64,000 bases of DNA, taken from contig NZ_JBGUAX010000007.1 of assembly GCF_041821065.1 (NCBI RefSeq), forward strand, positions 62,001 to 126,000. Reading direction: 5' to 3'. Positions 1 to 64,000 of the stretch are shown here, one piece after another. Both the position numbers and the translations under genes were made by a program. The DNA comes from Egicoccus sp. AB-alg2. Its GTDB lineage: Bacteria; Actinomycetota; Nitriliruptoria; Nitriliruptorales; Nitriliruptoraceae. The first letter of the stretch is position 1. Every line of letters begins with the position of its first letter. The notes below the pieces were generated by a model. It was not told where the DNA came from. It searched no databases and saw only the letters and a program-made list of their open reading frames with translations.

Positions 1-532
1 CGATCACCTCGGCGCGCAGGCGCCGCATCGCGCGCAACAGCGCGAGGCGGCGGGCGGGCGGCAGGTCGACGTCCTCGAGCAGGTCGTCGGCCCACGTCAT
101 GGCGAGGTCACCGACCAGGATGGCGCCACTCGCGCCGAACCACGCCGCGTCGTCGCGGACGTGGGCGTGCTCGCCCCGCGACGCGGCCAGCGACGCGTGC
201 ACCGACGGCACGCCGCGGCGGCGCGGCGAGCCGTCCATGACGTCGTCGTGCACCAGCGCGAACAGGTGCGTGAGTTCCACGGCGGCCCCGACCGTCGCGA
301 CCGCATCCTCGGGCACCCCCTCGCCCGATGACGCCGCTGCGGCGTGGGCACCGGCCGCGACGAAAGCGGGCCGCAGGTGCTTGCCGCCGGCCCCCGCCAA
401 CCGCTGGAGCTCGGTGCCGAGCCGGGCGGCGGCCGCGTCCAGCTCGGTCAGTTCGCGGGTGCGCTCGGCCAGGAACGCCTGGAGGCGGCGCGACGCCGCG
501 AGGCTCACCGCGGGCGCCGCCGTCCCGAGCAC
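1..532 (-). CDS. polyprenyl synthetase family protein (partial, C-terminus off window)
   Basis: Short or long-chain isoprenyl diphosphate synthase, which condenses allylic diphosphates with isopentenyl diphosphate. The visible N-terminal ~177 residues contain the KHLRP substrate-binding segment and the first Asp-rich motif HDDVMDGSPRRRG, the DDxxD Mg-diphosphate site followed by the conserved RR. The second DDxxD would lie beyond base 1. The GTG start at 532 is chosen because an agaagggggg Shine-Dalgarno run sits 4-5 nt upstream and the residues after it match the family start. It is divergent from the ROK gene at 721. Product chain length cannot be told from this part. Confidence 0.88.
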   Translation of the reverse strand, partial: MLGTAAPAVSLAASRRLQAFLAERTRELTELDAAAARLGTELQRLAGAGGKHLRPAFVAAGAHAAAASSGEGVPEDAVATVGAAVELTHLFALVHDDVMDGSPRRRGVPSVHASLAASRGEHAHVRDDAAWFGASGAILVGDLAMTWADDLLEDVDLPPARRLALLRAMRRLRAEVI

Positions 533-720
533 CGTTCCCCCCTTCTGCCGAACTTATGGCCGAAGTTTGCCGACTTCCGTCGAAGCTAGCCGGTCGCGGG
601 TGCGCAGGGAAGGGTGAACCGCAGAACCACCCGCCGTTCCCGGCCGACCGCCGGACCGGGTCGCTTACAGTGCCGCTCCGCGTGCGGCAGCGCGCGTCGT
701 CCACCATGAGAAGGCGAGGC

Positions 721-1956
721 ATGACGGCAAGCGGCAGGCGCAGCGGACGACGCGGTGGCAGCTCCCCCGGCGAGTTGCTGCGGCTGATCATGGACGGGCG
801 CGCGACCACACGCACCGCGCTCGCCGAGGTCACCGGCCTGGCCCGCTCGACGATCGCCCAACGCCTGGAACCGCTGGTCAGCAGTGGCCTCGTGCAGGAG
901 ACGGAGACCGGCGTGTCGACCGGCGGTCGGCCGCCGATGGTGCTGACCTTCAACCGCGCCGCCGGCGTCATCCTCGTCGCGGACATCGGCGCCACGCTGG
1001 TCCGGGTGGCGCTCACCGACCTGGCCGGCACGGTCCTGGCACGCACGTCACAGGAGCTGGCCGTCGCCGCCGGACCGGAGATCGTGCTGGGCGAGGTGCA
1101 GGCGCGCTTCGACGAACTGCTCGCCCAGGTGGGCCGCGCCGACACGGACGTGCGCGGCATCGGCATCGGCGTGCCCGGGCCGGTGGAGTTCGCGCGTGGC
1201 GTCGCGGTCAGCCCGCCGATCATGCCCGGCTGGAACGACTACCCGATCCCCGTACCGTTCGCGGCGCGCTTCCATGCGCCGGTGCTGGTCGACAACGACG
1301 TGAACATCATGGCGTTGGGCGAATACGAACGCTGCTGGCGCGACAAGGTCAACGACCTGCTGTTCGTGAAGATCGGCACGGGGATCGGGGCCGGCCTGAT
1401 CGTCGACGGACGGATCCGCCGCGGCGCCCAGGGGGCGGCCGGCGACATCGGCCACATCCGCGTCGTGGGCGCCGACCACGTCGTGTGCCCGTGCTCGAAC
1501 GTGGGCTGCCTGGAGGCGGTGGCGGGCGGCGGCGCGCTGGCACGCCAGTTGCGCGAACACGGCAAGCAGGCGGCCGGTCCCGCCGAGGTCGTCGACCTGG
1601 TGCGACAGGGCGACCCGGACGCCGTCGGCCTGGTGCGCGGTGCGGGGCGACAGCTGGGCATCGTGCTGGCCGGGCTGGTGAACCTGCTCAACCCGGCGGT
1701 CATCGTGGTCGGCGGGCGCCTCGCCAACGTCGACCAGCAGCTGCTGGCCGGCGTCCGCGAGTCGATCTACTCGCGCTCGCTGCCGCTGGCGACCCGCAAC
1801 CTGCAGATCGTGCGCAGCCAACTGGGCGAGAACGCCGGCATCGCGGGCGCCGCCGCGCTGGTGCTCGAGCACCTGCTGACGCCCGACGCGGTCGACGCCC
1901 GCCTGGCCAGCGGGGGCCTCGCCGGCGTGACCGGCGCATCGGCCGCCACCGGCTGA
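721..1956 (+). CDS. ROK family transcriptional regulator / sugar kinase-like
   Basis: 411 residues. Residues ~10-75 form a winged helix-turn-helix (TRTALAEVTGLARSTIAQRL), followed by a ROK fold. The fold has a phosphate-binding DIGAT stretch, the VDNDVN segment with the catalytic-type Asp, GTGIGAG, and the ROK zinc signature CPCSNVGCLE. HTH plus ROK is the NagC/Mlc/XylR architecture, so a sugar- or amino-sugar-responsive repressor is the likeliest role; kinase activity is possible. The ATG at 721 is preferred over 706 because gaaggcgagg just precedes it. The ligand is unknown. The neighbouring secreted sugar-dehydrogenase-like gene is a possible target, by context only. Confidence 0.88.
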   Translation: MTASGRRSGRRGGSSPGELLRLIMDGRATTRTALAEVTGLARSTIAQRLEPLVSSGLVQETETGVSTGGRPPMVLTFNRAAGVILVADIGATLVRVALTDLAGTVLARTSQELAVAAGPEIVLGEVQARFDELLAQVGRADTDVRGIGIGVPGPVEFARGVAVSPPIMPGWNDYPIPVPFAARFHAPVLVDNDVNIMALGEYERCWRDKVNDLLFVKIGTGIGAGLIVDGRIRRGAQGAAGDIGHIRVVGADHVVCPCSNVGCLEAVAGGGALARQLREHGKQAAGPAEVVDLVRQGDPDAVGLVRGAGRQLGIVLAGLVNLLNPAVIVVGGRLANVDQQLLAGVRESIYSRSLPLATRNLQIVRSQLGENAGIAGAAALVLEHLLTPDAVDARLASGGLAGVTGASAATG

Positions 1957-2300
1957 CGGCGACCCGCGCGCCGGGTCGCGCGCGTCGATCCGAGGGCTGC
2001 GAGCGGCTGCGCGTGCCCCCCGGTCCGCGCGCGGCCGACCCCGCCGCGCCGCGCACCGCCGAGGAAGATCCCGGGTGCCGCCCGCGACGCCGTCGGCGGC
2101 ATCGAAGTCGGCCCCGCGGCGGACCGCCGGCCGACTTCCATGTGCGTCCTCGCCACTTCTTCGCGCGATCACGAACGAAGCTGGGCATCTTTTGTTTGCT
2201 CTGCGACGGAAGACCACCTAGCGTCTGGTCACAACGGGGGATCCGTTGCCGTCCGGGGGTGGCCCGGACGGGTGATGTGTGATCAGGGAGAGGAGCGCGC
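1957..2300. other. 344-bp intergenic region with three inverted repeats
   Basis: No coding signal is convincing. A perfect 8-bp stem (gcgacccg/cgggtcgc, 5-nt loop) at 1959-1979 directly follows the ROK stop and could terminate it, though no T-run follows. A 10-bp inverted repeat (gaagtcggcc/ggccgacttc) spans 2104-2138. A 9-bp stem (ccgtccggg/cccggacgg) at 2249-2271 sits just upstream of the next gene's ribosome binding site and could be an operator or a leader hairpin. The promoter of the downstream gene must lie here but no strong -35/-10 pair is visible. Confidence 0.5.
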
Positions 2301-5102
2301 ATGTCCGCGACCAGACATCGATGGTCCGTGGTACTCAGCATGTTCGTCGTCAGCGTGCTGGCGCTGGCGACGTTGCCGACCCAGCCGGCCAGCGGCCAGG
2401 AGGGCCCGGACCCGGAGGACTGGGACAACTTCGCCAAGGTGACGCTGACCCGCGAGGTCGGCGAGCCGATGTCCATGGCGGTCCTGCCCGACGGGCGGGT
2501 CCTGCACACCAACCGCCAGGGGCAGTTCCGTCTGTACGACCCGCTGACCGCGTCGACGCGGATCATCACCAGCCTGCCGACCTACTCGTTCTCCGAGGAC
2601 GGCATGCAGGGGATCGCCATCGACCCGGACTTCGAGGACAACGGGTGGGTGTACGTCTACTACTCGCCGGTGATCGAGGGCTTCCCGGAGGGGGCCGCCC
2701 CCGACGAGGTCGAGCCCGGCAGTGACACCAGCGTTTTCGACGACTACGTCGGCAAGAACCACCTGTCGCGGTTCCAGTTCGTCGACGACCCCGTCAACCC
2801 CTACATCGACCTCGACTCCGAGCAGGTGATCCTCGAGGTGCCGATCAACCGCGGCATCTGCTGCCACAACGGCGGTGACATCGGGTTCGACCACGAGGGC
2901 AACCTGCTGCTGTCCACCGGTGACGACACCAACCCGTTCCAGTCGAACAACTACGCCCCGATCGACGAGCGCGACTACCGCAACCCGGCCTTCGACGCCC
3001 AGCGGACCTCCGCCAACACCGCCGACCTGCGCGGCAAACTGCTGCGCATCACGGTGCAGGAGGACGGCTCCTACACCGTGCCGGAGGGCAACCTCTTCAA
3101 CAGCGGTGCGTACGACCACCTGTTCCCCGACGAGGTGTACGACCCGGAGCTCGCGCTGCCCGAGATCTACGCGATGGGCTTCCGCAACCCGTTCCGGTTC
3201 TCGGTCGACCCGGTCACGGGCGTGGTGTACCTCGGCGACTACGGGCCGGACGCGAGTCAGCCCAACCCCGACCGCGGACCCCGCGCGACCGTCACGTGGC
3301 ACGTCATCGACTCGCCGCGCAACGTCGGCTGGCCCTACTGCATCGGCGACAACTTCCCGTACATCGACTACGACTTCGAGACGGGTGAGTCCTTCGAGGC
3401 CTTCGACTGCGAGGGCGGGCCGGTCAACGACTCGCCGCGCAACACCGGCCTCGAGCAGCTGCCGCCGGTCACCCCGGCCGACGTCTGGTACCACAACAGC
3501 ACGGTCACCGAGGCCTTCCCGGAGCTGGAGAGCGGCGGCGGCGGCCCGATGGGCGGTCCGGTCTACCGCTACGACGCGGACCTCGACTCCCCGTACGCGT
3601 TCCCCGAGTACTACGACGGCGTGCCGTTCTTCTACGAGTGGACCCGCAACTTCATCAAGCAGTTCCGCCTCGACGAGGACGGGCAGCTCGACGAGATCCG
3701 CGACTTCCTGACCCGCGGCGACGTCCGCGCACCGATGGACATGGAGTTCGGCCCCGACGGCTCGCTCTACATCCTGGAGTACGGCGGCGGCTTCTTCGTG
3801 GAGCACCCCAACGCCCAGCTCTCGCAGGTGATCTGGGTCCCCGACGGCCGCCCGCCGGTCGCACGGGCCAGCGCGCAGCCGACCTCGGGTCAGCAGCCGC
3901 TCGAGGTGACCTTCACGAGCCAGGGCAGCCACCACCCCGAGGAGGGTGCCTCGATCGTCGACTTCGCGTGGGAGTTCGGTGACGGCGCCACGTCCGACGA
4001 CCCGAACCCGACGCACACCTACGAGGAGCCGGGTCGCTACACCGCCACGCTCCTGGTGACCGACGAGGAAGGCCGCACCGGCCGCGCCGGCGTCACCGTG
4101 GTCGTGGGCAACACCGCGCCCGAGGTGGACGTCCGTTGGCCGGCCGACGGCGGGTTCTTCGACTGGGGTGACGAGATCGACTACCGCGTCGTCGTGACCG
4201 ACCGCGAGGACGGGGACATCGACTGTGACCGCGTGAGCATCAGCAGCGCACTCGGTCACGACCAGCACGCCCACCCGATGGCCGTCTTCCGCGGCTGCGA
4301 AGGTTCCTTCACCACGCCGCTGGACAGCGGTCACGGTGCGGACATGAACCTGTGGTGGCTGCTGTCGGCCCGCTACACCGACCTCGGTGCGGGCGACCTG
4401 CCGGCGCTGACCGGTGAGGACCAGGCGACGCTGAACCCGATGCGTCGGCAGGCCCAGCACTTCACCGACAGCTCGGGGGTCTCGACCCAGAACGCCCAGG
4501 ACCCGGCCGAGGGCGGTGGCCAGCGTGTCGCCTCCATCGACCACGGGGACTGGATCGCGTTCGACCCGGTCAACTTCGTGAACATCGACGCCATCGACTT
4601 CCGCGTCGCCGCGGCGGGTCCCGGTGGCACGATCGAGGTGCGCAAGGACGCGCCGGACGGTGAGCTGCTGGCCTCCGCCGAGGTCGAGACCACCGGTGCG
4701 GACGACACGTGGACCAACGTCACGGTCGATGTCACCGACCCGGGCCGCACGTTCGAGCTGTTCCTCGTCTTCACCAACGAGGACGCCGGCGCGGACGAGC
4801 ACCTGTTCGTCCTGAACTACTTCGAGGCGCAGGGCGAGGGCGTCGCCGGTGACCCGCCGGCACCGGTCTGCGAGGGCACCATCACGGTCGACGGGCACCC
4901 GACCGGCGTCCAGGACCGTGCCGCCGACGACGACTACTGCGCCGGTGAACTGATCGACGACGGCCGGACCTGGCCCAACCACGGGGCCCTGGTCTCGCAC
5001 GTCGCCGAGGTCACCGACCAGCTCGTCGAAGACGGGGTCCTGACCCGTGCCGAGCGGCAGGCGATCGTGCGGACCGCGGCGCAGTCGAACCGCAACCGCT
5101 GA
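2301..5102 (+). CDS. secreted glucose/sorbosone dehydrogenase-like protein with PKD and CBM6-like domains
   Basis: 933 residues. A Sec signal peptide (RHRW, then a hydrophobic core ending near ASGQ, residues 1-34) precedes a PQQ-dependent sugar dehydrogenase-type six-blade propeller at ~45-510. Supporting residues include GMQGIAIDPDF, the CCHNGGDIGFD stretch and YAMGFRNPFRFSVDP. A PKD domain follows at ~520-605 (FAWEFGDGATSDDPNPTHTY), then a CBM6-like beta-sandwich at ~710-850 and a short helical tail. It is probably exported and oxidises or binds sugars or polysaccharide; PQQ dependence is a family expectation, not shown. The ATG has gggagaggag 5-13 nt upstream. No PQQ biosynthesis genes lie nearby. 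The long opposite-strand frame is a composition shadow. Confidence 0.85.
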   Translation: MSATRHRWSVVLSMFVVSVLALATLPTQPASGQEGPDPEDWDNFAKVTLTREVGEPMSMAVLPDGRVLHTNRQGQFRLYDPLTASTRIITSLPTYSFSEDGMQGIAIDPDFEDNGWVYVYYSPVIEGFPEGAAPDEVEPGSDTSVFDDYVGKNHLSRFQFVDDPVNPYIDLDSEQVILEVPINRGICCHNGGDIGFDHEGNLLLSTGDDTNPFQSNNYAPIDERDYRNPAFDAQRTSANTADLRGKLLRITVQEDGSYTVPEGNLFNSGAYDHLFPDEVYDPELALPEIYAMGFRNPFRFSVDPVTGVVYLGDYGPDASQPNPDRGPRATVTWHVIDSPRNVGWPYCIGDNFPYIDYDFETGESFEAFDCEGGPVNDSPRNTGLEQLPPVTPADVWYHNSTVTEAFPELESGGGGPMGGPVYRYDADLDSPYAFPEYYDGVPFFYEWTRNFIKQFRLDEDGQLDEIRDFLTRGDVRAPMDMEFGPDGSLYILEYGGGFFVEHPNAQLSQVIWVPDGRPPVARASAQPTSGQQPLEVTFTSQGSHHPEEGASIVDFAWEFGDGATSDDPNPTHTYEEPGRYTATLLVTDEEGRTGRAGVTVVVGNTAPEVDVRWPADGGFFDWGDEIDYRVVVTDREDGDIDCDRVSISSALGHDQHAHPMAVFRGCEGSFTTPLDSGHGADMNLWWLLSARYTDLGAGDLPALTGEDQATLNPMRRQAQHFTDSSGVSTQNAQDPAEGGGQRVASIDHGDWIAFDPVNFVNIDAIDFRVAAAGPGGTIEVRKDAPDGELLASAEVETTGADDTWTNVTVDVTDPGRTFELFLVFTNEDAGADEHLFVLNYFEAQGEGVAGDPPAPVCEGTITVDGHPTGVQDRAADDDYCAGELIDDGRTWPNHGALVSHVAEVTDQLVEDGVLTRAERQAIVRTAAQSNRNR

Positions 5103-5117
5103 TCCGATCCCGACACG

Positions 5118-5150
5118 ACGCCCACCCGGTCCAGGCGGCCGGGTGGGCGT
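5118..5150. terminator. hairpin between convergent sugar-dehydrogenase gene and serS
   Basis: Perfect 12-bp stem acgcccacccgg / ccgggtgggcgt with a 9-nt loop, starting 15 bp after the plus-strand stop and 57 bp from the serS stop. It is symmetric and so could serve both convergent transcripts. There is no T-run, as is common in high-G+C actinobacteria. Confidence 0.65.
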
Positions 5151-5207
5151 CACCCGTTCCAGGGAGAATCCGAGGTTGTCAGCGCCCTGGCAGCCTTGCC
5201 AGCGGGC

Positions 5208-6479
5208 TTACCACTCCGGCGACCCGAAGAGGACCTCGCGGCCGAGGTAGGGCTGCAGCGGCTCGGGAACCGCGACGCTGCCGTCCTCGCGCTGGTGGGT
5301 CTCCACCAGCGCGATGATGGCGCGCTGCACGGCCAGGGCGGTGCCGTTGAGGGTGTGGACCAGCAGGTTGTCGCCCTCACGCCGGCGGATGCGGGCCTTG
5401 AGCCGGCGCGCCTGGTAGTCGGTCGTGTTGGAGCACGACGTGACCTCGCGGTAGGCAGCCTGCCCGGGCAGCCAGGCCTCGATGTCGAACTTGCGGGCCG
5501 CGGACGCGCCGAGGTCGCCGACCGGGATGTCCACCACCTGGGCGTGGACGCCGAGGCCGGTGAAGATCTCCTCCTCGATGCCGAGGATGCGCTCGTGCTC
5601 GGCGTCGGCGAGGTCGGGGTGCACGAACGAGAACAGCTCGACCTTCTCGAACTGGTGCACCCGCAGGATCCCGCGCGTGTCCTTGCCGTGCGTACCGGCC
5701 TCGCGCCGGAAGCAGGGTGAGTAGCCGACGTAGCGGATCGGCAGCTGCTGCTCGTCGAGCAGTTCGTCCATGTGCAACGCGGCGAGCGGCACCTCCGAGG
5801 TGCCGACGAGGTAGTAGTCGTCGTCGCGGGTGAGGAAGATCTGCTGCTCGTCCGTGGGCAGGAAGCCCGTGCCGTACATCGCCTCCTCGCGGACGAGCAC
5901 CGGCGGGATCACGGGCGTGTGCCCGTGACGCATCGCCACGTCGATCGCGTAGCGCACCAGCGCGAACTCCAACAGCGCCCCCTCGCCCTTCAGGTAGGCG
6001 AACCGGGCTCCGGAGACCTTGGCCGCCCGTGCGAGGTCGAGCGCGTCGGCCGCCTCGAGCAGCTCGACGTGGTCGCGGACCGGGAAGTCGAAGCCCGGCT
6101 CGTCGCCGAAGGTGCGCAGCACCACGCCGTCGCCCTCCTGCCCGTCCGGCGCGTCGGGGTGTGGCAGGTTGGGCACCGCGGCGAAGCGGTGGGCGTGCTC
6201 GCGCTCGACCTCGGCCAGCTGCTTCTCCAGGTCGGCGACCTCGGTCTTGAGCTCGGCCGCCGCCGCGATCAGCGCGGGCCGGTCGTCGGGCGCGGCCCGG
6301 CCGATCGACCTGGACGCGTTGCGCTGGTCGGCGCGGGCGCGGTCGACCTCGGCGATCAGCGAGCGGCGACGTTCGTCGAGCTCACGCAGGGCGAGGAGCT
6401 CGTCGCGGTCGTAGCCGCGGCGGGCGAGGGCGGTGGCGAGCGACTCGAAGTCGTCGCGGAGCAGGCGCAGATCGATCAT
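5208..6479 (-). CDS. serS: seryl-tRNA synthetase
   Basis: 423 residues, the normal size. It charges tRNA-Ser (and selenocysteine tRNA) with serine in the cytosol. The N-terminal antiparallel coiled-coil arm (~30-100) binds the tRNA long variable arm. The class II catalytic domain shows motif 2 around PCFRREAGTHGKDTRGILRVHQFEKVE and motif 3 in LLVHTLNGTALAVQRAIIALVE. The ATG start gives MIDLRLLR, the family's usual opening. It is last in a run DUF4446 gene - pheA - serS on the minus strand. A 17-bp tandem repeat lies in the 116-bp gap to pheA. Confidence 0.97.
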   Translation of the reverse strand: MIDLRLLRDDFESLATALARRGYDRDELLALRELDERRRSLIAEVDRARADQRNASRSIGRAAPDDRPALIAAAAELKTEVADLEKQLAEVEREHAHRFAAVPNLPHPDAPDGQEGDGVVLRTFGDEPGFDFPVRDHVELLEAADALDLARAAKVSGARFAYLKGEGALLEFALVRYAIDVAMRHGHTPVIPPVLVREEAMYGTGFLPTDEQQIFLTRDDDYYLVGTSEVPLAALHMDELLDEQQLPIRYVGYSPCFRREAGTHGKDTRGILRVHQFEKVELFSFVHPDLADAEHERILGIEEEIFTGLGVHAQVVDIPVGDLGASAARKFDIEAWLPGQAAYREVTSCSNTTDYQARRLKARIRRREGDNLLVHTLNGTALAVQRAIIALVETHQREDGSVAVPEPLQPYLGREVLFGSPEW

Positions 6480-6508
6480 GCGCGCGAGGCTAACGCCTCG
6501 TCGGCCCG

Positions 6509-6576
6509 CACCCGAGCCGACGGCCCACCCGAGCCGACGGCCCACCCGAGCCGACGGCCCGCCCGACCCGACGGCC
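6509..6576. repeat. 17-bp tandem repeat, four copies, between pheA and serS
   Basis: The unit cacccgagccgacggcc occurs three times without change (6509, 6526, 6543) and once with changes (cgcccgacccgacggcc at 6560). It lies in the intercistronic gap upstream of the serS start and has no obvious function. A copy-number variable tract is the simplest reading. Confidence 0.85.
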
Positions 6577-6595
6577 GGCGACGCGCCCGTCGGGG

Positions 6596-7549
6596 TCAGC
6601 GCTCGGCGGGGGGCTCGCGCTGGATGCGCTCGCGCCACCGCGCGAGCCAGGCCGCCGACTCGCGGTAGGCGGCGTCGTCGGCGGCGATGCGGTCGGCCTC
6701 GGCGGTGCGGCGGGCGCCGGAGCGGCGGTACGAGCCCAGCACCTTCACGTCGCGGTGGGTGCGTTTGACGGCCGCCAGCGCGTCGCCGACCCGCTCGTCG
6801 GCGAGGTGGCCCTCGACGTCGAGGAAGAAGCAGTACTCACCGAGCTCGTGCTTGGTCGGCCGCGACTCGATCTTGGTGAGATTCAGCTCGCGTTCGGCGA
6901 AGATCTCCAGTAGTTGCAGCAGCGCGCCGGGACGGTTCTCCTCGATGAACACGACCAACGAGGTCTTGTCCCAACCGGTCGGCGCCGGCAGTCGCGTGCC
7001 GACGACCACGAACCGGGTGGAGTTGCCGCTGCGGTCGGCGATGTCGCGGGCGAGCACGGGCAGGCCGTACCGCTCCGCGGCGAGCGGGTTCACGATCGCC
7101 AGGCGCGGACCGCCCGCCTCGGCGACGTGCGCCGCCGCCCGCGCCGTCGAGGCGGCCACCAGCCGCTCGGCCTGCCCGACGTGCTTCGACAGCCACCGCC
7201 GACAGGCCGACAGCGCCACCGGATGGGAGTGCACCTCGGTCACCGCCGACAACTCGAGATCGGCGTCCACGGCCGCGGCGACCAGCGCCACGGGCAGCTC
7301 GAGTTCGCCTTCCAGCAGCAGGTCGGTGTCGAACGCGAGCGCGTCGAGGGTGGCCGTCACCGAGCCCTCGAGGGTGTTCTCGATCGGCACCACCCCACGG
7401 GCGGCGTCCCCCGACTCCACGGCACGCAGCACCTCGATCACGTCCCCGCACGGCACCAGCCGCGCGGGGTCGCCGTCACCGGCGACCAGCCGGGCGGCCG
7501 TCTCCGTGAAGGTGCCCTCGGGGCCCAGGAAGGCGATGCGGTCGCTCAC
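6596..7549 (-). CDS. pheA: prephenate dehydratase
   Basis: 317 residues, monofunctional type. It converts prephenate to phenylpyruvate in phenylalanine synthesis. The start IAFLGPEGTFTE, the ENTLEGSV motif and GNSTRFVV belong to the periplasmic-binding-like catalytic domain (1-190). An ACT regulatory domain follows (KTSLVVF...NLTKIESRP, ~200-275) and would bind phenylalanine for feedback control. The GTG at 7549 is chosen because gaaagg precedes it and the family motif begins four codons later; upstream in-frame codons overlap the previous gene. Only 19 bp separate it from the DUF4446 gene. There is a C-terminal Arg/Ala extension of ~30 residues. Confidence 0.95.
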   Translation of the reverse strand: MSDRIAFLGPEGTFTETAARLVAGDGDPARLVPCGDVIEVLRAVESGDAARGVVPIENTLEGSVTATLDALAFDTDLLLEGELELPVALVAAAVDADLELSAVTEVHSHPVALSACRRWLSKHVGQAERLVAASTARAAAHVAEAGGPRLAIVNPLAAERYGLPVLARDIADRSGNSTRFVVVGTRLPAPTGWDKTSLVVFIEENRPGALLQLLEIFAERELNLTKIESRPTKHELGEYCFFLDVEGHLADERVGDALAAVKRTHRDVKVLGSYRRSGARRTAEADRIAADDAAYRESAAWLARWRERIQREPPAER

Positions 7550-7568
7550 GACGACGCCTTTCGATGTT

Positions 7569-8111
7569 TCAGGAGACACGACGGCGGCGCCGGGTACGGC
7601 CCGGCGGCACGACCGCGGGGCCACGACCCTCCAGGGCCGCGTCGACGGCGGCCTGTTCCTCGGTCGACAGGTGCTGCTCGCTGCTGCCGTCGGCGAGGGG
7701 CTTCGCGTAGCAGCGGGTCTCCGTGCGACCGTTGATCGCGGAGACCACCACGCCGCTGCCGCGCTCGTCGAGCAGCGCGGCAGAGAACGACAGCGCGCCG
7801 CCCATGTCGTCGAAGGCGTCGTAGCGCACGACGCCGACCTTGGAGACGGCGCCCCGCAGCAGTTCGCGCAGGTGCTCGGTGTTCGCGTGGATGGTTCCGA
7901 CGTCGCGGCGCACGCCCTGCACCTCGGCGTCGATCCGGCCGAGGGCGCCGACCACGTCCTGGTCCGAGCCGCTGGCGCACGCGCGCCGCTGCTCGCGGCG
8001 AAGGGCGCGCACGCGCACGGCGAGCACCACCACGACGACGCCCAGCAGGACGCTCAGACCCGCGCTCGCCAACACGAGCCACGTCAGCAGTTGCGGATCC
8101 AGCTCGATCAT
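7569..8111 (-). CDS. DUF4446 family membrane-anchored protein
   Basis: 180 residues. One N-terminal transmembrane helix (LLTWLVLASAGLSVLLGVVVVVLAV, ~10-34) is followed by a short basic and coiled-coil stretch and then the DUF4446 core VGVVRYDAFDDMGGALSFSAALLDERG...NGRTETRCYAKP. The domain is widespread in Gram-positives with unknown function. The tail is Arg-rich (RTRRRRRVS). It is the first gene of the run leading to pheA and serS. The ATG at 8111 is the only start that keeps the transmembrane helix near the N-terminus. Confidence 0.82.
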   Translation of the reverse strand: MIELDPQLLTWLVLASAGLSVLLGVVVVVLAVRVRALRREQRRACASGSDQDVVGALGRIDAEVQGVRRDVGTIHANTEHLRELLRGAVSKVGVVRYDAFDDMGGALSFSAALLDERGSGVVVSAINGRTETRCYAKPLADGSSEQHLSTEEQAAVDAALEGRGPAVVPPGRTRRRRRVS

Positions 8112-8379
8112 CGACCCCTCGACGGGCGGTCTCGGAACACGGCGAAGCGGTCGACTCGGCGACCGGCGCGCGAAAGGGTAGCGGCGCGTGACGCCGGCCC
8201 CCGTCGGTTCCGCACGGCGGCCATCGGGCCCGCGAGGGGGTCGAACCGGGCGTTTCGTCCGCGGCCATGGCCGAACGACGGTCGGCCCGCGCGCGCAGGC
8301 GGAGCCCGCACACCGCCGCGGGGCGAGTCGCGACTTAGACTCCGCCGACCATATACCGGGACTGCATGGGAGGGAGCAG

Positions 8380-9717
8380 GTGTCTGCCCGCCTGCGAGCC
8401 GTCGTGCTCGCGTGGAGCGCGCTGGCCGCCATCGCTTTGATGGCCGGACCAGCGTTCGCTCAGGCCACCGCACCGAAGGACGCCGCCCTCGCGCAGGGCG
8501 ACACGATGGTTCTCGCACAGGGAGGCGAGACCATCCGTGGCACGTTGCGCGACGGTGAGGGCGAACCGGTGCCCGACGTGGCGATCAGCGTCGCCACCGC
8601 CGACGGCGCCGAGGTCGGTGAGACCACGACCGACGGGGAGGGCAGCTGGGAGGTGGAACTGCCCGAGCCCGGCGACTACGTCGTCACGCTCGACGAGGCC
8701 ACGCTCCCCGACGGCGTCGACCTGCGGGACGCGGATCGCAACCCGCTCGAGGTGAGCGTGCGGTCCGGCCAGAACCGCACGCTGATCTTCGCCCTTGGCG
8801 AGGGCGCCGCGACCGGACGGTTCACCGCCGCACTGCTCACCCAGACCGTCTCCGGACTGCGTTTCGGCCTCATCATCGCCATCACGGCGATCGGCCTGTC
8901 GCTGATCTTCGGCACGACCGGGCTGGTGAACTTCGCCCACGGTGAACTGGTGGCGCTCGGCGCCGTCATCGCCTGGTTCCTGAACGCGCCCAGCACGGCG
9001 GGCGGTGTCGGCCTCACGCTGATCGTGGCCGGCATCATCGCCACGGCGCTGTCCGCGGGGGCCGGTGGTGCGATCGAGCTCGGCCTGTGGCGGCCGCTGC
9101 GCCGGCGCCGGACCGGCCTGATCCAGATGCTGGTCATCTCGATCGGTCTGGCCCTGCTGCTGCGCAACGCCCTGCAGGTGTGGTTCGGCGGCTCCAGCCG
9201 CCCCTACTACGACTACACCATCCAGCAGGCCTGGACGCTGGGCCCGATCCGCCTCACGCCGCGCGACCTCACGGTCATGCTGCTGGCGACGCTCGCCCTG
9301 GTCGGGGTCGCCACGATGCTGCAGCGCACCCGCATCGGCAAGGCCATGCGTGCCGTCTCCGACAACCGCGATCTCGCGGAGTCGTCCGGCATCGACGTGC
9401 AGAAGGTGATCCTGATCATCTGGGTCATCGGCGGCGGACTGGCCGGGTTCGGCGGCGTGCTGTACGGCGTCGTGGAGAACGTCAGCTACCTGATGGGCTT
9501 CCGCCTGCTGCTGCTGATGTTCGCCGGCGTGATCCTCGGCGGCCTCGGAACCGCATACGGCGCGATGTTCGGGTCGATCGTGGTCGGGTTGATCACCGAA
9601 CTGTCGACCCTGTGGTTCTCCACGGAGCTCAAGTACGTCTGGGCCCTCGGGGTGCTCATCCTGATCCTGCTGGTCAGGCCGCAGGGCTTGCTCGGCCGAG
9701 CAGAGAGGATCGGCTGA
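8380..9717 (+). CDS. livH: branched-chain amino acid ABC transporter permease (LivH type) with exported N-terminal domain
   Basis: 445 residues, about 150 longer than ordinary LivH. Residues 1-29 look like a signal peptide (LAWSALAAIALMAGPAFAQA). Residues ~48-135 form a carboxypeptidase-regulatory-like beta-sandwich (IRGTLRDGEGEPVPDVAISV...TTTDGEGSWEVELPEPGDYVVTL). The usual eight-helix LivH permease follows (GTTGLVNFAHGEL, EAA-like loop MRAVSDNRDLAESSGID). The GTG at 8380 has gggagggagcagg directly upstream. The stop overlaps the livM start in TGATG. The extra domain would face outward and may help dock the lipoprotein receptor; that role is inference. Confidence 0.9.
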   Translation: MSARLRAVVLAWSALAAIALMAGPAFAQATAPKDAALAQGDTMVLAQGGETIRGTLRDGEGEPVPDVAISVATADGAEVGETTTDGEGSWEVELPEPGDYVVTLDEATLPDGVDLRDADRNPLEVSVRSGQNRTLIFALGEGAATGRFTAALLTQTVSGLRFGLIIAITAIGLSLIFGTTGLVNFAHGELVALGAVIAWFLNAPSTAGGVGLTLIVAGIIATALSAGAGGAIELGLWRPLRRRRTGLIQMLVISIGLALLLRNALQVWFGGSSRPYYDYTIQQAWTLGPIRLTPRDLTVMLLATLALVGVATMLQRTRIGKAMRAVSDNRDLAESSGIDVQKVILIIWVIGGGLAGFGGVLYGVVENVSYLMGFRLLLLMFAGVILGGLGTAYGAMFGSIVVGLITELSTLWFSTELKYVWALGVLILILLVRPQGLLGRAERIG

Positions 9718-10703
9718 TGGATGTCGACCTGATCCGCGTGATCCTCGACGGCCTGCGGACCGCCATCGGTCCGGTGGCGGCGGTCTACGCCCTGGCCGCG
9801 ATCGGCCTCAACGTCCACTACGGCTATACGGGCCTGCTGAACTTCGGGCAGGTCGGTTTCATGCTCGTCGGCGCCTACGGCATGGGCATCGCCGTGTCCA
9901 TCCACGCCATGCCGCTGTCGCTGGGCATCGCGCTGGGCATGCTCGCCGCCGTCGTGCTCGCGCTGCTGCTCGGCTTCCCCACGCTGCGGCTACGTGCCGA
10001 CTACCTCGCCATCTGCACCATCGCGGCGGCCGAGATCCTGCGGTTCGTCTTCCGCTCCAGCCCGATGGCGGAGACCACCGGCGGCGCGTTCGGCATCCCG
10101 AGCCAGTTCGGCGGGTCCGGGTTCACCGGCTCGTTCGTCCGCGCCAACCCGATCCCCGAGGGCAGCTACGGCATCGGCCCGCTCGGGTTCTCGCACACCC
10201 GCCTGTGGGTGATGCTGGTCGCCTGGGGCGTGGTCGCGCTGGCCGCCCTGATGGTGTGGGCGCTGATGCGCTCGCCGTGGGGCCGGGTGATCAAGTCGAT
10301 CCGCGAGGACGAGGACGCCGCCCGCTCGCTGGGCAAGAACGTCTTCGCCTACAAGATGCAGAGCCTGGTGCTCGGCGGCGTGTTCGGCGGTCTGGCCGGC
10401 ATCCTGCTGGTCCTCAACCAGGGCGCGATGACCCCCGACCAGTTCCTGCCGCAGATCACCTTCTTCGCCTACACCGTGCTGCTGCTCGGTGGCGCGGCCA
10501 CGGTGCTGGGACCGATCCTCGGCAGCGTGCTGTTCTGGTTCGTGCTGCAGAGCATGGACAGCCTGCTGCGCCAGACCGGGTTCGGCAACGCCGCGATCGG
10601 CGCCGTGCGGCTCGCACTCGTCGGCCTCGTCCTGATCCTGCTGATGGCCTTCCGCCCGCAGGGGATCATGGGCAACAAGCAGGAGATGATGCTCGATGCG
10701 TGA
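9717..10703 (+). CDS. livM: branched-chain amino acid ABC transporter permease (LivM type)
   Basis: 328 residues with eight to ten hydrophobic helices. Conserved features are GYTGLLNFGQVGFMLVGAYG near the start and the cytoplasmic coupling loop SIREDEDAARSLGKNVFAYK that contacts the ATPases. It forms the membrane heterodimer with LivH for uptake of branched-chain amino acids or related amides. The ATG overlaps the livH stop by one base, indicating translational coupling, and the 3' end overlaps livG by 8 bp. Confidence 0.94.
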   Translation: MDVDLIRVILDGLRTAIGPVAAVYALAAIGLNVHYGYTGLLNFGQVGFMLVGAYGMGIAVSIHAMPLSLGIALGMLAAVVLALLLGFPTLRLRADYLAICTIAAAEILRFVFRSSPMAETTGGAFGIPSQFGGSGFTGSFVRANPIPEGSYGIGPLGFSHTRLWVMLVAWGVVALAALMVWALMRSPWGRVIKSIREDEDAARSLGKNVFAYKMQSLVLGGVFGGLAGILLVLNQGAMTPDQFLPQITFFAYTVLLLGGAATVLGPILGSVLFWFVLQSMDSLLRQTGFGNAAIGAVRLALVGLVLILLMAFRPQGIMGNKQEMMLDA

Positions 10704-11694
10704 GACCGCCGCCTCGCGGGCGCTCGCCGAGGTCGAACCTCGTCCCGGCGTCCCCAAGCCCGACCCGATCCTGGTCGCCGACGGGGTCGTGCGCGCCTTC
10801 GGCGGTCTGCGCGCCGTCGACGTCGAGCACCTGGAACTGCAACGCGGCGCCATCACCTCGCTGATCGGCCCCAACGGTGCCGGCAAGACCACCTTCTTCA
10901 ACCTCATGACCGGCTTCGACCGGCCGAACGAGGGCAGCTGGAGCTTCGACGGGCACGACCTGTCGAAGGTGCCGGCCCACAAGGTGGCCAACTACGGCAT
11001 GGTCCGGACCTTCCAGCTCACCAAGGCCCTGACGCGCCTGACGGTGCTGGAGAACATGAAGCTCGGCGCGACCAGCCAGAAGGGCGAGCGCTTCCTGACG
11101 TCGCTGTGGCCAGGGGCCTGGCGCTCGCAGGAGCGCGACATCGAGCAGCGCGCCGACGAGCTTCTGGTGCGTTTCCGCATGGACCACATGCGCGAGCAGC
11201 TGGCCGGCACCCTCTCCGGCGGGCAGCGCAAGCTCCTGGAGATGGCCCGCTCGCTGATGGTCCAGCCCTCGATGGTCATGCTCGACGAGCCGATGGCCGG
11301 CGTGAACCCGGCGCTGACCCAGTCGCTGCTCGAGCACGTGAAGGACCTGCCCAACCACGGCATGACCGTCCTGTTCGTCGAGCACGACATGGACGTCGTC
11401 ATGGACATCAGCGACTGGGTGGTCGTGATGGCGCAGGGCAGGATCATCGCCGAGGGTCCGCCCGAGGCGGTCTCCAAGGATCCGGCCGTGATCGACGCCT
11501 ACCTCGGCGCCGACCACGGTGACGAGAGCCGCTTCACGCCGATCCCGTTCGCCGGCGCCCCCGCGCTGGACGCCGCCGGGCCCGCGATCGCGGAGGCCCC
11601 ACCGGACGAGCACGAGGGCGAGGAGGAACTCGCCCACGGCGACCACGACGGCGTCCCGTCCGCGGGCAGCCACGACGCGGAGGAGCAGGCGTGA
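10696..11694 (+). CDS. livG: branched-chain amino acid ABC transporter ATP-binding protein (LivG type)
   Basis: 332 residues. Walker A GPNGAGKTT, ABC signature LSGGQRKLLEMARS and Walker B MVMLDEPMAGVNP followed by the H-loop VEHDMD are all present. LivG proteins are usually ~250-270 residues. This one has an extra C-terminal tail of ~60 residues, acidic and His-containing (PPDEHEGEEELAHGDHDG), with no recognised domain. The ATG lies inside livM and the stop overlaps the livF GTG in GTGA, so the four genes are one coupled operon. Confidence 0.94.
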   Translation: MRETAASRALAEVEPRPGVPKPDPILVADGVVRAFGGLRAVDVEHLELQRGAITSLIGPNGAGKTTFFNLMTGFDRPNEGSWSFDGHDLSKVPAHKVANYGMVRTFQLTKALTRLTVLENMKLGATSQKGERFLTSLWPGAWRSQERDIEQRADELLVRFRMDHMREQLAGTLSGGQRKLLEMARSLMVQPSMVMLDEPMAGVNPALTQSLLEHVKDLPNHGMTVLFVEHDMDVVMDISDWVVVMAQGRIIAEGPPEAVSKDPAVIDAYLGADHGDESRFTPIPFAGAPALDAAGPAIAEAPPDEHEGEEELAHGDHDGVPSAGSHDAEEQA

Positions 11695-12425
11695 ACGAGC
11701 CCCTGCTGATCGCCGAGGACGTCACGGCCGGCTACCTGCCCGGCATCGACATCCTGACCGGCTGCAACCTGACCCTCGCCGAGGGCGAGTTCGTCGGCAT
11801 CATCGGCCCCAACGGTGCCGGCAAGTCCACCCTGCTGAAGTCGCTGTTCGGCCTGGTGGACGTCCGCGCCGGCGGTGTCCGCCTGCGCGGGCAGGACATC
11901 ACCAACGCGCCCGCCAACAAGCTGGTGGCCCAGGGCGTCGGCTACGTCCCGCAGACCCGCAACGTGTTCCCCAGCCTCACCATCGAGGAGAACCTCGAGA
12001 TGGGGCTGTACCTGAAGCCGAAGGAGTTCCGCGACCGGTTCGCCTACGTCGCCGACCTCTTCCCGCTGCTCGGCGACCGGCGCAAGCAGCGGGCCGGTGG
12101 GCTCTCCGGCGGTGAGCGGCAGATGGTCGCCATGGGCCGCGCGCTGATGATGCAGCCGTCCGTGCTGCTCCTCGACGAGCCCTCGGCCGGCCTGTCCCCG
12201 GCCCTGCAGGACGAGGCGTTCCTGCGGGCCCGCGAGATCAACGCCACGGGCGTGTCGATCGTCATGGTGGAGCAGAACGCCCGCCGGTGCCTGCAGATCT
12301 GCCACCGCGGCTACGTGCTCGACCAGGGCCGCAACGCCTACACGGGCACCGGACACCAGCTGCTCAGCGACCCCAAGGTCATCGAGCTGTACCTCGGCAC
12401 CCTCGCCCAGCAGCAGGTGGACTGA
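11691..12425 (+). CDS. livF: branched-chain amino acid ABC transporter ATP-binding protein (LivF type)
   Basis: 244 residues, normal length. Walker A IGPNGAGKSTLLK, signature LSGGERQMVAMGRALM and Walker B VLLLDEPSAGLSP are intact, and VEQN is the LivF-type H-loop region. It pairs with LivG to energise the LivHM channel. The GTG start overlaps the livG stop by four bases. It is the last gene of the operon, followed by a terminator-like hairpin. The lipoprotein receptor gene lies 2.5 kb downstream as a separate unit. Confidence 0.95.
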   Translation: MNEPLLIAEDVTAGYLPGIDILTGCNLTLAEGEFVGIIGPNGAGKSTLLKSLFGLVDVRAGGVRLRGQDITNAPANKLVAQGVGYVPQTRNVFPSLTIEENLEMGLYLKPKEFRDRFAYVADLFPLLGDRRKQRAGGLSGGERQMVAMGRALMMQPSVLLLDEPSAGLSPALQDEAFLRAREINATGVSIVMVEQNARRCLQICHRGYVLDQGRNAYTGTGHQLLSDPKVIELYLGTLAQQQVD

Positions 12426-12472
12426 GTCGCGCACCGCGTGTGCGCGAGCGCACGCGACCCCGGGATACCACG

Positions 12473-12512
12473 AACCCCCCGCCGTCGGACGGCCCCCGAC
12501 GCGCGGGGGTTT
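12473..12512 (+). terminator. hairpin downstream of livF
   Basis: Outer stem aaccccc / gggggtt plus a gc/gc pair with one bulged C, closing an inner cgtcgg / ccgacg stem. It begins 47 bp after the livF stop and ends in three Ts. A further GC-rich inverted sequence lies between the stop codon and this hairpin. Confidence 0.6.
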
Positions 12513-12659
12513 CGCGTCTCCCGGAGGATGATCAGCCCTGTTCGGAGGCCCGGCCGGGTGGGTTTGGTCGTGTTCGCACCGTGCGGCGATGGTCGTCCAG
12601 ATGCATTGCGCGGCACGAAGCGCGGACACCTGCCCGAACCGGACCGTGAGGAAACACCC

Positions 12660-13511
12660 ATGAAGCTACGCGTCTTGGCTGCCTCGACGGCGGCCCTGCT
12701 GTTGCTCGCCCCGACCGCCGCCTTCGCCCAGGACGACACCGCCGAGGTCGTCGCCGTGCACGGCATCCCGCAGAGCGTCTTCGACACGCTCGGCGCCGAC
12801 TCCACCGCCGTCGACGTCTACGTCGCCGGCAGCTACGACGACCCGCTGCTCACCTTCGAGTTCGGCGACGTGGAGACCCTCGACGTCCCGCCGGGCGCCT
12901 ACGACCTCGAGGTGTTCCCCGCCGGTGGCGACACCAGCGGCGACCCCGTCATCTCGCTCAGCACGCCCGAGCTGGCAGCCGGCGCCAGCGCCTCCGTGGT
13001 CGCACAGCTGAACGAGGCCGGCGACACCCCGTCGCTCGAGGCCTACATCAACGAGAACGACGCCACGGGCATCCAGGTGTTCCACACCGCCGCCTTCGGC
13101 CCCGTCGACGTCATCGCCGGTGGCGAGCCCGTCCTGGAGGGCGTCACCAACGGTGACACCGCCCGCGTCGACGTACCGGGCGGCACCAGCGTCGAGGGTG
13201 TCGGCATCGCCCCGGCTGGCGGCGACGTCGCGCTCGAGGTCGGTGACGTCGAGGTGCCCGACGGCACGCTGGTCCTGGCCTACGCGATCGGGTCCGCCGA
13301 CGACGAGTCGCTGCAGATCGTGACCGGCAGCACCGCCGTCGCCGGTGACGACGCCGCGGACGGCGGCGACGACGCCCCGACCCGCGTCGACGCCGGCTCG
13401 GCCGGCCTGGCCGACTCCGGCACCAGCACCGGGCTGCTGGCCGCGCTGTTCGCCGGCGCCGCCCTGCTGTTCGCGCCGGCCGCCGCCCGGGTGGTCCGTC
13501 GCCGTCGCTGA
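12660..13511 (+). CDS. DUF4397 surface protein with C-terminal sorting signal
   Basis: 283 residues. A signal peptide (RVLAASTAALLLLAPTAAFAQ) is followed by a DUF4397 domain (~25-215: EVVAVHGIPQ...VDVYVAG...DVPPGAYDLEVFPAG), a family of secreted beta-sandwich proteins of unknown function. The C-terminus is a textbook wall-sorting signal: LADSG near residue 256, a hydrophobic segment LLAALFAGAALLFAPAAA, then VVRRRR. LADSG resembles the LAxTG motif of actinobacterial class E sortases. A sortase gene follows directly. The ATG has gtgagg 7-12 nt upstream. It is probably covalently linked to the cell envelope. Confidence 0.85.
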   Translation: MKLRVLAASTAALLLLAPTAAFAQDDTAEVVAVHGIPQSVFDTLGADSTAVDVYVAGSYDDPLLTFEFGDVETLDVPPGAYDLEVFPAGGDTSGDPVISLSTPELAAGASASVVAQLNEAGDTPSLEAYINENDATGIQVFHTAAFGPVDVIAGGEPVLEGVTNGDTARVDVPGGTSVEGVGIAPAGGDVALEVGDVEVPDGTLVLAYAIGSADDESLQIVTGSTAVAGDDAADGGDDAPTRVDAGSAGLADSGTSTGLLAALFAGAALLFAPAAARVVRRRR

Positions 13512-13528
13512 GCCGACCGCTCCCGTTC

Positions 13529-13558
13529 GGGGAGGAGGGGCCGACGCCCCTCCTCCCC
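13529..13558 (+). terminator. strong hairpin between DUF4397 gene and sortase gene
   Basis: Perfect 12-bp stem ggggaggagggg / cccctcctcccc with a 6-nt loop, 17 bp after the DUF4397 stop and 32 bp before the sortase GTG. It could terminate, or attenuate so that the sortase is made at a lower level than its substrate. There is no T-run. Confidence 0.5.
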
Positions 13559-13590
13559 CGCGGCGTGTCCGCCGCCCCCGCTGGGAGGCC

Positions 13591-14361
13591 GTGTCGGCGG
13601 GGCTCGGTGCGCTGCTGCTGCTGGGCTCGCTCGGGTCCGCCGAACTCGCGCGCAGCGGCGACACCGTCGGCGAGGTACCCGACGTCGCACGCGAAACCCC
13701 GCCGCCGTCCTCGGCCGCCGAACTCCCCGAGGCACCCCGGGCGTCGGCGCCGACGGCCCCGCCATCGCCGGCCGACGAACCGGGGGCCGACGAACTCGGG
13801 GCCGACGAACCGGGGGCCGACGACGCGGTGGCCGCCGAGACACCGCCGGCGGCCGACGGGCCGGCGACGACGGCGGCATCCGGGGCCGCAGACGACCCCG
13901 AAGAGGCACCGGCGCCGGTCGCCGACCCGGCACGTCTACGCATCGACGCCATCGGCGTCGACCACCGGGTCGTCCCGGTCGGCCTGGAGCCCGACGGCGC
14001 CATGGAGTTGCCCGCGGACGTGCGCGAGGTCGGCTGGTTCTCGCCGCGCGCCCGGCCGGGCGAGCGGGGCTCGGCCGTCCTCGCCGGCCACGTCGACTCG
14101 CGCTCGCAGGGGCGCGGCGCGCTGTTCGACCTGCGGACGCTGGCGGTGGACGACCGGATCGAGGTCGAGACCGTCGACGGTGAGCGCCTCGACTGGCGGG
14201 TCGTCGGCCGTACGACCTACGACAAGGGTGAGCTGCCCGTCGACGAACTGTTCGCCCGGGGCGGGGACCCGCGCCTGGTCCTGATCACCTGCGGCGGGGC
14301 GTACGACCCGGCGACCCGGAGCTATGCGGAGAACGTCGTGGTCATCGCCGAGCCCGCCTGA
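13591..14361 (+). CDS. sortase (class E/F type)
   Basis: 256 residues. An N-terminal membrane anchor (GLGALLLLGSLGSAELA, ~4-20) is followed by a ~90-residue low-complexity Pro/Ala/Glu stalk and a sortase domain (~110-256). The domain has the catalytic His in VLAGHVDSRSQGRGALFDL, the catalytic Cys in LVLITCGG and a C-terminal Tyr-Ala strand. It would cleave LAxTG-like signals and attach proteins to the envelope. The upstream DUF4397 protein, with LADSG plus RRRR, is the obvious substrate. The GTG at 13591 has ggagg only 2 nt upstream, so the start is uncertain; translation may run through from the gene before. Confidence 0.83.
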   Translation: MSAGLGALLLLGSLGSAELARSGDTVGEVPDVARETPPPSSAAELPEAPRASAPTAPPSPADEPGADELGADEPGADDAVAAETPPAADGPATTAASGAADDPEEAPAPVADPARLRIDAIGVDHRVVPVGLEPDGAMELPADVREVGWFSPRARPGERGSAVLAGHVDSRSQGRGALFDLRTLAVDDRIEVETVDGERLDWRVVGRTTYDKGELPVDELFARGGDPRLVLITCGGAYDPATRSYAENVVVIAEPA

Positions 14362-14374
14362 GCCGGCACCGCGG

Positions 14375-14740
14375 TCACGCCAGGGTGATGGCCCGGCCCT
14401 CGGCGAGCGCCTCGACGATCCGGGCGGCGCCGACGATCACGGCGCCGTCGACGAGTTCCCGGTCGCCCGTGATGCCGCGCTTGACCGCGCAGGCGCTGCA
14501 GAGCCAGATCTCGCCGCCGGCGTCCGTGAACTGACGCACCAGGTCGCCGAGCGGCGGCATGCCCTCCTCCTCGATGCCGTCCGCGACGCCGGGCAGGCCG
14601 AGGTTGACGGCCTCGACCGTGCAGACGACGACGGCCGACTTGCCGCTGACGGCGGCGGTGGCGGCGGCGATGAACGGCACGGTGGCGCGCTCGGGGGCGT
14701 CGGCGCCGTGGGAGTTGCAGAACAGCAGGGTGTCGGCCAT
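14375..14740 (-). CDS. DsrE family protein
   Basis: 121 residues, a small alpha/beta DsrE/DsrF/TusD-like fold. Visible features are the N-terminal strand TLLFCNSHGADAPERAT and the conserved IWLCSACAVKRGI, with two cysteines three residues apart. Family members are sulfur carriers or are of unknown function. The ATG is preceded by aaggagcc. The gene is convergent with the sortase (13 bp apart) and divergent from livJ. The precise role is unknown. Confidence 0.82.
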   Translation of the reverse strand: MADTLLFCNSHGADAPERATVPFIAAATAAVSGKSAVVVCTVEAVNLGLPGVADGIEEEGMPPLGDLVRQFTDAGGEIWLCSACAVKRGITGDRELVDGAVIVGAARIVEALAEGRAITLA

Positions 14741-14958
14741 CGGTCAGGCTCCTTCGTGGGGACGTCGAGGCGGCACCGTAGGCGTCCGGGCGGGACCGGG
14801 CGGACGCCGAGCGCGCAAAAGCGCTTCCCATCCTCCTACACGCGTAGTAGCGTCCCCCCGGGCACCGTGCGACCGCACGGGTCCGAGAGGCGCTCGCCGC
14901 ACCGCCGGGTGGGGACTGGTGAGGCGGCGGCGACGACCACCCCATGGGGAGGGAGTAG

Positions 14959-16317
14959 ATGAAGCGTTCGTTGTGGCTGCGCCGCATGGCGGCCGTCACC
15001 GCGCTCGCGCTCGCGGCCGCTGCCTGCGGCAACGGTGATGACACCGCGACCGAGCCCGAGCCGACCGAAGAGGAGACCGGTGCCGACACCGGTGCCGAGG
15101 AAGAACCCGCAGAGGAGGAGCCCGCAGAGGAGGAGCCCGCCGAAGAGGGTGACGGCCAGGCCGTCGAGGGCGACGGTGTGCTGAACCTCGGCTACATCCT
15201 GCCTGAGTCGGGCCCGCTCGCCTTCCTCGGCCCCCCGCAGATCCAGGCGGTCGAGCTCGCCATCGCGGACATCAACGCCGCCGGTGGTGTGCTCGGAGAG
15301 GACGTCACGCTGGAGTCCGGTGACGAGGCCGGTGACACCACCATCGCCTCCGAGTCGGCGCAGCGCCTGATCGGCGCCAACGTCAACGCCGTGATCGGCG
15401 CGGCGGCCTCCGGCATGTCGCTGTCGTTCGTCGACGCGCTCACCGGCGCCGGCGTCGTGCAGTGCTCGGCCTCCAACACCTCGCCGACCTTCACCGGTGG
15501 CGACTACGGCGGCCTGTACTTCCGCACCGCGCCGACCGACGCCCTGCAGGGCCCGGTGCTCGCCGAGGTCATCGTCGGTGACGGCAACACCAACCCGGCG
15601 ATCATGGCCCGCGCCGACGACTACGGTCAGGGCCTGATGGACGCCACCGTCGCGGAGCTCGAGGCGCAGGGCGCCACGGTCGCCGCGGCCATCACCTACG
15701 ACCCCGAGGCCGCGAACTTCGAGGCCGAGGTGAACCAGGTCGCGCAGTCCGGCGCCGACTCCGTCGCGCTGATCGCCTTCGACGAGGGCGCGCAGATCCT
15801 GGCCACCATGGTCGAGGCGGGCCTCGGTCCCCAGAACGTTCCGGTGTACGGCGCCGACGGTCTGGCCTCGGACGACCTGGCCGGCCTGGTCGACCCGAAC
15901 GACGAGTCGATCCTCGAGGGCATGAAGGGCACGCGTCCGTCGCCGGACGCCGACCCCGAGTTCCTGAGCCGCTTCCAGGACGAGACCGGCCTGTCCGACA
16001 CCACCTACGCCGCCCAGGCCTACGACTGCGCGATGATCATCGCGCTGGCCGCGGAGGCCGCGGGTTCGGACGACGGTGCCGCGATCGCCGGTGAGATGGT
16101 CAACGTGACCACCGGTGACACGGAGTGCGGCTCCTTCGAGGAGTGCCGCGACGCGCTGGAGGCGGGCGACACGATCGCCTACCAGACCGTGTCGGGCGTC
16201 GTGCTGACGGAGACCGAGTCCGGCAACGGCGAGCCCGAGTCGGGCACGTACGACGTCTGGGAGATCGGTTCCGACGGCGCGCTGTCCAGCCTCGAGACCG
16301 TCGAGTCGAACTTCTGA
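14959..16317 (+). CDS. livJ: branched-chain amino acid ABC transporter substrate-binding lipoprotein (LivJ/LivK type)
   Basis: 452 residues. A lipoprotein signal (LALALAAAACG, Cys ~24) anchors it outside the membrane. An acidic linker with three PAEEE repeats (~45-62) follows, then a two-lobed type I periplasmic-binding fold (LNLGYILPESGPLAFLGPPQ, NAVIGAAASGMSLSF). It delivers ligand to LivHMGF, encoded 2.5 kb upstream. The acidic linker suits a salt-rich setting or a wall spacer. ggggagggag precedes the ATG. It has its own strong terminator, so expression can exceed that of the permease operon. Confidence 0.92.
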   Translation: MKRSLWLRRMAAVTALALAAAACGNGDDTATEPEPTEEETGADTGAEEEPAEEEPAEEEPAEEGDGQAVEGDGVLNLGYILPESGPLAFLGPPQIQAVELAIADINAAGGVLGEDVTLESGDEAGDTTIASESAQRLIGANVNAVIGAAASGMSLSFVDALTGAGVVQCSASNTSPTFTGGDYGGLYFRTAPTDALQGPVLAEVIVGDGNTNPAIMARADDYGQGLMDATVAELEAQGATVAAAITYDPEAANFEAEVNQVAQSGADSVALIAFDEGAQILATMVEAGLGPQNVPVYGADGLASDDLAGLVDPNDESILEGMKGTRPSPDADPEFLSRFQDETGLSDTTYAAQAYDCAMIIALAAEAAGSDDGAAIAGEMVNVTTGDTECGSFEECRDALEAGDTIAYQTVSGVVLTETESGNGEPESGTYDVWEIGSDGALSSLETVESNF

Positions 16318-16341
16318 TCCGACGTCTCGGGTGAGACACCC

Positions 16342-16373
16342 GGAGGACCCCGCCGCTCGCGGCGGGGTCCTCC
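16342..16373 (+). terminator. intrinsic-type terminator of livJ
   Basis: Perfect 14-bp stem ggaggaccccgccg / cggcggggtcctcc with a CTCG loop, 25 bp after the livJ stop, followed by cgcgttt. It is separate from the hairpin array that begins 60 bp further on. Confidence 0.75.
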
Positions 16374-16432
16374 CGCGTTTCCGGGGGTTGCCGGCCGGCG
16401 CGGCGGCAGCGACGGGCCTTCGGACCAAAGAG

Positions 16433-16561
16433 CGCCGCCCCCGGCTGGGAGAGGCCGGGGGCGGCGAAGCGCGCGGCTGGGAGAGGCCGGCGCGGGAGCG
16501 CGCGCGGTGTGGGAGAGCACCGTCGCGCGGGGCGCACCCGGTGGGGAGAGACACCGAGCGC
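16433..16561. repeat. array of four hairpins sharing a GGGAGAG loop
   Basis: Four consecutive stem-loops. A: 16433-16466, 13-bp perfect stem, loop TGGGAGAG. B: 16470-16494, 8 bp with one bulged base, loop TGGGAGAG. C: 16499-16529, 11 bp with one bulged T, loop TGGGAGAG. D: 16532-16561, 5+4 bp with an internal loop, loop GGGAGAGA. Stem sequences differ while each stays self-complementary, and the loop sequence is kept. The array starts 60 bp after the livJ terminator and ends 14 bp before the wrbA stop, so on the minus strand it is the wrbA 3' region with CUCUCCC loops. It may be tandem terminators, a REP-like element or a 3'-UTR RNA. Confidence 0.8.
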
Positions 16562-16575
16562 GGGTCTGGTGCGGA

Positions 16576-17190
16576 TCAGGCCTTGAGCTTGTCCGCGATG
16601 TGGTTGAAGTGAGCGGCGTACTTGAGGGCGATCTCGCGCTCGTCCTCGTCGATGCCCTCCTTGTCGTCGCCCATGGGGCTCCAGTGGGTCGGCCCGTACG
16701 GGCTGCCCCCGGTGCGGGTGCTGCCGACCTCCTCGGCCAGGCCGTAGCCGACCGGCACGATCACCATGCCGTGGTGATAGGCGAAGGTGGACAGCGACAG
16801 GATCGTCGACTCGTGCCCGCCGTGGATGGTGGCGGCGCCGGTGAAGAAGCCCACCGGCTTGCCGACGAGCCGCCCGGCCTGCCACAGGGGGCCGGTCTGG
16901 TCGATGAAGTTCTGCAGCTGCGCGGTGTTGGAGCCGTAGCGGGTGGGCGAACCGAGGATCAGTCCGTCGAACTCGGGCAGCTCGTCCACCGTTGCCTCGA
17001 CCACGTCGGACTGGGCCTGGTCGGCGGCGGCGACGCCCTCCATCTGCTTCACCTCGTCGGGCAGCAGCGGATCCGGCACCCGGCGCAGCAGCCCCTCGCC
17101 GCCGGCCTTGTCCACGCCCTGCGCCAGGATGCTGGCGAGCTCGTAGGTGGAGCCGTACATGGAGTGGTAGACGATCCCGATCTTGGCCAT
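16576..17190 (-). CDS. wrbA: NAD(P)H:quinone oxidoreductase, WrbA type
   Basis: 204 residues, usual length. A flavodoxin-like FMN protein that reduces quinones by two electrons and so limits semiquinone stress. Motifs: FMN phosphate loop YHSMYGSTYELA, GSPTRYGSNTAQLQNFIDQTG, and FFTGAATIHGGHESTILSL, which includes the WrbA insertion. The active-site-type His is in the HGGHE region. The ATG at 17190 is the family start (MAKIGIVYHS). It is transcribed alone; the hairpin array lies immediately downstream. Confidence 0.95.
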   Translation of the reverse strand: MAKIGIVYHSMYGSTYELASILAQGVDKAGGEGLLRRVPDPLLPDEVKQMEGVAAADQAQSDVVEATVDELPEFDGLILGSPTRYGSNTAQLQNFIDQTGPLWQAGRLVGKPVGFFTGAATIHGGHESTILSLSTFAYHHGMVIVPVGYGLAEEVGSTRTGGSPYGPTHWSPMGDDKEGIDEDEREIALKYAAHFNHIADKLKA

Positions 17191-17345
17191 GCGATGCCTC
17201 GGTGGTCGCGGTTGGCGTGTGAGTAGACAACCGGTCTTCGGGGCGGCCCGTGGCCTGTCTCCGTGGACGGACGGTCACACGCGTCCGGCCCCCGGCCGGG
17301 CTGCCGGCCGCCCGGGAATGCGACGGCGCTGCACCGGCACCGCGC

Positions 17346-18239
17346 TCAGGGCTGGTGCAGCCAGGCGTCGAACGGTTGACCCGTGAGGCGTTCGTACGCC
17401 TCGACGTACTTCGCGCGCGTCGCGGCGACCACGTCGTCGGGCAGAGCGGGGGCCGGCGGCGTGCGGTCCCAGCCGGTCGAGGTCGCGTAGTCGCGCACGA
17501 ACTGCTTGTCGAAGCTCGGCGGGGTCGTGCCGGGTGACCACCGGTCCGCGGGCCAGTAGCGCGACGAGTCGGGCGTGAGCACCTCGTCGGCCAGGACGAG
17601 ACGGCCGTCGAGCAGACCGAACTCGAACTTGGTGTCGGCCAGGATGATCCCCTGGGCGGCGGCGTGCTCGGCCGCGGCCGCGTAGATCGCGAGCGAGCGC
17701 GAGCGCAGCTCCTCGGCCAGGTCGGGCCCGACCGCTTCGACGACCGCCTCGAAGGGGACGTTCTCGTCGTGCTCCCCCAGCGCGGCCTTGGTGGCCGGCG
17801 TGAAGATCGGCGTCGGCAGCCGGTCGGCCTCGACGAGCCCCGCCGGTAGCGGCACGCCGCAGACGCGTCCATCGCGCTGGTACTCCTGCCAGCCCGAGCC
17901 GGCGAGGTGACCGCGCACCACGCACTCGAACGCCACGATCTGCACCTTGCGGACCAGCATGAACCGCCCCCGCAGGTGGGCGGCGTCGTCGGCCACGGCG
18001 GCCGGCAGGTCCGCCGTCGCGGTCGAGACGAGGTGGTTCGGGGTGAGGGCGCGCAGCCGCTCGAACCAGTAGGCCGACAGCCCGGTCAGCACCCGACCCT
18101 TGTCGGGGACCGGCGTGGGGTGCACGACGTCGTAGGTCGACACGCGGTCCGAGGCGACCAGCAGCAGGTGGTCGTCGTCGACGTCGTAGAGGTCGCGCAC
18201 CTTGCCCGAGCGGAGGTGAGGCAGGGCGTCCAGTGGCAC
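17346..18239 (-). CDS. purC: phosphoribosylaminoimidazole-succinocarboxamide synthase
   Basis: 297 residues. The SAICAR synthetase joins CAIR to aspartate in purine synthesis. It has GKVRDLYDVDDDHLLLVASDRVSTYD, the VECVVRGHLAGSGW-type segment (here FECVVRGHLAGSGWQEYQ), the ADTKFEFG Mg/ATP site and DEVLTPDSSRYWP. The GTG at 18239 gives MPLDALPHLRSGKVRDL, matching the actinobacterial start. 32 bp separate it from the upstream mocA-like gene, so co-transcription is possible though the pathways differ. Confidence 0.96.
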   Translation of the reverse strand: MPLDALPHLRSGKVRDLYDVDDDHLLLVASDRVSTYDVVHPTPVPDKGRVLTGLSAYWFERLRALTPNHLVSTATADLPAAVADDAAHLRGRFMLVRKVQIVAFECVVRGHLAGSGWQEYQRDGRVCGVPLPAGLVEADRLPTPIFTPATKAALGEHDENVPFEAVVEAVGPDLAEELRSRSLAIYAAAAEHAAAQGIILADTKFEFGLLDGRLVLADEVLTPDSSRYWPADRWSPGTTPPSFDKQFVRDYATSTGWDRTPPAPALPDDVVAATRAKYVEAYERLTGQPFDAWLHQP

Positions 18240-18271
18240 GGGCGACTCGCGGTCTCGGCGGGGGCACGAGC

Positions 18272-18934
18272 CTACTCGGGTGCCTCCTCGACCCGGCCGG
18301 CCGCGTCGGCCCCATCGACCCGGTCCCCGCCGCCCGCGAGCAGACCGGCGAGGTCCGCCGGCCGGTCGACGTCCGGCGGGGCCCCACTGCCGACCCGCAC
18401 CACCGCGACGTCGTACCCGTCGAACAGCTGGCGGGCGCCCGCGTCCCCTTCGAGCTCCACCAGCCGCGGCCAGATCCGCCGGTCGAGCCCGACCGGGTGA
18501 CCCGGCACGTCGGCGTAGCGGGCCCGCGCCAGCCCGTCGGGGGCCGCGGCCGCGGCGTCGGCCACGGCCGCGACCACCTCGGGCCGCACACCCGGCTGGT
18601 CGGCGAGCAGCACGACGACCACGCTCGCATCCGTCTGCGCCGCCACGGCCTCCAGGCCGCATCGCAACGAGCTGGCCTGCCCCCGTGCGTACTCCGGGTT
18701 GTGCACGACCACGACGTGCCCACCGCGGCGGGCGGCCTCGGTGACGGCCGCCCGGTCGTGGCCCACCACGACGAACACCTCGGCGAGCCCGGCGGCGTGG
18801 GCCGTCGCGACGGCGTGCGCGACCATCGGCAACCCCGCCACCTCGGCCACCTGCTTGGTCGCCCCGAACCGGCTGGCCCGCCCGGCGGCCAGGACCAGGC
18901 CGACGGCGACGGTGGGGACGGCGGGGATCGTCAC
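18272..18934 (-). CDS. molybdenum cofactor cytidylyltransferase-like nucleotidyltransferase (MocA type)
   Basis: 220 residues, GT-A nucleotidyltransferase fold. N-terminal signature VLAAGRASRFGATKQ, then HNPEYARGQASSLRCGLEA and LLADQPGV, the acidic metal site. MocA attaches CMP to molybdopterin for xanthine- and CO-dehydrogenase-type enzymes. The cox cluster 1.5 kb away supports this over a MobA (GMP) role. The GTG start is divergent from moaB with 44 bp between start codons. Confidence 0.85.
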   Translation of the reverse strand: MTIPAVPTVAVGLVLAAGRASRFGATKQVAEVAGLPMVAHAVATAHAAGLAEVFVVVGHDRAAVTEAARRGGHVVVVHNPEYARGQASSLRCGLEAVAAQTDASVVVVLLADQPGVRPEVVAAVADAAAAAPDGLARARYADVPGHPVGLDRRIWPRLVELEGDAGARQLFDGYDVAVVRVGSGAPPDVDRPADLAGLLAGGGDRVDGADAAGRVEEAPE

Positions 18935-18978
18935 GGGTCACCTCGTAGGCTCGGCGGCGTCGACACCAGGGGATTGGC

Positions 18979-19476
18979 ATGGACGAGCATGCACGCCGGC
19001 GCGCCGCCGTGGTGACCGCCTCCGACGGCGTCACGACCGGTCACCGCGAGGACCGCTCCGGGCAGGCCGTCACCGAACAGCTCGGCGCGGCCGGGTTCAC
19101 CGTCGTCGAGCGCGAGGTGGTGCCCGACGAGCGCGATCGCATCGCCGACGTGCTGCGCCGGCTGTGCGACGTCGAGCAGGTGGCACTGGTGGCGATCACC
19201 GGCGGAACCGGGTTCGGGCCACGCGACGTCACCCCCGAGGCGACCCGTGACGTGCTCGAGCGCGAGGCGCCGGGGCTGGCCGAGGCGATGCGCGCCGCGG
19301 GGCGTGCGCGCACGCCGATGGCGGACCTGTCCCGTGGAATCTGCGGCGCGCGTGGCCGCTCGCTGATCGTGAACCTGCCCGGCAGCCCGAAGGGCGCCAC
19401 GGAGAGCCTGGCGGCGATCCTGGACCTGCTGCCACACGCGCTGGACCTGCTGGCCGGCGACACCCAGCACCGGTGA
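18979..19476 (+). CDS. moaB: MogA/MoaB family molybdopterin adenylyltransferase-type protein
   Basis: 165 residues, a single MoCF-binding domain. It has AAVVTASDGVTTGHREDRSG, the ITGGTGFGPRDVTPEAT loop and the NLPGSPKGATESL ending that are diagnostic of the family. It adenylylates molybdopterin before Mo insertion, or plays the less clear MoaB role. It is the only plus-strand gene in the first part of the molybdenum cluster. The ATG at 18979 follows a weak aggggattggc. It converges with coxG. Confidence 0.92.
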   Translation: MDEHARRRAAVVTASDGVTTGHREDRSGQAVTEQLGAAGFTVVEREVVPDERDRIADVLRRLCDVEQVALVAITGGTGFGPRDVTPEATRDVLEREAPGLAEAMRAAGRARTPMADLSRGICGARGRSLIVNLPGSPKGATESLAAILDLLPHALDLLAGDTQHR

Positions 19477-19520
19477 GCTCACCGCGGGCCGCCTCCACGA
19501 CGGCCCGGTTGCGTCGGCGG

Positions 19521-20399
19521 TCACTCCTCCCGCTGCTGGCTGGTACGGCGCCAGAACACGAAGATCGTCACCAGCAGCGCGAGCACGGCCACGACCGGGG
19601 CGACGCGCTTGAACGTGGCCGCGCCCGCGACCTCCATCAGGTCGAGCGCGTCGTCCTCGCGCGAGAGGTCCGGCTCGATCCGCCGCCGCCGCGGGGCCGG
19701 TGGGGCGCCGTCCCACGCCGGGGCTGCCAGCGTGGCGGCCTCGGCACCCGTTGGCGCGCCGCCGGGCGCGCCGCCCGTCTCCACCGCACCGGCCGCCGCT
19801 TCCTCCAGTGCCGCCTCGGCCGCGGCGCTCGTCATGGCCGCCTGCGCCGCCTCGGAGGCGGGCGTGGCCACCGCGGCCGCCTCGCCGACGACCGACTCCT
19901 CGGCCGGGACACCCGTGCCGACACCGGCGCCGACACCGGCGCCGGCGCCGGCGTGCTCCTCGTCCAGCATGGCCCGTAGCCGCTCCGCGAAGGAGTCGAT
20001 GATCTTCGTGCCGACCTCCGCCATCACCCCACGCCCGAACTGGGCCGGCTTGCCGGTGACGGTCAGGTCCGTCACGACGGTCACCACGGTCCCGTCACCG
20101 TCCGGGCGCAGGGCCGCGTGCACGTCGGCCTTCGCGGTACCGGTGCCGCGGGTCTCCTTGCCGTTCGCCTGGATCCGGGCCCGCTTGGCCTCGGCATCGG
20201 TCTCGGCGAGCTGTGCCTGCCCGCGGTAGGTCATGCTGATCGGTCCGACCTTGACCTTGACCCGTCCGGTGTAGACGTCGCCCTCGACCTCCTCCAGCTG
20301 GGCGCCGGGCAGGCAGGGCGCGACCTTCTCCAGGTCGGTGAGGATCGCGAAGGCCGTCTCCACGTCGGTGGGCACGGTGAACTCGTTGGTGAACTCCAC
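19521..20399 (-). CDS. coxG: CoxG-like SRPBCC protein with C-terminal membrane anchor
   Basis: 292 residues. Residues 1-150 form the CoxG START-like domain (FTNEFTVPTDVETAFAILTDLEKVAPCLPG, GPISMTYRGQAQL). An Ala/Gly-rich disordered linker (~150-265) leads to a transmembrane helix (VAPVVAVLALLVTIFVFWRR) and a basic tail. In Afipia (Oligotropha) carboxidovorans CoxG helps recruit CO dehydrogenase to the membrane, and the built-in anchor fits that. The GTG is preceded by aggaggagcccc. It is the last gene of the coxS-L-M-D-E-xdhC-coxG run, 57 bp after xdhC. Confidence 0.88.
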   Translation of the reverse strand: MEFTNEFTVPTDVETAFAILTDLEKVAPCLPGAQLEEVEGDVYTGRVKVKVGPISMTYRGQAQLAETDAEAKRARIQANGKETRGTGTAKADVHAALRPDGDGTVVTVVTDLTVTGKPAQFGRGVMAEVGTKIIDSFAERLRAMLDEEHAGAGAGVGAGVGTGVPAEESVVGEAAAVATPASEAAQAAMTSAAAEAALEEAAAGAVETGGAPGGAPTGAEAATLAAPAWDGAPPAPRRRRIEPDLSREDDALDLMEVAGAATFKRVAPVVAVLALLVTIFVFWRRTSQQREE

Positions 20400-20456
20400 G
20401 GGGCTCCTCCTGCGGTCTGCCGGTCGCGGGCCGGACGGCGACGCTCCGGGCGCTGC

Positions 20457-21578
20457 TCAGACGATGGCGGGGTCGCTGCTGCGGTGGATGGCGCCGTCGG
20501 TCTCGCGCAGCGGGCGGCCACTGCCGCCGTGACGCAGCGACACGATCTCCGCGGCGATCGACACGGCCGTCTCCTGTGGGGTGCGGGCGCCGAGGTCGAG
20601 CCCGATCGGCGAGCGCAGCCGGCCGAGTGCCGCCTCCGCCACGCCGGCCTCGCGGAGCCGCTCGAGCCGGTCCTCGTGGGTGCGCCGGCTGCCCATGACG
20701 CCGATGTAGGCCGCCGGGGTCTCCAGGGCGACCTGCAGCACCGGCACGTCGAACTTCGGGTCGTGGGTGAGCACGCAGATCACGGTTCGTGGGTCGACGG
20801 CGGTGGCGGCGAGGTAGCGGTGGGGCCACTCCACGACCACCTGGTCGGCATCCGGGAAGCGCAGCCGCGTGGCGAACCGGGCCCGGGCGTCGCAGACGGT
20901 CACGTGGAAGCCGAGGTAGCGCCCGATCGAGGCGACGGCCGCGGCGAAATCGATGGCGCCGAACACGAGCATCCGTGGCCGGGGCGCGAACGACTCCACG
21001 AACACCGCGACGTCGTCCATGCGCCGCTCGCCGCGCGGGCCGACGTGTCGCAGGCCCGTGTCGCCCTGGGCCAACATGCCGCGGGCGTGCTCCACGATGG
21101 CGCGGTCGAGGTACTCCGAGCCGGTCGAGCCGCTGACGTCCAGGTCGGTGATCGTCAGCGTGCGGCCCTCAAGCGACGCGTCCTGCGCGTGCTCGACGAT
21201 CGTGGCCAACGCCACCGGTTCGTCGGCCTCCACGCGGGACGCGACCGCCGCCAGGTCGACGTCCAAAGGCGTCACCCGCCGCACGAACACCTCGATGGTC
21301 CCGCCGCAGGTCAACCCGACCGCGAACGCCTCGTCGTCGGAGATGCCGTAGCGGACCCGCTGGGGCACGCCGGTCCGCAGCACCTCGCTCGCCACCTCGA
21401 CGACGGCGCCTTCGACGCAGCCGCCGGACACGCTGCCGAGCACCTCGCCGTCGGGGTGCAACGCCAGGACCGCACCGGGCCGGCGCGGAGCGCTGGCGCT
21501 GGTGGCCACCACGCTGGCCAGCGCCAGCGTCGTGCCGTCGTCCTGCCAGCGACGAAGGACTGCCAGTTCGTCACGCAT
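20457..21578 (-). CDS. XdhC/CoxF family molybdoenzyme maturation protein
   Basis: 373 residues. An N-terminal XdhC/CoxI domain (LALASVVATSASAPRRPGAVLALHPDG, GSVSGGCVEGAVV) precedes a C-terminal Rossmann domain (FGAIDFAAAVASIGRYLGF, YIGVMGSRRTHEDRL, RSPIGLDLGARTPQETAVSIAAEI). XdhC proteins bind molybdenum cofactor, help add the sulfido ligand and insert it into xanthine- or CO-dehydrogenase-type enzymes. The start overlaps the coxE stop by 8 bp, so it is translationally coupled. In cox clusters this slot is usually called coxF or coxI. Confidence 0.9.
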   Translation of the reverse strand: MRDELAVLRRWQDDGTTLALASVVATSASAPRRPGAVLALHPDGEVLGSVSGGCVEGAVVEVASEVLRTGVPQRVRYGISDDEAFAVGLTCGGTIEVFVRRVTPLDVDLAAVASRVEADEPVALATIVEHAQDASLEGRTLTITDLDVSGSTGSEYLDRAIVEHARGMLAQGDTGLRHVGPRGERRMDDVAVFVESFAPRPRMLVFGAIDFAAAVASIGRYLGFHVTVCDARARFATRLRFPDADQVVVEWPHRYLAATAVDPRTVICVLTHDPKFDVPVLQVALETPAAYIGVMGSRRTHEDRLERLREAGVAEAALGRLRSPIGLDLGARTPQETAVSIAAEIVSLRHGGSGRPLRETDGAIHRSSDPAIV

Positions 21579-22791
21579 CCCGCACCCCTCCCTCGAGCAC
21601 GGCGGTCGCCGCCACCACGGTATGGCCTGTCGCTCGTTCACGCCGCGACGACGCGGGATCCGGCTCGGTCGCCGCACCGGCCACGACCGCCGCCAGCCGC
21701 TCCAACGACGCCAGCGAGTGGCCGGCCTGGAAGTGGTCGCAGTAGGGCAGGGCGGCCGCCATGCCGCCGGCGGTGGGCGCGAAGCCGGGTCGGCCGGCGC
21801 GCGGGTTGGCCCAGACCAGCCGATGGGTCAGCCGGCCGAGCCGCCGGACCTGCGTCCGCAGTTCGTCGACGTCGCCGGTCTCCCAGCCGTCGGAGAGCAC
21901 GACGGCGACGGCTCCGCGGGCCAGCCCGCGCTGCCCCCAGCGGTCGAGGAACTCGTGCAACGTCGCGCCCAGGCGGGTGCCGCCCGACCAGTCCGGGATG
22001 GCGGCCGACACGGCCCGCATCGCGGTGTCCGCATCCCGGTGCGCCAGCGGCTGGGTCACGCGGGTCAGGCGGGTGCCCAGCGTGAACACCTCCGTCGGTG
22101 CCTCACGGCCGCGGACGGCGGCGTGGGCGAAGCGCAGCAGCGCGTCGGCGTAGCCCGCCATGGACCCGCTGACGTCGACCAGCAGCAGCACCCGGCGCGG
22201 TCGGGGGCGCGGACCGCTGTGTCGCAGCCGTCCCGCCTCGCCGCCGGCGGCCAGGACCTGGCGGACGGTGCGGCGGCGGTCGACGGCGCCGCGGCGTGCG
22301 GGTTGCCGGCGGCGCGAGCGGCGCACCTCGCCGGGCATGGCGAAGTGCGCCAGCAAGCGGCGCAACTCGGCCTGCTCCGCGTCGGTCAGGTCCGCGACGT
22401 CGCGGTGACGCAGCGCCTCGCGGGCGCTGGCATACCGGGTGATCGCGGTCACGGTCGGGGCGTCCTCGGGTGGCGCGTCACCGACGCCCGGTGCGGCCAG
22501 CGCGTCGGCGCCCACCTGCACCCGGCGCCGGGTGCTCGGCCGGCCGGTGACGGCCACCCCGGCGAAGAACGCATCGAAGACCCGGTCGTAGCGCTCAAGG
22601 TCGTCGGGACCGGCGCACAGCGTCACGCGGCCGGCCCAGTACACGTCCCGAACCCGGTCGACGCGCAGCGTGCCCAGCGCGGCCACGAACGCCTGCACCC
22701 GTGAGGGGTCGGCGTCGACGCCGGCGGCGCGCAGCGCCCGGCCGAAGCCGATGGCCACCGGCGAGAGCGAGAGCGGGACCGGGTCAGCCAT
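21571..22791 (-). CDS. coxE: VWA domain protein, CoxE type
   Basis: 406 residues. The C-terminal half is a von Willebrand A domain with the MIDAS motif DVSGSM, then TRL..GTRLGATL and SDGWETGD. The N-terminal half is the helical CoxE region rich in Arg. With the MoxR ATPase CoxD it forms a chaperone pair thought to build the [CuSMoO2]-type active site. The gene overlaps xdhC by 8 bp downstream and coxD by 8 bp upstream. Confidence 0.92.
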   Translation of the reverse strand: MADPVPLSLSPVAIGFGRALRAAGVDADPSRVQAFVAALGTLRVDRVRDVYWAGRVTLCAGPDDLERYDRVFDAFFAGVAVTGRPSTRRRVQVGADALAAPGVGDAPPEDAPTVTAITRYASAREALRHRDVADLTDAEQAELRRLLAHFAMPGEVRRSRRRQPARRGAVDRRRTVRQVLAAGGEAGRLRHSGPRPRPRRVLLLVDVSGSMAGYADALLRFAHAAVRGREAPTEVFTLGTRLTRVTQPLAHRDADTAMRAVSAAIPDWSGGTRLGATLHEFLDRWGQRGLARGAVAVVLSDGWETGDVDELRTQVRRLGRLTHRLVWANPRAGRPGFAPTAGGMAAALPYCDHFQAGHSLASLERLAAVVAGAATEPDPASSRRERATGHTVVAATAVLEGGVRDA

Positions 22792-23746
22792 CGGCGACCG
22801 CCCGCGCCACGAGGCTGGACACGTCGATCGCGCGGGCGCGTTCCTGGTCCTCGCGGAACTTCAGCACCGACCCCAGCGTCGCGCTCGCCCGGTCCGCGTC
22901 GAGGTGGTCGGCACCCAGCGCCACCAGCGCCGCGGTCCAGTCCAGCGTCTCCGCCACCCCGGGCGGCTTCAGCAGGTCCTGGTCGCGCAGCGTCTGCACC
23001 GCGGCGACCACCTCGCGGGCCAGCCGCTCGCCCACGCCCGGCAGGTGCGTGCGCACGATCTCGACCTCGCGCGCGTAGCTGGGGTGGTCGAGCCAGTGGT
23101 AGTAGCAGCGCCGCTTGAGCGCGTCGTGGACCTCGCGGGTGCGGTTGGAGGTCAGCACCACCACCGGCGGGGTCGTCGCGTGGATGGTGCCCAGTTCCGG
23201 CACGGTGACCGTGAACTCGCTCAGGATCTCCAGCAGCAACGCCTCGAACTCGTCGTCGGCGCGATCGACCTCGTCGATGAGCAGGACGACCGGGTCGGTC
23301 TCCAGGGCCTGCAGCAGCGGACGCGCCACCAGGAAGCGGCGGTCGTACAGCTCGGCCTCCAGGGCGTCTTCGTCGGCGCGCCGCCCGGCCGCCTCGGCCG
23401 CGCGCAGGTGCAGGATCTGAGCCGGGAAGTTCCAGTCGTACAGCGCCTGCGAGGCGTCGATGCCCTCGTAGCACTGCAGCCGGAGCAGCGGCGCGTCCAG
23501 CACCTGGGCCAGCGCCGACGCGGTGGCGGTCTTGCCGACGCCGGCGTCGCCCTCGAGCAGCAGCGGGCGGCGCAGCGCCAGCGCGAGGAAGGCGGCGGTC
23601 GCCAGGCCGTCGTCGGCGAGGTAGCCCACCTCGCGCAGCCGCTCGGCCAGCGACGGCGGGTCCGACACCCCATCGGGCAACCGTCCGCCGGGGAAGGTGG
23701 TGGCCTCCCCCGGCGGGCGGCCCCGCGAGGTCCCGACCTCGTTCAA
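22784..23746 (-). CDS. coxD: MoxR-type AAA+ ATPase, CoxD type
   Basis: 320 residues. Walker A LEGDAGVGKTA, Walker B VVLLIDEVDRADDEFEALLLEIL, sensor 1 VVVLTSNRTRE and the R-finger region KRRCYYHWLDHP identify a MoxR/CoxD ATPase. It partners with CoxE to mature the Mo-containing large subunit. The start overlaps the coxM stop by 4 bp. The N-terminal ~30 residues are low complexity; an internal start is possible. Confidence 0.92.
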   Translation of the reverse strand: MNEVGTSRGRPPGEATTFPGGRLPDGVSDPPSLAERLREVGYLADDGLATAAFLALALRRPLLLEGDAGVGKTATASALAQVLDAPLLRLQCYEGIDASQALYDWNFPAQILHLRAAEAAGRRADEDALEAELYDRRFLVARPLLQALETDPVVLLIDEVDRADDEFEALLLEILSEFTVTVPELGTIHATTPPVVVLTSNRTREVHDALKRRCYYHWLDHPSYAREVEIVRTHLPGVGERLAREVVAAVQTLRDQDLLKPPGVAETLDWTAALVALGADHLDADRASATLGSVLKFREDQERARAIDVSSLVARAVADG

Positions 23747-24594
23747 GAGGCGGCGGCCTCCACCGCCCGGCGGGTCAGCACCCGCGCGAGGTGCTGGCGG
23801 TACTCCGGTGTGGCGTTGAGGTCACCCGACGGTGAGGTGCCCTCGGCCGCCGCTTCGGCGGCCGAGCGGATCGCGTCCGTCCCCGCCCCGGTCAGCGCCT
23901 GCTCCGTGGCGGAGGCGCGCAGCGGCACCGTCGCCATGTTGGTCAGCCCGACCCGGGCCTGCGAGATCGACCCGTTGTCGCGCTGCACCAGTGCCAGCGC
24001 GCCCACGATCGCCCACGCCTGGCTGACGCGGACGAACTTCTCGTAGCGGTAGCCCCAGCTGCCGTCGAGCTTCGGGACACGGACCTCGACGAGCACCTCG
24101 TCCTCGGCCAGGGCCGTGACGAGGTAGTCCTGGAAGAAGTCCGCGGCGGTGACCTCGCGCTGGCCGTCGGGGCCCTGGACGAGGAAGGTCGCCTCCAACG
24201 CCAGCGCGGTGGCCGGCAGGTCACCCGCGGCGTCGCCGTGGGCCAGTGCCCCGCCGATGGTGCCGACGTGGCGGACCTGGGCGTCGCCGACCATGCCGGT
24301 GACGTGCGCCAGGACCGGGCAGTACTGCTGCACGAGCGGGTCGTCCATCACCTGCTGGTGGCGGGTCATCGCGCCGATCGCCAGTCGCCCGTCGTCGGTC
24401 TCCTGGACGCCTCGCAGCGCGTCGACGCGGCCGAGGTCCACGAGCACCTCCGGCGCGGCCAGCCGCAGCTTCATCAGCGGCAGCAGGCTGTGGCCGCCGG
24501 CGATGACCTTGGCCTCGTCGCCGTGTTCACGCAGCGCCGCGACCGCATGGTCGACGGACTCCGCCCGCACGTACTCGAACGGTGCCGGGATCAT
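23743..24594 (-). CDS. coxM: aerobic CO dehydrogenase-type FAD-binding medium subunit
   Basis: 283 residues. The FAD-binding PCMH domain shows AGGHSLLPLMKLRLA and the VRHVGTIGGALAHGDAAGDLPA loop, which hold FAD in CoxM proteins. A C-terminal CODH_FAD_C domain follows. It passes electrons from the Fe-S subunit to the quinone pool or another acceptor. The ATG overlaps the coxL stop in ATGA, and the stop overlaps coxD. Confidence 0.95.
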   Translation of the reverse strand: MIPAPFEYVRAESVDHAVAALREHGDEAKVIAGGHSLLPLMKLRLAAPEVLVDLGRVDALRGVQETDDGRLAIGAMTRHQQVMDDPLVQQYCPVLAHVTGMVGDAQVRHVGTIGGALAHGDAAGDLPATALALEATFLVQGPDGQREVTAADFFQDYLVTALAEDEVLVEVRVPKLDGSWGYRYEKFVRVSQAWAIVGALALVQRDNGSISQARVGLTNMATVPLRASATEQALTGAGTDAIRSAAEAAAEGTSPSGDLNATPEYRQHLARVLTRRAVEAAAS

Positions 24595-27020
24595 GCCGCA
24601 CCTCCCTCGGTCGTGCCGGTCGAGGCACCGGCCCCGCCGCCACCTCCGCCGCCGTCCCGCGCGGCCCGGATCGCCTGCCAGACGTTCTGCGGCGACGCTG
24701 GCATCGGCACCTCCTTCACGCCCAGCGGGCGCAGCGCGTCGATCACCGCGTTCATGACCGCCGGGGTCGACGCGATCGCGCCGGCCTCGCCGACGCCCTT
24801 GACGCCCAGCGGGTTGGTGGTCGCCGGCGTCTCGGTCCGGTCGGTGCGGAACGTGGGCAGGTCCGCCGCCGACGGCACGTAGTAGTCCACCAGCGTGCCG
24901 GTGACGAGGTTGCCCTCGTCGTCGTGGATGGCCTCCTCGAACAGGGCCTGGGCGATGCCCTGCGCGAGCCCGCCGTGGACCTGTCCCTCGACGATCTGCG
25001 GGTTGACGACCTTGCCGACGTCGTCCACGGCGACGTAGTCGCGCAGGTGCACCGAGCCGGTCTCCGTGTCCACCTCGACGGCCGCCAGGTGCGTGCCGTG
25101 CGGGTAGGAGAAGTTCTCCGGGTCCACGGTCGCGTCGGCGTCCAGCGACGGCTCGATCCCCTCCGGATAGTCGTGCGAGGTGAACACGGCCAGCGCGAGG
25201 TCCTGCAGCGACGTCGACACGTCCGGCGAGCCCCGCACGGAGAACGTGCCGGCGTCGAACTCGAGGTCGTCCTCGCTGGCCTCCAGCAGGTGGGCGGCGA
25301 TGCGCTTGGCCTTGGCCACCACCTTGTCGCAGGCAACGCGCACGGCGTAGCCGCCGACGACCAGCGACCGTGAGCCGTAGGTGTCCAGCCCGCGGTGCGA
25401 CACGGCCGTGTCGCCGTGGTGTACCTCGATGTCCTCGTACGGGATGCCGAGCGCATCGGCCGCGATCTGCGACCAGGACGTCACGTGCCCCTGCCCGTGC
25501 GGCGAGGTGCCGGTGATGACCTCGACCTTGCCGGAGGGCAGCATCCGGACGCTGGCGGTCTCCCAGCCGCCCGCCCCGAAGGAGAGCGACCCGAGCACCC
25601 GCGAGGGCGCCAGTCCGCACATCTCCGTGTAGGTGGAGATGCCGATGCCGAGCTGGACCTGGTCGCCCGACTCGCGGCGGCGTGCCTGCTCGGCCCGCAG
25701 CTCGTCGTAGCCGAACAGCTCCTTGGCGCGCGCCGTTGCGGCCTCGTAGTTGCCCGAGTCGTAGGTCAGCCCGGCGATGGTCTCGTAGGGGAACTCCTCG
25801 TGCTGGATCCAGTTGCGCTCGCGCAGCGCCATCGGGTCCATGCCCAGCTCCACGGCGGCCTCGTCGATCAGGCGTTCGATCGCGAACGTGGCCTCGGGAC
25901 GGCCCGCGCCGCGGTAGGCGTCGGTGGGCGTCTTGTTGGTGAACACGCCGGTGCACCGGAACGACAGCGCGTCCATCTTGTAGATGGCGTTGTACATGAA
26001 GGCGCCCAGCAGCGGGATGCCCGGGGTGACCAGCTGCAGGTAGGCGCCCATGTCGGCCTTGAGGTCGACCTTCAGCCCGCGGATGCGGCCGTCCTCGTCC
26101 AGGGCCAGCGACAGGTCCTGGATCTGGTCGCGGCCGTGGATGGTGGCCTGGTAGTTCTCCGAGCGCGTCTCGGTCCACTTCACGGCCCGGTCGAGCAGCC
26201 GCGCCAGCACCAGGCAGACGGCCTCCTCGGCGTAGACGTTGAGCTTGGAGCCGAACCCGCCGCCGACGTCGGGAGCCACGACCCGCAACTCGTGTTCCGG
26301 GACCCCGCAGGTCAGCGCGAGCATCAGCCGCAGGATGTGGGGCACCTGGGTCGCGGACCAGACCGTGTACTGGCGCTGGTCGGCCGGGGGCGCCGCGACG
26401 ACGGCGCGCGGCTCGATCGCGGTCGGCAGCAGGCGCTGCTGGATGAACCGGCGCGTGACGACGTGGGCGGCCCCGTCGAAGGCGGCGTCGACGTCACCGT
26501 TCTCCAAGGGCCAGACGAAGCACTCGTTGGAGTCCAGCGTCGTGTCGGCGAGGTCGGCGCCCTCGGCCAGTGCGGCCTCCATGTCGGTCACGACCGGCAG
26601 AGGGTCGTACTCCACGTCGACGTACTCCACCGCGTCGGCCGCGAGGTAACGGTCGGTGGCGACCACCACGGCGACGGCGTCGCCGACGTAGCGGACCTCG
26701 TCCGTGGCCAGCGGCAGGTGCAGCGGCGTGCGCATGTTCTCCGTGACCGGCCACGCGCAGGGCAGCCCGCTCTCCCAGTACTGCTGCAGGTCCGCGCCGG
26801 TGTAGACGGCGACGACGCCGGGCTGCTCCTTCGCTGCCGACACGTCGACGGACACGACGCGGGCGTGCGCCATCGGGCTGCGCACGAACGACGCGTGGAG
26901 CATGCCGGGGACGCGGATGTTGTCCGTCCACCGGGTCTTGCCGGTGACGAGGTGGGCGTCCTCCTTGCGCAGGCGGGCGACGCCGAGGTTGGCGGTGGGC
27001 GGGTTCTCCAGCGTCGTCAC
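24591..27020 (-). CDS. coxL: molybdopterin large subunit of a form II aerobic CO dehydrogenase-type enzyme
   Basis: 809 residues. It has the aldehyde oxidase/xanthine dehydrogenase-type domains, [14 protein letters not shown] and the C-terminal [10 protein letters not shown] loop with the catalytic Glu. The active-site loop reads AYRGAGR at ~368-374, the form II type. Form I enzymes, the proven CO oxidisers, have AYxCSFR, and the Cys that carries Cu is missing here. The natural substrate is therefore open: CO at low rate, or another carbonyl or heterocyclic compound. Gene order S-L-M also matches form II clusters. The stop overlaps coxM by 4 bp. Confidence 0.94.
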
Positions 27021-27604
27021 GGCGTCACCTCCACGTGCTTGAGGTCGTCCGCGGCCTGCTCGCTCTGCGCCACGTCACCGAACGCGATCGTGCCCTCGCC
27101 GACGCCGGGCACCTCCTCGCCGCGCAGTTCCGCGGCGGCCCGCAGCACCGAGCGGACGATGTTCACGTACCCGGTGCACCGGCAGAGGTTGCCCTCGAGC
27201 CCGTGCCGGACGTCCTCCTCGGTCGGCGACGGGTTGCGCTCGAGCAGATCGATCGAGGACATGATCATGCCGGGGGTGCAGTACCCGCACTGCAGACCGT
27301 GCTCGGCATGGAAGGCCTTCTGCAGCGGGTGCCAGCCGCTGGTGGCGTCACCGTCGGCCGGTGGCTGCGCCAGCCCCTCGATGGTGGTGATGTCGGCGCC
27401 GTCGGCCTGCACGGCCAGGATCGTGCAGCTCTTCACCGACTGTCCGTCGAGATGGACCGTGCACGCCCCGCAGTTCGACGTGTCGCAGCCGACGTTGGTG
27501 CCGGTCTTGCCCAGCACGTCGCGCAGGTAGTGGACGAGCAGCAGCCGAGGTTCGACCTCGTCGTCGTGCGCCGCGCCGTCCACGGTGATCTGGACTCTGG
27601 TCAC
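27017..27604 (-). CDS. coxS: [2Fe-2S] small subunit of CO dehydrogenase-type enzyme
   Basis: 195 residues. A plant-ferredoxin-like cluster ([16 protein letters not shown], with a further Cys in VKSCT) and the all-helical second cluster CGYC...[11 protein letters not shown] are complete. It carries electrons from the Mo site to FAD. It is ~35 residues longer than typical because of an acidic C-terminal tail. It is the first gene of the cox operon, and its start region directly abuts the defence island's left boundary (236 bp). Before the island arrived, moaA would have been immediately upstream on the same strand. Confidence 0.95.
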
Positions 27605-27839
27605 GTTGCCCTCCCGTCAGCGTCGCGCCCCGCGATGGGGCGGCGTCCCAGCGTGGACACGCCGACGGTTCGGCCGTGACGGCGCGCGCACGATGGAGCG
27701 ACGTGCCCCGCCGTCCCGGCTCCCGACCGGGGTGGCGCCGCCATGAGCACGCGCCGGCACGGTACGCCAGCGCCCCCCCGCTGTCACCAGCTTTTCGTCC
27801 CGCGGTCCAGGGACGCCGACCCCGGCCGCCGCGACGGAG
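27605..27839 (-). promoter_or_regulatory. cox operon upstream region, remnant of the moaA-coxS interval
   Basis: 235 bp between coxS and the island boundary, with no coding signal. The cox promoter or leader must lie here or beyond, but no clear -35/-10 pair can be named. Several short GC inverted repeats occur (for example gcgccccgcgatggggcg). The island's insertion separates the operon from any readthrough from moaA. Confidence 0.35.
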
Positions 27840-27863
27840 GCTCAGCCGCCGATGTAGGACATC
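27840..27863. repeat. left direct repeat (attL-like), copy of the moaA 3' end
   Basis: 24 bases beginning gctcagccgccgatgtagga, identical to 35360-35383. On the minus strand it encodes MSYIGG-stop in the moaA frame, but upstream codons (reading TRAL) no longer match moaA, so only the core was duplicated. Confidence 0.85.
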
Positions 27864-28410
27864 AGCGCCCGGGTCTGTCCGTCGTTGCGCGTCCTTACGG
27901 GAAACCCCTCGTGACCTGCACAAACGCGGGCCACACGTCTGCCAACGGTACGCGCCGATTCGCGCCGTAACTCGTGCTCCTGCGGACTGTGTGCGGACTG
28001 CTTGCGGACCCCTGTCGTCGAGCGAGCGGGCCGCCTTCAGGGCGGGGAGCTTACTGCACGTCCGACCGAGAGGCCTTCTCGACCGGCATGGCGAGAGCGC
28101 GATGGCGCGTTGTCGGAGCGACACAACAAGCCGGCGCCGAACCTTCGGGTCGAGGTGGGCGGGATGATCCCCGCCCACCGCAGTTCTCGTACGCGGCCAC
28201 CGGCAGCATGGGTGACGGCGGGTGGCGAGCGACACCGGATCATCCAGAACGACGCTCTTGGCGTGCCTGACATCGCGGCCGCTGTGCCGTCCAGCGTCAT
28301 TCGTGTCACAGCGGCACTGCCGACGGCGACAGTCCCTATATAGACGCATGTTGGAGAGGCGCCAGCGGCGGGGCCGCCGTTCCGGGCGGCTCAGGTTCGA
28401 AGGAGTGAAG
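27864..28410. other. non-coding left end of the island with arm-type repeats
   Basis: No intact gene. An 11-bp unit, tgcggactgtg / tgcggactgct / tgcggacccct, is repeated in tandem at 27981-28013, about 120 bp inside the left boundary. Such direct repeats near an attachment site resemble arm-type integrase sites. The rest shows no frame with family resemblance that I can recognise. It ends with gaaggagtgaag before the broken excisionase ATG. Confidence 0.5.
27981..28013. repeat. three tandem 11-bp repeats near the left attachment site
   Basis: Core tgcggac at 27981, 27992 and 28003, an exact 11-bp period of about one helical turn. This would place three protein-binding sites on one DNA face, as integrase arm or excisionase sites do. 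Confidence 0.7.
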
Positions 28411-28631
28411 ATGAGCCAGGCGCCACCGATCGGAGACCGTCCCGCTCTCGACGAGCCGCTGCCTGTCGCCACAGGAACTGGCGGACTACCTCGCGATCCC
28501 GGTCGGCCACGGTCTACCAGTGGCGCCACCGAGGAGATGGACCTCGCGGCTTCAGGGTCGGGAAGCACGTCCGCTACCGATGGTCGGAGATCCTGGTCTG
28601 GCTGCACGAGCACGCCGATCCGGCACGCTGA
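28411..28631 (+). pseudogene. excisionase-like HTH_17 gene broken by two +1 frameshifts
   Basis: Starting at ATG 28411 (after aaggagtgaag), restored reading gives a short Xis/MerR-like DNA-binding protein: LSPQELADYLAIPV, then ATVYQWRHRGDGPRGFRVG, then KHVRYRWSEILVWLHEHADP and a stop at 28629. Two single-base insertions break it, one C near 28463 and one G near 28504. Helix-turn-helix excisionases of this size accompany actinobacterial integrases. Either it has decayed or the assembly carries two indels; raw reads would tell. Confidence 0.7.
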
Positions 28632-29025
28632 CGCGGACTGCGCGGAGACGCGCCCGAGGCAACTGCGCTTCGCGGGGCTCGTACGGGTTCGGGCATGACG
28701 CTCAGCGAGCCCCCCTTCACGATCTCGGGCGCGGACCGTCCATGTCGCTGATGCTCGTGACTCACCGACTACTCACCGCCAAGGATGGCCTTCGCGCACT
28801 CAGGGCCGTCATGCAGGAGGAGACGCCGCCCGGGTCGCTCGGCCCCACAGATCCAGCGCTCGTCGAGCGGGCGATCCGCAACCTCGCGCCTCCAGACGAC
28901 GGACCGATACTGGCTCCTGGTCCTCGAAGCCGCGCAGAGCCGGACCGTCGGGTCGGGGCCGTCGAGGCCTGGCTGGTCTCGGGAGACTCGAAGAGGCGGC
29001 AGGTTGTTCACAGCCCTCCTCGCGG
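28632..29025. other. 394 bp without a recognisable gene (former integrase position)
   Basis: This is where an integrase gene would normally follow an excisionase. Open frames exist on both strands, including a plus frame from ATG 28742 and a minus frame 28769-29011, but none resembles a family or has a credible ribosome binding site. No conserved tyrosine-recombinase motif (R...HxxR...Y) is visible in any frame. Confidence 0.45.
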
Positions 29026-31191
29026 ATGTCTGCTCATGTCCCGCCCCCCATGTACCGTTCCTCGAAACCTGTCGTCGCAGAGAGACCCCAGAGCCCAGGA
29101 ATGCCAGTCCAGGAGTCGTTCGCTCTCGATCGAGCCGCTGAAGCCCCGACCACGGTGCTTGGGCAGCAGTATTCGTCGCTTGAGGCAGCGCACAGGTCCT
29201 TCGAGGATCGCCTCCGCAGCCGTCTCGACGAGATGCGCGACGTCCCAGGCTTCCCAGAAGCCACCGACACTGATGTCTTAGACCTCTCGGTCGCTCCGCA
29301 CTTCACGGCTTGCCCGAACCCCTTTCTTGGGGAGTACGTCGAACTGCACCGGACTAGCACGTCCGAGTCGCAGTACCCACGGGGCCCATACGTCGGGACC
29401 CTGGATGCCGGCTCGCGCGACGCCGTGTACAGCTTCCACCCGTATCACACCAAGGTCCCACCGGATGTCATCCGACGGTTGATTGAGCACTACACCCAGC
29501 CAGGCGATTTGGTGCTCGATGCTTTCTGTGGTTCTGGCATGACCGGTGCGGCTGCGCGCCGGATTGGACGCAACGCGGTCCTCGTGGATCTCTCACCAAT
29601 GGCGACGTTTGTCGCAGGGGCCAACGTCGTCTCACACGATCCCGTGGTCTCCGTAAATGCTATGAGGAATATTTTGCACGAATCGAAGGCCAAGTGGGGC
29701 CATCTCTTCCAGACCGAGGAAGGCGGGCACCAGCTGGCTGTGAATTACTTCGTGTGGAGCGACGAGTTCACCTGCCCAGATTGCCAGGGCGAGTTCTGCT
29801 TCTTCCCCCATGGAGTCATCCACCACGGGAACAAGGTCGAAACCCGAGACCAGTTCCCGTGCCCCCACTGCGATGCTGACCTCAACGTCCGCCGAGTGCA
29901 GCGGATAATCGAAGACGGCCGGAAGCGGAAGCGACTCGTCTGGGTCAACGCCGGCAAGCGTCAACAGCGGATCTCCCGTGAGCCGAACGCGCACGACCTA
30001 CAACTGGCTGCTGAGGCATCAAGAGTCGAACCGGACGCGTGGTACCCGACCGACTCGATTGATCCCGCGGGGTACTCGGCGCGACTCGCACAATTGGGCG
30101 ACAAGGCCATCGTTGACGTCACGCGTTTCCTCGCGGAACGGAACTTAATCGCTTTCGCCGACTTGTGGGCCCGTGCGGACGCTCTCGAGGACCCCGGACT
30201 GAGACAGATCTGCCGCGCGACCTTGACGAGCATCTTCACGGTGATCTCCGAGCGACAGGGCTACTTCGGAGGCGGCGGTGGGATGTCCGGCAATTTCTAC
30301 ATGCCCATCGTGCGCATGGAGAAGAACATCTTCGACGTACTCGAGAGAAAGCTTGGCAAGCTTGAGCAGGCCGAGAAGGAGAAACTCGGAGCCACGGGCA
30401 CAGCGATTGTTTCTACGCAGTCCAGCACTCAACTGACGCAGATTCCCGACGACAGCATCGACTACATCTACACCGACCCCCCCTTCGGTGCGAACATCAT
30501 CTACAGCGAACTCAACCTCGTGCTCGAGGCGTGGCTCCGCGTCAAGACTAACGAGAAACCCGAGGCGGTAATCGATGAGTCGCGCAGACGTGAGGCCGAT
30601 GACTACTCGGCCTTGCTCCGCGCGTGCTTCGCCGAGATGCATCGCGTACTGAAGCCAGGTCGCTGGATGAGTGTGGAGTTTCACAACACCGACCCCGCTG
30701 TGTGGAAGATCATACAAGACGTCATCCGTGAAGCCGGGTTCTCCGTCGAACACGTGGGGATGCTCGACAAGGGAACGAGCACGATCCTGTCGGACATTCG
30801 ACCGGGAGCCGCCAGGCATGACCTCATCATCACCGCTCGCAAGGCGGGGGGACATCGGGCGGACGATCCGTTAACCGATGGGGATGCCGCTCAGCCCGAC
30901 CTCTGGGGCTTCGTTGAGGAACGCCTCCAGCAGCTGCCCATCCCTGGTCTCCATGATGATGCCCACACGCGACGAGAGCGGTCGGGCCACGTCATCTTCA
31001 GTCGGATGGTGGCCTGGCACCTCGAGAATGGTCGAGAGGTTCCGATCTCAGCCGCTGACTTCTACCGCGAACTTGAGCGGCGATTTCCCAAGCGCGATGG
31101 ACTGCACCTCCTACCCAGCCAACTCCCGCTCCTCGAGGGAGAGTCGGAAACTTCGGCTGGAGAGGCTGCGGAGGAGTATCGCCTGTTCTAG
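29026..31191 (+). CDS. DNA methyltransferase (amino-MTase class) with internal Zn-ribbon
   Basis: 721 residues. SAM-binding motif I LDAFCGSGMTGAAARRIG lies at ~163-180 and the catalytic motif IV YTDPPFG at ~480-486; DPPF/Y marks N6-adenine or N4-cytosine methylation. Between them are ~310 residues with a Zn-ribbon, CPDC..(~30)..CPHC at ~246-285, probably part of target recognition. Order I-TRD-IV suggests an alpha-like arrangement. The start is uncertain: ATG 29026 has no clear ribosome site and ATGs 29050 and 29101 are alternatives. The mcrB-like gene follows closely, so a modification-restriction pairing is likely. Confidence 0.83.
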   Translation: MSAHVPPPMYRSSKPVVAERPQSPGMPVQESFALDRAAEAPTTVLGQQYSSLEAAHRSFEDRLRSRLDEMRDVPGFPEATDTDVLDLSVAPHFTACPNPFLGEYVELHRTSTSESQYPRGPYVGTLDAGSRDAVYSFHPYHTKVPPDVIRRLIEHYTQPGDLVLDAFCGSGMTGAAARRIGRNAVLVDLSPMATFVAGANVVSHDPVVSVNAMRNILHESKAKWGHLFQTEEGGHQLAVNYFVWSDEFTCPDCQGEFCFFPHGVIHHGNKVETRDQFPCPHCDADLNVRRVQRIIEDGRKRKRLVWVNAGKRQQRISREPNAHDLQLAAEASRVEPDAWYPTDSIDPAGYSARLAQLGDKAIVDVTRFLAERNLIAFADLWARADALEDPGLRQICRATLTSIFTVISERQGYFGGGGGMSGNFYMPIVRMEKNIFDVLERKLGKLEQAEKEKLGATGTAIVSTQSSTQLTQIPDDSIDYIYTDPPFGANIIYSELNLVLEAWLRVKTNEKPEAVIDESRRREADDYSALLRACFAEMHRVLKPGRWMSVEFHNTDPAVWKIIQDVIREAGFSVEHVGMLDKGTSTILSDIRPGAARHDLIITARKAGGHRADDPLTDGDAAQPDLWGFVEERLQQLPIPGLHDDAHTRRERSGHVIFSRMVAWHLENGREVPISAADFYRELERRFPKRDGLHLLPSQLPLLEGESETSAGEAAEEYRLF

Positions 31192-31220
31192 GCTTGCCCC
31201 GTTCAACAAGGGGCTTGACT

Positions 31221-32996
31221 ATGGCCAACGGCGACCTTCGCCGCATCGAGTACCTCATCTTCGCACGCCTCCAGTCGCTCGCGCTCGATGTCTTGGAGAA
31301 CGCGGGTGCCAATGAGGGGAACCAGCACATCCCGATGCGAAGAATGCGTCAGGAGTTCGAGGAGCTCGCCGGCGGGCCACTGCCGTGGGTGACTGAAGGC
31401 AAGAGTGACTGGTCCGAGATCTCGATCGCCGCTGTTCCAGGCCAAGAGGAGGACTACCCAGCACAGCAACTCAAGGTCCAGTACCAACACGGCGCACGAG
31501 AGGAGCTCAAACTCCCTCGTCAGCGGAACGAACCCCTCAAGGTCTGGTCGGACCCGGTCAGAGCTGCTCGGCCCGCTGTTGACCGCGCCTACATCTTTCT
31601 CGTGCGAGATGGAGGCGGACAGGTTCACGCACGATACATCGCTGATGAGTCTGCCCTGCCGGACGAACTACTCGCGCGGATCCGTAGGATCGGTGAGCCG
31701 ACGGGCGCCATCAATCTAAAAGACGAGGGGACGTACATCCTGGAGGATGAGACACTCGCCCGGATCCTCGTTGCCCTGCGTCAACGCAAGAATGTCATAC
31801 TGTATGGACCACCTCGAACCGGCAAGACGCATCTAATGCGAGAGGCTGAGCGGGCCTTCCTGGAGGGAATTAGTCCGGTCAGCTTCGATCCTGATGACCT
31901 TGCGCATCCGTTCAAAACGCAGCCGGAAGGCGTCGTAGAGAATCGCAGCGGGAAGAGTTGGTTCCTCACTTTTCACCAGAGCACGACTTACGAGTCCTTT
32001 GTAGCTGGGCTGATGCCCGAGATTGATGAGAAGGGCTCGCTTCACTACCGCGTCCGCACTGGCCCCCTCTTTTGGGCGTCCGAGCATGCACTGGACGGGG
32101 GCGCCTCTCTACTGCTCATCGACGAACTCAATCGCGGCAACACTGCCGAGATCTTCGGCGAACTAATCACAGTAATCGAGCCCGACAAACGTCTAGGTCC
32201 GGATGGCACCGAGAAGCCATTCGAAACGGTTAAGCCGCACCTTCCGTATCACCCTGACTCCGACAGCTCGGACGCGATCGACGATCAGGGCGGCTTCCGA
32301 ATGGCATACCACGTCTACACTCTGGCATCCATGAACTCAGTGGATCGAATGGTCGCGCCACTCGACAGCGCGTTACGGGGAAGATTCCAGATTATCGAAG
32401 TCCCACCGGACTACGCATTCCTACGAAAACGATTCAGCGATGTCCTCGCGGGTATTGCGCATGAGCCTCAGCAAACCGAATGGCGAATCACATTCAACCT
32501 CGCATACAGGCTACTTGCCACAATCAACCGCAAGATCTCGGTGCTGCGTGGACCTGACTTCCGGCTTGGCCACGCCTACCTGATTCCCATCTTCGCCGGA
32601 GGCAGGTCCGTTGCAGAAAGGCGACGAGACCTCTCGGCCGTTCTACTTGAGCAAATGGTTCCCCAGCTGGCCGAACTCTTCAGAACCGATCCGGTCGCTC
32701 TCTATGAACTGCTCGGGGGGGAAGCAAACGAGGGAAGGCTGTTCACTCGACACGGCAGCGAGCAGCTCTCCGGAGATGGAATGCTTGATGTTCCGGGATG
32801 GATTGAACTCCGTCCGATTCCCAGGGAGAACGAGCAACTGATGGCGGAGATCGTCGCCAGCATTGCTGGAGTTGATCCTCAAGCTCCGTGGGAAGAGGAC
32901 CTGCCCGACCAGGAGGAACCTCCGGAGTCGGGTGCGGAACCAGAAGAAGGTGAGGCAGCTGATGACGCAGATGGCGACCAGGGGAAGGGATTCTGA
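31221..32996 (+). CDS. McrB-like AAA+ restriction GTPase/ATPase
   Basis: 591 residues. An N-terminal domain of ~150 residues with no recognised fold is probably the DNA-recognition part. The AAA+ module has Walker A YGPPRTGKTH (~195-204), Walker B LLLIDELNRGN (~297) and the McrB signature ASMNSVDRM (~370, normally MNTADRS), then a sensor or arginine stretch ALRGRF. McrB hydrolyses GTP to drive translocation; here the nucleotide cannot be told. The acidic C-tail is unusual. The ATG at 31221 follows aagggg and is preferred to the TTG at 31194. It sits 29 bp after the methyltransferase stop. Confidence 0.85.
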   Translation: MANGDLRRIEYLIFARLQSLALDVLENAGANEGNQHIPMRRMRQEFEELAGGPLPWVTEGKSDWSEISIAAVPGQEEDYPAQQLKVQYQHGAREELKLPRQRNEPLKVWSDPVRAARPAVDRAYIFLVRDGGGQVHARYIADESALPDELLARIRRIGEPTGAINLKDEGTYILEDETLARILVALRQRKNVILYGPPRTGKTHLMREAERAFLEGISPVSFDPDDLAHPFKTQPEGVVENRSGKSWFLTFHQSTTYESFVAGLMPEIDEKGSLHYRVRTGPLFWASEHALDGGASLLLIDELNRGNTAEIFGELITVIEPDKRLGPDGTEKPFETVKPHLPYHPDSDSSDAIDDQGGFRMAYHVYTLASMNSVDRMVAPLDSALRGRFQIIEVPPDYAFLRKRFSDVLAGIAHEPQQTEWRITFNLAYRLLATINRKISVLRGPDFRLGHAYLIPIFAGGRSVAERRRDLSAVLLEQMVPQLAELFRTDPVALYELLGGEANEGRLFTRHGSEQLSGDGMLDVPGWIELRPIPRENEQLMAEIVASIAGVDPQAPWEEDLPDQEEPPESGAEPEEGEAADDADGDQGKGF

Positions 32997-33052
32997 TGAC
33001 GCTGCCCGACGGGAGGCGCTTCGACCGTTAGGCCTAGCGTGAAGCTGCGTTC

Positions 33053-34405
33053 ATGAACGGGGTTGAAATCGCGAAGCCGCTGGGTGCCGTGGAGAATGAG
33101 TGGCTCGATATCCGGTCGCTCCCGTCCCCGTACCTGATTCCACGCGATCAGCAATTGCTTTCGCGTGTCACGCGAACCGCTACCAACCGTATTGAGTGGG
33201 AGCCCGACGGTCGTCGCGTACGCTTCCGGGGTATGGCCGGAATCGTGTCTTTCGGAGGCGGCGTCATTCCTGTCCGCCCAAAGTTTGCCTCGGGCCACGA
33301 CTGGCTGCCGGCCCTGCTGAAGGTTGCGGCTTTGATCGGCCGATCGCGGGTCCGCAGAGCGTTCTCATTAATTCCAGGAAGACTGCCCGCCTCGTATCTG
33401 AGTCCCGACTTCGTAGACCTCGTCGCTTGGGTCTTCGCATCAGATCTCATGGCCGCACTTCGGGACGGTCCCCTTATGGTGTACCGAGGAACGGTTGAGA
33501 ACCGCCACGCGTTACGCGGGCGGCTGTTGGTCCATCGTCAGACGACGCAGCTCCCACACCAGCGACATCGCCTACCTTGTTCGTTCGCGGAGATGAGCAG
33601 CGACAACGAACATGTCCGGCTCCTCGCCTGGAGTGCCCATGAACTCATGCGTCGGTCTCAGCTTGCCTCAACTCGGTACGCCCTAGGCCAGGTCATCGAG
33701 GCACTACCGCAGCCGCAGGTTGACCCGACTCTCGTTGACACCTTGGCTCCGCTGCCGCCTGGAGCAAACCATTACGCTGGGCCAATTACGATTGCTCGTG
33801 AACTTGCCCGGGTTCGCTCGATCTTGTCGCCAGCCGAGAGGTCAATCACCCAAGGCGACCATCGCAGAGTTGCATCATTCCTGGTTGACATGGCGCGAGT
33901 ATTCGAAGGGCTTGTCAGCGGATTGTACTCTGCGATAGCCCGCGAGCGGGGGTGGAGCCACTCTTCCCAAACTCAGATGCTATTCGCTGTTCGACAAAGC
34001 GAAGGAGCAGGATCTAATCGACGATTCCTGCGTCCTGACGACGTTATCCAAACGGATCTTGGGGTGTCGCTGACGTCAGACTCGAAATATCATGGGCGTG
34101 TTAGCAGAGACGACGAGGAGTATGGAGTCGGCCGTCTAGCGCCGGCCGTCTTCTACCAGCTCACCTCGGCGATGCTGGCTAGAGGTACTACTTGCGGGCT
34201 ATTGGTCCAACCACGTGTTGAATCGCTGGCGTCTGACGTTGCCGATCTCGAAGAGTGGCACGTCGACTCGGCGCTCCTGGGAGACACTCTGAAGGTCGTG
34301 CTGGTACGGCTCGATCTGCGAGTGCTGACCGAAGACCAAGGAGCAAACACGCTCCGTGCGAAGCTGGCGGAAGGTATCGACGCGGCACTCAATCTCGCTA
34401 GTTGA
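33053..34405 (+). CDS. McrC-like restriction endonuclease subunit
   Basis: 450 residues. N-terminal beta-rich McrC region (IVSFGGGVIPVRPKF), central helical part (NRHALRGRLLVHRQTTQ) and a C-terminal PD-(D/E)xK nuclease with RPDDVIQTDLG followed by SDSKYHG, the D...DxK catalytic set. McrC binds the McrB ring, stimulates its NTPase and cuts DNA. The 56-bp gap from the mcrB-like gene and same strand imply one operon. No strong ribosome site precedes ATG 33053. With a partner methyltransferase the complex could act like LlaJI-type McrBC relatives, cutting unmethylated DNA; this is inference. Confidence 0.82.
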   Translation: MNGVEIAKPLGAVENEWLDIRSLPSPYLIPRDQQLLSRVTRTATNRIEWEPDGRRVRFRGMAGIVSFGGGVIPVRPKFASGHDWLPALLKVAALIGRSRVRRAFSLIPGRLPASYLSPDFVDLVAWVFASDLMAALRDGPLMVYRGTVENRHALRGRLLVHRQTTQLPHQRHRLPCSFAEMSSDNEHVRLLAWSAHELMRRSQLASTRYALGQVIEALPQPQVDPTLVDTLAPLPPGANHYAGPITIARELARVRSILSPAERSITQGDHRRVASFLVDMARVFEGLVSGLYSAIARERGWSHSSQTQMLFAVRQSEGAGSNRRFLRPDDVIQTDLGVSLTSDSKYHGRVSRDDEEYGVGRLAPAVFYQLTSAMLARGTTCGLLVQPRVESLASDVADLEEWHVDSALLGDTLKVVLVRLDLRVLTEDQGANTLRAKLAEGIDAALNLAS

Positions 34406-34729
34406 CTGTGCATCTCTCGCGTGGTCCACGTTGTGCCTACCTCCGAGGATGAAATCTCCCTTCGCCTAGGTCTGATCTGACTCCTAGAAGCGCCACCCTC
34501 GGCGGCTGCCGTCAGCTAGACCGAGCTCCGGACAACGGGCCCCCTCCACCCGGTCGTCGTCGCTTTCGACGGCCAGGGTCGTGCCGGTGTGGGTCGCCCG
34601 GTTCGAGGCGCGACCAGGCATGTTCGGCCGCCTCCGACCTCGCGGCGGACGTAGTGCGGCGCGTTCGGAGCTGGCCATCTGGGCGCTGGCGGCTGCCGTT
34701 CGTGGCTGCCATGGCTGTGCGTGACGCGG
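34406..34729. other. 324 bp with no recognisable gene, between mcrC-like gene and WhiB-like pseudogene
   Basis: No frame with family resemblance or a good start was seen. G+C rises back toward host level along this stretch. It may include decayed 3' sequence of the broken minus-strand gene that follows. Confidence 0.4.
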
Positions 34730-35322
34730 CTACGGGAGCTCGCGCGAAGCGAGGCGTGGGCTGCTGTGCGGGCGCAGTTCGGCTCGGCTGTGGAGACGGT
34801 TGTCGACGAACACGAGGTAGTGCGGCTCGGTGGGGACGCGGGTGATGAGGTCCGGCCGCTGTCGTCGACGTAGTCTCCGTGTTCGTCGACATGCACCTCG
34901 AGCAGGTCCGGTAACGACGGCCGGGCCGACGGTCGGGCCGACGGTCGGGGGACGGCTTCCAGGCGCTGCTCTATGCGAGCGGCATGGCAGGCGTCGGTGA
35001 GCGTTGGGGTTTGGGCGATCGGGCGCCGGTCGACGAGCGTGATGTAGTCGCCGGCGGGGAGTCGGGTGAGAGCACCCGGCCGGTGCTGTCGGCGAAGTCG
35101 CCGTGCTTGTCGGGAGCGACAGCGACCCATCGGTGTCCGGTCACGGTCGCGGCGGTAGGGACCGGTTTGCAGGTGCAGGGCGTCGTCGCGGGTGAGCGTG
35201 CCGGCACGGATCTGATCACGGACGGCCACCGTGGTGCCGCCCCAGATGCCGATGTCACCGATCTGGTCGTGCACGAGGGCGGTGTCCAGGCACGTGCGGG
35301 CCGTGCGGACTGGCGGAGTCAC
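34730..35322 (-). pseudogene. WhiB-like / repeat-domain gene broken by several frameshifts
   Basis: Read from GTG 35322, the first ~45 residues include ARTCLDTALVHDQIGDIGIW followed by GGTTVAVRDQIRAG, resembling the C-terminal Cys-plus-GIWGG segment of WhiB proteins. Changing frame near 35150 gives HRWVAVAPDKHGDFADSTGR, again near 35070 gives LPAGDYITLVDRRPIAQTP, and again near 34870 gives DLITRVPTEPHYLVFVDNR. The last parts form two copies of a ~50-residue motif, HGDxxDxxGR...P...YxxxVDxR. At least three frameshifts are needed, so the gene is dead or badly assembled. It reaches to within 40 bp of the right boundary. Confidence 0.5.
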
Positions 35323-35359
35323 GCCGTAGCGTCATCGCAGGTCAGAGCACATTTCTGTC

Positions 35360-35383
35360 GCTCAGCCGCCGATGTAGGACATC
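35360..35383. repeat. right direct repeat (attR-like) containing the moaA stop codon
   Basis: Identical to 27840-27863. Here the sequence continues into the intact moaA coding region, so the gene's own 3' end forms this boundary and moaA remains functional. Confidence 0.85.
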
Positions 35384-36387
35384 TCGACGCGTGGGCCGGT
35401 CAGCCCGGCCTCCGCGCGCAGTTCGGAGGCGCGGTCGGTGCGGGCCGACCAGACCGCGGTGACGGCCGCGGCCACCTCGGCGTCGTCGGCACCGCCGCGC
35501 AGCAGCGCCCGCAGGTCGTGGCCCTTGGCGGCGAACAGGCAGGTGTACAGCTCACCGACGGCGGACAGCCGCGCCCGGCTGCAGGTGCCGCAGAACGGGC
35601 GGGTGACCGACGCGATGATGCCGACCTCGCCGGCACCGTCGAGGTAGCGGAAGCGCTCGGCGACCTCGCCGGGGCGCGCCGGTTCGACCGGCTCGATGGG
35701 CCAACGGGCGCCGACGCGCTCGGCCACCTCGGCGGCCGGCACGACACGGTCGCGCAACCAGCCGTTGGTCGTGCCGACGTCCATGAACTCGATGAACCGG
35801 AGCGTGACGCCGGTGTCGCGGGCCCAGCCCGCCAGCTCCTCGATCTGGGCGTCGTTGACGCCGCGCTGCAGGACGCAGTTGACCTTGATCGGGTCAAGCC
35901 CGGCCTCGCGTGCGGCCGCGATGCCGTCCAGCACGGTCCCGACCGGGGCGTTGGTGTCCGCCAGCTGCCGGAAGGTCGCGTCGTCCAGCGCGTCGAGGCT
36001 GACCGTGACGCGCCGCAGGCCCGCCTCGGCCAGCGGCTGCGCGAACCGGCGCAGGAGCACGCCGTTGGTCGTCATTGCCAGGTCGTGCAGCCCGTCGATC
36101 GGCGCGAGCTGCGCCACCAGGCCGGGCAGGTCGCGGCGCAACAGCGGCTCTCCCCCGGTCAGCCGCAGCTTGCGCACGCCCAGGCCGACGAACACGCGGG
36201 CGAGCCGAGCGAGCTCCTCGAAGGTCAGCAACTCGTCGCGCTCGAGGAAGGCGTGGTCGGGCCCGAACACCTCTCGGGGCATGCAGTAGCGACACCGCAG
36301 GTTGCAGCGGTCGGTGACGGACACGCGCAGGTCCTCGACCGGCCTGCCCAGCCGGTCCAGCAGCGGTGTCGTCGCGTCGTTCCCCAC
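35362..36387 (-). CDS. moaA: GTP 3',8-cyclase (molybdenum cofactor biosynthesis protein A)
   Basis: 341 residues. Radical-SAM enzyme that starts Moco synthesis from GTP with MoaC. The N-terminal SAM cluster CNLRCRYC follows RVSVTDR; GGEPLLRRDL lies in the barrel; the second cluster is in FCGTCSRARLSAVGELYTCLF; and the chain ends with the essential GG (EMSYIGG). The GTG at 36387 places the radical-SAM motif at the usual distance; upstream sequence is unrelated. The last 22 bases, stop codon included, lie inside the direct repeat bounding the island. Confidence 0.96.
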   Translation of the reverse strand: MGNDATTPLLDRLGRPVEDLRVSVTDRCNLRCRYCMPREVFGPDHAFLERDELLTFEELARLARVFVGLGVRKLRLTGGEPLLRRDLPGLVAQLAPIDGLHDLAMTTNGVLLRRFAQPLAEAGLRRVTVSLDALDDATFRQLADTNAPVGTVLDGIAAAREAGLDPIKVNCVLQRGVNDAQIEELAGWARDTGVTLRFIEFMDVGTTNGWLRDRVVPAAEVAERVGARWPIEPVEPARPGEVAERFRYLDGAGEVGIIASVTRPFCGTCSRARLSAVGELYTCLFAAKGHDLRALLRGGADDAEVAAAVTAVWSARTDRASELRAEAGLTGPRVEMSYIGG

Positions 36388-36431
36388 ACGCGCACGGTAC
36401 CGCCGTCCGCTTCGTGTGCGGGGCGAGGAGC

Positions 36432-37211
36432 TCAGCCACCTCCACGGAGGGCGTCGGCGAGTTCGTCGCGGCTCATGGCGGAGCGTCCCTGCAGGTCGCG
36501 CTCGCGGGCCAGTTGGAGCAACTCGGCCTTGGTGGCCGACGCCAGCTGGAACGCCGACGGCGGCAACTCCTGCCCCGCCTTCAGGGCCCCGAGCTCGTCG
36601 GCGAGGTCGGCCCGCACGAGCGCGGCCGCCAGCACGGACAGGTCGTCGTCGCCCAGCCGTCCCGCGAGCCCGCGGGCGGTGTGGGGCAGCCCGAGCGCCT
36701 CGGACGCCCGCGTGACGGCCTCGTCGGCGAACGGTCGGACCTCGTGCCAGACGGTCTGGACCTCCCGCAGGAACACGTTGGCGCCGACGGTGCCGATGCC
36801 CTTGCACTCCTGGAGCAGCTCGTACTCGCGGGCGGGCTCGCGGCCGGCGGCCTCGCGGAGTGCCTCGAGGTCGCCGTCGTAGCGTTCGAGCAGCAGCTCG
36901 GCGGTGTCCCCGAGGTAGGTGGCGGTGCTCTCGTCGTAGCGGACGTAGCCACCGGCGCCGAGCGCGTCGACCCGCTGTTGCCAGCTCGCGTCGCGCATCC
37001 GTCGGGCGCTGGTGAAGCCGGCGTCGAACAACGACCGGGCCGCGGCCACGGCGATGCGTGTGCTGATCCGTGCGCTGATCAGCAGCGCGGCCACGCACAG
37101 TTGGAAGCGCGCGTCGGCGCCGCCGCCCTCCAGGTCGATCCCGAGTTCGGCGGCGAACGTCTGGCCGTGGCGGCGCAGCAGCACCACGAACAGGTCCTCC
37201 CGGCGTGCCAT
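36432..37211 (-). CDS. HhH-GPD-like base-excision repair protein with C-terminal Rho-N/SAP-like domain
   Basis: 259 residues. Residues ~1-200 look like the endonuclease III / HhH-GPD helical fold: CVAALLISARISTRIAVAAARSLF near the start and the hairpin-like ECKGIGTVGANVFLREVQ. No Cys-cluster of EndoIII is present. Residues ~215-259 (ASATKAELLQLARERDLQGRSAMSRDELADAL) match the Rho N-terminal/SAP-like motif often added to actinobacterial proteins. It probably binds or excises damaged DNA bases; the substrate is unknown. It lies 44 bp upstream of moaA on the same strand. Confidence 0.72.
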   Translation of the reverse strand: MARREDLFVVLLRRHGQTFAAELGIDLEGGGADARFQLCVAALLISARISTRIAVAAARSLFDAGFTSARRMRDASWQQRVDALGAGGYVRYDESTATYLGDTAELLLERYDGDLEALREAAGREPAREYELLQECKGIGTVGANVFLREVQTVWHEVRPFADEAVTRASEALGLPHTARGLAGRLGDDDLSVLAAALVRADLADELGALKAGQELPPSAFQLASATKAELLQLARERDLQGRSAMSRDELADALRGGG

Positions 37212-37336
37212 GTCGCACCTCCTCGCGCACGACCGTAGGAGCGCGAGCCGTGCCGCTCCTGTACGGCCGCCACCGGCCGCGTTGCCGGTCCTGGGCGGGC
37301 AGTAGCCTGGTCGCCTGCCGAGTGGAGCGGTCAGCC

Positions 37337-38230
37337 GTGGAGATCGAGGTGCGCCTGTTCGGTGGGCTCGCCGAGCGTGCCGGTGGCGCCCGCACCCGCG
37401 TCGAGGTGCCCGACGACGCCACCGTCGCGCAGTTGCGCCCCGCCCTGGCGGCGCGGCACCCCGCGCTGGCGCCGCTGCTCGCCCGGGTCAACGTGGCCGT
37501 CGACCTGGAGGTCGCCAAGGACGACCATCCCCTGGCGGGTGCCCGCGAGGTCGCCGTGCTGCCGCCGGTGGCCGGCGGCTCCGGTGACCACGGCGGGGCC
37601 GGTGACCACGGCGGGGCCGGTGACCACGGCGGGACCGGTGACCACGGCGGGGCCGGTGACCACGGCGGGACTGGTGACCACGGCGGGGCCGGTGAGCACG
37701 GCGCTGGCGGGGACCTCGCGGAGGTGCGGATCCTCACGGGTCTGCGCCGACCGCCGCTGGCCGTGGAGGAGACCGTCGAGGCGCTGGTGACGCCGGACGT
37801 GGGGGCGACGGCGGTGTTCCTCGGCACCGTGCGGGACCATGCTGCCGACGTCGACGACGTCGTCCGCCTCGACTACTCGGCTTACGAGGAGATGGCGGAC
37901 AAGGTCCTCGCCGACGTCGCGGTCGAGATCGTGCGCGAGCATCCGCAGGTCCGTGGTGTCGGGCTGTTGCACAGCGTCGGCGAGTTGCCGGTCGGCTCGC
38001 ACACCGTGCTGATCGTGTGCACGTCGCCCCACCGCGCGCAGGCCTTCGCCGCCTGCGAGGACGCGCTGGAACGGGTGAAGGACCGCGTGCCGGTGTGGAA
38101 GCGGGAGGTCACGCGCGACGGCGAGCACCGCTGGGTGGGACTGCCCGACGGCGAGGAGCACGCGGAACCGGCTGGCGACGGGCCGACGTCCGACGGCGAC
38201 GGGCCCTCGGCGCCCGACTACTCGGCATAG
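37337..38230 (+). CDS. MoaD-MoaE fusion: molybdopterin synthase in one chain
   Basis: 297 residues. Residues 1-80 are a MoaD ubiquitin-like domain (EIEVRLFGGLAERAGG, DHPLAGAREVAVLPPVAGG). Residues ~127-275 are MoaE (LVTPDVGATAVFLGTVRD, RVGLLHSVGELPVGSHTVLIVC-like stretch, WKREVTRDGEHRWVG). Between them lie seven GDHGGA/GDHGGT units (18-bp DNA repeat). Normal MoaD ends in a free GG thiocarboxylate; here PVAGGSG runs into the linker, so a free end could arise only by cleavage, or a separate MoaD may exist. GTG 37337 is chosen for the upstream gagcgg and the family start. Confidence 0.85.
   Translation: MEIEVRLFGGLAERAGGARTRVEVPDDATVAQLRPALAARHPALAPLLARVNVAVDLEVAKDDHPLAGAREVAVLPPVAGGSGDHGGAGDHGGAGDHGGTGDHGGAGDHGGTGDHGGAGEHGAGGDLAEVRILTGLRRPPLAVEETVEALVTPDVGATAVFLGTVRDHAADVDDVVRLDYSAYEEMADKVLADVAVEIVREHPQVRGVGLLHSVGELPVGSHTVLIVCTSPHRAQAFAACEDALERVKDRVPVWKREVTRDGEHRWVGLPDGEEHAEPAGDGPTSDGDGPSAPDYSA
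37583..37708 (+). repeat. seven 18-bp in-frame repeats inside the moaD-moaE gene
   Basis: The unit ggtgaccacggcggggcc repeats from 37583 with only third-base or A/T changes until the last copy, encoding GDHGG(A/T). Near-identity suggests recent expansion and likely copy-number variation between strains. Seven His and seven acidic residues in the linker could bind metal. Confidence 0.92.
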
Positions 38231-38364
38231 ACGACCCGCCGCTCCCGCTCCAGCGGCCACGACGCCCGTGTTCGTGTCGCCTCGCCCCCTGGCACGTGCG
38301 CGATGCCCGCGGTCCACGGGCACGCCGCCCGCGACCACCCTCGGCCGGCGCAGGGCTCCGAACG

Positions 38365-38976
38365 TCAGGCCTTCGGCGTCCACTGGTTGGCGCGCTCGCC
38401 GGGGGCGGCCTTCTCCGCCGTCTCCGCCACCCGCCTGGCGCGTGTCTCGGCCCGTTTCGCCTGCACGATCCACTCCAGGATGGCGCGCTTGGCCGAGCGG
38501 GGGAACGCCTCCCATCGTTCCCGGCTGCCGGGGTGGGCGTCGAAGGCCGCAGCGAGGTCGTCGGGCACCTCGAGGTCCTCGACCGCGTCGAGGAGTGTCC
38601 AGCTGCCATCGGCCTGCGCGGCGGCGAGCACGGCGGCGCCGGCCGGCGCCATCCGGCCGTCGGCCTCCAGGCGGGCGATGCGCACCTTGTTGGGTCGTGA
38701 CCAGCCGCTGCCACGCTTGCGCGGGCTGAAGCGCAACATCGAGCGTTCGTCGTCCAGTCGACGCGCGACGGAGTCGACCCACCCGAACCGCAGCGCCTCG
38801 GTGACGGCCTCGTCGTAGGTGGGCGCGGGGCGGCCCGTCGGGGTCCGCCAGGTCACGAGCCACGCCCCGGTCGCGTCGGCGTGGTGCGCGGCCAGCCAGT
38901 CCGCCCACTCCTCGACCGTCTCCACATGGACCCGCGGGTCCCCGTCGCCGACGCGTCCCTGTCCTCCGGTGGCCAC
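38365..38976 (-). CDS. YdeI/OmpD-associated family protein
   Basis: 203 residues. It matches the YdeI-like domain: VETVEEWADWLAAHHADATGAWLVTWR, TYDEAVTEALRFGWVDS, FSPRKRGSGWSRPNKVRIARL and the C-terminal AFPRSAKRAILEWIVQAKRAETRARRV stretch. Members are linked to bacteriocin or polymyxin protection in enterobacteria, but the biochemical role is unknown. It is an isolated gene between moaD-moaE and modC. Confidence 0.85.
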   Translation of the reverse strand: MATGGQGRVGDGDPRVHVETVEEWADWLAAHHADATGAWLVTWRTPTGRPAPTYDEAVTEALRFGWVDSVARRLDDERSMLRFSPRKRGSGWSRPNKVRIARLEADGRMAPAGAAVLAAAQADGSWTLLDAVEDLEVPDDLAAAFDAHPGSRERWEAFPRSAKRAILEWIVQAKRAETRARRVAETAEKAAPGERANQWTPKA

Positions 38977-39043
38977 TCCCGTCCTCCCGGTGCCGCTGCC
39001 GGCGCCACGCTACGCCGCCGACGAGGACGGTTCGTGTCCGGGT

Positions 39044-40093
39044 TCACCGGGGATGGACGTCGATCTCCACGGCCTTTACCGCCGCCCAGACCTCGCGGCC
39101 CTCCGACAGGCCGAGCTCGGCGACGGCAGCGTGGGTCACCTCGGCGACCGCCGCGACGGGCCCGCCGAGGTGGACGCGCACGCGGGCGCCCTCGACGTCG
39201 AGTCCCTGCACCCGCGCCGGCCAGGTGTTGCGGGGACTGCCGTGCGGACGCTCGGCGTGCAGCGCGACGGCGTGGGGGTGGAACAGCACGTCGACCGGCC
39301 CCTCGTGTGGTTCGGCGACGGTCAGGTGCGTCCCGGCCACCTCGACGCGGGTGCCCTCGGCCCGACCCTGCAGCAGGTTCAGCCCGACCAGCCGGGCGAT
39401 CCACGGCGAGCGCGGGCGGCGGGTCACCTCAGCGGGGGTGCCGACCTGGCTGGTGCGACCGTGTTCGAGCACCAGCAGGCGGTCGGCGAGGGTCAGCGCC
39501 TCGACGGGGTCGTGGGTGACCAGCACGGTCGGCCCGGTGAAGGCCCGCAGGTGGCCACGCAACTGCGCGCGAACGTCCTGGCGGGTGTCGACGTCCAGGG
39601 CGGCGAGCGGCTCGTCGAGCAGCAGCGCGGCCGGGTCTCCGGCCAGCGCCCGCGCGAGCGCGACGCGCTGCGCCTGCCCGCCGGAGAGGTCACGCGGGCG
39701 GGCATCCGCCCGGTCGGCGAGTCCGACCCGCGCCAGCAGGTCCCTGGCCAGGTCGCGGGCGGCCGCTCTGGGGATCCCGCGCGCCCGGGGGCCGAACGCG
39801 ACGTTCTCCAGCACGGACAGGTGCGGGAACAGCAGGTAGTCCTGGAAGACCATCCCGACGTCGCGCCCGGCGGCCGGCACCCGGACGCCCGTGGCCGTGT
39901 CCTCCACGACCGTGCCGCCGAACTGGACCTGCCCGCGCGCCGGCGGCAGCAATCCGGCGAGGCAGCGCAGCAGCGTGGTCTTGCCGGCCCCGTTCGGCCC
40001 CAGCAGGGCGATCACCTCGCCGTCGGCCACCTCGAGCACGGTGTCCAGGACGAAGGCGCCGCGCTCGACCACCACCTCGGCCTCGAGGCTCAC
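39044..40093 (-). CDS. modC: molybdate ABC transporter ATP-binding protein
   Basis: 349 residues. Walker A LLGPNGAGKTTLL, signature LSGGQAQRVALARALA, Walker B ALLLDEPLAALD, H-loop VTHD, then a C-terminal TOBE/MOP domain (~285-349, NTWPARVQGLDVEGARVRVHLGG) that binds oxyanion. GTG 40093 overlaps the modB stop in GTGA. It powers molybdate import for the Moco genes around it. Confidence 0.94.
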   Translation of the reverse strand: MSLEAEVVVERGAFVLDTVLEVADGEVIALLGPNGAGKTTLLRCLAGLLPPARGQVQFGGTVVEDTATGVRVPAAGRDVGMVFQDYLLFPHLSVLENVAFGPRARGIPRAAARDLARDLLARVGLADRADARPRDLSGGQAQRVALARALAGDPAALLLDEPLAALDVDTRQDVRAQLRGHLRAFTGPTVLVTHDPVEALTLADRLLVLEHGRTSQVGTPAEVTRRPRSPWIARLVGLNLLQGRAEGTRVEVAGTHLTVAEPHEGPVDVLFHPHAVALHAERPHGSPRNTWPARVQGLDVEGARVRVHLGGPVAAVAEVTHAAVAELGLSEGREVWAAVKAVEIDVHPR

Positions 40094-40986
40094 GTCGTGC
40101 CTCCGAGGTAGCGGTCGCGCAGCGCCACCAGCACCCCGACCGACACGACCAGCAGGACCAGCGACAGCGCGATCGCGGTGTCGGCGTCGCGCTCGAGCTC
40201 CAGGTAGACGGCCAGCGGCACCGTCTGCGTGCGGCCGGGGAGGTTGCCGGCGAACGTGATCGAGGCCCCGAACTCGCCGAGCGCCCGCGCCCACGCCAGC
40301 GCCATCCCGGCCAGCAGCGACGGGGCGAGCAGCGGGAGGGTCACCCGGCGCAGCACCGTCCACCGCGAGGCGCCGAGCGTCGCGGCGGCGTCCTCGTAGC
40401 GCCGGTCGACCGAGCGGAATCCGGCCTCCACCGTGACGATCAGGAACGGCATCGACACGAAGGTCACCGCCAACACGACACCGGCGGTGGTGAACGGCAG
40501 CGTGACGCCGGTGAGGCGCTCCAGGGGGGCGCCGAGGACGCCACGCCGCCCGAAGGCGGTCAGCAGCGCCACGCCGCCGACGACCGGCGGCAGCACCATC
40601 GGCAGGATGCACAGCGCCCGCAGCAGCCGCTTGCCGGGGAAGTCCGTCCGGGCCAACAGCCACGCCAGGGGCACCCCCAGCAGCACGGACAGGACCAACG
40701 ACACCAGGCTCGTGACGAGCGACAGCCGCAGCGCCTGCAGCACACGCGGCTCGGTCAACAGGTTTCCGAGCGTCGGCCACGGCGTGCGCAGCAGCAGGCC
40801 CGCCAACGGCAGGAGGAAGAGCCCGAGGCCAGCGACCAGCGCGACGGCGACCGCGGCGGGCAGGAGCCGTTCGCCACGGCGGCGCGGCCCCGGTCCGTGC
40901 GCGGCACCGGGGTCGACGAGGGGGCGCGTGTCGAGACTCACGGACCGCTTCCCGGCTCCGCCCGGAAGGGGATCGTGCCGGCTCAC
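40090..40986 (-). CDS. modB: molybdate ABC transporter permease
   Basis: 298 residues. Five to six transmembrane helices after a polar ~35-residue N-terminus. The EAA coupling loop reads YEDAAATLGASRWTVLRRVTLPLL. It is the homodimeric channel of ModABC. The GTG overlaps the modA stop by four bases and its stop overlaps modC, so the three are translationally coupled. Confidence 0.94.
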   Translation of the reverse strand: MSRHDPLPGGAGKRSVSLDTRPLVDPGAAHGPGPRRRGERLLPAAVAVALVAGLGLFLLPLAGLLLRTPWPTLGNLLTEPRVLQALRLSLVTSLVSLVLSVLLGVPLAWLLARTDFPGKRLLRALCILPMVLPPVVGGVALLTAFGRRGVLGAPLERLTGVTLPFTTAGVVLAVTFVSMPFLIVTVEAGFRSVDRRYEDAAATLGASRWTVLRRVTLPLLAPSLLAGMALAWARALGEFGASITFAGNLPGRTQTVPLAVYLELERDADTAIALSLVLLVVSVGVLVALRDRYLGGTT

Positions 40987-41816
40987 GGGACGCCGAACCC
41001 GTAGCGCTCGAGCACCTCGGTGCCCTCCGGTGAACGCAGCAGGTCGACGAACGCCGCAGCCGCGTCCGGGTTGCGCGCGTCCGTGACGGTCGCGACCGGG
41101 TAGGTCGCGAAGACGTTGTCGCCGTCGGGAATGTCGATGCCCTGCACGGTGTCACCGGCGACGACGACGTCACTCTCGTAGACGATGGCCGCGTCCGCCT
41201 CGCCCAGGACGACCTTGCCCAGCACGGCTCGGACGTCCACCTCGAGGCTGGCGGGGGAAACCTCGACGCCCGCCTGCTCCAGGGCCTGGGCGGCGTACTG
41301 GCCGGCCGGGACCTCCTCACCGGCGAGCACCAGGACCACGTCGTCGCGTGCGAGGTCGTCCAGCGTCCGGATGCCCAGGGGGTTGTCCGGCTCCACGACG
41401 ATCGCGAGCCGGTTCGTCGCGAAGGGCACCGGTTCGTCGACGAGGCCCTCCTCGGCGACGGCGTCCATCTGTGTCCCGCTGGCCGAGGCGAACACGTCCG
41501 CCGGCGCTCCCTCGACCAGTTGGCCGGCCAGCGTCTGCGAACCGGCGAGGTTGAAGGTGACGGTGAGCTCCGGGTGGGCGTCCTCGAGCAGGCTGCCGAG
41601 CTCCTCGAACACGTCCGTGAGCGAGGCCGCGGCGAAGACGAGCAGCTCACCACGCAACGGCGTCGAGGTGGTCTCGGTGTCGGCGTCGGCGCGGCCCGAG
41701 TCGGCGGCGTCCGGATCGGCCGCCCCGCCTTCCGGCCGACCGGTCGTGCCGGCGCAGGCGACGGCGAGCAGCAGCGTCGCCAGGACGGTGAGGGCCGTGA
41801 CGAGCCGGACGCGCAT
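40983..41816 (-). CDS. modA: molybdate-binding lipoprotein
   Basis: 277 residues. Lipoprotein signal ALTVLATLLLAVACAG (Cys ~21), a short Asp/Thr linker, then the ModA fold: LLVFAAASLTDVFEELG, FNLAGSQTLAGQL, DVFASASGTQMD, and Tyr in AAIVYESDV near the oxyanion site. It captures molybdate or tungstate outside the cell. The ATG shares one base with the regulator's stop (TGATG), linking regulator and transporter in one operon. Confidence 0.95.
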   Translation of the reverse strand: MRVRLVTALTVLATLLLAVACAGTTGRPEGGAADPDAADSGRADADTETTSTPLRGELLVFAAASLTDVFEELGSLLEDAHPELTVTFNLAGSQTLAGQLVEGAPADVFASASGTQMDAVAEEGLVDEPVPFATNRLAIVVEPDNPLGIRTLDDLARDDVVLVLAGEEVPAGQYAAQALEQAGVEVSPASLEVDVRAVLGKVVLGEADAAIVYESDVVVAGDTVQGIDIPDGDNVFATYPVATVTDARNPDAAAAFVDLLRSPEGTEVLERYGFGVP

Positions 41817-42826
41817 CACGCCGCCTCGAGGTCGTAGCCGGGCAGGACCGCGAGCCGGCGGCGCAGCCGGGCCGACCCGAGCAACTCCCCCAGCGCCAGG
41901 GCGCCTGGATGATCCGTCGCGCCGGCGTCGACCCAGACCTCGACCCGGTGGGTCTCCAGCGGGCGGAACACCAGCCCCAGCGCCAGTGCGACCGGCTCGA
42001 TGGTGACCGCCGGCACGCCGGATGCGCTGGCCTGCCGGGCCGCATCGAGGTGACCGGTGGCGAGCGGGCCCGGCGGTGGGCGACGGTCCTCGGCCTGCAG
42101 CGCCCGCTCGTAGGCCCGCTGCGCCGCCGCGCCGGCGTCGCGTTGGACGACGGGGCCCAGCCCGGCGAGCGCGTCGTCCAGCCCGCTCTCCGCGCCAGCG
42201 GGAACGGCGAGGCCGGTCCGCCAGGTCGCCAACGTCAGGCGGTGGACGCGGTCGGGCTGCTGCGGTTCGGGTGGCTCGGCGTCGTGGACGACGGCGGCGT
42301 GCGCGCGGCCGGTAACCAGGGCGAGCCTCGCGGCGGCCGACGAGGCCAGCACCGGCACGAGCCGGCCGCGACCGCGAGCGGGGCCGAGCCCGGCCAGGAG
42401 CCCCAGCGCCGGGTCGCAGCCAGCCACGAGGAAGCCGTCGGTGTCCGCGCCCGGCAGGGTCTGGACCCGGCCCTCGTGGACGACCGCGTCCGGTACCGGC
42501 CACACCTCCCCGTCGTCGACACCCGGCAACGGCACGCAGACGTGGTGGTCGCCGACCTGCACGACCCGCACGGGCTGGCCGTCGGGCAGTTCACCGCCCA
42601 GCACGTGCAGCGCCCGCGGGGGCCCGATGGCGAGCAGGTCCTCGACGGTGGTCCCGAGCGCTGCCGCCAGCGTCAGGGCGGCGTCGACGCGCGGGAGGTG
42701 CTGGCCGGCCTCCAACGCCCCCAGGGCCTGACGGCTGATGCCGGCCCGTTCGGCCAGCTCGGCCTGGCTGAGGCCGAGCCCGCGCCGCAGCCGACGGACC
42801 CTGCGGCCCACGTGTGCGGCGTCCAC
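41816..42826 (-). CDS. XRE-family molybdate-type regulator with periplasmic-binding-like domain
   Basis: 336 residues. N-terminal XRE helix-turn-helix (GLSQAELAERAGISRQALGALEAGQ, ~18-43), a short linking stretch, then a PBP-like domain (~130-336) of the type found in ModE-like one-component regulators (VAGCDPALGLLAGL, EPVALALGLVFRPLETHRVEVWVD). It would sense a small ligand, probably molybdate, and control modABC. GTG 42826 has gggagg 5 nt upstream. It is the first gene of the mod operon; an inverted repeat ~30 bp upstream is a likely operator. Confidence 0.86.
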   Translation of the reverse strand: MDAAHVGRRVRRLRRGLGLSQAELAERAGISRQALGALEAGQHLPRVDAALTLAAALGTTVEDLLAIGPPRALHVLGGELPDGQPVRVVQVGDHHVCVPLPGVDDGEVWPVPDAVVHEGRVQTLPGADTDGFLVAGCDPALGLLAGLGPARGRGRLVPVLASSAAARLALVTGRAHAAVVHDAEPPEPQQPDRVHRLTLATWRTGLAVPAGAESGLDDALAGLGPVVQRDAGAAAQRAYERALQAEDRRPPPGPLATGHLDAARQASASGVPAVTIEPVALALGLVFRPLETHRVEVWVDAGATDHPGALALGELLGSARLRRRLAVLPGYDLEAA

Positions 42827-42856
42827 ACCGGCCTCCCGCCGCCCGATGCCCGATTG

Positions 42857-42874
42857 CTGGCACTAGTGTGCCAG
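42857..42874 (-). promoter_or_regulatory. inverted repeat, probable operator of the mod regulator
   Basis: CTGGCAC-tagt-GTGCCAG: 7-bp arms with a 4-nt spacer, centred ~40 bp upstream of the regulator's GTG. A third half-site ctggca follows at 42880-42885. The position suits autoregulation. No confident -35/-10 was assigned. Confidence 0.55.
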
Positions 42875-43069
42875 AGTCCTGGCAGCCTCGTCATTGCGGC
42901 CGCGCGCCCGGCGCTGCGGGCACCCCGTCTCCCGGCTCGCTCGGCGGGGAGATCCGTCGCGCCACGCCGTCGCATCCGCCGCGACGAGGTAGGTGCCGCT
43001 TCCGCGCCGCCGTGCCCGTGTGTCACACCCGCTTCGTAAGGTCGTCGCCTTCGGCGACGGGGAACGAAG

Positions 43070-44815
43070 ATGCACGTGGCGAGCACGATGGAGCGGACCG
43101 GGCTGGCTGCCGGAAGCGCTTCCGCGGGAGCGGCCGGCAGCGGTCGAGGAAGCGCTTCCGCGGGAGCGGCCGGCGCAAGATCGCACACGGACACCCACGT
43201 GAGCGATCAGCCGGGAGCGGCGGAAGCCGGCGGGCCGCCGGTCGGGCTGGGCGACCTGGCCGTCGCCGAGCAGCGCGAGCTGGGGTGGGAGCAGTTGTTC
43301 GCGCACGCCCGCGCGCTCGGTCCCGATCCACGGTTCGCGGACCTCTCCGACGACCAGCTCGAGGTCACGCTGCACACGAGGGCCGTGGAGGCCACGATCG
43401 TCCTCGCCCGTCTCTTCGACGTCCTCGCGGAGTTCGTCGTCCGCGGCATCTGGGCCGACCAGGGCGCCCGCACCCCCGGCGCCTGGCTGTCATGGAAGCT
43501 CGGCCTCGGCGCCTCCACCGCCCGGGAGTGGGTCCGGGTCGCGCTGCGGCTGCGCGAACTGCCCGCCATCCGCGACCGGTTCGCTGCCGGCACGCTGTCG
43601 TATTCGAAGGTCCGCGCCCTGACACGCATCGCGCTGCCGGACGCGCAGGAGTGGCTGCTGGCGTGGGCCGACCACGCCACGGCCGCCGAGCTCGAGCGCG
43701 TGGCACGTGGTCTGCGCGGTGCACAGCGCGGCCGGCTCGTGGCCGACGACCCCGACCACGGCTGGACCTACCGACTCACCACGCGGCACGACGGTCTCGC
43801 CGAGCTCACCGTCGTCGGTCCGGTCGAGGAGATCGTCGAGTTGGAGCTCCGCTGCCGCCGGGCAGCGGAGCAACAGTTGGCCGACCGGCGTCGAAGCGGC
43901 CCCGCCGCCAGCGAGGAACCGACGGACGCCGGCAGCGCTTCCGCGGAAGCGGTCAGCGTGCCCGAACCGCCCGACGATGACCGAGAGCCGTGGGTGACGG
44001 CGGCCGACGTCGCCCGCACGTTGGCGGAAGCGGTCGTCGTCCGGACCGACGGTGGTCCGCCGGACACCAGCGGCCTCGACCGCCACACCCTCGTGCTGCA
44101 GGCGCCAGCCGACGCGCTCGCGGCCCTGAACCCGCCGACGGGGCACGACGTCCCGCATCCACGACAGGATCCCGTGCCGGTCCGCGACGCCGCCGGACGC
44201 ATCCGCAGTCTCGACCGGCGCGTGCTGCGCCGTCTGGCCTGCGAGGCCGGGATCGTCCTGGCCGTCACGAATGCGCACCACCAACCGATCGACCTCGGCC
44301 GACGACGACGCGATCCGTCGGCGGCGCTGCGGCGGGCGGTCTTCCTCCGCGACCACCACTCCTGCCGCTACCCCGGTTGCGGAAGCACACGCAACCTCCA
44401 CGTCCATCACGTACGCCACTGGGCGGACGGCGGCCCCACCGACCTCGCCAACCTCATCACCCTCTGCGCGCACCACCACCGCCACCTCCACCGCCGCCAC
44501 GACGACGGCCGGGGCATCGAGGTCCGCGTTCGCCCCGACGGCCGGCACACGTTCACGCTCGCGGACGGCAGCCACCTCCCACACGCCGGCCCGGCCCGCG
44601 CGGTGCAGGAGGCGATCGAATCGTGGCAGACGGCCACCGCGCAGGCGCCCGAGCCGCCACCCGACATCGCTTCCGCGGAAGCCGGCGCCGGATCGCCGCC
44701 GCTCGCGCCCATCGAGTGGGACGGCCCCGGCAACTACGACCTCGACCTCGCCGTCGCCGTCCTCCAGGAACACCTCGACCGCGTCGTGCCGCCCGAGCGC
44801 CTCGTCGCCGCATGA
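43070..44815 (+). CDS. DUF222 / HNH endonuclease domain protein
   Basis: 581 residues. A Gly/Ala/Ser-rich N-terminus (two GSASAGAAG units) precedes the helical DUF222 domain (~60-230, TPGAWLSWKLGLGASTAREWVRVALRLRELP). A C-terminal HNH nuclease follows (~420-480: HSCRYPGCGSTRNLHVHHVRHWADGGPTDLANLITLC, then HHHRHLH). The family is abundant in actinobacteria and related to the mycobacterial 13E12 repeats; its activity is largely untested. The ATG follows gggaacgaag, with a small hairpin (cgtcgcc/ggcgacg) just upstream. Four palindromic GCTTCCGCGG(A/G)AGC elements lie in frame in the coding sequence. Confidence 0.88.
   Translation: MHVASTMERTGLAAGSASAGAAGSGRGSASAGAAGARSHTDTHVSDQPGAAEAGGPPVGLGDLAVAEQRELGWEQLFAHARALGPDPRFADLSDDQLEVTLHTRAVEATIVLARLFDVLAEFVVRGIWADQGARTPGAWLSWKLGLGASTAREWVRVALRLRELPAIRDRFAAGTLSYSKVRALTRIALPDAQEWLLAWADHATAAELERVARGLRGAQRGRLVADDPDHGWTYRLTTRHDGLAELTVVGPVEEIVELELRCRRAAEQQLADRRRSGPAASEEPTDAGSASAEAVSVPEPPDDDREPWVTAADVARTLAEAVVVRTDGGPPDTSGLDRHTLVLQAPADALAALNPPTGHDVPHPRQDPVPVRDAAGRIRSLDRRVLRRLACEAGIVLAVTNAHHQPIDLGRRRRDPSAALRRAVFLRDHHSCRYPGCGSTRNLHVHHVRHWADGGPTDLANLITLCAHHHRHLHRRHDDGRGIEVRVRPDGRHTFTLADGSHLPHAGPARAVQEAIESWQTATAQAPEPPPDIASAEAGAGSPPLAPIEWDGPGNYDLDLAVAVLQEHLDRVVPPERLVAA
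43118..44682. repeat. four in-frame palindromic elements GCTTCCGCGG(A/G)AGC in the HNH gene
   Basis: Positions 43118-43131 and 43154-43167 (with one A-to-G change, inside a 27-bp direct repeat of 36-bp period), 43937-43950 and 44669-44682 (perfect 14-bp palindromes). All are read in the same frame as ASAEA or ASAGA and all fall in low-complexity linkers between domains. A fifth perfect copy lies at 52993-53006 in another gene. Confidence 0.85.
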
Positions 44816-44899
44816 CGACCACTCCCGAGAGCGGCCCGGACTCACGAGGCAGCCGATGGCACGCCGATCGGACGCCGGTCGAAGCCCACCAGACGCCGG

Positions 44900-46171
44900 T
44901 CAGACGCCGGCGGCGATGTCGGTGCGTCGGTGGAGCCCGTCGAACGCGATCCGGTCGGCCGCCTCGTAGGCACGTGCGCGGGCGTCGGCGACAGTGGCGG
45001 CACGGGCGGTGACGTTCAGAACCCGGCCGCCGGCGGTCACCAGTCGGCCGTCGTCGTCGCGGCGGGTACCCGCGTGGAAGACCTGTACTCCGTCGAGTGT
45101 GTCGGCGTCCTCGACCCCGGAAACCGGCACCCCCGTCCGGTACTCCCCCGGGTAACCGCCGCTGGCGAGGACCACGGTCACCGCCGCGTCCTCGTGCCAG
45201 GCGACGTCCACGTCCCGGACCGAGCCCGTGGCCGAGGCCCACAGCAGTTCGCCGAAGTCGCTGGCCAGCCGGGGCAGGACCACCTGCGTCTCCGGATCGC
45301 CGAAACGGGCGTTGAACTCCAGCAGTCGTGGGCCCGTGGCGGTGTCGACCAGGCCCGCGTAGAGCAGACCCCGGTACGGGGTGCCGCGGTCGGCCAGTTC
45401 CTGCAGCACGGGGAGGAAGACCAGCTCGCGCAGGCGGGCGACGTCGTCCAGCCCGAAGCCGGGCACGGGTGAGTACGCCCCCATGCCGCCCGTGTTCAGC
45501 CCACCGTCGCCGTCCAGCGCCCTCTTGTAGTCCTGGGCAGGCGCGAGCAGCGCCACGTCGGTGCCGTCGCAGACCCCGAACAGGCTGCGCTCGGGGCCGT
45601 CGAGGTACTCCTCCACGACCAGGTTGGCGCCGGCCTCCCCGAAGATCCGCCGCACCAGCGCGTCGTCGATCGCCTCACGCGCCTCCTCGACGAGCTCGCA
45701 GATGCGCACGCCCTTGCCGGCGGCCAGCCCATCGGCCTTGACGACGTAGGGAGGGGCGAAGCGCTCGAGCGCCGCGATGGCCTCGTCCCGGTCGGAGGTG
45801 GCGACGTACCCGGCCGTCGGCGCGCCGGCGGCGACCATCACCTCCTTGGCGAACGCCTTGGAGCCCTCGATGCGCGCCCCCGTCGCGACCGGGCCGAACG
45901 CCGCGATGCCGCGCGCCTGCAGTTCGTCGACGACCCCGGCGACCAGCGGCGCCTCCGGGCCGACCACGACCAGGTCGATGCGGCGCCGCTCGGCCAGCGT
46001 GGCCACCGCGTCCGGGTCGGCCGCGTCGATCGCGTGGACGGGCCCGAGCTCGGCCAGGCCGGGGTTGCCGGGCGCCGACTCGACCGCGTCGACCGACGGC
46101 GAGGCGGTCAGGCGCCACCCGAGCGCGTGCTCGCGCCCGCCGCCGCCCACCACCAGCACACGCCTACCCAC
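44900..46171 (-). CDS. purD: phosphoribosylamine-glycine ligase
   Basis: 423 residues. GAR synthetase, second step of purine synthesis. The ATP-grasp enzyme starts RVLVVGGGGREHALGWRL, with VVGPEAPLVAG, VVKADGLAAGKGV, NTGGMGAYSPVP and LEFNARFGDPETQ all present. GTG 46171 is the family start. It lies ~0.5 kb downstream of purA on the same strand, with a small plus-strand gene between. Short gacgccggtc repeats occur just after the stop. Confidence 0.97.
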   Translation of the reverse strand: MGRRVLVVGGGGREHALGWRLTASPSVDAVESAPGNPGLAELGPVHAIDAADPDAVATLAERRRIDLVVVGPEAPLVAGVVDELQARGIAAFGPVATGARIEGSKAFAKEVMVAAGAPTAGYVATSDRDEAIAALERFAPPYVVKADGLAAGKGVRICELVEEAREAIDDALVRRIFGEAGANLVVEEYLDGPERSLFGVCDGTDVALLAPAQDYKRALDGDGGLNTGGMGAYSPVPGFGLDDVARLRELVFLPVLQELADRGTPYRGLLYAGLVDTATGPRLLEFNARFGDPETQVVLPRLASDFGELLWASATGSVRDVDVAWHEDAAVTVVLASGGYPGEYRTGVPVSGVEDADTLDGVQVFHAGTRRDDDGRLVTAGGRVLNVTARAATVADARARAYEAADRIAFDGLHRRTDIAAGV

Positions 46172-46325
46172 GGACGAGCTCCTCGACGATGCCTCGACGG
46201 CGGGCGAGCCTACGCGTCACGACCCGGGACGCCGATTCGCGGTGTGTCCACAGCCACCGAACCCGCGACGCGGCGTCGGCACGGATGCCCTGGGAGGCTT
46301 GCGCTCCGTACCTCGGGGAGCCACC

Positions 46326-46624
46326 ATGCCGGACGAGCGTTCCAGACACGATCGACGCCAGGCCCTGGCGCGGGCCATCGGCGCGGAGGAGGCGGCCACC
46401 CTCATGGAGCAGCTGCCGCCCGTGCCGTGGGACCGCCTCGCCACGAAGGACGACCTCCGGGCCTTCGGCGAGCGCACGGACGTCCGGTTCGAGGCCCTGG
46501 AACACAAGCTGACGGCCGAGTTCCGCGCCCAGATCATCGAGCAGAATCGCCTGCTGTTCTCTTCTCCATGATCGCGGCGATCTTCACCGCCGCCAGCCTG
46601 GCGTTCGCCGCGGCCAGATTCTGA
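46326..46624 (+). pseudogene. small coiled-coil/transmembrane protein gene broken by a 5-bp duplication
   Basis: From ATG 46326 (cggggagccacc upstream), 81 residues are read: EEAATLMEQLPPVPWDRLAT, a KDDLRAFGERTDVRFEALEHKL coiled coil, then QNRLLFSSP and a stop at 46571. A tandem TTCTC duplication at 46557-46566 causes the shift. Removing one copy gives NRLLFSMIAAIFTAASLAFA and a stop at 46624, i.e. the C-terminal membrane helix expected of this small actinobacterial family. The function is unknown. It could be a real mutation, phase variation or a sequencing error. Confidence 0.72.
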
Positions 46625-46640
46625 ATTTCGCCCGGCAGGC

Positions 46641-47948
46641 TCAGGACGTACCGGTGGGGACCAGCGGAACGTCGCGGCGGATCAGCGTCTGCGAGCGCTT
46701 CGGGCCGACCGAGACCCAGGTGATCGGCGTCTCCGCCTGCTCCTCCAGCAGGTCGACGTAGTCGCGGGCCTCCTGCGGCAGGTCCTCGTAGCGGGTCACC
46801 TCGGAGATGTCGCTGCCCCAGCCGGGGACGTCGCTGTAGACGGGCTCGGCGTGGTGGAAGATCGACTGGTGCGGCGGGAAGTTGTGGAACTCCTCGCCGT
46901 CGTGCCGGTAGGCGGTGGCGACCCGCAGTGTCTCGAACTCGCTCAGCACGTCCAGCTTGGTGAGGAAGATGTCGGTGAAGCCGTTGACGCGGTTGGCGTA
47001 GCGGGCGAGGACGGCGTCGAACCAGCCGACCCGGCGGCGCCGGCCGGTGGTGGTGCCGTACTCGCCGCCGACGTCGGTCATCCGCTCGCCGGTCTCGTCG
47101 AACAACTCGGTCGGGAACGGCCCGGCGCCGACGCGCGTCACGTACGCCTTGGTGATGCCGATGACCCGGTCGACGTGGCGCGGACCGAGCCCCGCGCCGG
47201 TCAGCGCCCCGCCCGCCACCGGATTGGACGAGGTCACGAACGGGTAGGTGCCGTGGTCGAGGTCCAGCAGCGTGCCCTGCGCACCCTCGAGGATGATGTG
47301 GCTGCCGGCCTCCAGCGAGGTGTGGATGAGGTCTGTGGTGTCGGTCAGGGTGCCGCGCAGCCGGTCCGCGTAGCCGAGGTACTCCTCGGCGATCTCGTCG
47401 GCGCTCATGGGCAGCCGGTTGTAGATCTTGGCCAGCTGCTCGTTCTTGTGTTCCAGCGCGGCGTCGAGCTTCTGGCGGAAGATCTTCTCGTCGAACAGGT
47501 CCTGGAAGCGCAGCCCGATACGGGCCGCCTTGTCGGCGTAGGCCGGACCGATCCCGCGCTTGGTGGTGCCCAGCTTGGCCTTCCCCAGCCGCCGCTCGGT
47601 GAGCAGGTCGAGCTCGCGGTGGTAGGGCATGATCAGGTGCGCGTTGCCGGAGATCTTCACCCGCGCGAACGCGTCGAGACCGCGTGCCTCCAGCCCGTCG
47701 AGCTCTTCGAGCATCACTTCGGGGTCCACGACGACGCCGTCGCCGATGACGGGGGTGACGTGCGGGTAGAGGATCCCGCTGGGGATCAGGTGCAGCTTGA
47801 ACACCTGGTCGCCGACGATGACGGTGTGGCCGGCGTTGTTGCCGCCCTGGTAGCGCACGACCAGATCGGTCGTGTCGGCCAGCAGGTCGGTCGCCTTGCC
47901 CTTGCCCTCGTCGCCCCACTGGGCACCGACGATGATGGTCGCAGGCAC
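46641..47948 (-). CDS. purA: adenylosuccinate synthetase
   Basis: 435 residues. Joins IMP and aspartate using GTP, on the way to [22 protein letters not shown] (GTP loop and catalytic Asp/His region), [33 protein letters not shown] and the C-terminal guanine-site segment are intact. GTG 47948 is preferred to GTG 47963 because the family begins [18 protein letters not shown] and gaagga lies 8 nt upstream. Confidence 0.96.
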
Positions 47949-48194
47949 GCTTCGGTCCTTCACGCTTCGAACGCGGCGGAGCGCGGCCTCGCGGCACGAC
48001 TCCGGCGGCCCCGTATCGCCCCCGACCGCTGCCGGGGTGCCAGGACGGGCGGCCCCGCGTCGGGGGCTGCCGTTCGGTCATGACGGACCGCCGTGACGGC
48101 AGCCTACCGGCCGAACGGCCTTGGCGCGCCGGCTCCGCCGCTCGTTCGATTGGCTTGCCTGCTGGCCCGACAGCCGATCGGGAGGAGGTCTGCC

Positions 48195-49859
48195 GTGTCC
48201 GACGTGAAGCGGCCGCGTCGGGACGACGAGTCCCGCGCCAGTTCCCGCACCGACCTGCCCTCGGACCCCAGCGACCGGGAGTCGGGGCGGGCGCGGTCCA
48301 CCGGCCCCGTCGACCCCGAGGAACTCCTCGACGTCCCCGAACTGGGCGAGCTCACCGAGCCACGTCGGATCACCCGGCGGGCCGTCATCGGCCGCTGGGC
48401 CGGCCCCGTGGCGGCGCTCGCCACGTACTTCCTGCTGCCGACCGGCGACGGCGGTCTGACGCCGGGCGGGCGCGCCACGACGGCGGTGGCGGTGCTGATG
48501 GCCGTCTGGTGGGTCACCGAGGCACTGCCGCTGGCCGTCACCGCGCTGGTGCCGGTGGTCCTCATGCCGCTGACCGGGGCGTTGGATCTGGACGCGACCC
48601 TCGCGCCGTACGCCAACGACCTGATCTTCCTGTTCCTCGGCGGGTTCGTGATCGCCATCGCCATGCAGCGTTGGGGCCTGCACCGCCGTATCGCGCTGCT
48701 GACGGTCCGGGCGGTCGGGACGAAGTCGAGACAGATGATCGCCGGTTTCATGCTGGCGACCGCGTTCCTGTCCATGTGGGTGTCCAACACCGCGACCGCC
48801 GTGATGATGCTGCCGATCGGCGTGTCGGTGCTGGGGCTGGTCGCGAAGCGGGTCTCGTCGATCCCGGGTGACGGCGAGGGCGAGCCGCTGACCGGCGAGG
48901 GCGCGCCGAACATCGCGACGGCGCTGATGCTCGGCATCGCCTACGCGGCCTCGATCGGCTCGCTCAGCACCATCATCGGTACCCCGCCGAACGCGTTCCT
49001 CATCGGCTACCTGCGTCAGGAGCAGGGCGTCTCCATCGGGTTCGGGCAGTGGATGCTCTTCGCGCTGCCACTGTCGGCGGTGTTCCTGGTCATCACGTGG
49101 ATCGTGCTGACCCGCTTCCTGTACCCGCCGGAGATCGACGACGTGCCCGGCGGCCGCGAGCTGATCCAGTCGGAGCTCGACGAGCTCGGGCCGATCTCCC
49201 CCGGCGAGAAGCGGGTCGCCGTCGTCTTCGCCGCCACGGCGCTGGCGTGGATCCTGAACTCGCTGCTCGGCGACGTGTGGGCCGACACCTTCCTGGCCAA
49301 CCTCGACGACGCGATGATCGGCATCGCCGCCGCCATCATCCTGTTCCTGATCCCGGTCGACCGCGAGCACGGCACGTTCGTGCTCGACTGGACCGCGGCA
49401 CGCGAGCTGCCGTGGGGCGTGCTGCTGTTGTTCGGTGGTGGGCTGTCGCTGGCCGCGGCCGTGTCGGAGAACGGCGTGGACGAGTTCGTCGGCCAGCAGC
49501 TGCAGGCGTTGTCGAACGTGCCGGTGTGGGTGCTGATCGCCGCTGTCGTCGCGTCGGTGATCCTGCTGACGGAGATGACGTCCAACACCGCCACGGCCGC
49601 TGCCCTCGTGCCGATCATCGGCGGCTCGGCCGCGGTGCTGGGGCTCGACCCGGTGGCGCTGGCGGTGCCGGCCGCGCTGGCGGCGACGTGTGCGTTCGCC
49701 CTGCCCGTCGCCACGCCGCCCAACGCGATCGTGTTCGGCTCCGGCCACGTCACCGTGGCACAGATGGCACGGGCCGGCGTCGTGCTCAACGTCATCGGCG
49801 TGCTGCTGATCACCATCGTGACGCTGACCCTGGCCGGCCCCGTGTTCGGCACCGGCTGA
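48195..49859 (+). CDS. SLC13/DASS family anion:sodium symporter
   Basis: 554 residues. A ~65-residue charged N-terminus, then 11-12 hydrophobic helices with the two DASS re-entrant hairpin motifs: SMWVSNTATAVMMLPIG near residue 195 and LTEMTSNTATAAALVPIIGG near residue 460 (SNT motifs bind substrate and Na+). Likely imports dicarboxylates, citrate, sulfate or phosphate with sodium; the substrate is not decidable. GTG 48195 has gggaggagg upstream. Divergent from purA. Sodium coupling would suit an alkaline or saline niche. Confidence 0.93.
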   Translation: MSDVKRPRRDDESRASSRTDLPSDPSDRESGRARSTGPVDPEELLDVPELGELTEPRRITRRAVIGRWAGPVAALATYFLLPTGDGGLTPGGRATTAVAVLMAVWWVTEALPLAVTALVPVVLMPLTGALDLDATLAPYANDLIFLFLGGFVIAIAMQRWGLHRRIALLTVRAVGTKSRQMIAGFMLATAFLSMWVSNTATAVMMLPIGVSVLGLVAKRVSSIPGDGEGEPLTGEGAPNIATALMLGIAYAASIGSLSTIIGTPPNAFLIGYLRQEQGVSIGFGQWMLFALPLSAVFLVITWIVLTRFLYPPEIDDVPGGRELIQSELDELGPISPGEKRVAVVFAATALAWILNSLLGDVWADTFLANLDDAMIGIAAAIILFLIPVDREHGTFVLDWTAARELPWGVLLLFGGGLSLAAAVSENGVDEFVGQQLQALSNVPVWVLIAAVVASVILLTEMTSNTATAAALVPIIGGSAAVLGLDPVALAVPAALAATCAFALPVATPPNAIVFGSGHVTVAQMARAGVVLNVIGVLLITIVTLTLAGPVFGTG

Positions 49860-49883
49860 ACCGCGGGCGACAGGAGCTGATTA

Positions 49884-50273
49884 TCAGCTGGGGCTGGCGA
49901 GCTGGATGAGGTTGCCGCAGGTGTCGTCGAGGACGGCCGTGGTGATGCCGCCCATGTCCAACGGTTCCTGGGTGAACCGCACCCCGTGGTCACGCAGGCG
50001 TTCGTACTCCGCCTGCACGTCCTCCACGGCGAACGAGGTGTAGGGGATGCCGTCCTCGACGAGCGCCTGCTTGAACGGTGCCGCCGCCGGGTGGGCGTCC
50101 GGTTCGAGGACCAGTTCCACTCCGTCGGGATCGGCCGGCGACACCACCGTCAGCCACCGGTGCTCGCCCAGTGGGATCTCAGTCTTCTTCTCGAAGCCGA
50201 GCACGTCGGTGTAGAAGCTCAGCGCCTTGTCCTGGTCGTCGACGAGCACGCTGGTCAGGTTGATGCGGATCAT
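49884..50273 (-). CDS. VOC superfamily (glyoxalase/bleomycin-resistance type) protein
   Basis: 129 residues, two betaalphabetabetabeta units: INLTSVLVDDQDKALSFYTDVLGFEKKTEIPLG...VELVLEP and YTSFAVEDVQAEYERLRDHGVRF...TAVLDDTCGNLIQL. Metal-ligand candidates are Glu in VELVLEP and residues of the last strand. The substrate is unknown. It begins 2 bp after the ArsR gene's stop and follows ggagtgacg, so the pair is one operon, and the regulator probably senses a compound linked to this enzyme. Confidence 0.92.
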   Translation of the reverse strand: MIRINLTSVLVDDQDKALSFYTDVLGFEKKTEIPLGEHRWLTVVSPADPDGVELVLEPDAHPAAAPFKQALVEDGIPYTSFAVEDVQAEYERLRDHGVRFTQEPLDMGGITTAVLDDTCGNLIQLASPS

Positions 50274-50275
50274 CG

Positions 50276-50554
50276 TCACTCCTTCGGAATCGGCCACCGC
50301 TCGAGGATCATCCGCATCGGCGTGAGGTCGAGGTCGTGGAACTTGTAGCGGCCGTCACGTCGCGTCGTGACGAGTCCGGCCTCCTCGAGCACCGCGAGGT
50401 GCTGCGAGATCGCCTGGCGGGATGACTCGATGCCGTGTCGGGTGATCAACCGCTTGCACAGTTCGAACAGCGTCTGGCCGTCCTTGGCGTGCAGTTCGTC
50501 CAGGATCGCTCGCCGGGTCGGGTCGGCGATCGCCTTGAACAGGGCATCGTCCAT
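50276..50554 (-). CDS. ArsR-type winged-helix regulator
   Basis: 92 residues. Classic ArsR/SmtB-like core: LFKAIADPTRRAILDELHAKDGQTLFEL, then SSRQAISQHLAVLEEAGLVTTRRDGRYKFHDLDLTPM. No Cys-rich metal site is present, so it is the non-metal 'ArsR plus VOC/SRPBCC' type. ATG 50554 lies only 6 nt after the -10 box, so the message should be leaderless. An inverted repeat within its own promoter points to autorepression. Confidence 0.93.
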   Translation of the reverse strand: MDDALFKAIADPTRRAILDELHAKDGQTLFELCKRLITRHGIESSRQAISQHLAVLEEAGLVTTRRDGRYKFHDLDLTPMRMILERWPIPKE

Positions 50555-50560
50555 GCCCCG

Positions 50561-50590
50561 ACAATACGCAAGTCTGTACTTGCCTGTCAA
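50561..50590 (-). promoter_or_regulatory. leaderless promoter with internal operator of the ArsR-VOC operon
   Basis: On the minus strand: -35 TTGACA (50585-50590, perfect consensus), 18-nt spacer, -10 TATTGT (50561-50566), then six bases and the ATG. The spacer contains the perfect inverted repeat GCAAGT-acag-ACTTGC (50568-50583). ArsR bound there would block RNA polymerase directly. Confidence 0.75.
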
Positions 50591-50637
50591 CCAGCTACTT
50601 CGGCCCCGGCGCGCTGCGCCCGAACGACACGAACCGA

Positions 50638-50668
50638 CGGATCCGCCGGGGAGAGGACGGCGGATCCG
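50638..50668. repeat. single hairpin with GGGAGAG loop
   Basis: 11-bp perfect stem cggatccgccg / cggcggatccg with loop gggagagga. The loop matches the 16.4-16.6 kb array. As there, it lies downstream of a minus-strand gene (the 84-residue membrane protein, stop at 50788), so it may be that transcript's 3' structure. Confidence 0.7.
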
Positions 50669-50787
50669 CCGGTTCGGCGGTGCCCGCGCGGCGTGGGCGC
50701 CGGGGGCGGATCAGGGTGGGCGTCGAGGCTGGTCCGAGGTGCGACCCCGGGCAAAGCGGGAGTCGGCGTGCGGGTCGTGCGTCGGCG

Positions 50788-51042
50788 TCAGGGGCGGACG
50801 TCGTCGGGGTCGTCGGCCGGCACGGTCGATTCGTCGCGACCGAGGTCGTCGGCGCCGTCGCGGGAGTCGCGGCGTGCGGCCGACACGACCAGCGCCAGGC
50901 CGAGCAGCACCAGGACGGCCGGTCCGATCCAGCGCAGGTCGGCGAGGGTGATCAGGGCCACCTCGGTCAGGCCGAGCACGCCGACCGCGGCGAACAGGGC
51001 GCCGAAGACGAAGGACAGCAGGTCGAAACGGTGGGTCTCCAT
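50788..51042 (-). CDS. small two-helix membrane protein, hypothetical
   Basis: 84 residues. Two hydrophobic segments (LLSFVFGALFAAVGVLGLTEVALI and WIGPAVLVLLGLALVVSAA), then a charged Asp/Arg tail. The TGATG overlap with the preceding PspC/LiaF-like gene shows translational coupling, so it probably belongs to the same envelope-stress unit. I recognise no named family with certainty. Confidence 0.8.
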   Translation of the reverse strand: METHRFDLLSFVFGALFAAVGVLGLTEVALITLADLRWIGPAVLVLLGLALVVSAARRDSRDGADDLGRDESTVPADDPDDVRP

Positions 51043-52559
51043 CACGGCTCCAGTTCCAGGACGTCGTCCTCGGGTGCGGCGTTCTCGTCGGTGGCGGCGC
51101 CACCCTCGAACTCGGGTGCGGGGTCGCTGTCTCGCCCGTCCCGCTCGACGCGGATCTGGCCGAAGCCGACCTGGACGTCCAACGTCAGGCGCACGTCGCT
51201 GCCCGGCACCTCGTCGACCACGGTGCGGTCGAGGCCGACGCCGTCGGTGCGCTGACCGAGCAGGGTCATCTGCCCGGCACCGCTCTGCGCATGCACCTCG
51301 ACGGTGACGTCCTCGGGCACGTAGACCGTCACGTCACCGAAACCGGTCTGCACGGTGACGTCGCGGTCGTCGGTGAACTGCACCTCACTGAGGTCGATGC
51401 GCAGTTCACCGGCCCCGAGCGTGTAGGTGTCGCGGACCTCGGCCTCGACGGCCGGCGTCTCGAAGCGCTGCCCCGCGGGCTGTCCACCGGAGGTGAAGGC
51501 GTCGACGGGAAAGGGACGCAGCAACTGCAGCACCAGGACGACCGGCAGCAGCAGGAGTCCCGCCCCGATCAGACCACGGCCGCGGCCCACCACGCTGCCG
51601 ACGAGCAGGCCGACACCGACCACCAGCAGCGCTGCGGAGACGATCTGGCCGGGGCGCAGCGCGGTGGCGTCCGCGACGTTGAGCAGCCACAGCACGCCGA
51701 CGGTCAGCAGGGCGGCGCCCAGCGTGATCCGGGTGAGGATCCCGCGGGACTCGGGCACCGGTGGCGGCGTCCAGTCGCGGCCGTCGCCGCCGCCTTCGCC
51801 GGGCGCACGCGGCGGGACGCCCGGTGGAGGCGGTTCCCAGGCCGGCGGCGGCTCGATGCGGCGGGTGTCGCCGGGGCCGTCGGTGGGACGGTCGATGCGC
51901 ACGGTGTCCGTGCGGGCGTCGTCACTGGACATGGAGGTCTCCGGTCGGGAGGCGAACGAGCGTGGGTCGGACGCGGGCACGGGCGGCGAGGCAGGGGCGA
52001 AGGCGGGTGGCTGGCCGCCGCCGGGCGAGGTGCCACCGAACGGTGGCTGCCCGCCGGCAGGCGGTGCGCTCGGCCGGCCGGGTGGCATGGCCGCCGGGCG
52101 GTTGGGCGAGCGGTCTGCCGCCCGCCACAACGCGATGCCGAAGGCGATCAGCACCAGGGGCACCAGGACCCCGCGGTCGGCGACGAAGGGGAACGGTCCC
52201 CGTCCGGGGAAGGGCCCGTCGAGCAGCCACAGGGCCCCGATGATCAGCGTCGCGATGCCGATCCAGAACAGCGGATCGCGCCCGCCGATGTCCTCGCGTC
52301 GCGGTGGCCGCGGCGCGGCGGCCTCCGCGTCGGACTCCTCGGGGATGAGCACCCAACCGAGCACGTAGGCCACGATCAGGATTCCCTGGGAGAACAGCGT
52401 CAGGACGACGAACAGGATCCGGGCGACGGCGACGTCGATGCCGAGGTGGTCGGCGACGCCGGCCAGCACGCCGGCCAGCAGCTTGCCGTCACGGCGGCGC
52501 CGCAGGGGCGGGCGCGGCGGCGCGACCGGCCCACCGGGAGGAGGAGTGGAGGAGGACAC
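51042..52559 (-). CDS. PspC domain / LiaF-like membrane protein
   Basis: 505 residues. Pro-rich N-terminus, a PspC domain (~20-80: KLLAGVLAGVADHLGIDVAVARILFVVLTLFSQG), two more helices, a long Pro/Gly-rich cytoplasmic linker with TVRIDRPT-like segments, three further helices, and a C-terminal beta-helix-like LiaF/adhesin-type domain (~385-490: YTLGAGELRIDLSEVQF, VQTGFGDVTVYVPEDV). Such proteins sense or damp envelope-stress two-component systems. The start at GTG 52559 is tentative; no ribosome site is visible. It is divergent from the kinase gene. Confidence 0.85.
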   Translation of the reverse strand: MSSSTPPPGGPVAPPRPPLRRRRDGKLLAGVLAGVADHLGIDVAVARILFVVLTLFSQGILIVAYVLGWVLIPEESDAEAAAPRPPRREDIGGRDPLFWIGIATLIIGALWLLDGPFPGRGPFPFVADRGVLVPLVLIAFGIALWRAADRSPNRPAAMPPGRPSAPPAGGQPPFGGTSPGGGQPPAFAPASPPVPASDPRSFASRPETSMSSDDARTDTVRIDRPTDGPGDTRRIEPPPAWEPPPPGVPPRAPGEGGGDGRDWTPPPVPESRGILTRITLGAALLTVGVLWLLNVADATALRPGQIVSAALLVVGVGLLVGSVVGRGRGLIGAGLLLLPVVLVLQLLRPFPVDAFTSGGQPAGQRFETPAVEAEVRDTYTLGAGELRIDLSEVQFTDDRDVTVQTGFGDVTVYVPEDVTVEVHAQSGAGQMTLLGQRTDGVGLDRTVVDEVPGSDVRLTLDVQVGFGQIRVERDGRDSDPAPEFEGGAATDENAAPEDDVLELEP

Positions 52560-52691
52560 GGGAGCACTCGAGAGGTCGGGGGCCCAACGGAGGGCCGACG
52601 GGCGCTGATGCTGGTCCCATACTGCGCCGAAGCTCGTGGCGCGACCATCCGGAACTCCCCTGGGCCGACCCTGACGCGGGTCCGGAATCGC

Positions 52692-52724
52692 CGGGGGCCG
52701 GCCCCCGAGCGGGCGCGCGCCCGC
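52692..52724. promoter_or_regulatory. two adjacent perfect 16-bp palindromes between divergent stress genes
   Basis: CGGGGGCCGGCCCCCG (52692-52707), one base, then GCGGGCGCGCGCCCGC (52709-52724). They lie in the 220-bp interval between the PspC/LiaF-like gene and the PspC-kinase gene and could be binding sites for the response regulator or a bidirectional hairpin. High G+C makes chance palindromes commoner, which lowers confidence. Confidence 0.4.
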
Positions 52725-52779
52725 ATGTGCGACCCTTGACGCGGCACCGCTCCACACGCGGGTCCGCCACCACTTCCCA

Positions 52780-54243
52780 GTGCTCCGCCCACCGGAGACG
52801 TTCCCGATCGACGACCGGCCCATCGCCCGTCCGGCACCGCCCCCCGCTGGTGCCGGGCCCGACCTGCCGCCGCCACCGCCCAGGGTGCGCGGCGAGGTCG
52901 GCGCGCCCGGCGTCGCACCGACGGGCTCCCCCGTCGCGCCGCCCGGCCCACCACCCGACGCGCGGCGTGCCGTGGGGCACCCGGGGGTGAGCGCTTCCGC
53001 GGAAGCCGATCGCCGCGCCGGTGCGCTGGGGCGCGGGCGCATCATCGGCGGGGTGGCGGCGGGTCTCGGCGCGCGGCTGGGTGTCGACCCCGTCCTCATC
53101 CGCATCGTCTTCGTCGTGCTCAGCCTGGCCGGCGGCGCCGGTGTCCTGCTCTACGGCGTGCTGTGGGCGTTCACCTCGATCGGCTCGGCGACGCCCGTCG
53201 AGGGGCGCCGCCCGGCATCGCTGCAGCAGGCCGCGGCACTGGGGCTGATCACCCTCGGCGTGCTCTTCCTGCTGCGCGAGCTCGGCCTGTGGTTCGGCGA
53301 CTCCCTGGTGTTCCCGGTGGCCCTGGCCGCGATCGGCTCGGCGATCGTGTGGACCCGTGGCGACGAGGCCGACCGCACCCGCTGGTCGAGGGTCACGGCC
53401 AGGATCCCGGGCGGACACGCGCTCGCGACCGCCACCTCGGGCCCCGCCTCACCGGTCCGCCTGCTCATCGGCACGTTGCTGGTGGCGGGGGCCGTGGCGG
53501 GCTTCCTCGCGGCGCAGGACGGATTGGGTGCCCTGCGCGACCTCGGGTTCGCGGTCGTCGCGGCACTCGGTGGACTGGCGCTGCTGTTCGGGCCGTGGCT
53601 GTGGGGACTCGTGGACCAGCTCGGGCTCGAGCGGCGCGAGCGCATCCGCCAGGAGGAGCGCGCCGAGCTGGCCGCCCACCTGCACGACTCCGTGCTGCAG
53701 ACCCTGGCGCTCATCCAGCGCAGCGCCGACCAGCCGCGCCGCATGGTGGCCCTCGCCCGCCGTCAGGAACGCGAGCTGCGGAGCTGGCTCTACGGCCAGC
53801 GCGACAGCCTCCACCAGCAGACCAGCCTCCAGGCCGCCGCCGAACAGGTCGTCGAGGAGGTCGAGGCCGTCCACGACCTGCAGATAGACGTGGTCGTCGT
53901 CGGCGACGCGCCACTCGACGACCGCGTCCTCGCTCTGCTGGCCGCCATGCGCGAGGCGTGCGTGAACGCGGCCAAGCATGCGGGTGTGGCGACCGCCTCC
54001 GTGTACGTCGAGGTGGAGGACGACCAGGTCACGGCGTTCGTCCGCGACCGCGGCGACGGTTTCGAGCTGGCCACCGTGCCCGAGCACCGGCGCGGCGTGC
54101 GCGACTCCATCATCGGTCGCCTGGACCGGCACGGCGGCCACGGGCGCGTCTGGTCCACGCCGGGCGAGGGCACGGAGATCGAGCTGTGCGTGCCGCGAAG
54201 CCGCAACAGCAACCACCACCACTCGACGGAGCAGCAGGCATGA
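52780..54243 (+). CDS. PspC-domain sensor histidine kinase
   Basis: 487 residues. Pro-rich leader, a PspC domain (~80-130: GRIIGGVAAGLGARLGVDPVLIRIVFVVLSLAGG), four to five further helices, a HisKA_3 dimer domain with the phospho-acceptor His in RAELAAHLHDSVLQTLALIQ (~310), and a HATPase_c domain (EACVNAAKHAG, VRDRGDGFE). It is NarX/LiaS-like and senses envelope state through its membrane part. GTG 52780 lacks a clear ribosome site; GTG 52987, just before the palindrome-coded SASAEA, is an alternative that would remove the Pro-rich leader. Confidence 0.88.
   Translation: MLRPPETFPIDDRPIARPAPPPAGAGPDLPPPPPRVRGEVGAPGVAPTGSPVAPPGPPPDARRAVGHPGVSASAEADRRAGALGRGRIIGGVAAGLGARLGVDPVLIRIVFVVLSLAGGAGVLLYGVLWAFTSIGSATPVEGRRPASLQQAAALGLITLGVLFLLRELGLWFGDSLVFPVALAAIGSAIVWTRGDEADRTRWSRVTARIPGGHALATATSGPASPVRLLIGTLLVAGAVAGFLAAQDGLGALRDLGFAVVAALGGLALLFGPWLWGLVDQLGLERRERIRQEERAELAAHLHDSVLQTLALIQRSADQPRRMVALARRQERELRSWLYGQRDSLHQQTSLQAAAEQVVEEVEAVHDLQIDVVVVGDAPLDDRVLALLAAMREACVNAAKHAGVATASVYVEVEDDQVTAFVRDRGDGFELATVPEHRRGVRDSIIGRLDRHGGHGRVWSTPGEGTEIELCVPRSRNSNHHHSTEQQA
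52993..53006. repeat. in-frame palindrome GCTTCCGCGGAAGC in the kinase gene
   Basis: Perfect 14-bp palindrome encoding ASAEA directly before the PspC domain, identical to the copies at 43937 and 44669 in the HNH gene. Confidence 0.85.
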
Positions 54244-54890
54244 CCCGCGCCATCCGCGTCTTCCTCGTCGACGACCACCGCCTGTTCCGGGCGGGCGTCC
54301 GGGCCGAGCTCGGGCCGCACGTGACCATCGTCGGTGACGCCGGCGACGTCGACACCGCCATCCAGGGCATCCGCCAGACCAAGCCCGATGTGGTGCTCCT
54401 CGACGTGCACATGCCCGGCGGAGGTGGGCGCGCCGTCATCCAGGCCGTCCACGAGACGCTGCCGGACGTGCGCTTCCTCGCCCTCTCGGTCTCCGACGCG
54501 GCCGAGGACGTGATCGCCGTCATCCGCGCGGGCGCGCGCGGGTACGTCACCAAGACGATCTCGCCCGACGACCTCGTCAGCGCCATCGGCCGGGTGCACC
54601 AGGGCGACGCCGTGTTCTCGCCGCGACTGGCCGGCTTCGTGCTGGACGCCTTCGCCGGTGACCTGCCGGCCGGCGTGAGCAGCGAGGACCCCGAGTTGGA
54701 CCAGCTCACCACCCGCGAGAAGGAGGTGCTGCGCCACATCGCGCGCGGCTACACCTACAAGGAGGTGGCGAGCCGGCTGTTCATCTCCGTCAAGACCGTC
54801 GAGACCCACGTCTCCGCGGTCCTGCGCAAGCTGCAGCTGTCCAACCGCCACGAGTTGACCGCGTGGGCCGCCGGCCGCGACCTGCTCTGA
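54240..54890 (+). CDS. NarL/LuxR-type response regulator
   Basis: 216 residues. Receiver domain with acidic pair VDDH, phospho-acceptor Asp in VVLLDVHMPGGGG (~57), Ser/Thr switch LALSVSD and Lys in YVTKTIS. Then a LuxR HTH (LTTREKEVLRHIARGYTYKEVASRLFISVKTVETHVSAVLRKL). The ATG overlaps the kinase stop in ATGA, so kinase and regulator form one coupled unit. Likely targets are the divergent PspC/LiaF-like operon and its own promoter. Confidence 0.95.
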   Translation: MTRAIRVFLVDDHRLFRAGVRAELGPHVTIVGDAGDVDTAIQGIRQTKPDVVLLDVHMPGGGGRAVIQAVHETLPDVRFLALSVSDAAEDVIAVIRAGARGYVTKTISPDDLVSAIGRVHQGDAVFSPRLAGFVLDAFAGDLPAGVSSEDPELDQLTTREKEVLRHIARGYTYKEVASRLFISVKTVETHVSAVLRKLQLSNRHELTAWAAGRDLL

Positions 54891-54912
54891 GGCGAATGCC
54901 CGCGAATGCCCC

Positions 54913-56808
54913 TCACTCTGTCACGGTCTCCGGGCGCCCGGTCTCGATCAGCTCGGCGAGCAGCCGAAGTCGGCGATATTGGATGGCGCGTGCACCCAGC
55001 GACGTGAAGCCGCCGTCGACGGCACGCAAGAGGGCGAGCGGAGATCGAGCAAGTGCGGCGGCGAACTCCTCGATCTCCTGGCGTTCCGCCCGCTGACCAG
55101 CGAACTGATCCGCGAAGGCATCCAGGTTCCAATAGAGGTCACCGGGCGTGACGATCCCTTCGTTGCCTTCCAGGTCGGTCACCTGGCGGACGATCTCGGC
55201 CGCGAGCAGCAACTCCCTTCGAAGCACCTCGCCGCGTTCGAAGACCTCGTCGGCACCCAACGCCGGTTCGAACAGGACCCGATACGCAGCGAGGTCGAGG
55301 GGCGCCACCTCGTGCTGCTGCAAAAGCTCACTCAGGGTTGTGACATCGAGCAACGCCACCGCACGGTTCGCCCGGGCGCGCTCGGCCAAGCGGGCTCCGC
55401 GGAAAGCAGGAGCCACGATGCACGCATGGTCGGCCTCGTAGAGCGTCTTGTGCTCGTCGATGGTGACCCAGTCGATCTGCTGATCGCTCACGGCTTCACC
55501 GGCCGTCGACTTCGTGTCCACGACCACCCGGTACTGGTCACGGGACCCGAGTGGCGCCGTCAGCAAGACGTCGGTCCTTCCGGCGCCGCCGTGCCAGACG
55601 GCGTCGAAGCCGAGGAAAGCGAACGCATCCCTCGCCGCCCGTTCGAACGCCGCGGGGTTCGCGGAGTCGTGCGCCGTCGACCGCAGGTGCTCGATCAGGT
55701 CGACCGCCGAACCACCCTTGAGCGGAGCCTCGCCCGATTCACGGTCGGACGCCCTGACCGGAGCGGGAGGCGTCGTCGGCGGCGGCGCCTCGACGGACGC
55801 CGTGTGGGTCTGCGCCGGCGCGAGCGTCAGCCGGCCGAGGACGGCCTCGCCGAAAGGCGTCCGGACGAGTCGCCCACTCTCGTCGACCTCGACCGCCCCG
55901 AGACCGGCGAGGAACTGCCGCCGCCGCGTGATCTGACCACGCCTACGCCAGTTGAGTGCGTACGCGTCATTCGCATACTGGCGGAGTTCCTCGAGGCTCC
56001 TCGGTCGGTCGAGCGCGGCCAGGAGTTCGCCGACGTAGCGCAGTCGCGCGTGGAAGAGCGCCAGCAAGAAGGCGGCGTCGCGCTCCTGTAGCCACCGCGC
56101 CCCCTCGGGCGACAAGCCGACACGGGCGGCGTCCAGGTACAGCAGGCCCATCTTGGCCAAGAAGTTCGCAACGCTCGCCGCCCGGTTCCGCGACCCGCCG
56201 TACCGCGGAGTCAGCCAGTCGACGAACTCCTGGCGCGCGGGTTGCGTGGCGTCGACGTAACCGAGAATCTCAGCCAGAACCTGCTGGTACGCGGCGTCGT
56301 CGGCCATGATGACACTGACCACCGATACGCGTTGCTGCCAGGAGAGCGGCGCGGGCCAGCTGGGCAGCGCCGAGGTCTGGATAGGTGGTGGCTCAGGAAC
56401 GTGGTCGCGCACGGCAGACCACTGCTTCTCGTCGAGCGGGAAGACGGTTCCCATCGGCGCCGTAATGATCTGGTGGTCGGCGAGTTGCGGAAGCGAAGCG
56501 ACGACGGCCTTCGGCACGAACGCGCACGGCATCACGCGAAGCGTCACATGGGTCGTGACGTCCGAGACCTCGCTGCGGTCGAAGGGCAGCTCGTCCGGGT
56601 GTGGCGACGTCTCCTGCGGCGGGGTCTCCACGGAAGCGACAGCGACGATCCCCGCCTCACGGCCGGAGCGCCACACGAGCCCTGAGTCGCCAACGCGGAC
56701 GGCACCGGCATGCTGGGGGACGCGCCATCGAATCCGGTCCAGCACGGCCAGGGCGCCGTCGATGTCGAATCGGTCCGGGTTGGCCTGGAAGATCCATGCA
56801 CGCGCCAT
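54913..56808 (-). CDS. EVE-domain protein fused to wHTH and Mrr-like nuclease (candidate type IV restriction enzyme)
   Basis: 631 residues. N-terminal EVE domain (~1-140: RAWIFQANPDRFDIDGAL), a PUA-like pocket that in relatives reads modified bases. A middle helical/winged-helix part (~165-330: RRQFLAGLGAVEVDESGRLVRTPFG) resembles those of AlwI-like restriction enzymes. A PD-(D/E)xK Mrr-like domain (~375-500) has Glu389 (FERAARDAFAFLGF), Asp413 (GRTDVLL) and D431-T-K433 (VVDTKS). G+C is somewhat lower than in its neighbours. No methyltransferase is adjacent. It probably cuts DNA with modified cytosines or other base decorations; the target is inferred only. Confidence 0.78.
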   Translation of the reverse strand: MARAWIFQANPDRFDIDGALAVLDRIRWRVPQHAGAVRVGDSGLVWRSGREAGIVAVASVETPPQETSPHPDELPFDRSEVSDVTTHVTLRVMPCAFVPKAVVASLPQLADHQIITAPMGTVFPLDEKQWSAVRDHVPEPPPIQTSALPSWPAPLSWQQRVSVVSVIMADDAAYQQVLAEILGYVDATQPARQEFVDWLTPRYGGSRNRAASVANFLAKMGLLYLDAARVGLSPEGARWLQERDAAFLLALFHARLRYVGELLAALDRPRSLEELRQYANDAYALNWRRRGQITRRRQFLAGLGAVEVDESGRLVRTPFGEAVLGRLTLAPAQTHTASVEAPPPTTPPAPVRASDRESGEAPLKGGSAVDLIEHLRSTAHDSANPAAFERAARDAFAFLGFDAVWHGGAGRTDVLLTAPLGSRDQYRVVVDTKSTAGEAVSDQQIDWVTIDEHKTLYEADHACIVAPAFRGARLAERARANRAVALLDVTTLSELLQQHEVAPLDLAAYRVLFEPALGADEVFERGEVLRRELLLAAEIVRQVTDLEGNEGIVTPGDLYWNLDAFADQFAGQRAERQEIEEFAAALARSPLALLRAVDGGFTSLGARAIQYRRLRLLAELIETGRPETVTE

Positions 56809-56886
56809 GGCAACCCCACTCTGCCGACATCGGCCACCATAGAACGACTCCTGGTGCCATGCCGACGTTGCGTCGAGGTGGTGTCG

Positions 56887-58164
56887 TCAGTCGACGTGGC
56901 CGGGGCTTGCGGCGACCAGGCCGAACAGCAGTTGCGGGACCAGCAGGGCGATCAGGACCAGCAGTGGCGGCGTCCACGAGTCGGTGGCGTCGTGCAGCAG
57001 GCCGATCGCGAGCGGTCCGCCGGCGGCCACGAGGTAGCCGACCCCCTGGCTGAGCGCGGACAGGCGCGCGGTGCCCTCGGCGCTGCGGGCCCGCAGGCCG
57101 ATGAGCACGAGCGCCAGCGGGAAGGCGCCCATGCCCACGCCGAGGAGCACGGCCCACAGGCCCGGCAACGTCGCCGGCGCGACGAGCAGGCCGACGTAGG
57201 CGGCGGCCGCGAGGACGGCCAGTCCGACGACGTAGCCGCGCTGGTCGCTGCGCCGGGCCGCCAACTCCGGCAGCGCGATGCTGATCGGCGCGCCCAGCAA
57301 CGTCACGAGCGCCAGCAGCAGCCCGGCCGTCGCCGCGTCGACGCCGGCGTCCTGGTAGATCGACGGCAACCAGCCCATGACGACGTAGGCACCCAGGCTC
57401 TGCAGCCCGAAGTAGCCCGCCAGCGCCCACGACTGCCGCTGACGGTGGACCGGCGCCCGGGGAGCCGGTGACGGCGCTCGCGTGGTGTGACCAGCCGCGT
57501 GCGTGGCCGGTGCCGCCTGACGGTAGTCCGCCAGCGGCTTGGACTCCTCACCGCGGCGGCGCACCCACAGCCACACCGGCACCGCTGCCAGCGGGGGCAA
57601 CGCCCACACCCCCAGGCCGACCCGCCAGGAGCCGAACGCCTCGGCGACCGGCACGGATGCGGCCGCCGCCAGCGCGGTGCCGACCGCCAGCGCCATCGAG
57701 TACAGCCCGGTGGCGCGACCGACGTGCCGCGGGAACCACCGCTTCACTGCGACCGGCAGCAGCACGTTGCCGACCCCCATGCCGGCCAGTGCGGGCACGG
57801 TCCACAGGAGCACCAGCGCCGGCCGGTCGACGAGCACGCGCGCGAGCAGCGCGGCCGAGGTCAGCAGCATCGCGGCGGTGAGCACGAGCGCCGTGTCCCT
57901 CCGGCGCGCCCACCGGCCGACGAGCAACCCGAAGACGCCGAAGCAGATCGGTGGGAGGGTGGTGATGACCCCGGCCAGGGCGGCCGGCATCCCGATGTCG
58001 CGCTGCAGGTCGGGCAGCAGCGCCCCGAAGCTCGTGACGGCCGGACGCAGGTTCAGGGCGGTCAAGACCACGGCGAGACCGGCCAGGACCGCCAGCCGTC
58101 GCTGGGTCCGGGGTTCACCGACCGCGGCGCGCGCGGCGGCGACCGGACGCCGGGCCCGCCCCAC
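56887..58164 (-). CDS. MFS transporter, CynX/NimT family
   Basis: 425 residues, twelve hydrophobic helices. LTALNLRPAVTSFGALLPDLQRDIGMP is the signature first helix of the CynX/NimT (cyanate/nitroimidazole) branch; RWARRRD is the loop-2 motif. The central cytoplasmic loop is long (~215-240, THAAGHTTRAPSPAPRAP). The substrate is unknown. The GTG lies immediately after the ProA-like gene's stop, so the two are co-transcribed. Confidence 0.9.
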   Translation of the reverse strand: MGRARRPVAAARAAVGEPRTQRRLAVLAGLAVVLTALNLRPAVTSFGALLPDLQRDIGMPAALAGVITTLPPICFGVFGLLVGRWARRRDTALVLTAAMLLTSAALLARVLVDRPALVLLWTVPALAGMGVGNVLLPVAVKRWFPRHVGRATGLYSMALAVGTALAAAASVPVAEAFGSWRVGLGVWALPPLAAVPVWLWVRRRGEESKPLADYRQAAPATHAAGHTTRAPSPAPRAPVHRQRQSWALAGYFGLQSLGAYVVMGWLPSIYQDAGVDAATAGLLLALVTLLGAPISIALPELAARRSDQRGYVVGLAVLAAAAYVGLLVAPATLPGLWAVLLGVGMGAFPLALVLIGLRARSAEGTARLSALSQGVGYLVAAGGPLAIGLLHDATDSWTPPLLVLIALLVPQLLFGLVAASPGHVD

Positions 58165-59670
58165 CTAGCGGTGCACGTCCGGGTCGTGCTGCGTCACCCG
58201 GGACCGGACCGTGCGGATCGCGTCGCCGGACAGGATGCCGCTGCGCCCGAACAGGCGCCCGAGCTCCCAGTTCGACAGGCCCAGCTCGGGGGTGCCCAGG
58301 GCGTACTGCCCGTCGACCCACCGCGTGAAGCCGGTGCCGACGTAGGGCGCCTCCGCCACCCGCCAGGCGCGCTGCCGGTCGTGCTCGTCCTCGGACACCA
58401 CCGACAGCACGAATCGGGGGCTGTAGCGGTTGAACAGCTCGAGCGCGTGGTCGAGGTCGTCCACCACGACCAGGGTGAGCTCGGGGCTGTCCTCCCACTC
58501 CCACTCGACCCCGAGCTGGGCCTCCAGCAGCGGCTCGGCCTGCGCTTCCTCGACGTCGCCCTCGGCACGGGCGATGGGCACGACCTTCTCGAACCGCTCG
58601 GCCGGGACGTGGTCGCGGGTCGTCTCGACCACGTGCAGCTTCGCGTTGGTGCCCCGGTCGGCGGCGGCCCGGTCGAGCGCGTCGAGGAAGGTCGGAACGA
58701 GGTCGTCGGCGCGCTCGCGCACGATGCAGCACACGTTCAGTGTGTTGCAGACCTTGCGGTCCAGCGAGCGGTGCACGGCGGCGGCGAACCGTCCGGTGTC
58801 GGCGGCGGCGGTGGCCACCAGCCAGGCGCCGCCAGTGCCGTGCGCGGACACGGCGTTGCCGGCCTGCTGGGCGACCGCGGACAGCTGCCGCACCGCCTCG
58901 CCGGAGCCGCGGGCGACCGCCAGCGAGAGGCGCGGATCGGCGAACAGGGCCCAGCCGGCCGCGTGCGAGGGTGCGTCGACCAGCGACGCGGCGCCGGCGG
59001 GCAGCCCGGCGGCCTCGAGCGCCGGGTCCAGGGCGTGCTCGACGATCGCCCGGGCGGTGCCGAGCGCGTCGGAACCGATCCGGAACACGACCGTGTTGCC
59101 GCCGCGAAGCACCCCACAGGCGTCGGCGAACACGTTCGGCCGTCCTTCGAAGACGAACGCGACGACGCCCAGGCGGTCGCTGACCTGCTCGAGCGTCCAG
59201 CCTTCGTACTCGCGGGTGTCCATCACCTCGCCGCGCGGCGAGGGCACCGTGGTCCAGTTGCGCAGGCCGGCCACCATGTCGGCGCGCATGCGGTCGGACA
59301 GCACCAGCCGGGTGGTGGACCGGCCGCGCTCGCGGGCCCGGGCGACGTCGGCCTCGTTGGCGGCGGCGATGGCGGCGAACCGCTCGTCGTCCTCGAGGTG
59401 GTCGGCGAACGCGGTGTAGAAGGCGTCCAGTTGCGCGTCGTCGACGGCGCCCATGGCCCCGAAGGCCCGGACGGCGGCGTCGACGGCGGCGCGGGCGGCC
59501 TGGCGGTCGGCCCGCGGCACGTGCAGGATCTCGCCGGTGTCCTGGAGGACCACCAGGGCGTCCCCCGGGGCGAACGCCTCCGCGAGTTCGGCGCTGACGT
59601 GGGTCACCCGGTCACCGCCGAAGACCAGCGGCTGTCCGGCGACGAGCGTTTCCAATGATTGGACGTCCAT
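58165..59670 (-). CDS. ProA-like aldehyde dehydrogenase superfamily protein
   Basis: 501 residues, longer than the ~415-430 of glutamate-5-semialdehyde dehydrogenase. The core resembles ProA: TTRLVLSDRMRADMVAGLRNW, GVVAFVFEGRPNVFADACGVLRGGNTVVFRIG, and a Cys-containing catalytic segment DRKVCNTLNVCCIV. There is a ~75-residue N-terminal extension and an unusual helix-rich end (NWELGRLFGRSGILSGDAI). The absence of a proB neighbour leaves its substrate open. It is divergent from the CarH-like gene (102 bp), which might regulate it. Confidence 0.8.
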   Translation of the reverse strand: MDVQSLETLVAGQPLVFGGDRVTHVSAELAEAFAPGDALVVLQDTGEILHVPRADRQAARAAVDAAVRAFGAMGAVDDAQLDAFYTAFADHLEDDERFAAIAAANEADVARARERGRSTTRLVLSDRMRADMVAGLRNWTTVPSPRGEVMDTREYEGWTLEQVSDRLGVVAFVFEGRPNVFADACGVLRGGNTVVFRIGSDALGTARAIVEHALDPALEAAGLPAGAASLVDAPSHAAGWALFADPRLSLAVARGSGEAVRQLSAVAQQAGNAVSAHGTGGAWLVATAAADTGRFAAAVHRSLDRKVCNTLNVCCIVRERADDLVPTFLDALDRAAADRGTNAKLHVVETTRDHVPAERFEKVVPIARAEGDVEEAQAEPLLEAQLGVEWEWEDSPELTLVVVDDLDHALELFNRYSPRFVLSVVSEDEHDRQRAWRVAEAPYVGTGFTRWVDGQYALGTPELGLSNWELGRLFGRSGILSGDAIRTVRSRVTQHDPDVHR

Positions 59671-59772
59671 GGTGACCACCGTAGCCTGACCAGCCTGCGA
59701 CCCCGTCCGCAGCGCCGTCCGGTCCCGAACAACCGGCGAACCGGAACCACGATCCCGAGGACGTGCGCCTTC

Positions 59773-60678
59773 GTGTCCGATCCCCGAGCCGTCCTGCGCA
59801 TCGGTGAGGTGTCCCGCCGCACCGGTGTCGCCGTCCCCACGCTACGGGCGTGGGAGCGGCGCTACGGGCTGCTCTCACCCGATCGCACGGAGGGCGGTCA
59901 CCGCCTCTACAGCGAGCGTGACGTCGACCGTGTGAAGGCGATGCAGCGGCTGCTGGAGGACGGCTGGTCGGCGGCGGCCGCGGCCCGCGAGGTGCTGCGC
60001 GAACCCGCGACCGTCACCCAGTTGCGGCCGGTCCCGGGGCTCGGGTCGGCGTCGATGGCGCTGGTCGAGCGGCTGGAGTCGGCCATCGATGCGTTCGACG
60101 CGTCCGGCGCCGACGCGGTCGTGGACGACGTGTTCGCCCGCCTGGAGATCCCGCGGGCGCTCGACGACGTGATCCTGCCGGTGCTGCGCCGGGTCGGCGA
60201 CGGCTGGCAGGACGACCCGCGGGTGATCGCCCGCGAGCACTTCGCGACCAACACGCTGCGACCCCGGCTGCAACGCCTGCTGCGCGCCACGGCACGCTCC
60301 GGCGGACGCAGCCTGCTCGCCGCCGCGCCCGAGGGCGAGGAGCACGATCTCGGCCTGCTGGCCGCCGCGGTCGCCGCCGTCGATGCCGGCTGGCGGGTGC
60401 ACTACCTCGGGGCGCGCACCCCGACGCCGGCCATGGAGCGCGGCGCCGCCGACCTGCAGCCCGACGTCGTGCTGGTCGGGGCCATGTTCCGGGAACAGGC
60501 CGAGGCGTTCCTCGCCACCCGGCCCGCGTTCCCGCGGGCCGGTGTCGTGCTGGGCGGCTCCGGGTTCGTCGCCGCGGACGTGGCGCGCCTGCCCCGGGCC
60601 GTCGTCCACCAGGGCTCGATCGTGGACATCCCCACGAGCCTCGAGGTGGCACGGTCGGCGCGCAACGACGCGATCTAG
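59773..60678 (+). CDS. MerR-family B12-dependent (CarH/LitR-like) photoreceptor regulator
   Basis: 301 residues. MerR HTH (~5-75: IGEVSRRTGVAVPTLRAWERRYG), helical bundle with W145-x9-E155-H156, and a cobalamin-binding domain with E189-x-H191-xx-G194 and GARTPTPAMERGA. W-x9-EH and ExHxxG are the adenosylcobalamin signatures of CarH, in which the two His residues ligate cobalt and light breaks the tetramer. GTG 59773 puts the HTH at the N-terminus. In other bacteria CarH/LitR controls carotenoid or photoprotection genes; none is adjacent here except the divergent dehydrogenase and a nearby dodecin. Confidence 0.9.
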   Translation: MSDPRAVLRIGEVSRRTGVAVPTLRAWERRYGLLSPDRTEGGHRLYSERDVDRVKAMQRLLEDGWSAAAAAREVLREPATVTQLRPVPGLGSASMALVERLESAIDAFDASGADAVVDDVFARLEIPRALDDVILPVLRRVGDGWQDDPRVIAREHFATNTLRPRLQRLLRATARSGGRSLLAAAPEGEEHDLGLLAAAVAAVDAGWRVHYLGARTPTPAMERGAADLQPDVVLVGAMFREQAEAFLATRPAFPRAGVVLGGSGFVAADVARLPRAVVHQGSIVDIPTSLEVARSARNDAI

Positions 60679-60714
60679 CCGCGCGGTCGGCGCGGGCGGC
60701 GCGGGCGCCCCGCG

Positions 60715-60918
60715 TCAGCGGCTGATGCGGAACTTGATCCGCACGTGCGTGTGGTACTCGCTGATCTCGTTGCCATCCACCACCGCGGAGGTCTCCAGGA
60801 CGTTGAACCCTTCGACGTTGCGCAGCGTCTTGGTGGCCTCCTCGAGTGCCTTGTGCGCCGCGTCGCGCCAGGACTCGGTCGACACGCCGACCAGATCGAT
60901 CGTCTTGATGACCGCCAT
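60715..60918 (-). CDS. dodecin family flavin-storage protein
   Basis: 67 residues: IKTIDLVGVSTESWRDAAHKALEEATKTLRNVEGFNVLETSAVVDG and the final IKFRIS strand match dodecins, which form hollow dodecamers holding flavins and protect against their photochemistry. The usual Trp that stacks on flavin is replaced by Phe in NVEGFNV, so ligand preference may differ. Convergent with the CarH-like gene. Confidence 0.93.
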   Translation of the reverse strand: MAVIKTIDLVGVSTESWRDAAHKALEEATKTLRNVEGFNVLETSAVVDGNEISEYHTHVRIKFRISR

Positions 60919-60994
60919 CTCGAGCAAGCCTCCTCGCACGTGTTTCTGGCCGTGCAATGTGGGAATGACGCCCGGCGGGGGCGCGGGCGCGGGG

Positions 60995-61843
60995 TCAGGC
61001 GTCGGTGACGGCGTCCCCCTGCATCGCCGCGATCGCCTGACGCAGCCGTTCGGCGACCGCCGTCGCGGCCGCGTCGTCGTCGAGGGCGCCGGAGCGCCGC
61101 TGCGCGAGCACATCCGACCAGATGGAGGGCCCCAGCACGAAACCACGGTAGGCGCCGACGCTCGCGGCGTGGCGCAGACTGCGCAGCGGGTCACCGGCAG
61201 CGCCGCCCGGCTCGTCACGGACGAGGACGTGCACGTGGTCACGGCCGGCGTCGCGCACGAGCCCGGAGACGGCGTTCGCTTCCTCGACGTCGCGCGGGCC
61301 GGGTAGGGCCCACAGGTCGGGTTCGACGCCGATCTCGCGGACCTCGCGCGCGGCCCGCAGCACATGCTGCGTGCGCTCGTCGCCGGCGTCGAGGTCGTCC
61401 GTGCCGGGGACGTCGATGTCGACCAGCAGTGCGCGGTCGGTCTCGTGCAACCACGCCGACAGCCGGGTCAGGTCCAGGGCCTGGGTCTTCTTCACCTCGG
61501 GGTCGACGTCCGGCCCCCAGCGCAGCTCCACCTCGACGATCCGCGGGGAGAAACGGTCGACGTACGCGCCGAAGTCGTCACCCGGCGCCAGCCGGAAGGC
61601 GCCACCTTCGTCGCTGACCGGCAGCACGAGCTGCAGCGGCTCGCCGGTCACCTCGGCGGCCAGGTCCGGCAGCATGTCGCCGTCGACCAGGACCCCCAGC
61701 TCGTCCGGCGCGGCGGCGCTGCCGGCCGCCGCGACCTGGCGCACGCCGGTCAGCACGACCCGTGCGGCGTCGGCGTCCAGCGCGTCGGCGCCGCGGTGCT
61801 CGAGCCGCACCGCGTACAGCCCGTGGTCGTAGCCGAGCTCCAT
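60995..61843 (-). CDS. DUF2090 / IolC C-terminal-like protein
   Basis: 282 residues. The opening ELGYDHGLYAVRLEHRGAD resembles LGYDxPLYxLxFDHRGSF of the DUF2090 (2-deoxy-5-keto-gluconate-6-phosphate aldolase-like) domain. Further TIM-barrel-like strands include VEVELRWGPDVDPEVKKTQALDLTRLSAWLHET, LLVDIDVPG and YRGFVLGPSIW. Substrate residues of the aldolase are not all kept, so activity is uncertain. No inositol genes are nearby. It is 76 bp upstream of dodecin on the same strand. Confidence 0.72.
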   Translation of the reverse strand: MELGYDHGLYAVRLEHRGADALDADAARVVLTGVRQVAAAGSAAAPDELGVLVDGDMLPDLAAEVTGEPLQLVLPVSDEGGAFRLAPGDDFGAYVDRFSPRIVEVELRWGPDVDPEVKKTQALDLTRLSAWLHETDRALLVDIDVPGTDDLDAGDERTQHVLRAAREVREIGVEPDLWALPGPRDVEEANAVSGLVRDAGRDHVHVLVRDEPGGAAGDPLRSLRHAASVGAYRGFVLGPSIWSDVLAQRRSGALDDDAAATAVAERLRQAIAAMQGDAVTDA

Positions 61844-61940
61844 GCCACACCTCCGTCGCCGGGCACCCGAGCGTAGTGACCGCCGCGTGGTCGCCCGGGC
61901 CGCCCGGCACGGACGGACGGCGGCGCCTGGAGACCGGCGG

Positions 61941-62201
61941 TCAGCGCAACCAGAACGTGATCGACATGCCGATCACCATGGCGATGCCGGCGACCACCGC
62001 GGCCGGCATGCCGAGGCGGCTGCCCTTGACGTGGGCGATCAGCCCGAGCGCCATGCCCAGCGGCCCGGCCAGCACCTCGGCGTAGCTGACGACGCTGAGC
62101 ACCGCGCAGGCCAGGGCGATGACGGCGAGGATCGTGCCGAAGCGCGGGGACGCGTCGATCGGCGCGAACGGATCGCGCTCGGGATCGGAGGTCTTCGCCA
62201 C
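61941..62201 (-). CDS. small membrane protein, hypothetical
   Basis: 86 residues. A polar N-terminus (KTSDPERDPFAPIDASPR) then three hydrophobic segments: GTILAVIALACAVLSVVSYAEV, AGPLGMALGLIAHV and PAAVVAGIAMVIGMSITFW. It resembles short DUF4190-like actinobacterial membrane proteins. No function can be assigned. Confidence 0.72.
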   Translation of the reverse strand: MAKTSDPERDPFAPIDASPRFGTILAVIALACAVLSVVSYAEVLAGPLGMALGLIAHVKGSRLGMPAAVVAGIAMVIGMSITFWLR

Positions 62202-62306
62202 GGTCGAAAGCTCGCTGGGAGGCGGAGGTGGTCGCCCGGCAGGCTACCGCCGGCAACACACCGCCACGTCCGGCACGCTGCCGAATCCACCGAAGGGGAG
62301 CCCACC

Positions 62307-62711
62307 TTGCCCGACGCCACCGCCATCGATCTCGTGCGCACGCTGTACCAGGCGTTCGAGGACGGGGACCACGACGCCATCCGCGACTGCCTCGCCGACG
62401 ACCTGCGGTGGCGGCAGGCGGCGTCGGCGGTGCCCGCCGCGGGGCAGGACACGACCGGCGCCGACGAGCTGCTGCGCCGGGTCGTCGTCCACTTCGAGCA
62501 GGAGTGGGACGGTTTCACGGAAGAGGTCGACGACGTCTTCGCGGCCGACGGTCGCGTCACCGCCACGGGGACCTACCGCGGCACGTACCTGGCCACCGGT
62601 CGTCGCCTCGAGGCCGAGTTCTGTCACCTGTGGTGGGTGGAGGGTGGCAAGATCCGCGGCTTCCGCCAGTTCACCGACACGGCGGCGTTCGCCGCGGTGA
62701 TGCGCGGGTGA
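62307..62711 (+). CDS. SnoaL/NTF2-like protein
   Basis: 134 residues, cone-shaped NTF2-like fold: DLVRTLYQAFEDGDHDAIRDCLADDLRWR, GADELLRRVVVHFEQEW, ATGTYRGTYLATGRRLEAEFCHLWWVEGGKIRGFRQFTDT. Family members bind or transform small hydrophobic molecules. The TTG start is accepted because aaggggag lies 6 nt upstream and no ATG or GTG is suitable. The role is unknown. Confidence 0.85.
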   Translation: MPDATAIDLVRTLYQAFEDGDHDAIRDCLADDLRWRQAASAVPAAGQDTTGADELLRRVVVHFEQEWDGFTEEVDDVFAADGRVTATGTYRGTYLATGRRLEAEFCHLWWVEGGKIRGFRQFTDTAAFAAVMRG

Positions 62712-62764
62712 CGACGCGTGGTCGCGGGCCGGAAGCGCCGGCGACGAGCGGAGGAGGAGCCGGA

Positions 62765-63184
62765 GTGGGACGGCTGGCGATGGACGACGGCGAACTCGGC
62801 GCCTTCCTCGCCGAGCAGCGCGTGCTGCGCCTGGCCACCGTCGACGACGACGGCTGGCCCGCCGTCGTCCCCGTCTGGTTCGTCTGGCACGCCGGCGCGT
62901 TCTGGGTGTGGAACCTGGAACGCGCGAAGCGCACGGCGCGGCTGCGGGCCGGCACGCGCTGCGCATTCGTCGTGGACGGCGGGCACGACTACGGCGAACT
63001 GCGCGGCGTGTCGGGCCGGCTCGCCTACGCGTTCGTCGCGGACGACGAGGTGCCGGTCGACGTGCGCCGCGGGTTCGCTCAGCGTTATTTCGGCGTGGAC
63101 GAGCCGCTGCCACCGGCCGACCACCACGCCTGGCTACGACTCGACCCGGTCGGGGTCGCGAGCTGGGACTTCCGCAAGCTCTGA
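62765..63184 (+). CDS. pyridoxamine 5'-phosphate oxidase-like (PPOX/FDOR) flavin or F420 protein
   Basis: 139 residues, split-barrel fold: LAEQRVLRLATVDDDGWPAVVPVWFVWHAGAFWVWNL, RTARLRAGTRCAFVVDGG, RYFGVDEPLP. It binds FMN, F420 or heme in relatives. GTG 62765 is preferred to ATG 62780 because ggaggaggagccgga precedes it. Its last 51 bases overlap the 3' end of the convergent PAP2 gene. Confidence 0.87.
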   Translation: MGRLAMDDGELGAFLAEQRVLRLATVDDDGWPAVVPVWFVWHAGAFWVWNLERAKRTARLRAGTRCAFVVDGGHDYGELRGVSGRLAYAFVADDEVPVDVRRGFAQRYFGVDEPLPPADHHAWLRLDPVGVASWDFRKL

Positions 63185-64000
63185 GGTGCCCTGCGGAGCC
63201 GGGTCCGCCAGCCCCAGCCGGCGGAACAGCAGCGGCGCCAGCCCGCCGACCCAGGCGCCGACGAGCAGGTAGCGGAGGTAGCGCAGCAGCAGGGCCACCG
63301 CGTCACCGCCGGCCGGGAACACCGCGCCCAGCCCCTGCCAGAGCACCACCACGCCGACGAGCCCGAGGCCGACGCGCGCCGCGCGGCGGCCCAGCGTCCC
63401 GCCGCTGTCGAACCCGCCGCGCGGAACCAGGACGGCCAGTCCGACGACCAGGCCGGCCAGCGTGGCCGCGGCGGTGACGACGTCGGCGGCGCTGGTGGCC
63501 TCGGTCGGGTCGAGGAGTCCCGGCCAGCCCGGGTCGAAGCCGCGCAACCGGGCCGACAGCAGTACGCCGACCAGGATCAGTGCCCAGGACGCCACCAGGC
63601 CCGCCAGCACCCACTCCACCGGACCGCGCGTGGCGGCCCAGCGGCGCACGCGCGGCTCGAGCAGCCAGAACGCCACGAGCAGCAGTGCCCCGATCGTCCA
63701 GCCGACCAGGACGTCCTCGCGGAAGTGCGCGCCGAGGTGGATGCGGGACCAGCCGATCGCGGCGATCAGCCCGACCAGCGCGACCCGCACGAGCGGATGG
63801 CGCAGGCTCACGGCGAGCAGCCCCCACACGGCGGCGCCGTTCTGGGCGTGCCCGGACGGGACCCCGAACGTCGCTTCCGGCACGCGCTCCAGCGTCGGGT
63901 CGAGGAACGCCGGCCGCGGCGTGGTCGTGACCAGCTTGCCGATCGAGTTGATGCCGGCGGTCAGCAGCAGCATCACGCCCAGCCGGACGCCGAGCCGCCG
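63134..64000 (-). CDS. PAP2 family phosphatase (partial, N-terminus off window)
   Basis: The visible 280+ residues carry the three PAP2 motifs: KLVTTTPRP, VPSGHAQNGA and SRIHLGAHFREDVLVG, the acid-phosphatase Ser/His triad type. Several membrane helices follow, including a long C-terminal four-helix extension. It probably dephosphorylates lipid phosphates such as phosphatidate or undecaprenyl diphosphate at the membrane's outer face. The frame stays open through base 64000, so the true start is outside the window. The 3' end overlaps the PPOX gene by 51 bp, tail to tail. Confidence 0.9.
   Translation of the reverse strand, partial: RRLGVRLGVMLLLTAGINSIGKLVTTTPRPAFLDPTLERVPEATFGVPSGHAQNGAAVWGLLAVSLRHPLVRVALVGLIAAIGWSRIHLGAHFREDVLVGWTIGALLLVAFWLLEPRVRRWAATRGPVEWVLAGLVASWALILVGVLLSARLRGFDPGWPGLLDPTEATSAADVVTAAATLAGLVVGLAVLVPRGGFDSGGTLGRRAARVGLGLVGVVVLWQGLGAVFPAGGDAVALLLRYLRYLLVGAWVGGLAPLLFRRLGLADPAPQGTSELAEVPARDPDRVES

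Follow-up and report, generated by a model that had tools for sequence, protein, structure and literature searches.

We have analysed a window of 64,000 nucleotides from Egicoccus sp. AB-alg2, in which a group of small hairpins lies between two convergent genes. On the minus strand, wrbA (16576-17190) is an open reading frame for a protein of the flavodoxin-like FMN reductase family (Pfam FMN_red, E 4e-16). The array starts 13 nt past its stop (16576), where it would form the 3′ UTR of the wrbA mRNA. On the plus strand, the gene for a livJ-like periplasmic binding protein ends in a terminator, a 15-bp inverted repeat at 16342-16373. The original prediction placed this terminator about 60 bp before the array. 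It is indeed complete by then, at a distance of 59 bp, and as a separate structure it does not explain the array.

Inverted repeats and folding confirm four stem-loops at 16433-16562, with the minus strand as the RNA sense. Hairpin u1 (16533-16562) has 11 pairs, two of them G-U pairs that form in the minus sense only, and the loop UCUCUCCC at 16544-16551. Hairpin u2 (16499-16529) has 11 pairs, one bulge and the loop CUCUCCCA at 16510-16517. The same loop is found at 16478-16485 in u3 (16469-16493; 8 pairs and a conserved 3′ bulge) and at 16446-16453 in u4 (16433-16466; 13 bp). Read on the plus strand, the loops are TGGGAGAG three times and GGGAGAGA in the fourth. The linker between u2 and u3 (16494-16498) is predicted to be single-stranded and provides a fifth CUCCC outside the hairpin loops; (C/A)UCCC is kept here in all four species of the genus that were aligned. 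The position of the hairpins and the pattern of three like loops and one different loop were therefore predicted correctly, as were four stems, but the predicted stem lengths of 13, 8, 11 and 9 bp differ slightly from the 13, 8, 11 and 11 pairs found from u4 to u1. The last hairpin, u4, is G+C-rich, a feature of intrinsic terminators, and resembles the end of a transcript. It is followed by GCUCUUUG in this genome, and a clear U tract is absent in the other three species (G001 to G003). The suggestion of a tandem terminator holds in so far as u4 looks terminator-like, but u1-u3 need not be terminators.

The minus-strand RNA is predicted to fold into four separate stem-loops with a minimum free energy of −90.5 kcal/mol (z = −7.13), a stability reached by none of 200 shuffled sequences. 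The plus-strand RNA is stable but less unusual (z = −3.86). The two strands also differ in their wobble pairs. At four places within the stems a G-U pair of the minus-strand RNA would become a mismatch of A and C in the plus-strand RNA, and there is no case of the reverse kind; the plus sense gains only one loop-closing U-G pair.

Homologous loci were supplied by a WrbA search across 101 related genomes. The genus was represented by four genomes, the present one (G000) and G001 to G003, and in all four an array of three or four hairpins lies directly 3′ of wrbA. The convergent neighbor varies: G000 has the periplasmic binding protein gene, G002 and G003 have one of the DsrE family, and G001 has another gene. 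Since wrbA is constant across the genus and its convergent neighbor is not, we assign the array to wrbA. Among the related genomes outside the genus no array was found after wrbA, where there are ordinary terminator hairpins or no hairpin. Linkage, fold and the sense of the G-U pairs all bear out the proposal of a 3′-UTR RNA on the minus strand. Judged from sequence, the array is the minus-strand 3′ UTR of the wrbA mRNA, and is best read as a genus-specific 3′-UTR module.

The loops have been kept while the stems have changed. Manual assignment of the units across the four species gave 14 loops, and CUCCC is present in all 14. The stems of u1 and u2 differ between species at nearly every position, whereas those of u3 and u4 are nearly invariant. 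For the covariation analysis, single-hairpin MAFFT alignments were out of register, and the hairpin model (R1) was therefore seeded with a gapless subset and used to place 12 units. In this alignment 7 of 10 stem pairs have changed on both sides, with 20 double-changed cells compared with 6.8 in shuffled alignments. The covariation score was 0.462, compared with 0.133 in shuffles; none of 500 shuffles scored as high, and controls in which the register was slid gave scores of 0.13 or less. Because the alignment is fitted to the model, and four species are few, we take the covariation as leaning in favor of a selected structure. Exposure of the motif is marked in the four orthologous 3′ UTRs. 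CTCCC occurs 17 times, against a mean of 4.3 (maximum 11) after dinucleotide shuffling, and its mean unpaired probability is 0.98, compared with 0.39 for all pentamers. The claim that a fixed loop on changing but paired stems marks a selected structure thus gains support from homologous loci across the genus.

Searches of the genome with spaced motifs and with the hairpin model (which scored 150 of 1317 candidates) found no further array of this kind. The alternative of a REP-like element was rejected on this ground. The search for other units, which the original prediction had proposed, did reveal one further locus with the same loop motif, encoding a putative stand-alone ncRNA. The array has no match to a known Rfam family at the gathering score. 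Within the window, a long perfect hairpin at 50638-50668 (11 bp plus outer pairs, loop GGGAGAGGA) lies 3′ of a minus-strand gene and carries the same motif in the minus sense.

Two scans led to the ncRNA, one of the family with the hairpin model and one of the class for three TCTCCC motifs at intervals. Many matches of the hairpin model in other genomes sit within coding regions and look like chance, and the TCTCCC pattern also finds unrelated repeats in G003, G024, G038, G027 and other genomes. A near-identical dispersed repeat, TCTCCCCGGTGGCGGACGTGAGACCTCCCCGG, occurs in G003 (contig C1, at 1006594, 1121995, 3091000 and 3398626) and in related genomes (loci L150, L147 and L128), and is unrelated to the array. 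In the present genome the ncRNA is a single-copy locus on the plus strand of contig C3 at about 239,220-239,520 (about 1200-1530 of locus L166), and its relatives are found at loci L159-L181. The length of the ncRNA was estimated at about 300 nt from a promoter-like site common to the relatives, which comprises GTTGGACC and TGGTAnCGTA at −35/−10 spacing. At the other end is a terminator hairpin, GUCCCCCCGG-YYCUCCCA-CCGGGGGGAC followed by GCUUCGUU, whose sequence occurs once in most genomes. The loop and position of u4 resemble those of this terminator hairpin. Between promoter-like pair and terminator there is a hairpin with CUCCCUCUCCCA in its loop, and a long-range stem (CGCUCGG/CCGAGCG) encloses hairpins such as GGCGG-CUCUCCCA-CCGCC and GGAUG-CUCUCCC-CAUCC.

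Each ncRNA carries CUCCC in 5-10 mostly unpaired places. The number and position of the CUCCC hairpins vary between genomes, and the motif stays. Across 23 ncRNAs there are 149 CTCCC, compared with 44 in shuffled sequences (maximum 61); their unpaired probability is 0.90, and in single-sequence folds most are wholly unpaired. The loop is conserved beyond the complement of the Shine-Dalgarno (SD) sequence, often with an A after it. An RNAalifold core of the ncRNA contains 23 pairs, of which six are double-changed, three of these in the long-range stem.

A model of 18 sequences (R2) finds the ncRNA in 27 of 35 Nitriliruptoraceae-type genomes, at one copy each; nine of the 27 carriers took no part in building the model. 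The relatives belong to Nitriliruptoraceae and unclassified Actinomycetota, within the class Nitriliruptoria. R2 has no match in the remaining 31 genomes of the class, and none was found in 285 Actinomycetota genomes outside the family under strict filters that weak relatives may escape. Rfam gives no match over the ncRNA loci at E ≤ 1, and at E ≤ 10 only sub-threshold chance matches; we found no published description in the open-licence literature. As far as these comparisons reach, the ncRNA is an undescribed family and a companion of the wrbA array.

The ncRNA is divergent from a gene for a MocR-type regulator (GntR and aminotransferase domains), and in several genomes a convergent dCMP-deaminase-like gene lies 3′ of it. 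Repeats of the form ATTGG ... TCCAAT ... CAGTCCAAT are conserved between the ncRNA and the start of the MocR-type gene (about 1130-1165 of L166), and are possibly a binding site of the regulator. In L169 (G007, contig C187) two short hairpins with CUCCCACCGGG lie past the ncRNA terminator and are apparently its partial duplications. A different structured stretch was seen in L109 (G032, contig C378) and L119 (G034, contig C61), where, in the RNA sense, the 260 nt leading up to position 1500 carry C-rich loops, a site GAACGGATGTTCG resembling an SOS box, and a terminator-like hairpin whose loop is CUCCACCA or CGCCACCA. It is divergent from recA in genus g11, as seen in L109, and is possibly an ncRNA linked to the SOS response.

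CUCCC and CUCUCCC are complementary to GGGAG and GGGAGAG, respectively, in keeping with the original remark that the loops could pair with purine-rich ribosome binding sites (RBSs). The candidate target named there, GGGAGAG at 2286-2292 on the plus strand before the gene at 2301, is perfectly complementary to CUCUCCC over 7 nt, and the predicted duplex of loop and RBS has an energy of −14.3 kcal/mol. The G003 orthologue has exactly the same RBS stretch (GGGAGAGGAGCGCGC; CAGGGAGAGGAGCGCGC), whereas the DNA immediately 5′ of this stretch is not the same. A single candidate target kept in this way is weak evidence, since SD sites are retained in any case. A PTS-type gene on contig C1 of G000 is also led by GGGAGAG; it has no orthologue within the genus and so gave no test of conservation. 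With genes called roughly across 464 kb of G000, GGGAG is the third commonest pentamer of RBS regions, found in 55 of 406 genes, compared with 12 in a background twice as long. A similarly rough census of G003, in which 400 kb yielded fewer called genes, showed no enrichment of GGGAG (23 vs 25 in twice the length of background). The longer GGGAGA occurs in only 7 of the 406 RBS regions of G000, and is rare in G003 too.

The arrangement recalls several known RNAs. NfeR1 and its relatives carry identical anti-SD loops on unrelated stems (PMC10746234), and CcsR comprises tandem RNAs that lie 3′ of a coding gene, are released from its transcript by cleavage, and finish with a terminator (PMC10253847). 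Like the array, these cuckoo RNAs of alphaproteobacteria (αr14/NfeR1 and CcsR) have several hairpins in which one ultraconserved anti-SD loop is set on unrelated stems. Identical loops with differing stems are thus a cuckoo feature that the array possesses. Membership of the cuckoo RNAs is nevertheless ruled out by the loop motif, the upstream gene and the lack of an Rfam match above threshold. The cuckoo motif CCUCCUCCC is in none of the array loops, which have YCUCUCCCA (core CUCCC); the partner gene is wrbA (FMN_red) rather than the DUF1127 gene of the CcsR branch; a CcsR1 match, in another part of locus L004, scored 20 bits against a gathering score of 65; and the host belongs to Actinomycetota. 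In Listeria, LhrC binds a GGGAG site redundantly, by UCCC seeds located in a loop, in a linker and in the terminator loop (PMC4132741). The array has its seeds in the same three places, but LhrC has no sequence relation to it and is short, multicopy and endowed with three motifs. Within the same phylum, the 6C RNA of Actinobacteria (RF01066) has hairpins with C-rich loops, which are reported to bind multiple mRNAs (PMC9569102 and work cited there). Its loops contain at least six C, whereas the UCUCUCCC and CUCUCCCA of the array are not C runs, and the RF01066 covariance model has no match in this genome; the array is distinct from 6C RNA, as had been proposed. CsrB and RsmY are sponges with many hairpins and one loop motif, variable in copy number. 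In this they are like the array, but their motif is GGA rather than CUCCC.

The parallels with LhrC, NfeR1 and CcsR lead us to favor an anti-SD mechanism. The CUCCC loops shared by the wrbA tail and the ncRNA would be seeds for GGGAG-type RBSs, much as in the cuckoo/NfeR1 RNAs and LhrC, and to this we give a probability of about 0.5. Three or four tandem hairpins would expose CUCCC, the last of them, u4, ending the wrbA transcript in terminator-like fashion. The loops would act redundantly, and by pairing would keep several mRNAs from being translated. The tail of wrbA would work in trans, either as an RNA derived from the 3′ UTR or as part of the mRNA. Transcription, processing, targets and partner are inferred. 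Counted against the mechanism are the lack of GGGAG enrichment in G003, the rarity of GGGAGA, the restriction of the wrbA arrays to the genus, and the small number of species, four. More tentatively, the two RNAs may belong to a lineage network, in which a family ncRNA with its own promoter, divergent from the MocR-type gene, and the wrbA 3′ UTR of one genus use a single CUCCC-in-loop code to address one partner, be it a protein or a group of mRNAs, the tail modulating or extending the action of the ncRNA.

The main rival of the antisense reading is a protein sponge or recruitment platform, which we consider rather unlikely. Just as CsrB titrates CsrA, the ncRNA would titrate an RNA-binding protein that reads CUCCC in a hairpin loop, and the wrbA 3′ UTR would either be another array that the protein binds or a target under regulation. 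A fixed motif in hairpins of variable number and position (5-10 per ncRNA) is the pattern of a sponge, and both the conservation of the loop beyond the SD complement, often with the following A, and the rarity of GGGAGA in RBS regions are consistent with it. Against it, there is no candidate protein, and no bacterial protein is known to us to have specificity for a CUCCC hairpin.

Less probable still is that the array is an ordinary 3′ end, where terminator hairpins in tandem, and others protecting against exonucleases, stand between two convergent genes, the lineage happening to prefer pyrimidines in the loops of its terminators. The appearance of u4 agrees with this, as do related loops elsewhere in the genome, for example at 50638-50668 (UCCUCUCCC) and at 149369 of contig C7 (CUCUCCA). 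Since u4 and a few other hairpins are terminator-like with related loops, the spread of the motif may partly be a terminator habit of the lineage. Background counts of hairpins drew on 464 kb from G000 and 400 kb from G003. Yet in the G000 part a CUCCC or GGGAG loop is found in only 3 of 63 strong hairpins, one of them u4. Terminators need no invariant loop, the U tract is weak or missing, u1-u3 covary around a fixed loop, and the CUCCC of the linker and the ncRNA would be left unexplained. A function of the plus strand seems highly improbable. RNA from the livJ side would show UGGGAGAG loops, which would either imitate an SD sequence or serve to decoy the CUCUCCC ncRNA; RNA of that strand folds too, its loop is complementary to those of the ncRNA, and a duplex with the 16S anti-SD is predicted at −7.3 kcal/mol. 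Against this, the neighbor on that side differs between species while wrbA is constant, the G-U pairs favor the minus sense, the ncRNA elsewhere displays the CUCCC sense, and livJ has its own terminator. Least probable of all is pairing of the CUCCC loops with the RBS of wrbA itself. Its model is the similar architecture of icaR in S. aureus, where a UCCCC-type motif of the 3′ UTR pairs with the RBS of the same mRNA (PMC3868564). The wrbA RBS lacks GGGAG in all four species, and control in cis is disfavored for this reason.

Our verdict is that the array is a real, conserved RNA element akin to multi-loop RNAs of the anti-SD type. The same display of CUCUCCC in the wrbA tail and in the ncRNA suggests a common way of controlling other genes. 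The findings also suggest that tandem hairpins with anti-SD loops arose independently of the cuckoo RNAs of alphaproteobacteria. The ncRNA would add an undescribed RNA family to a poorly studied branch of Actinomycetota with few known regulatory RNAs. With one loop code in both the 3′ UTR of a coding gene and a stand-alone ncRNA, the joining of trans-acting regulons by 3′ UTRs becomes testable in this phylum.
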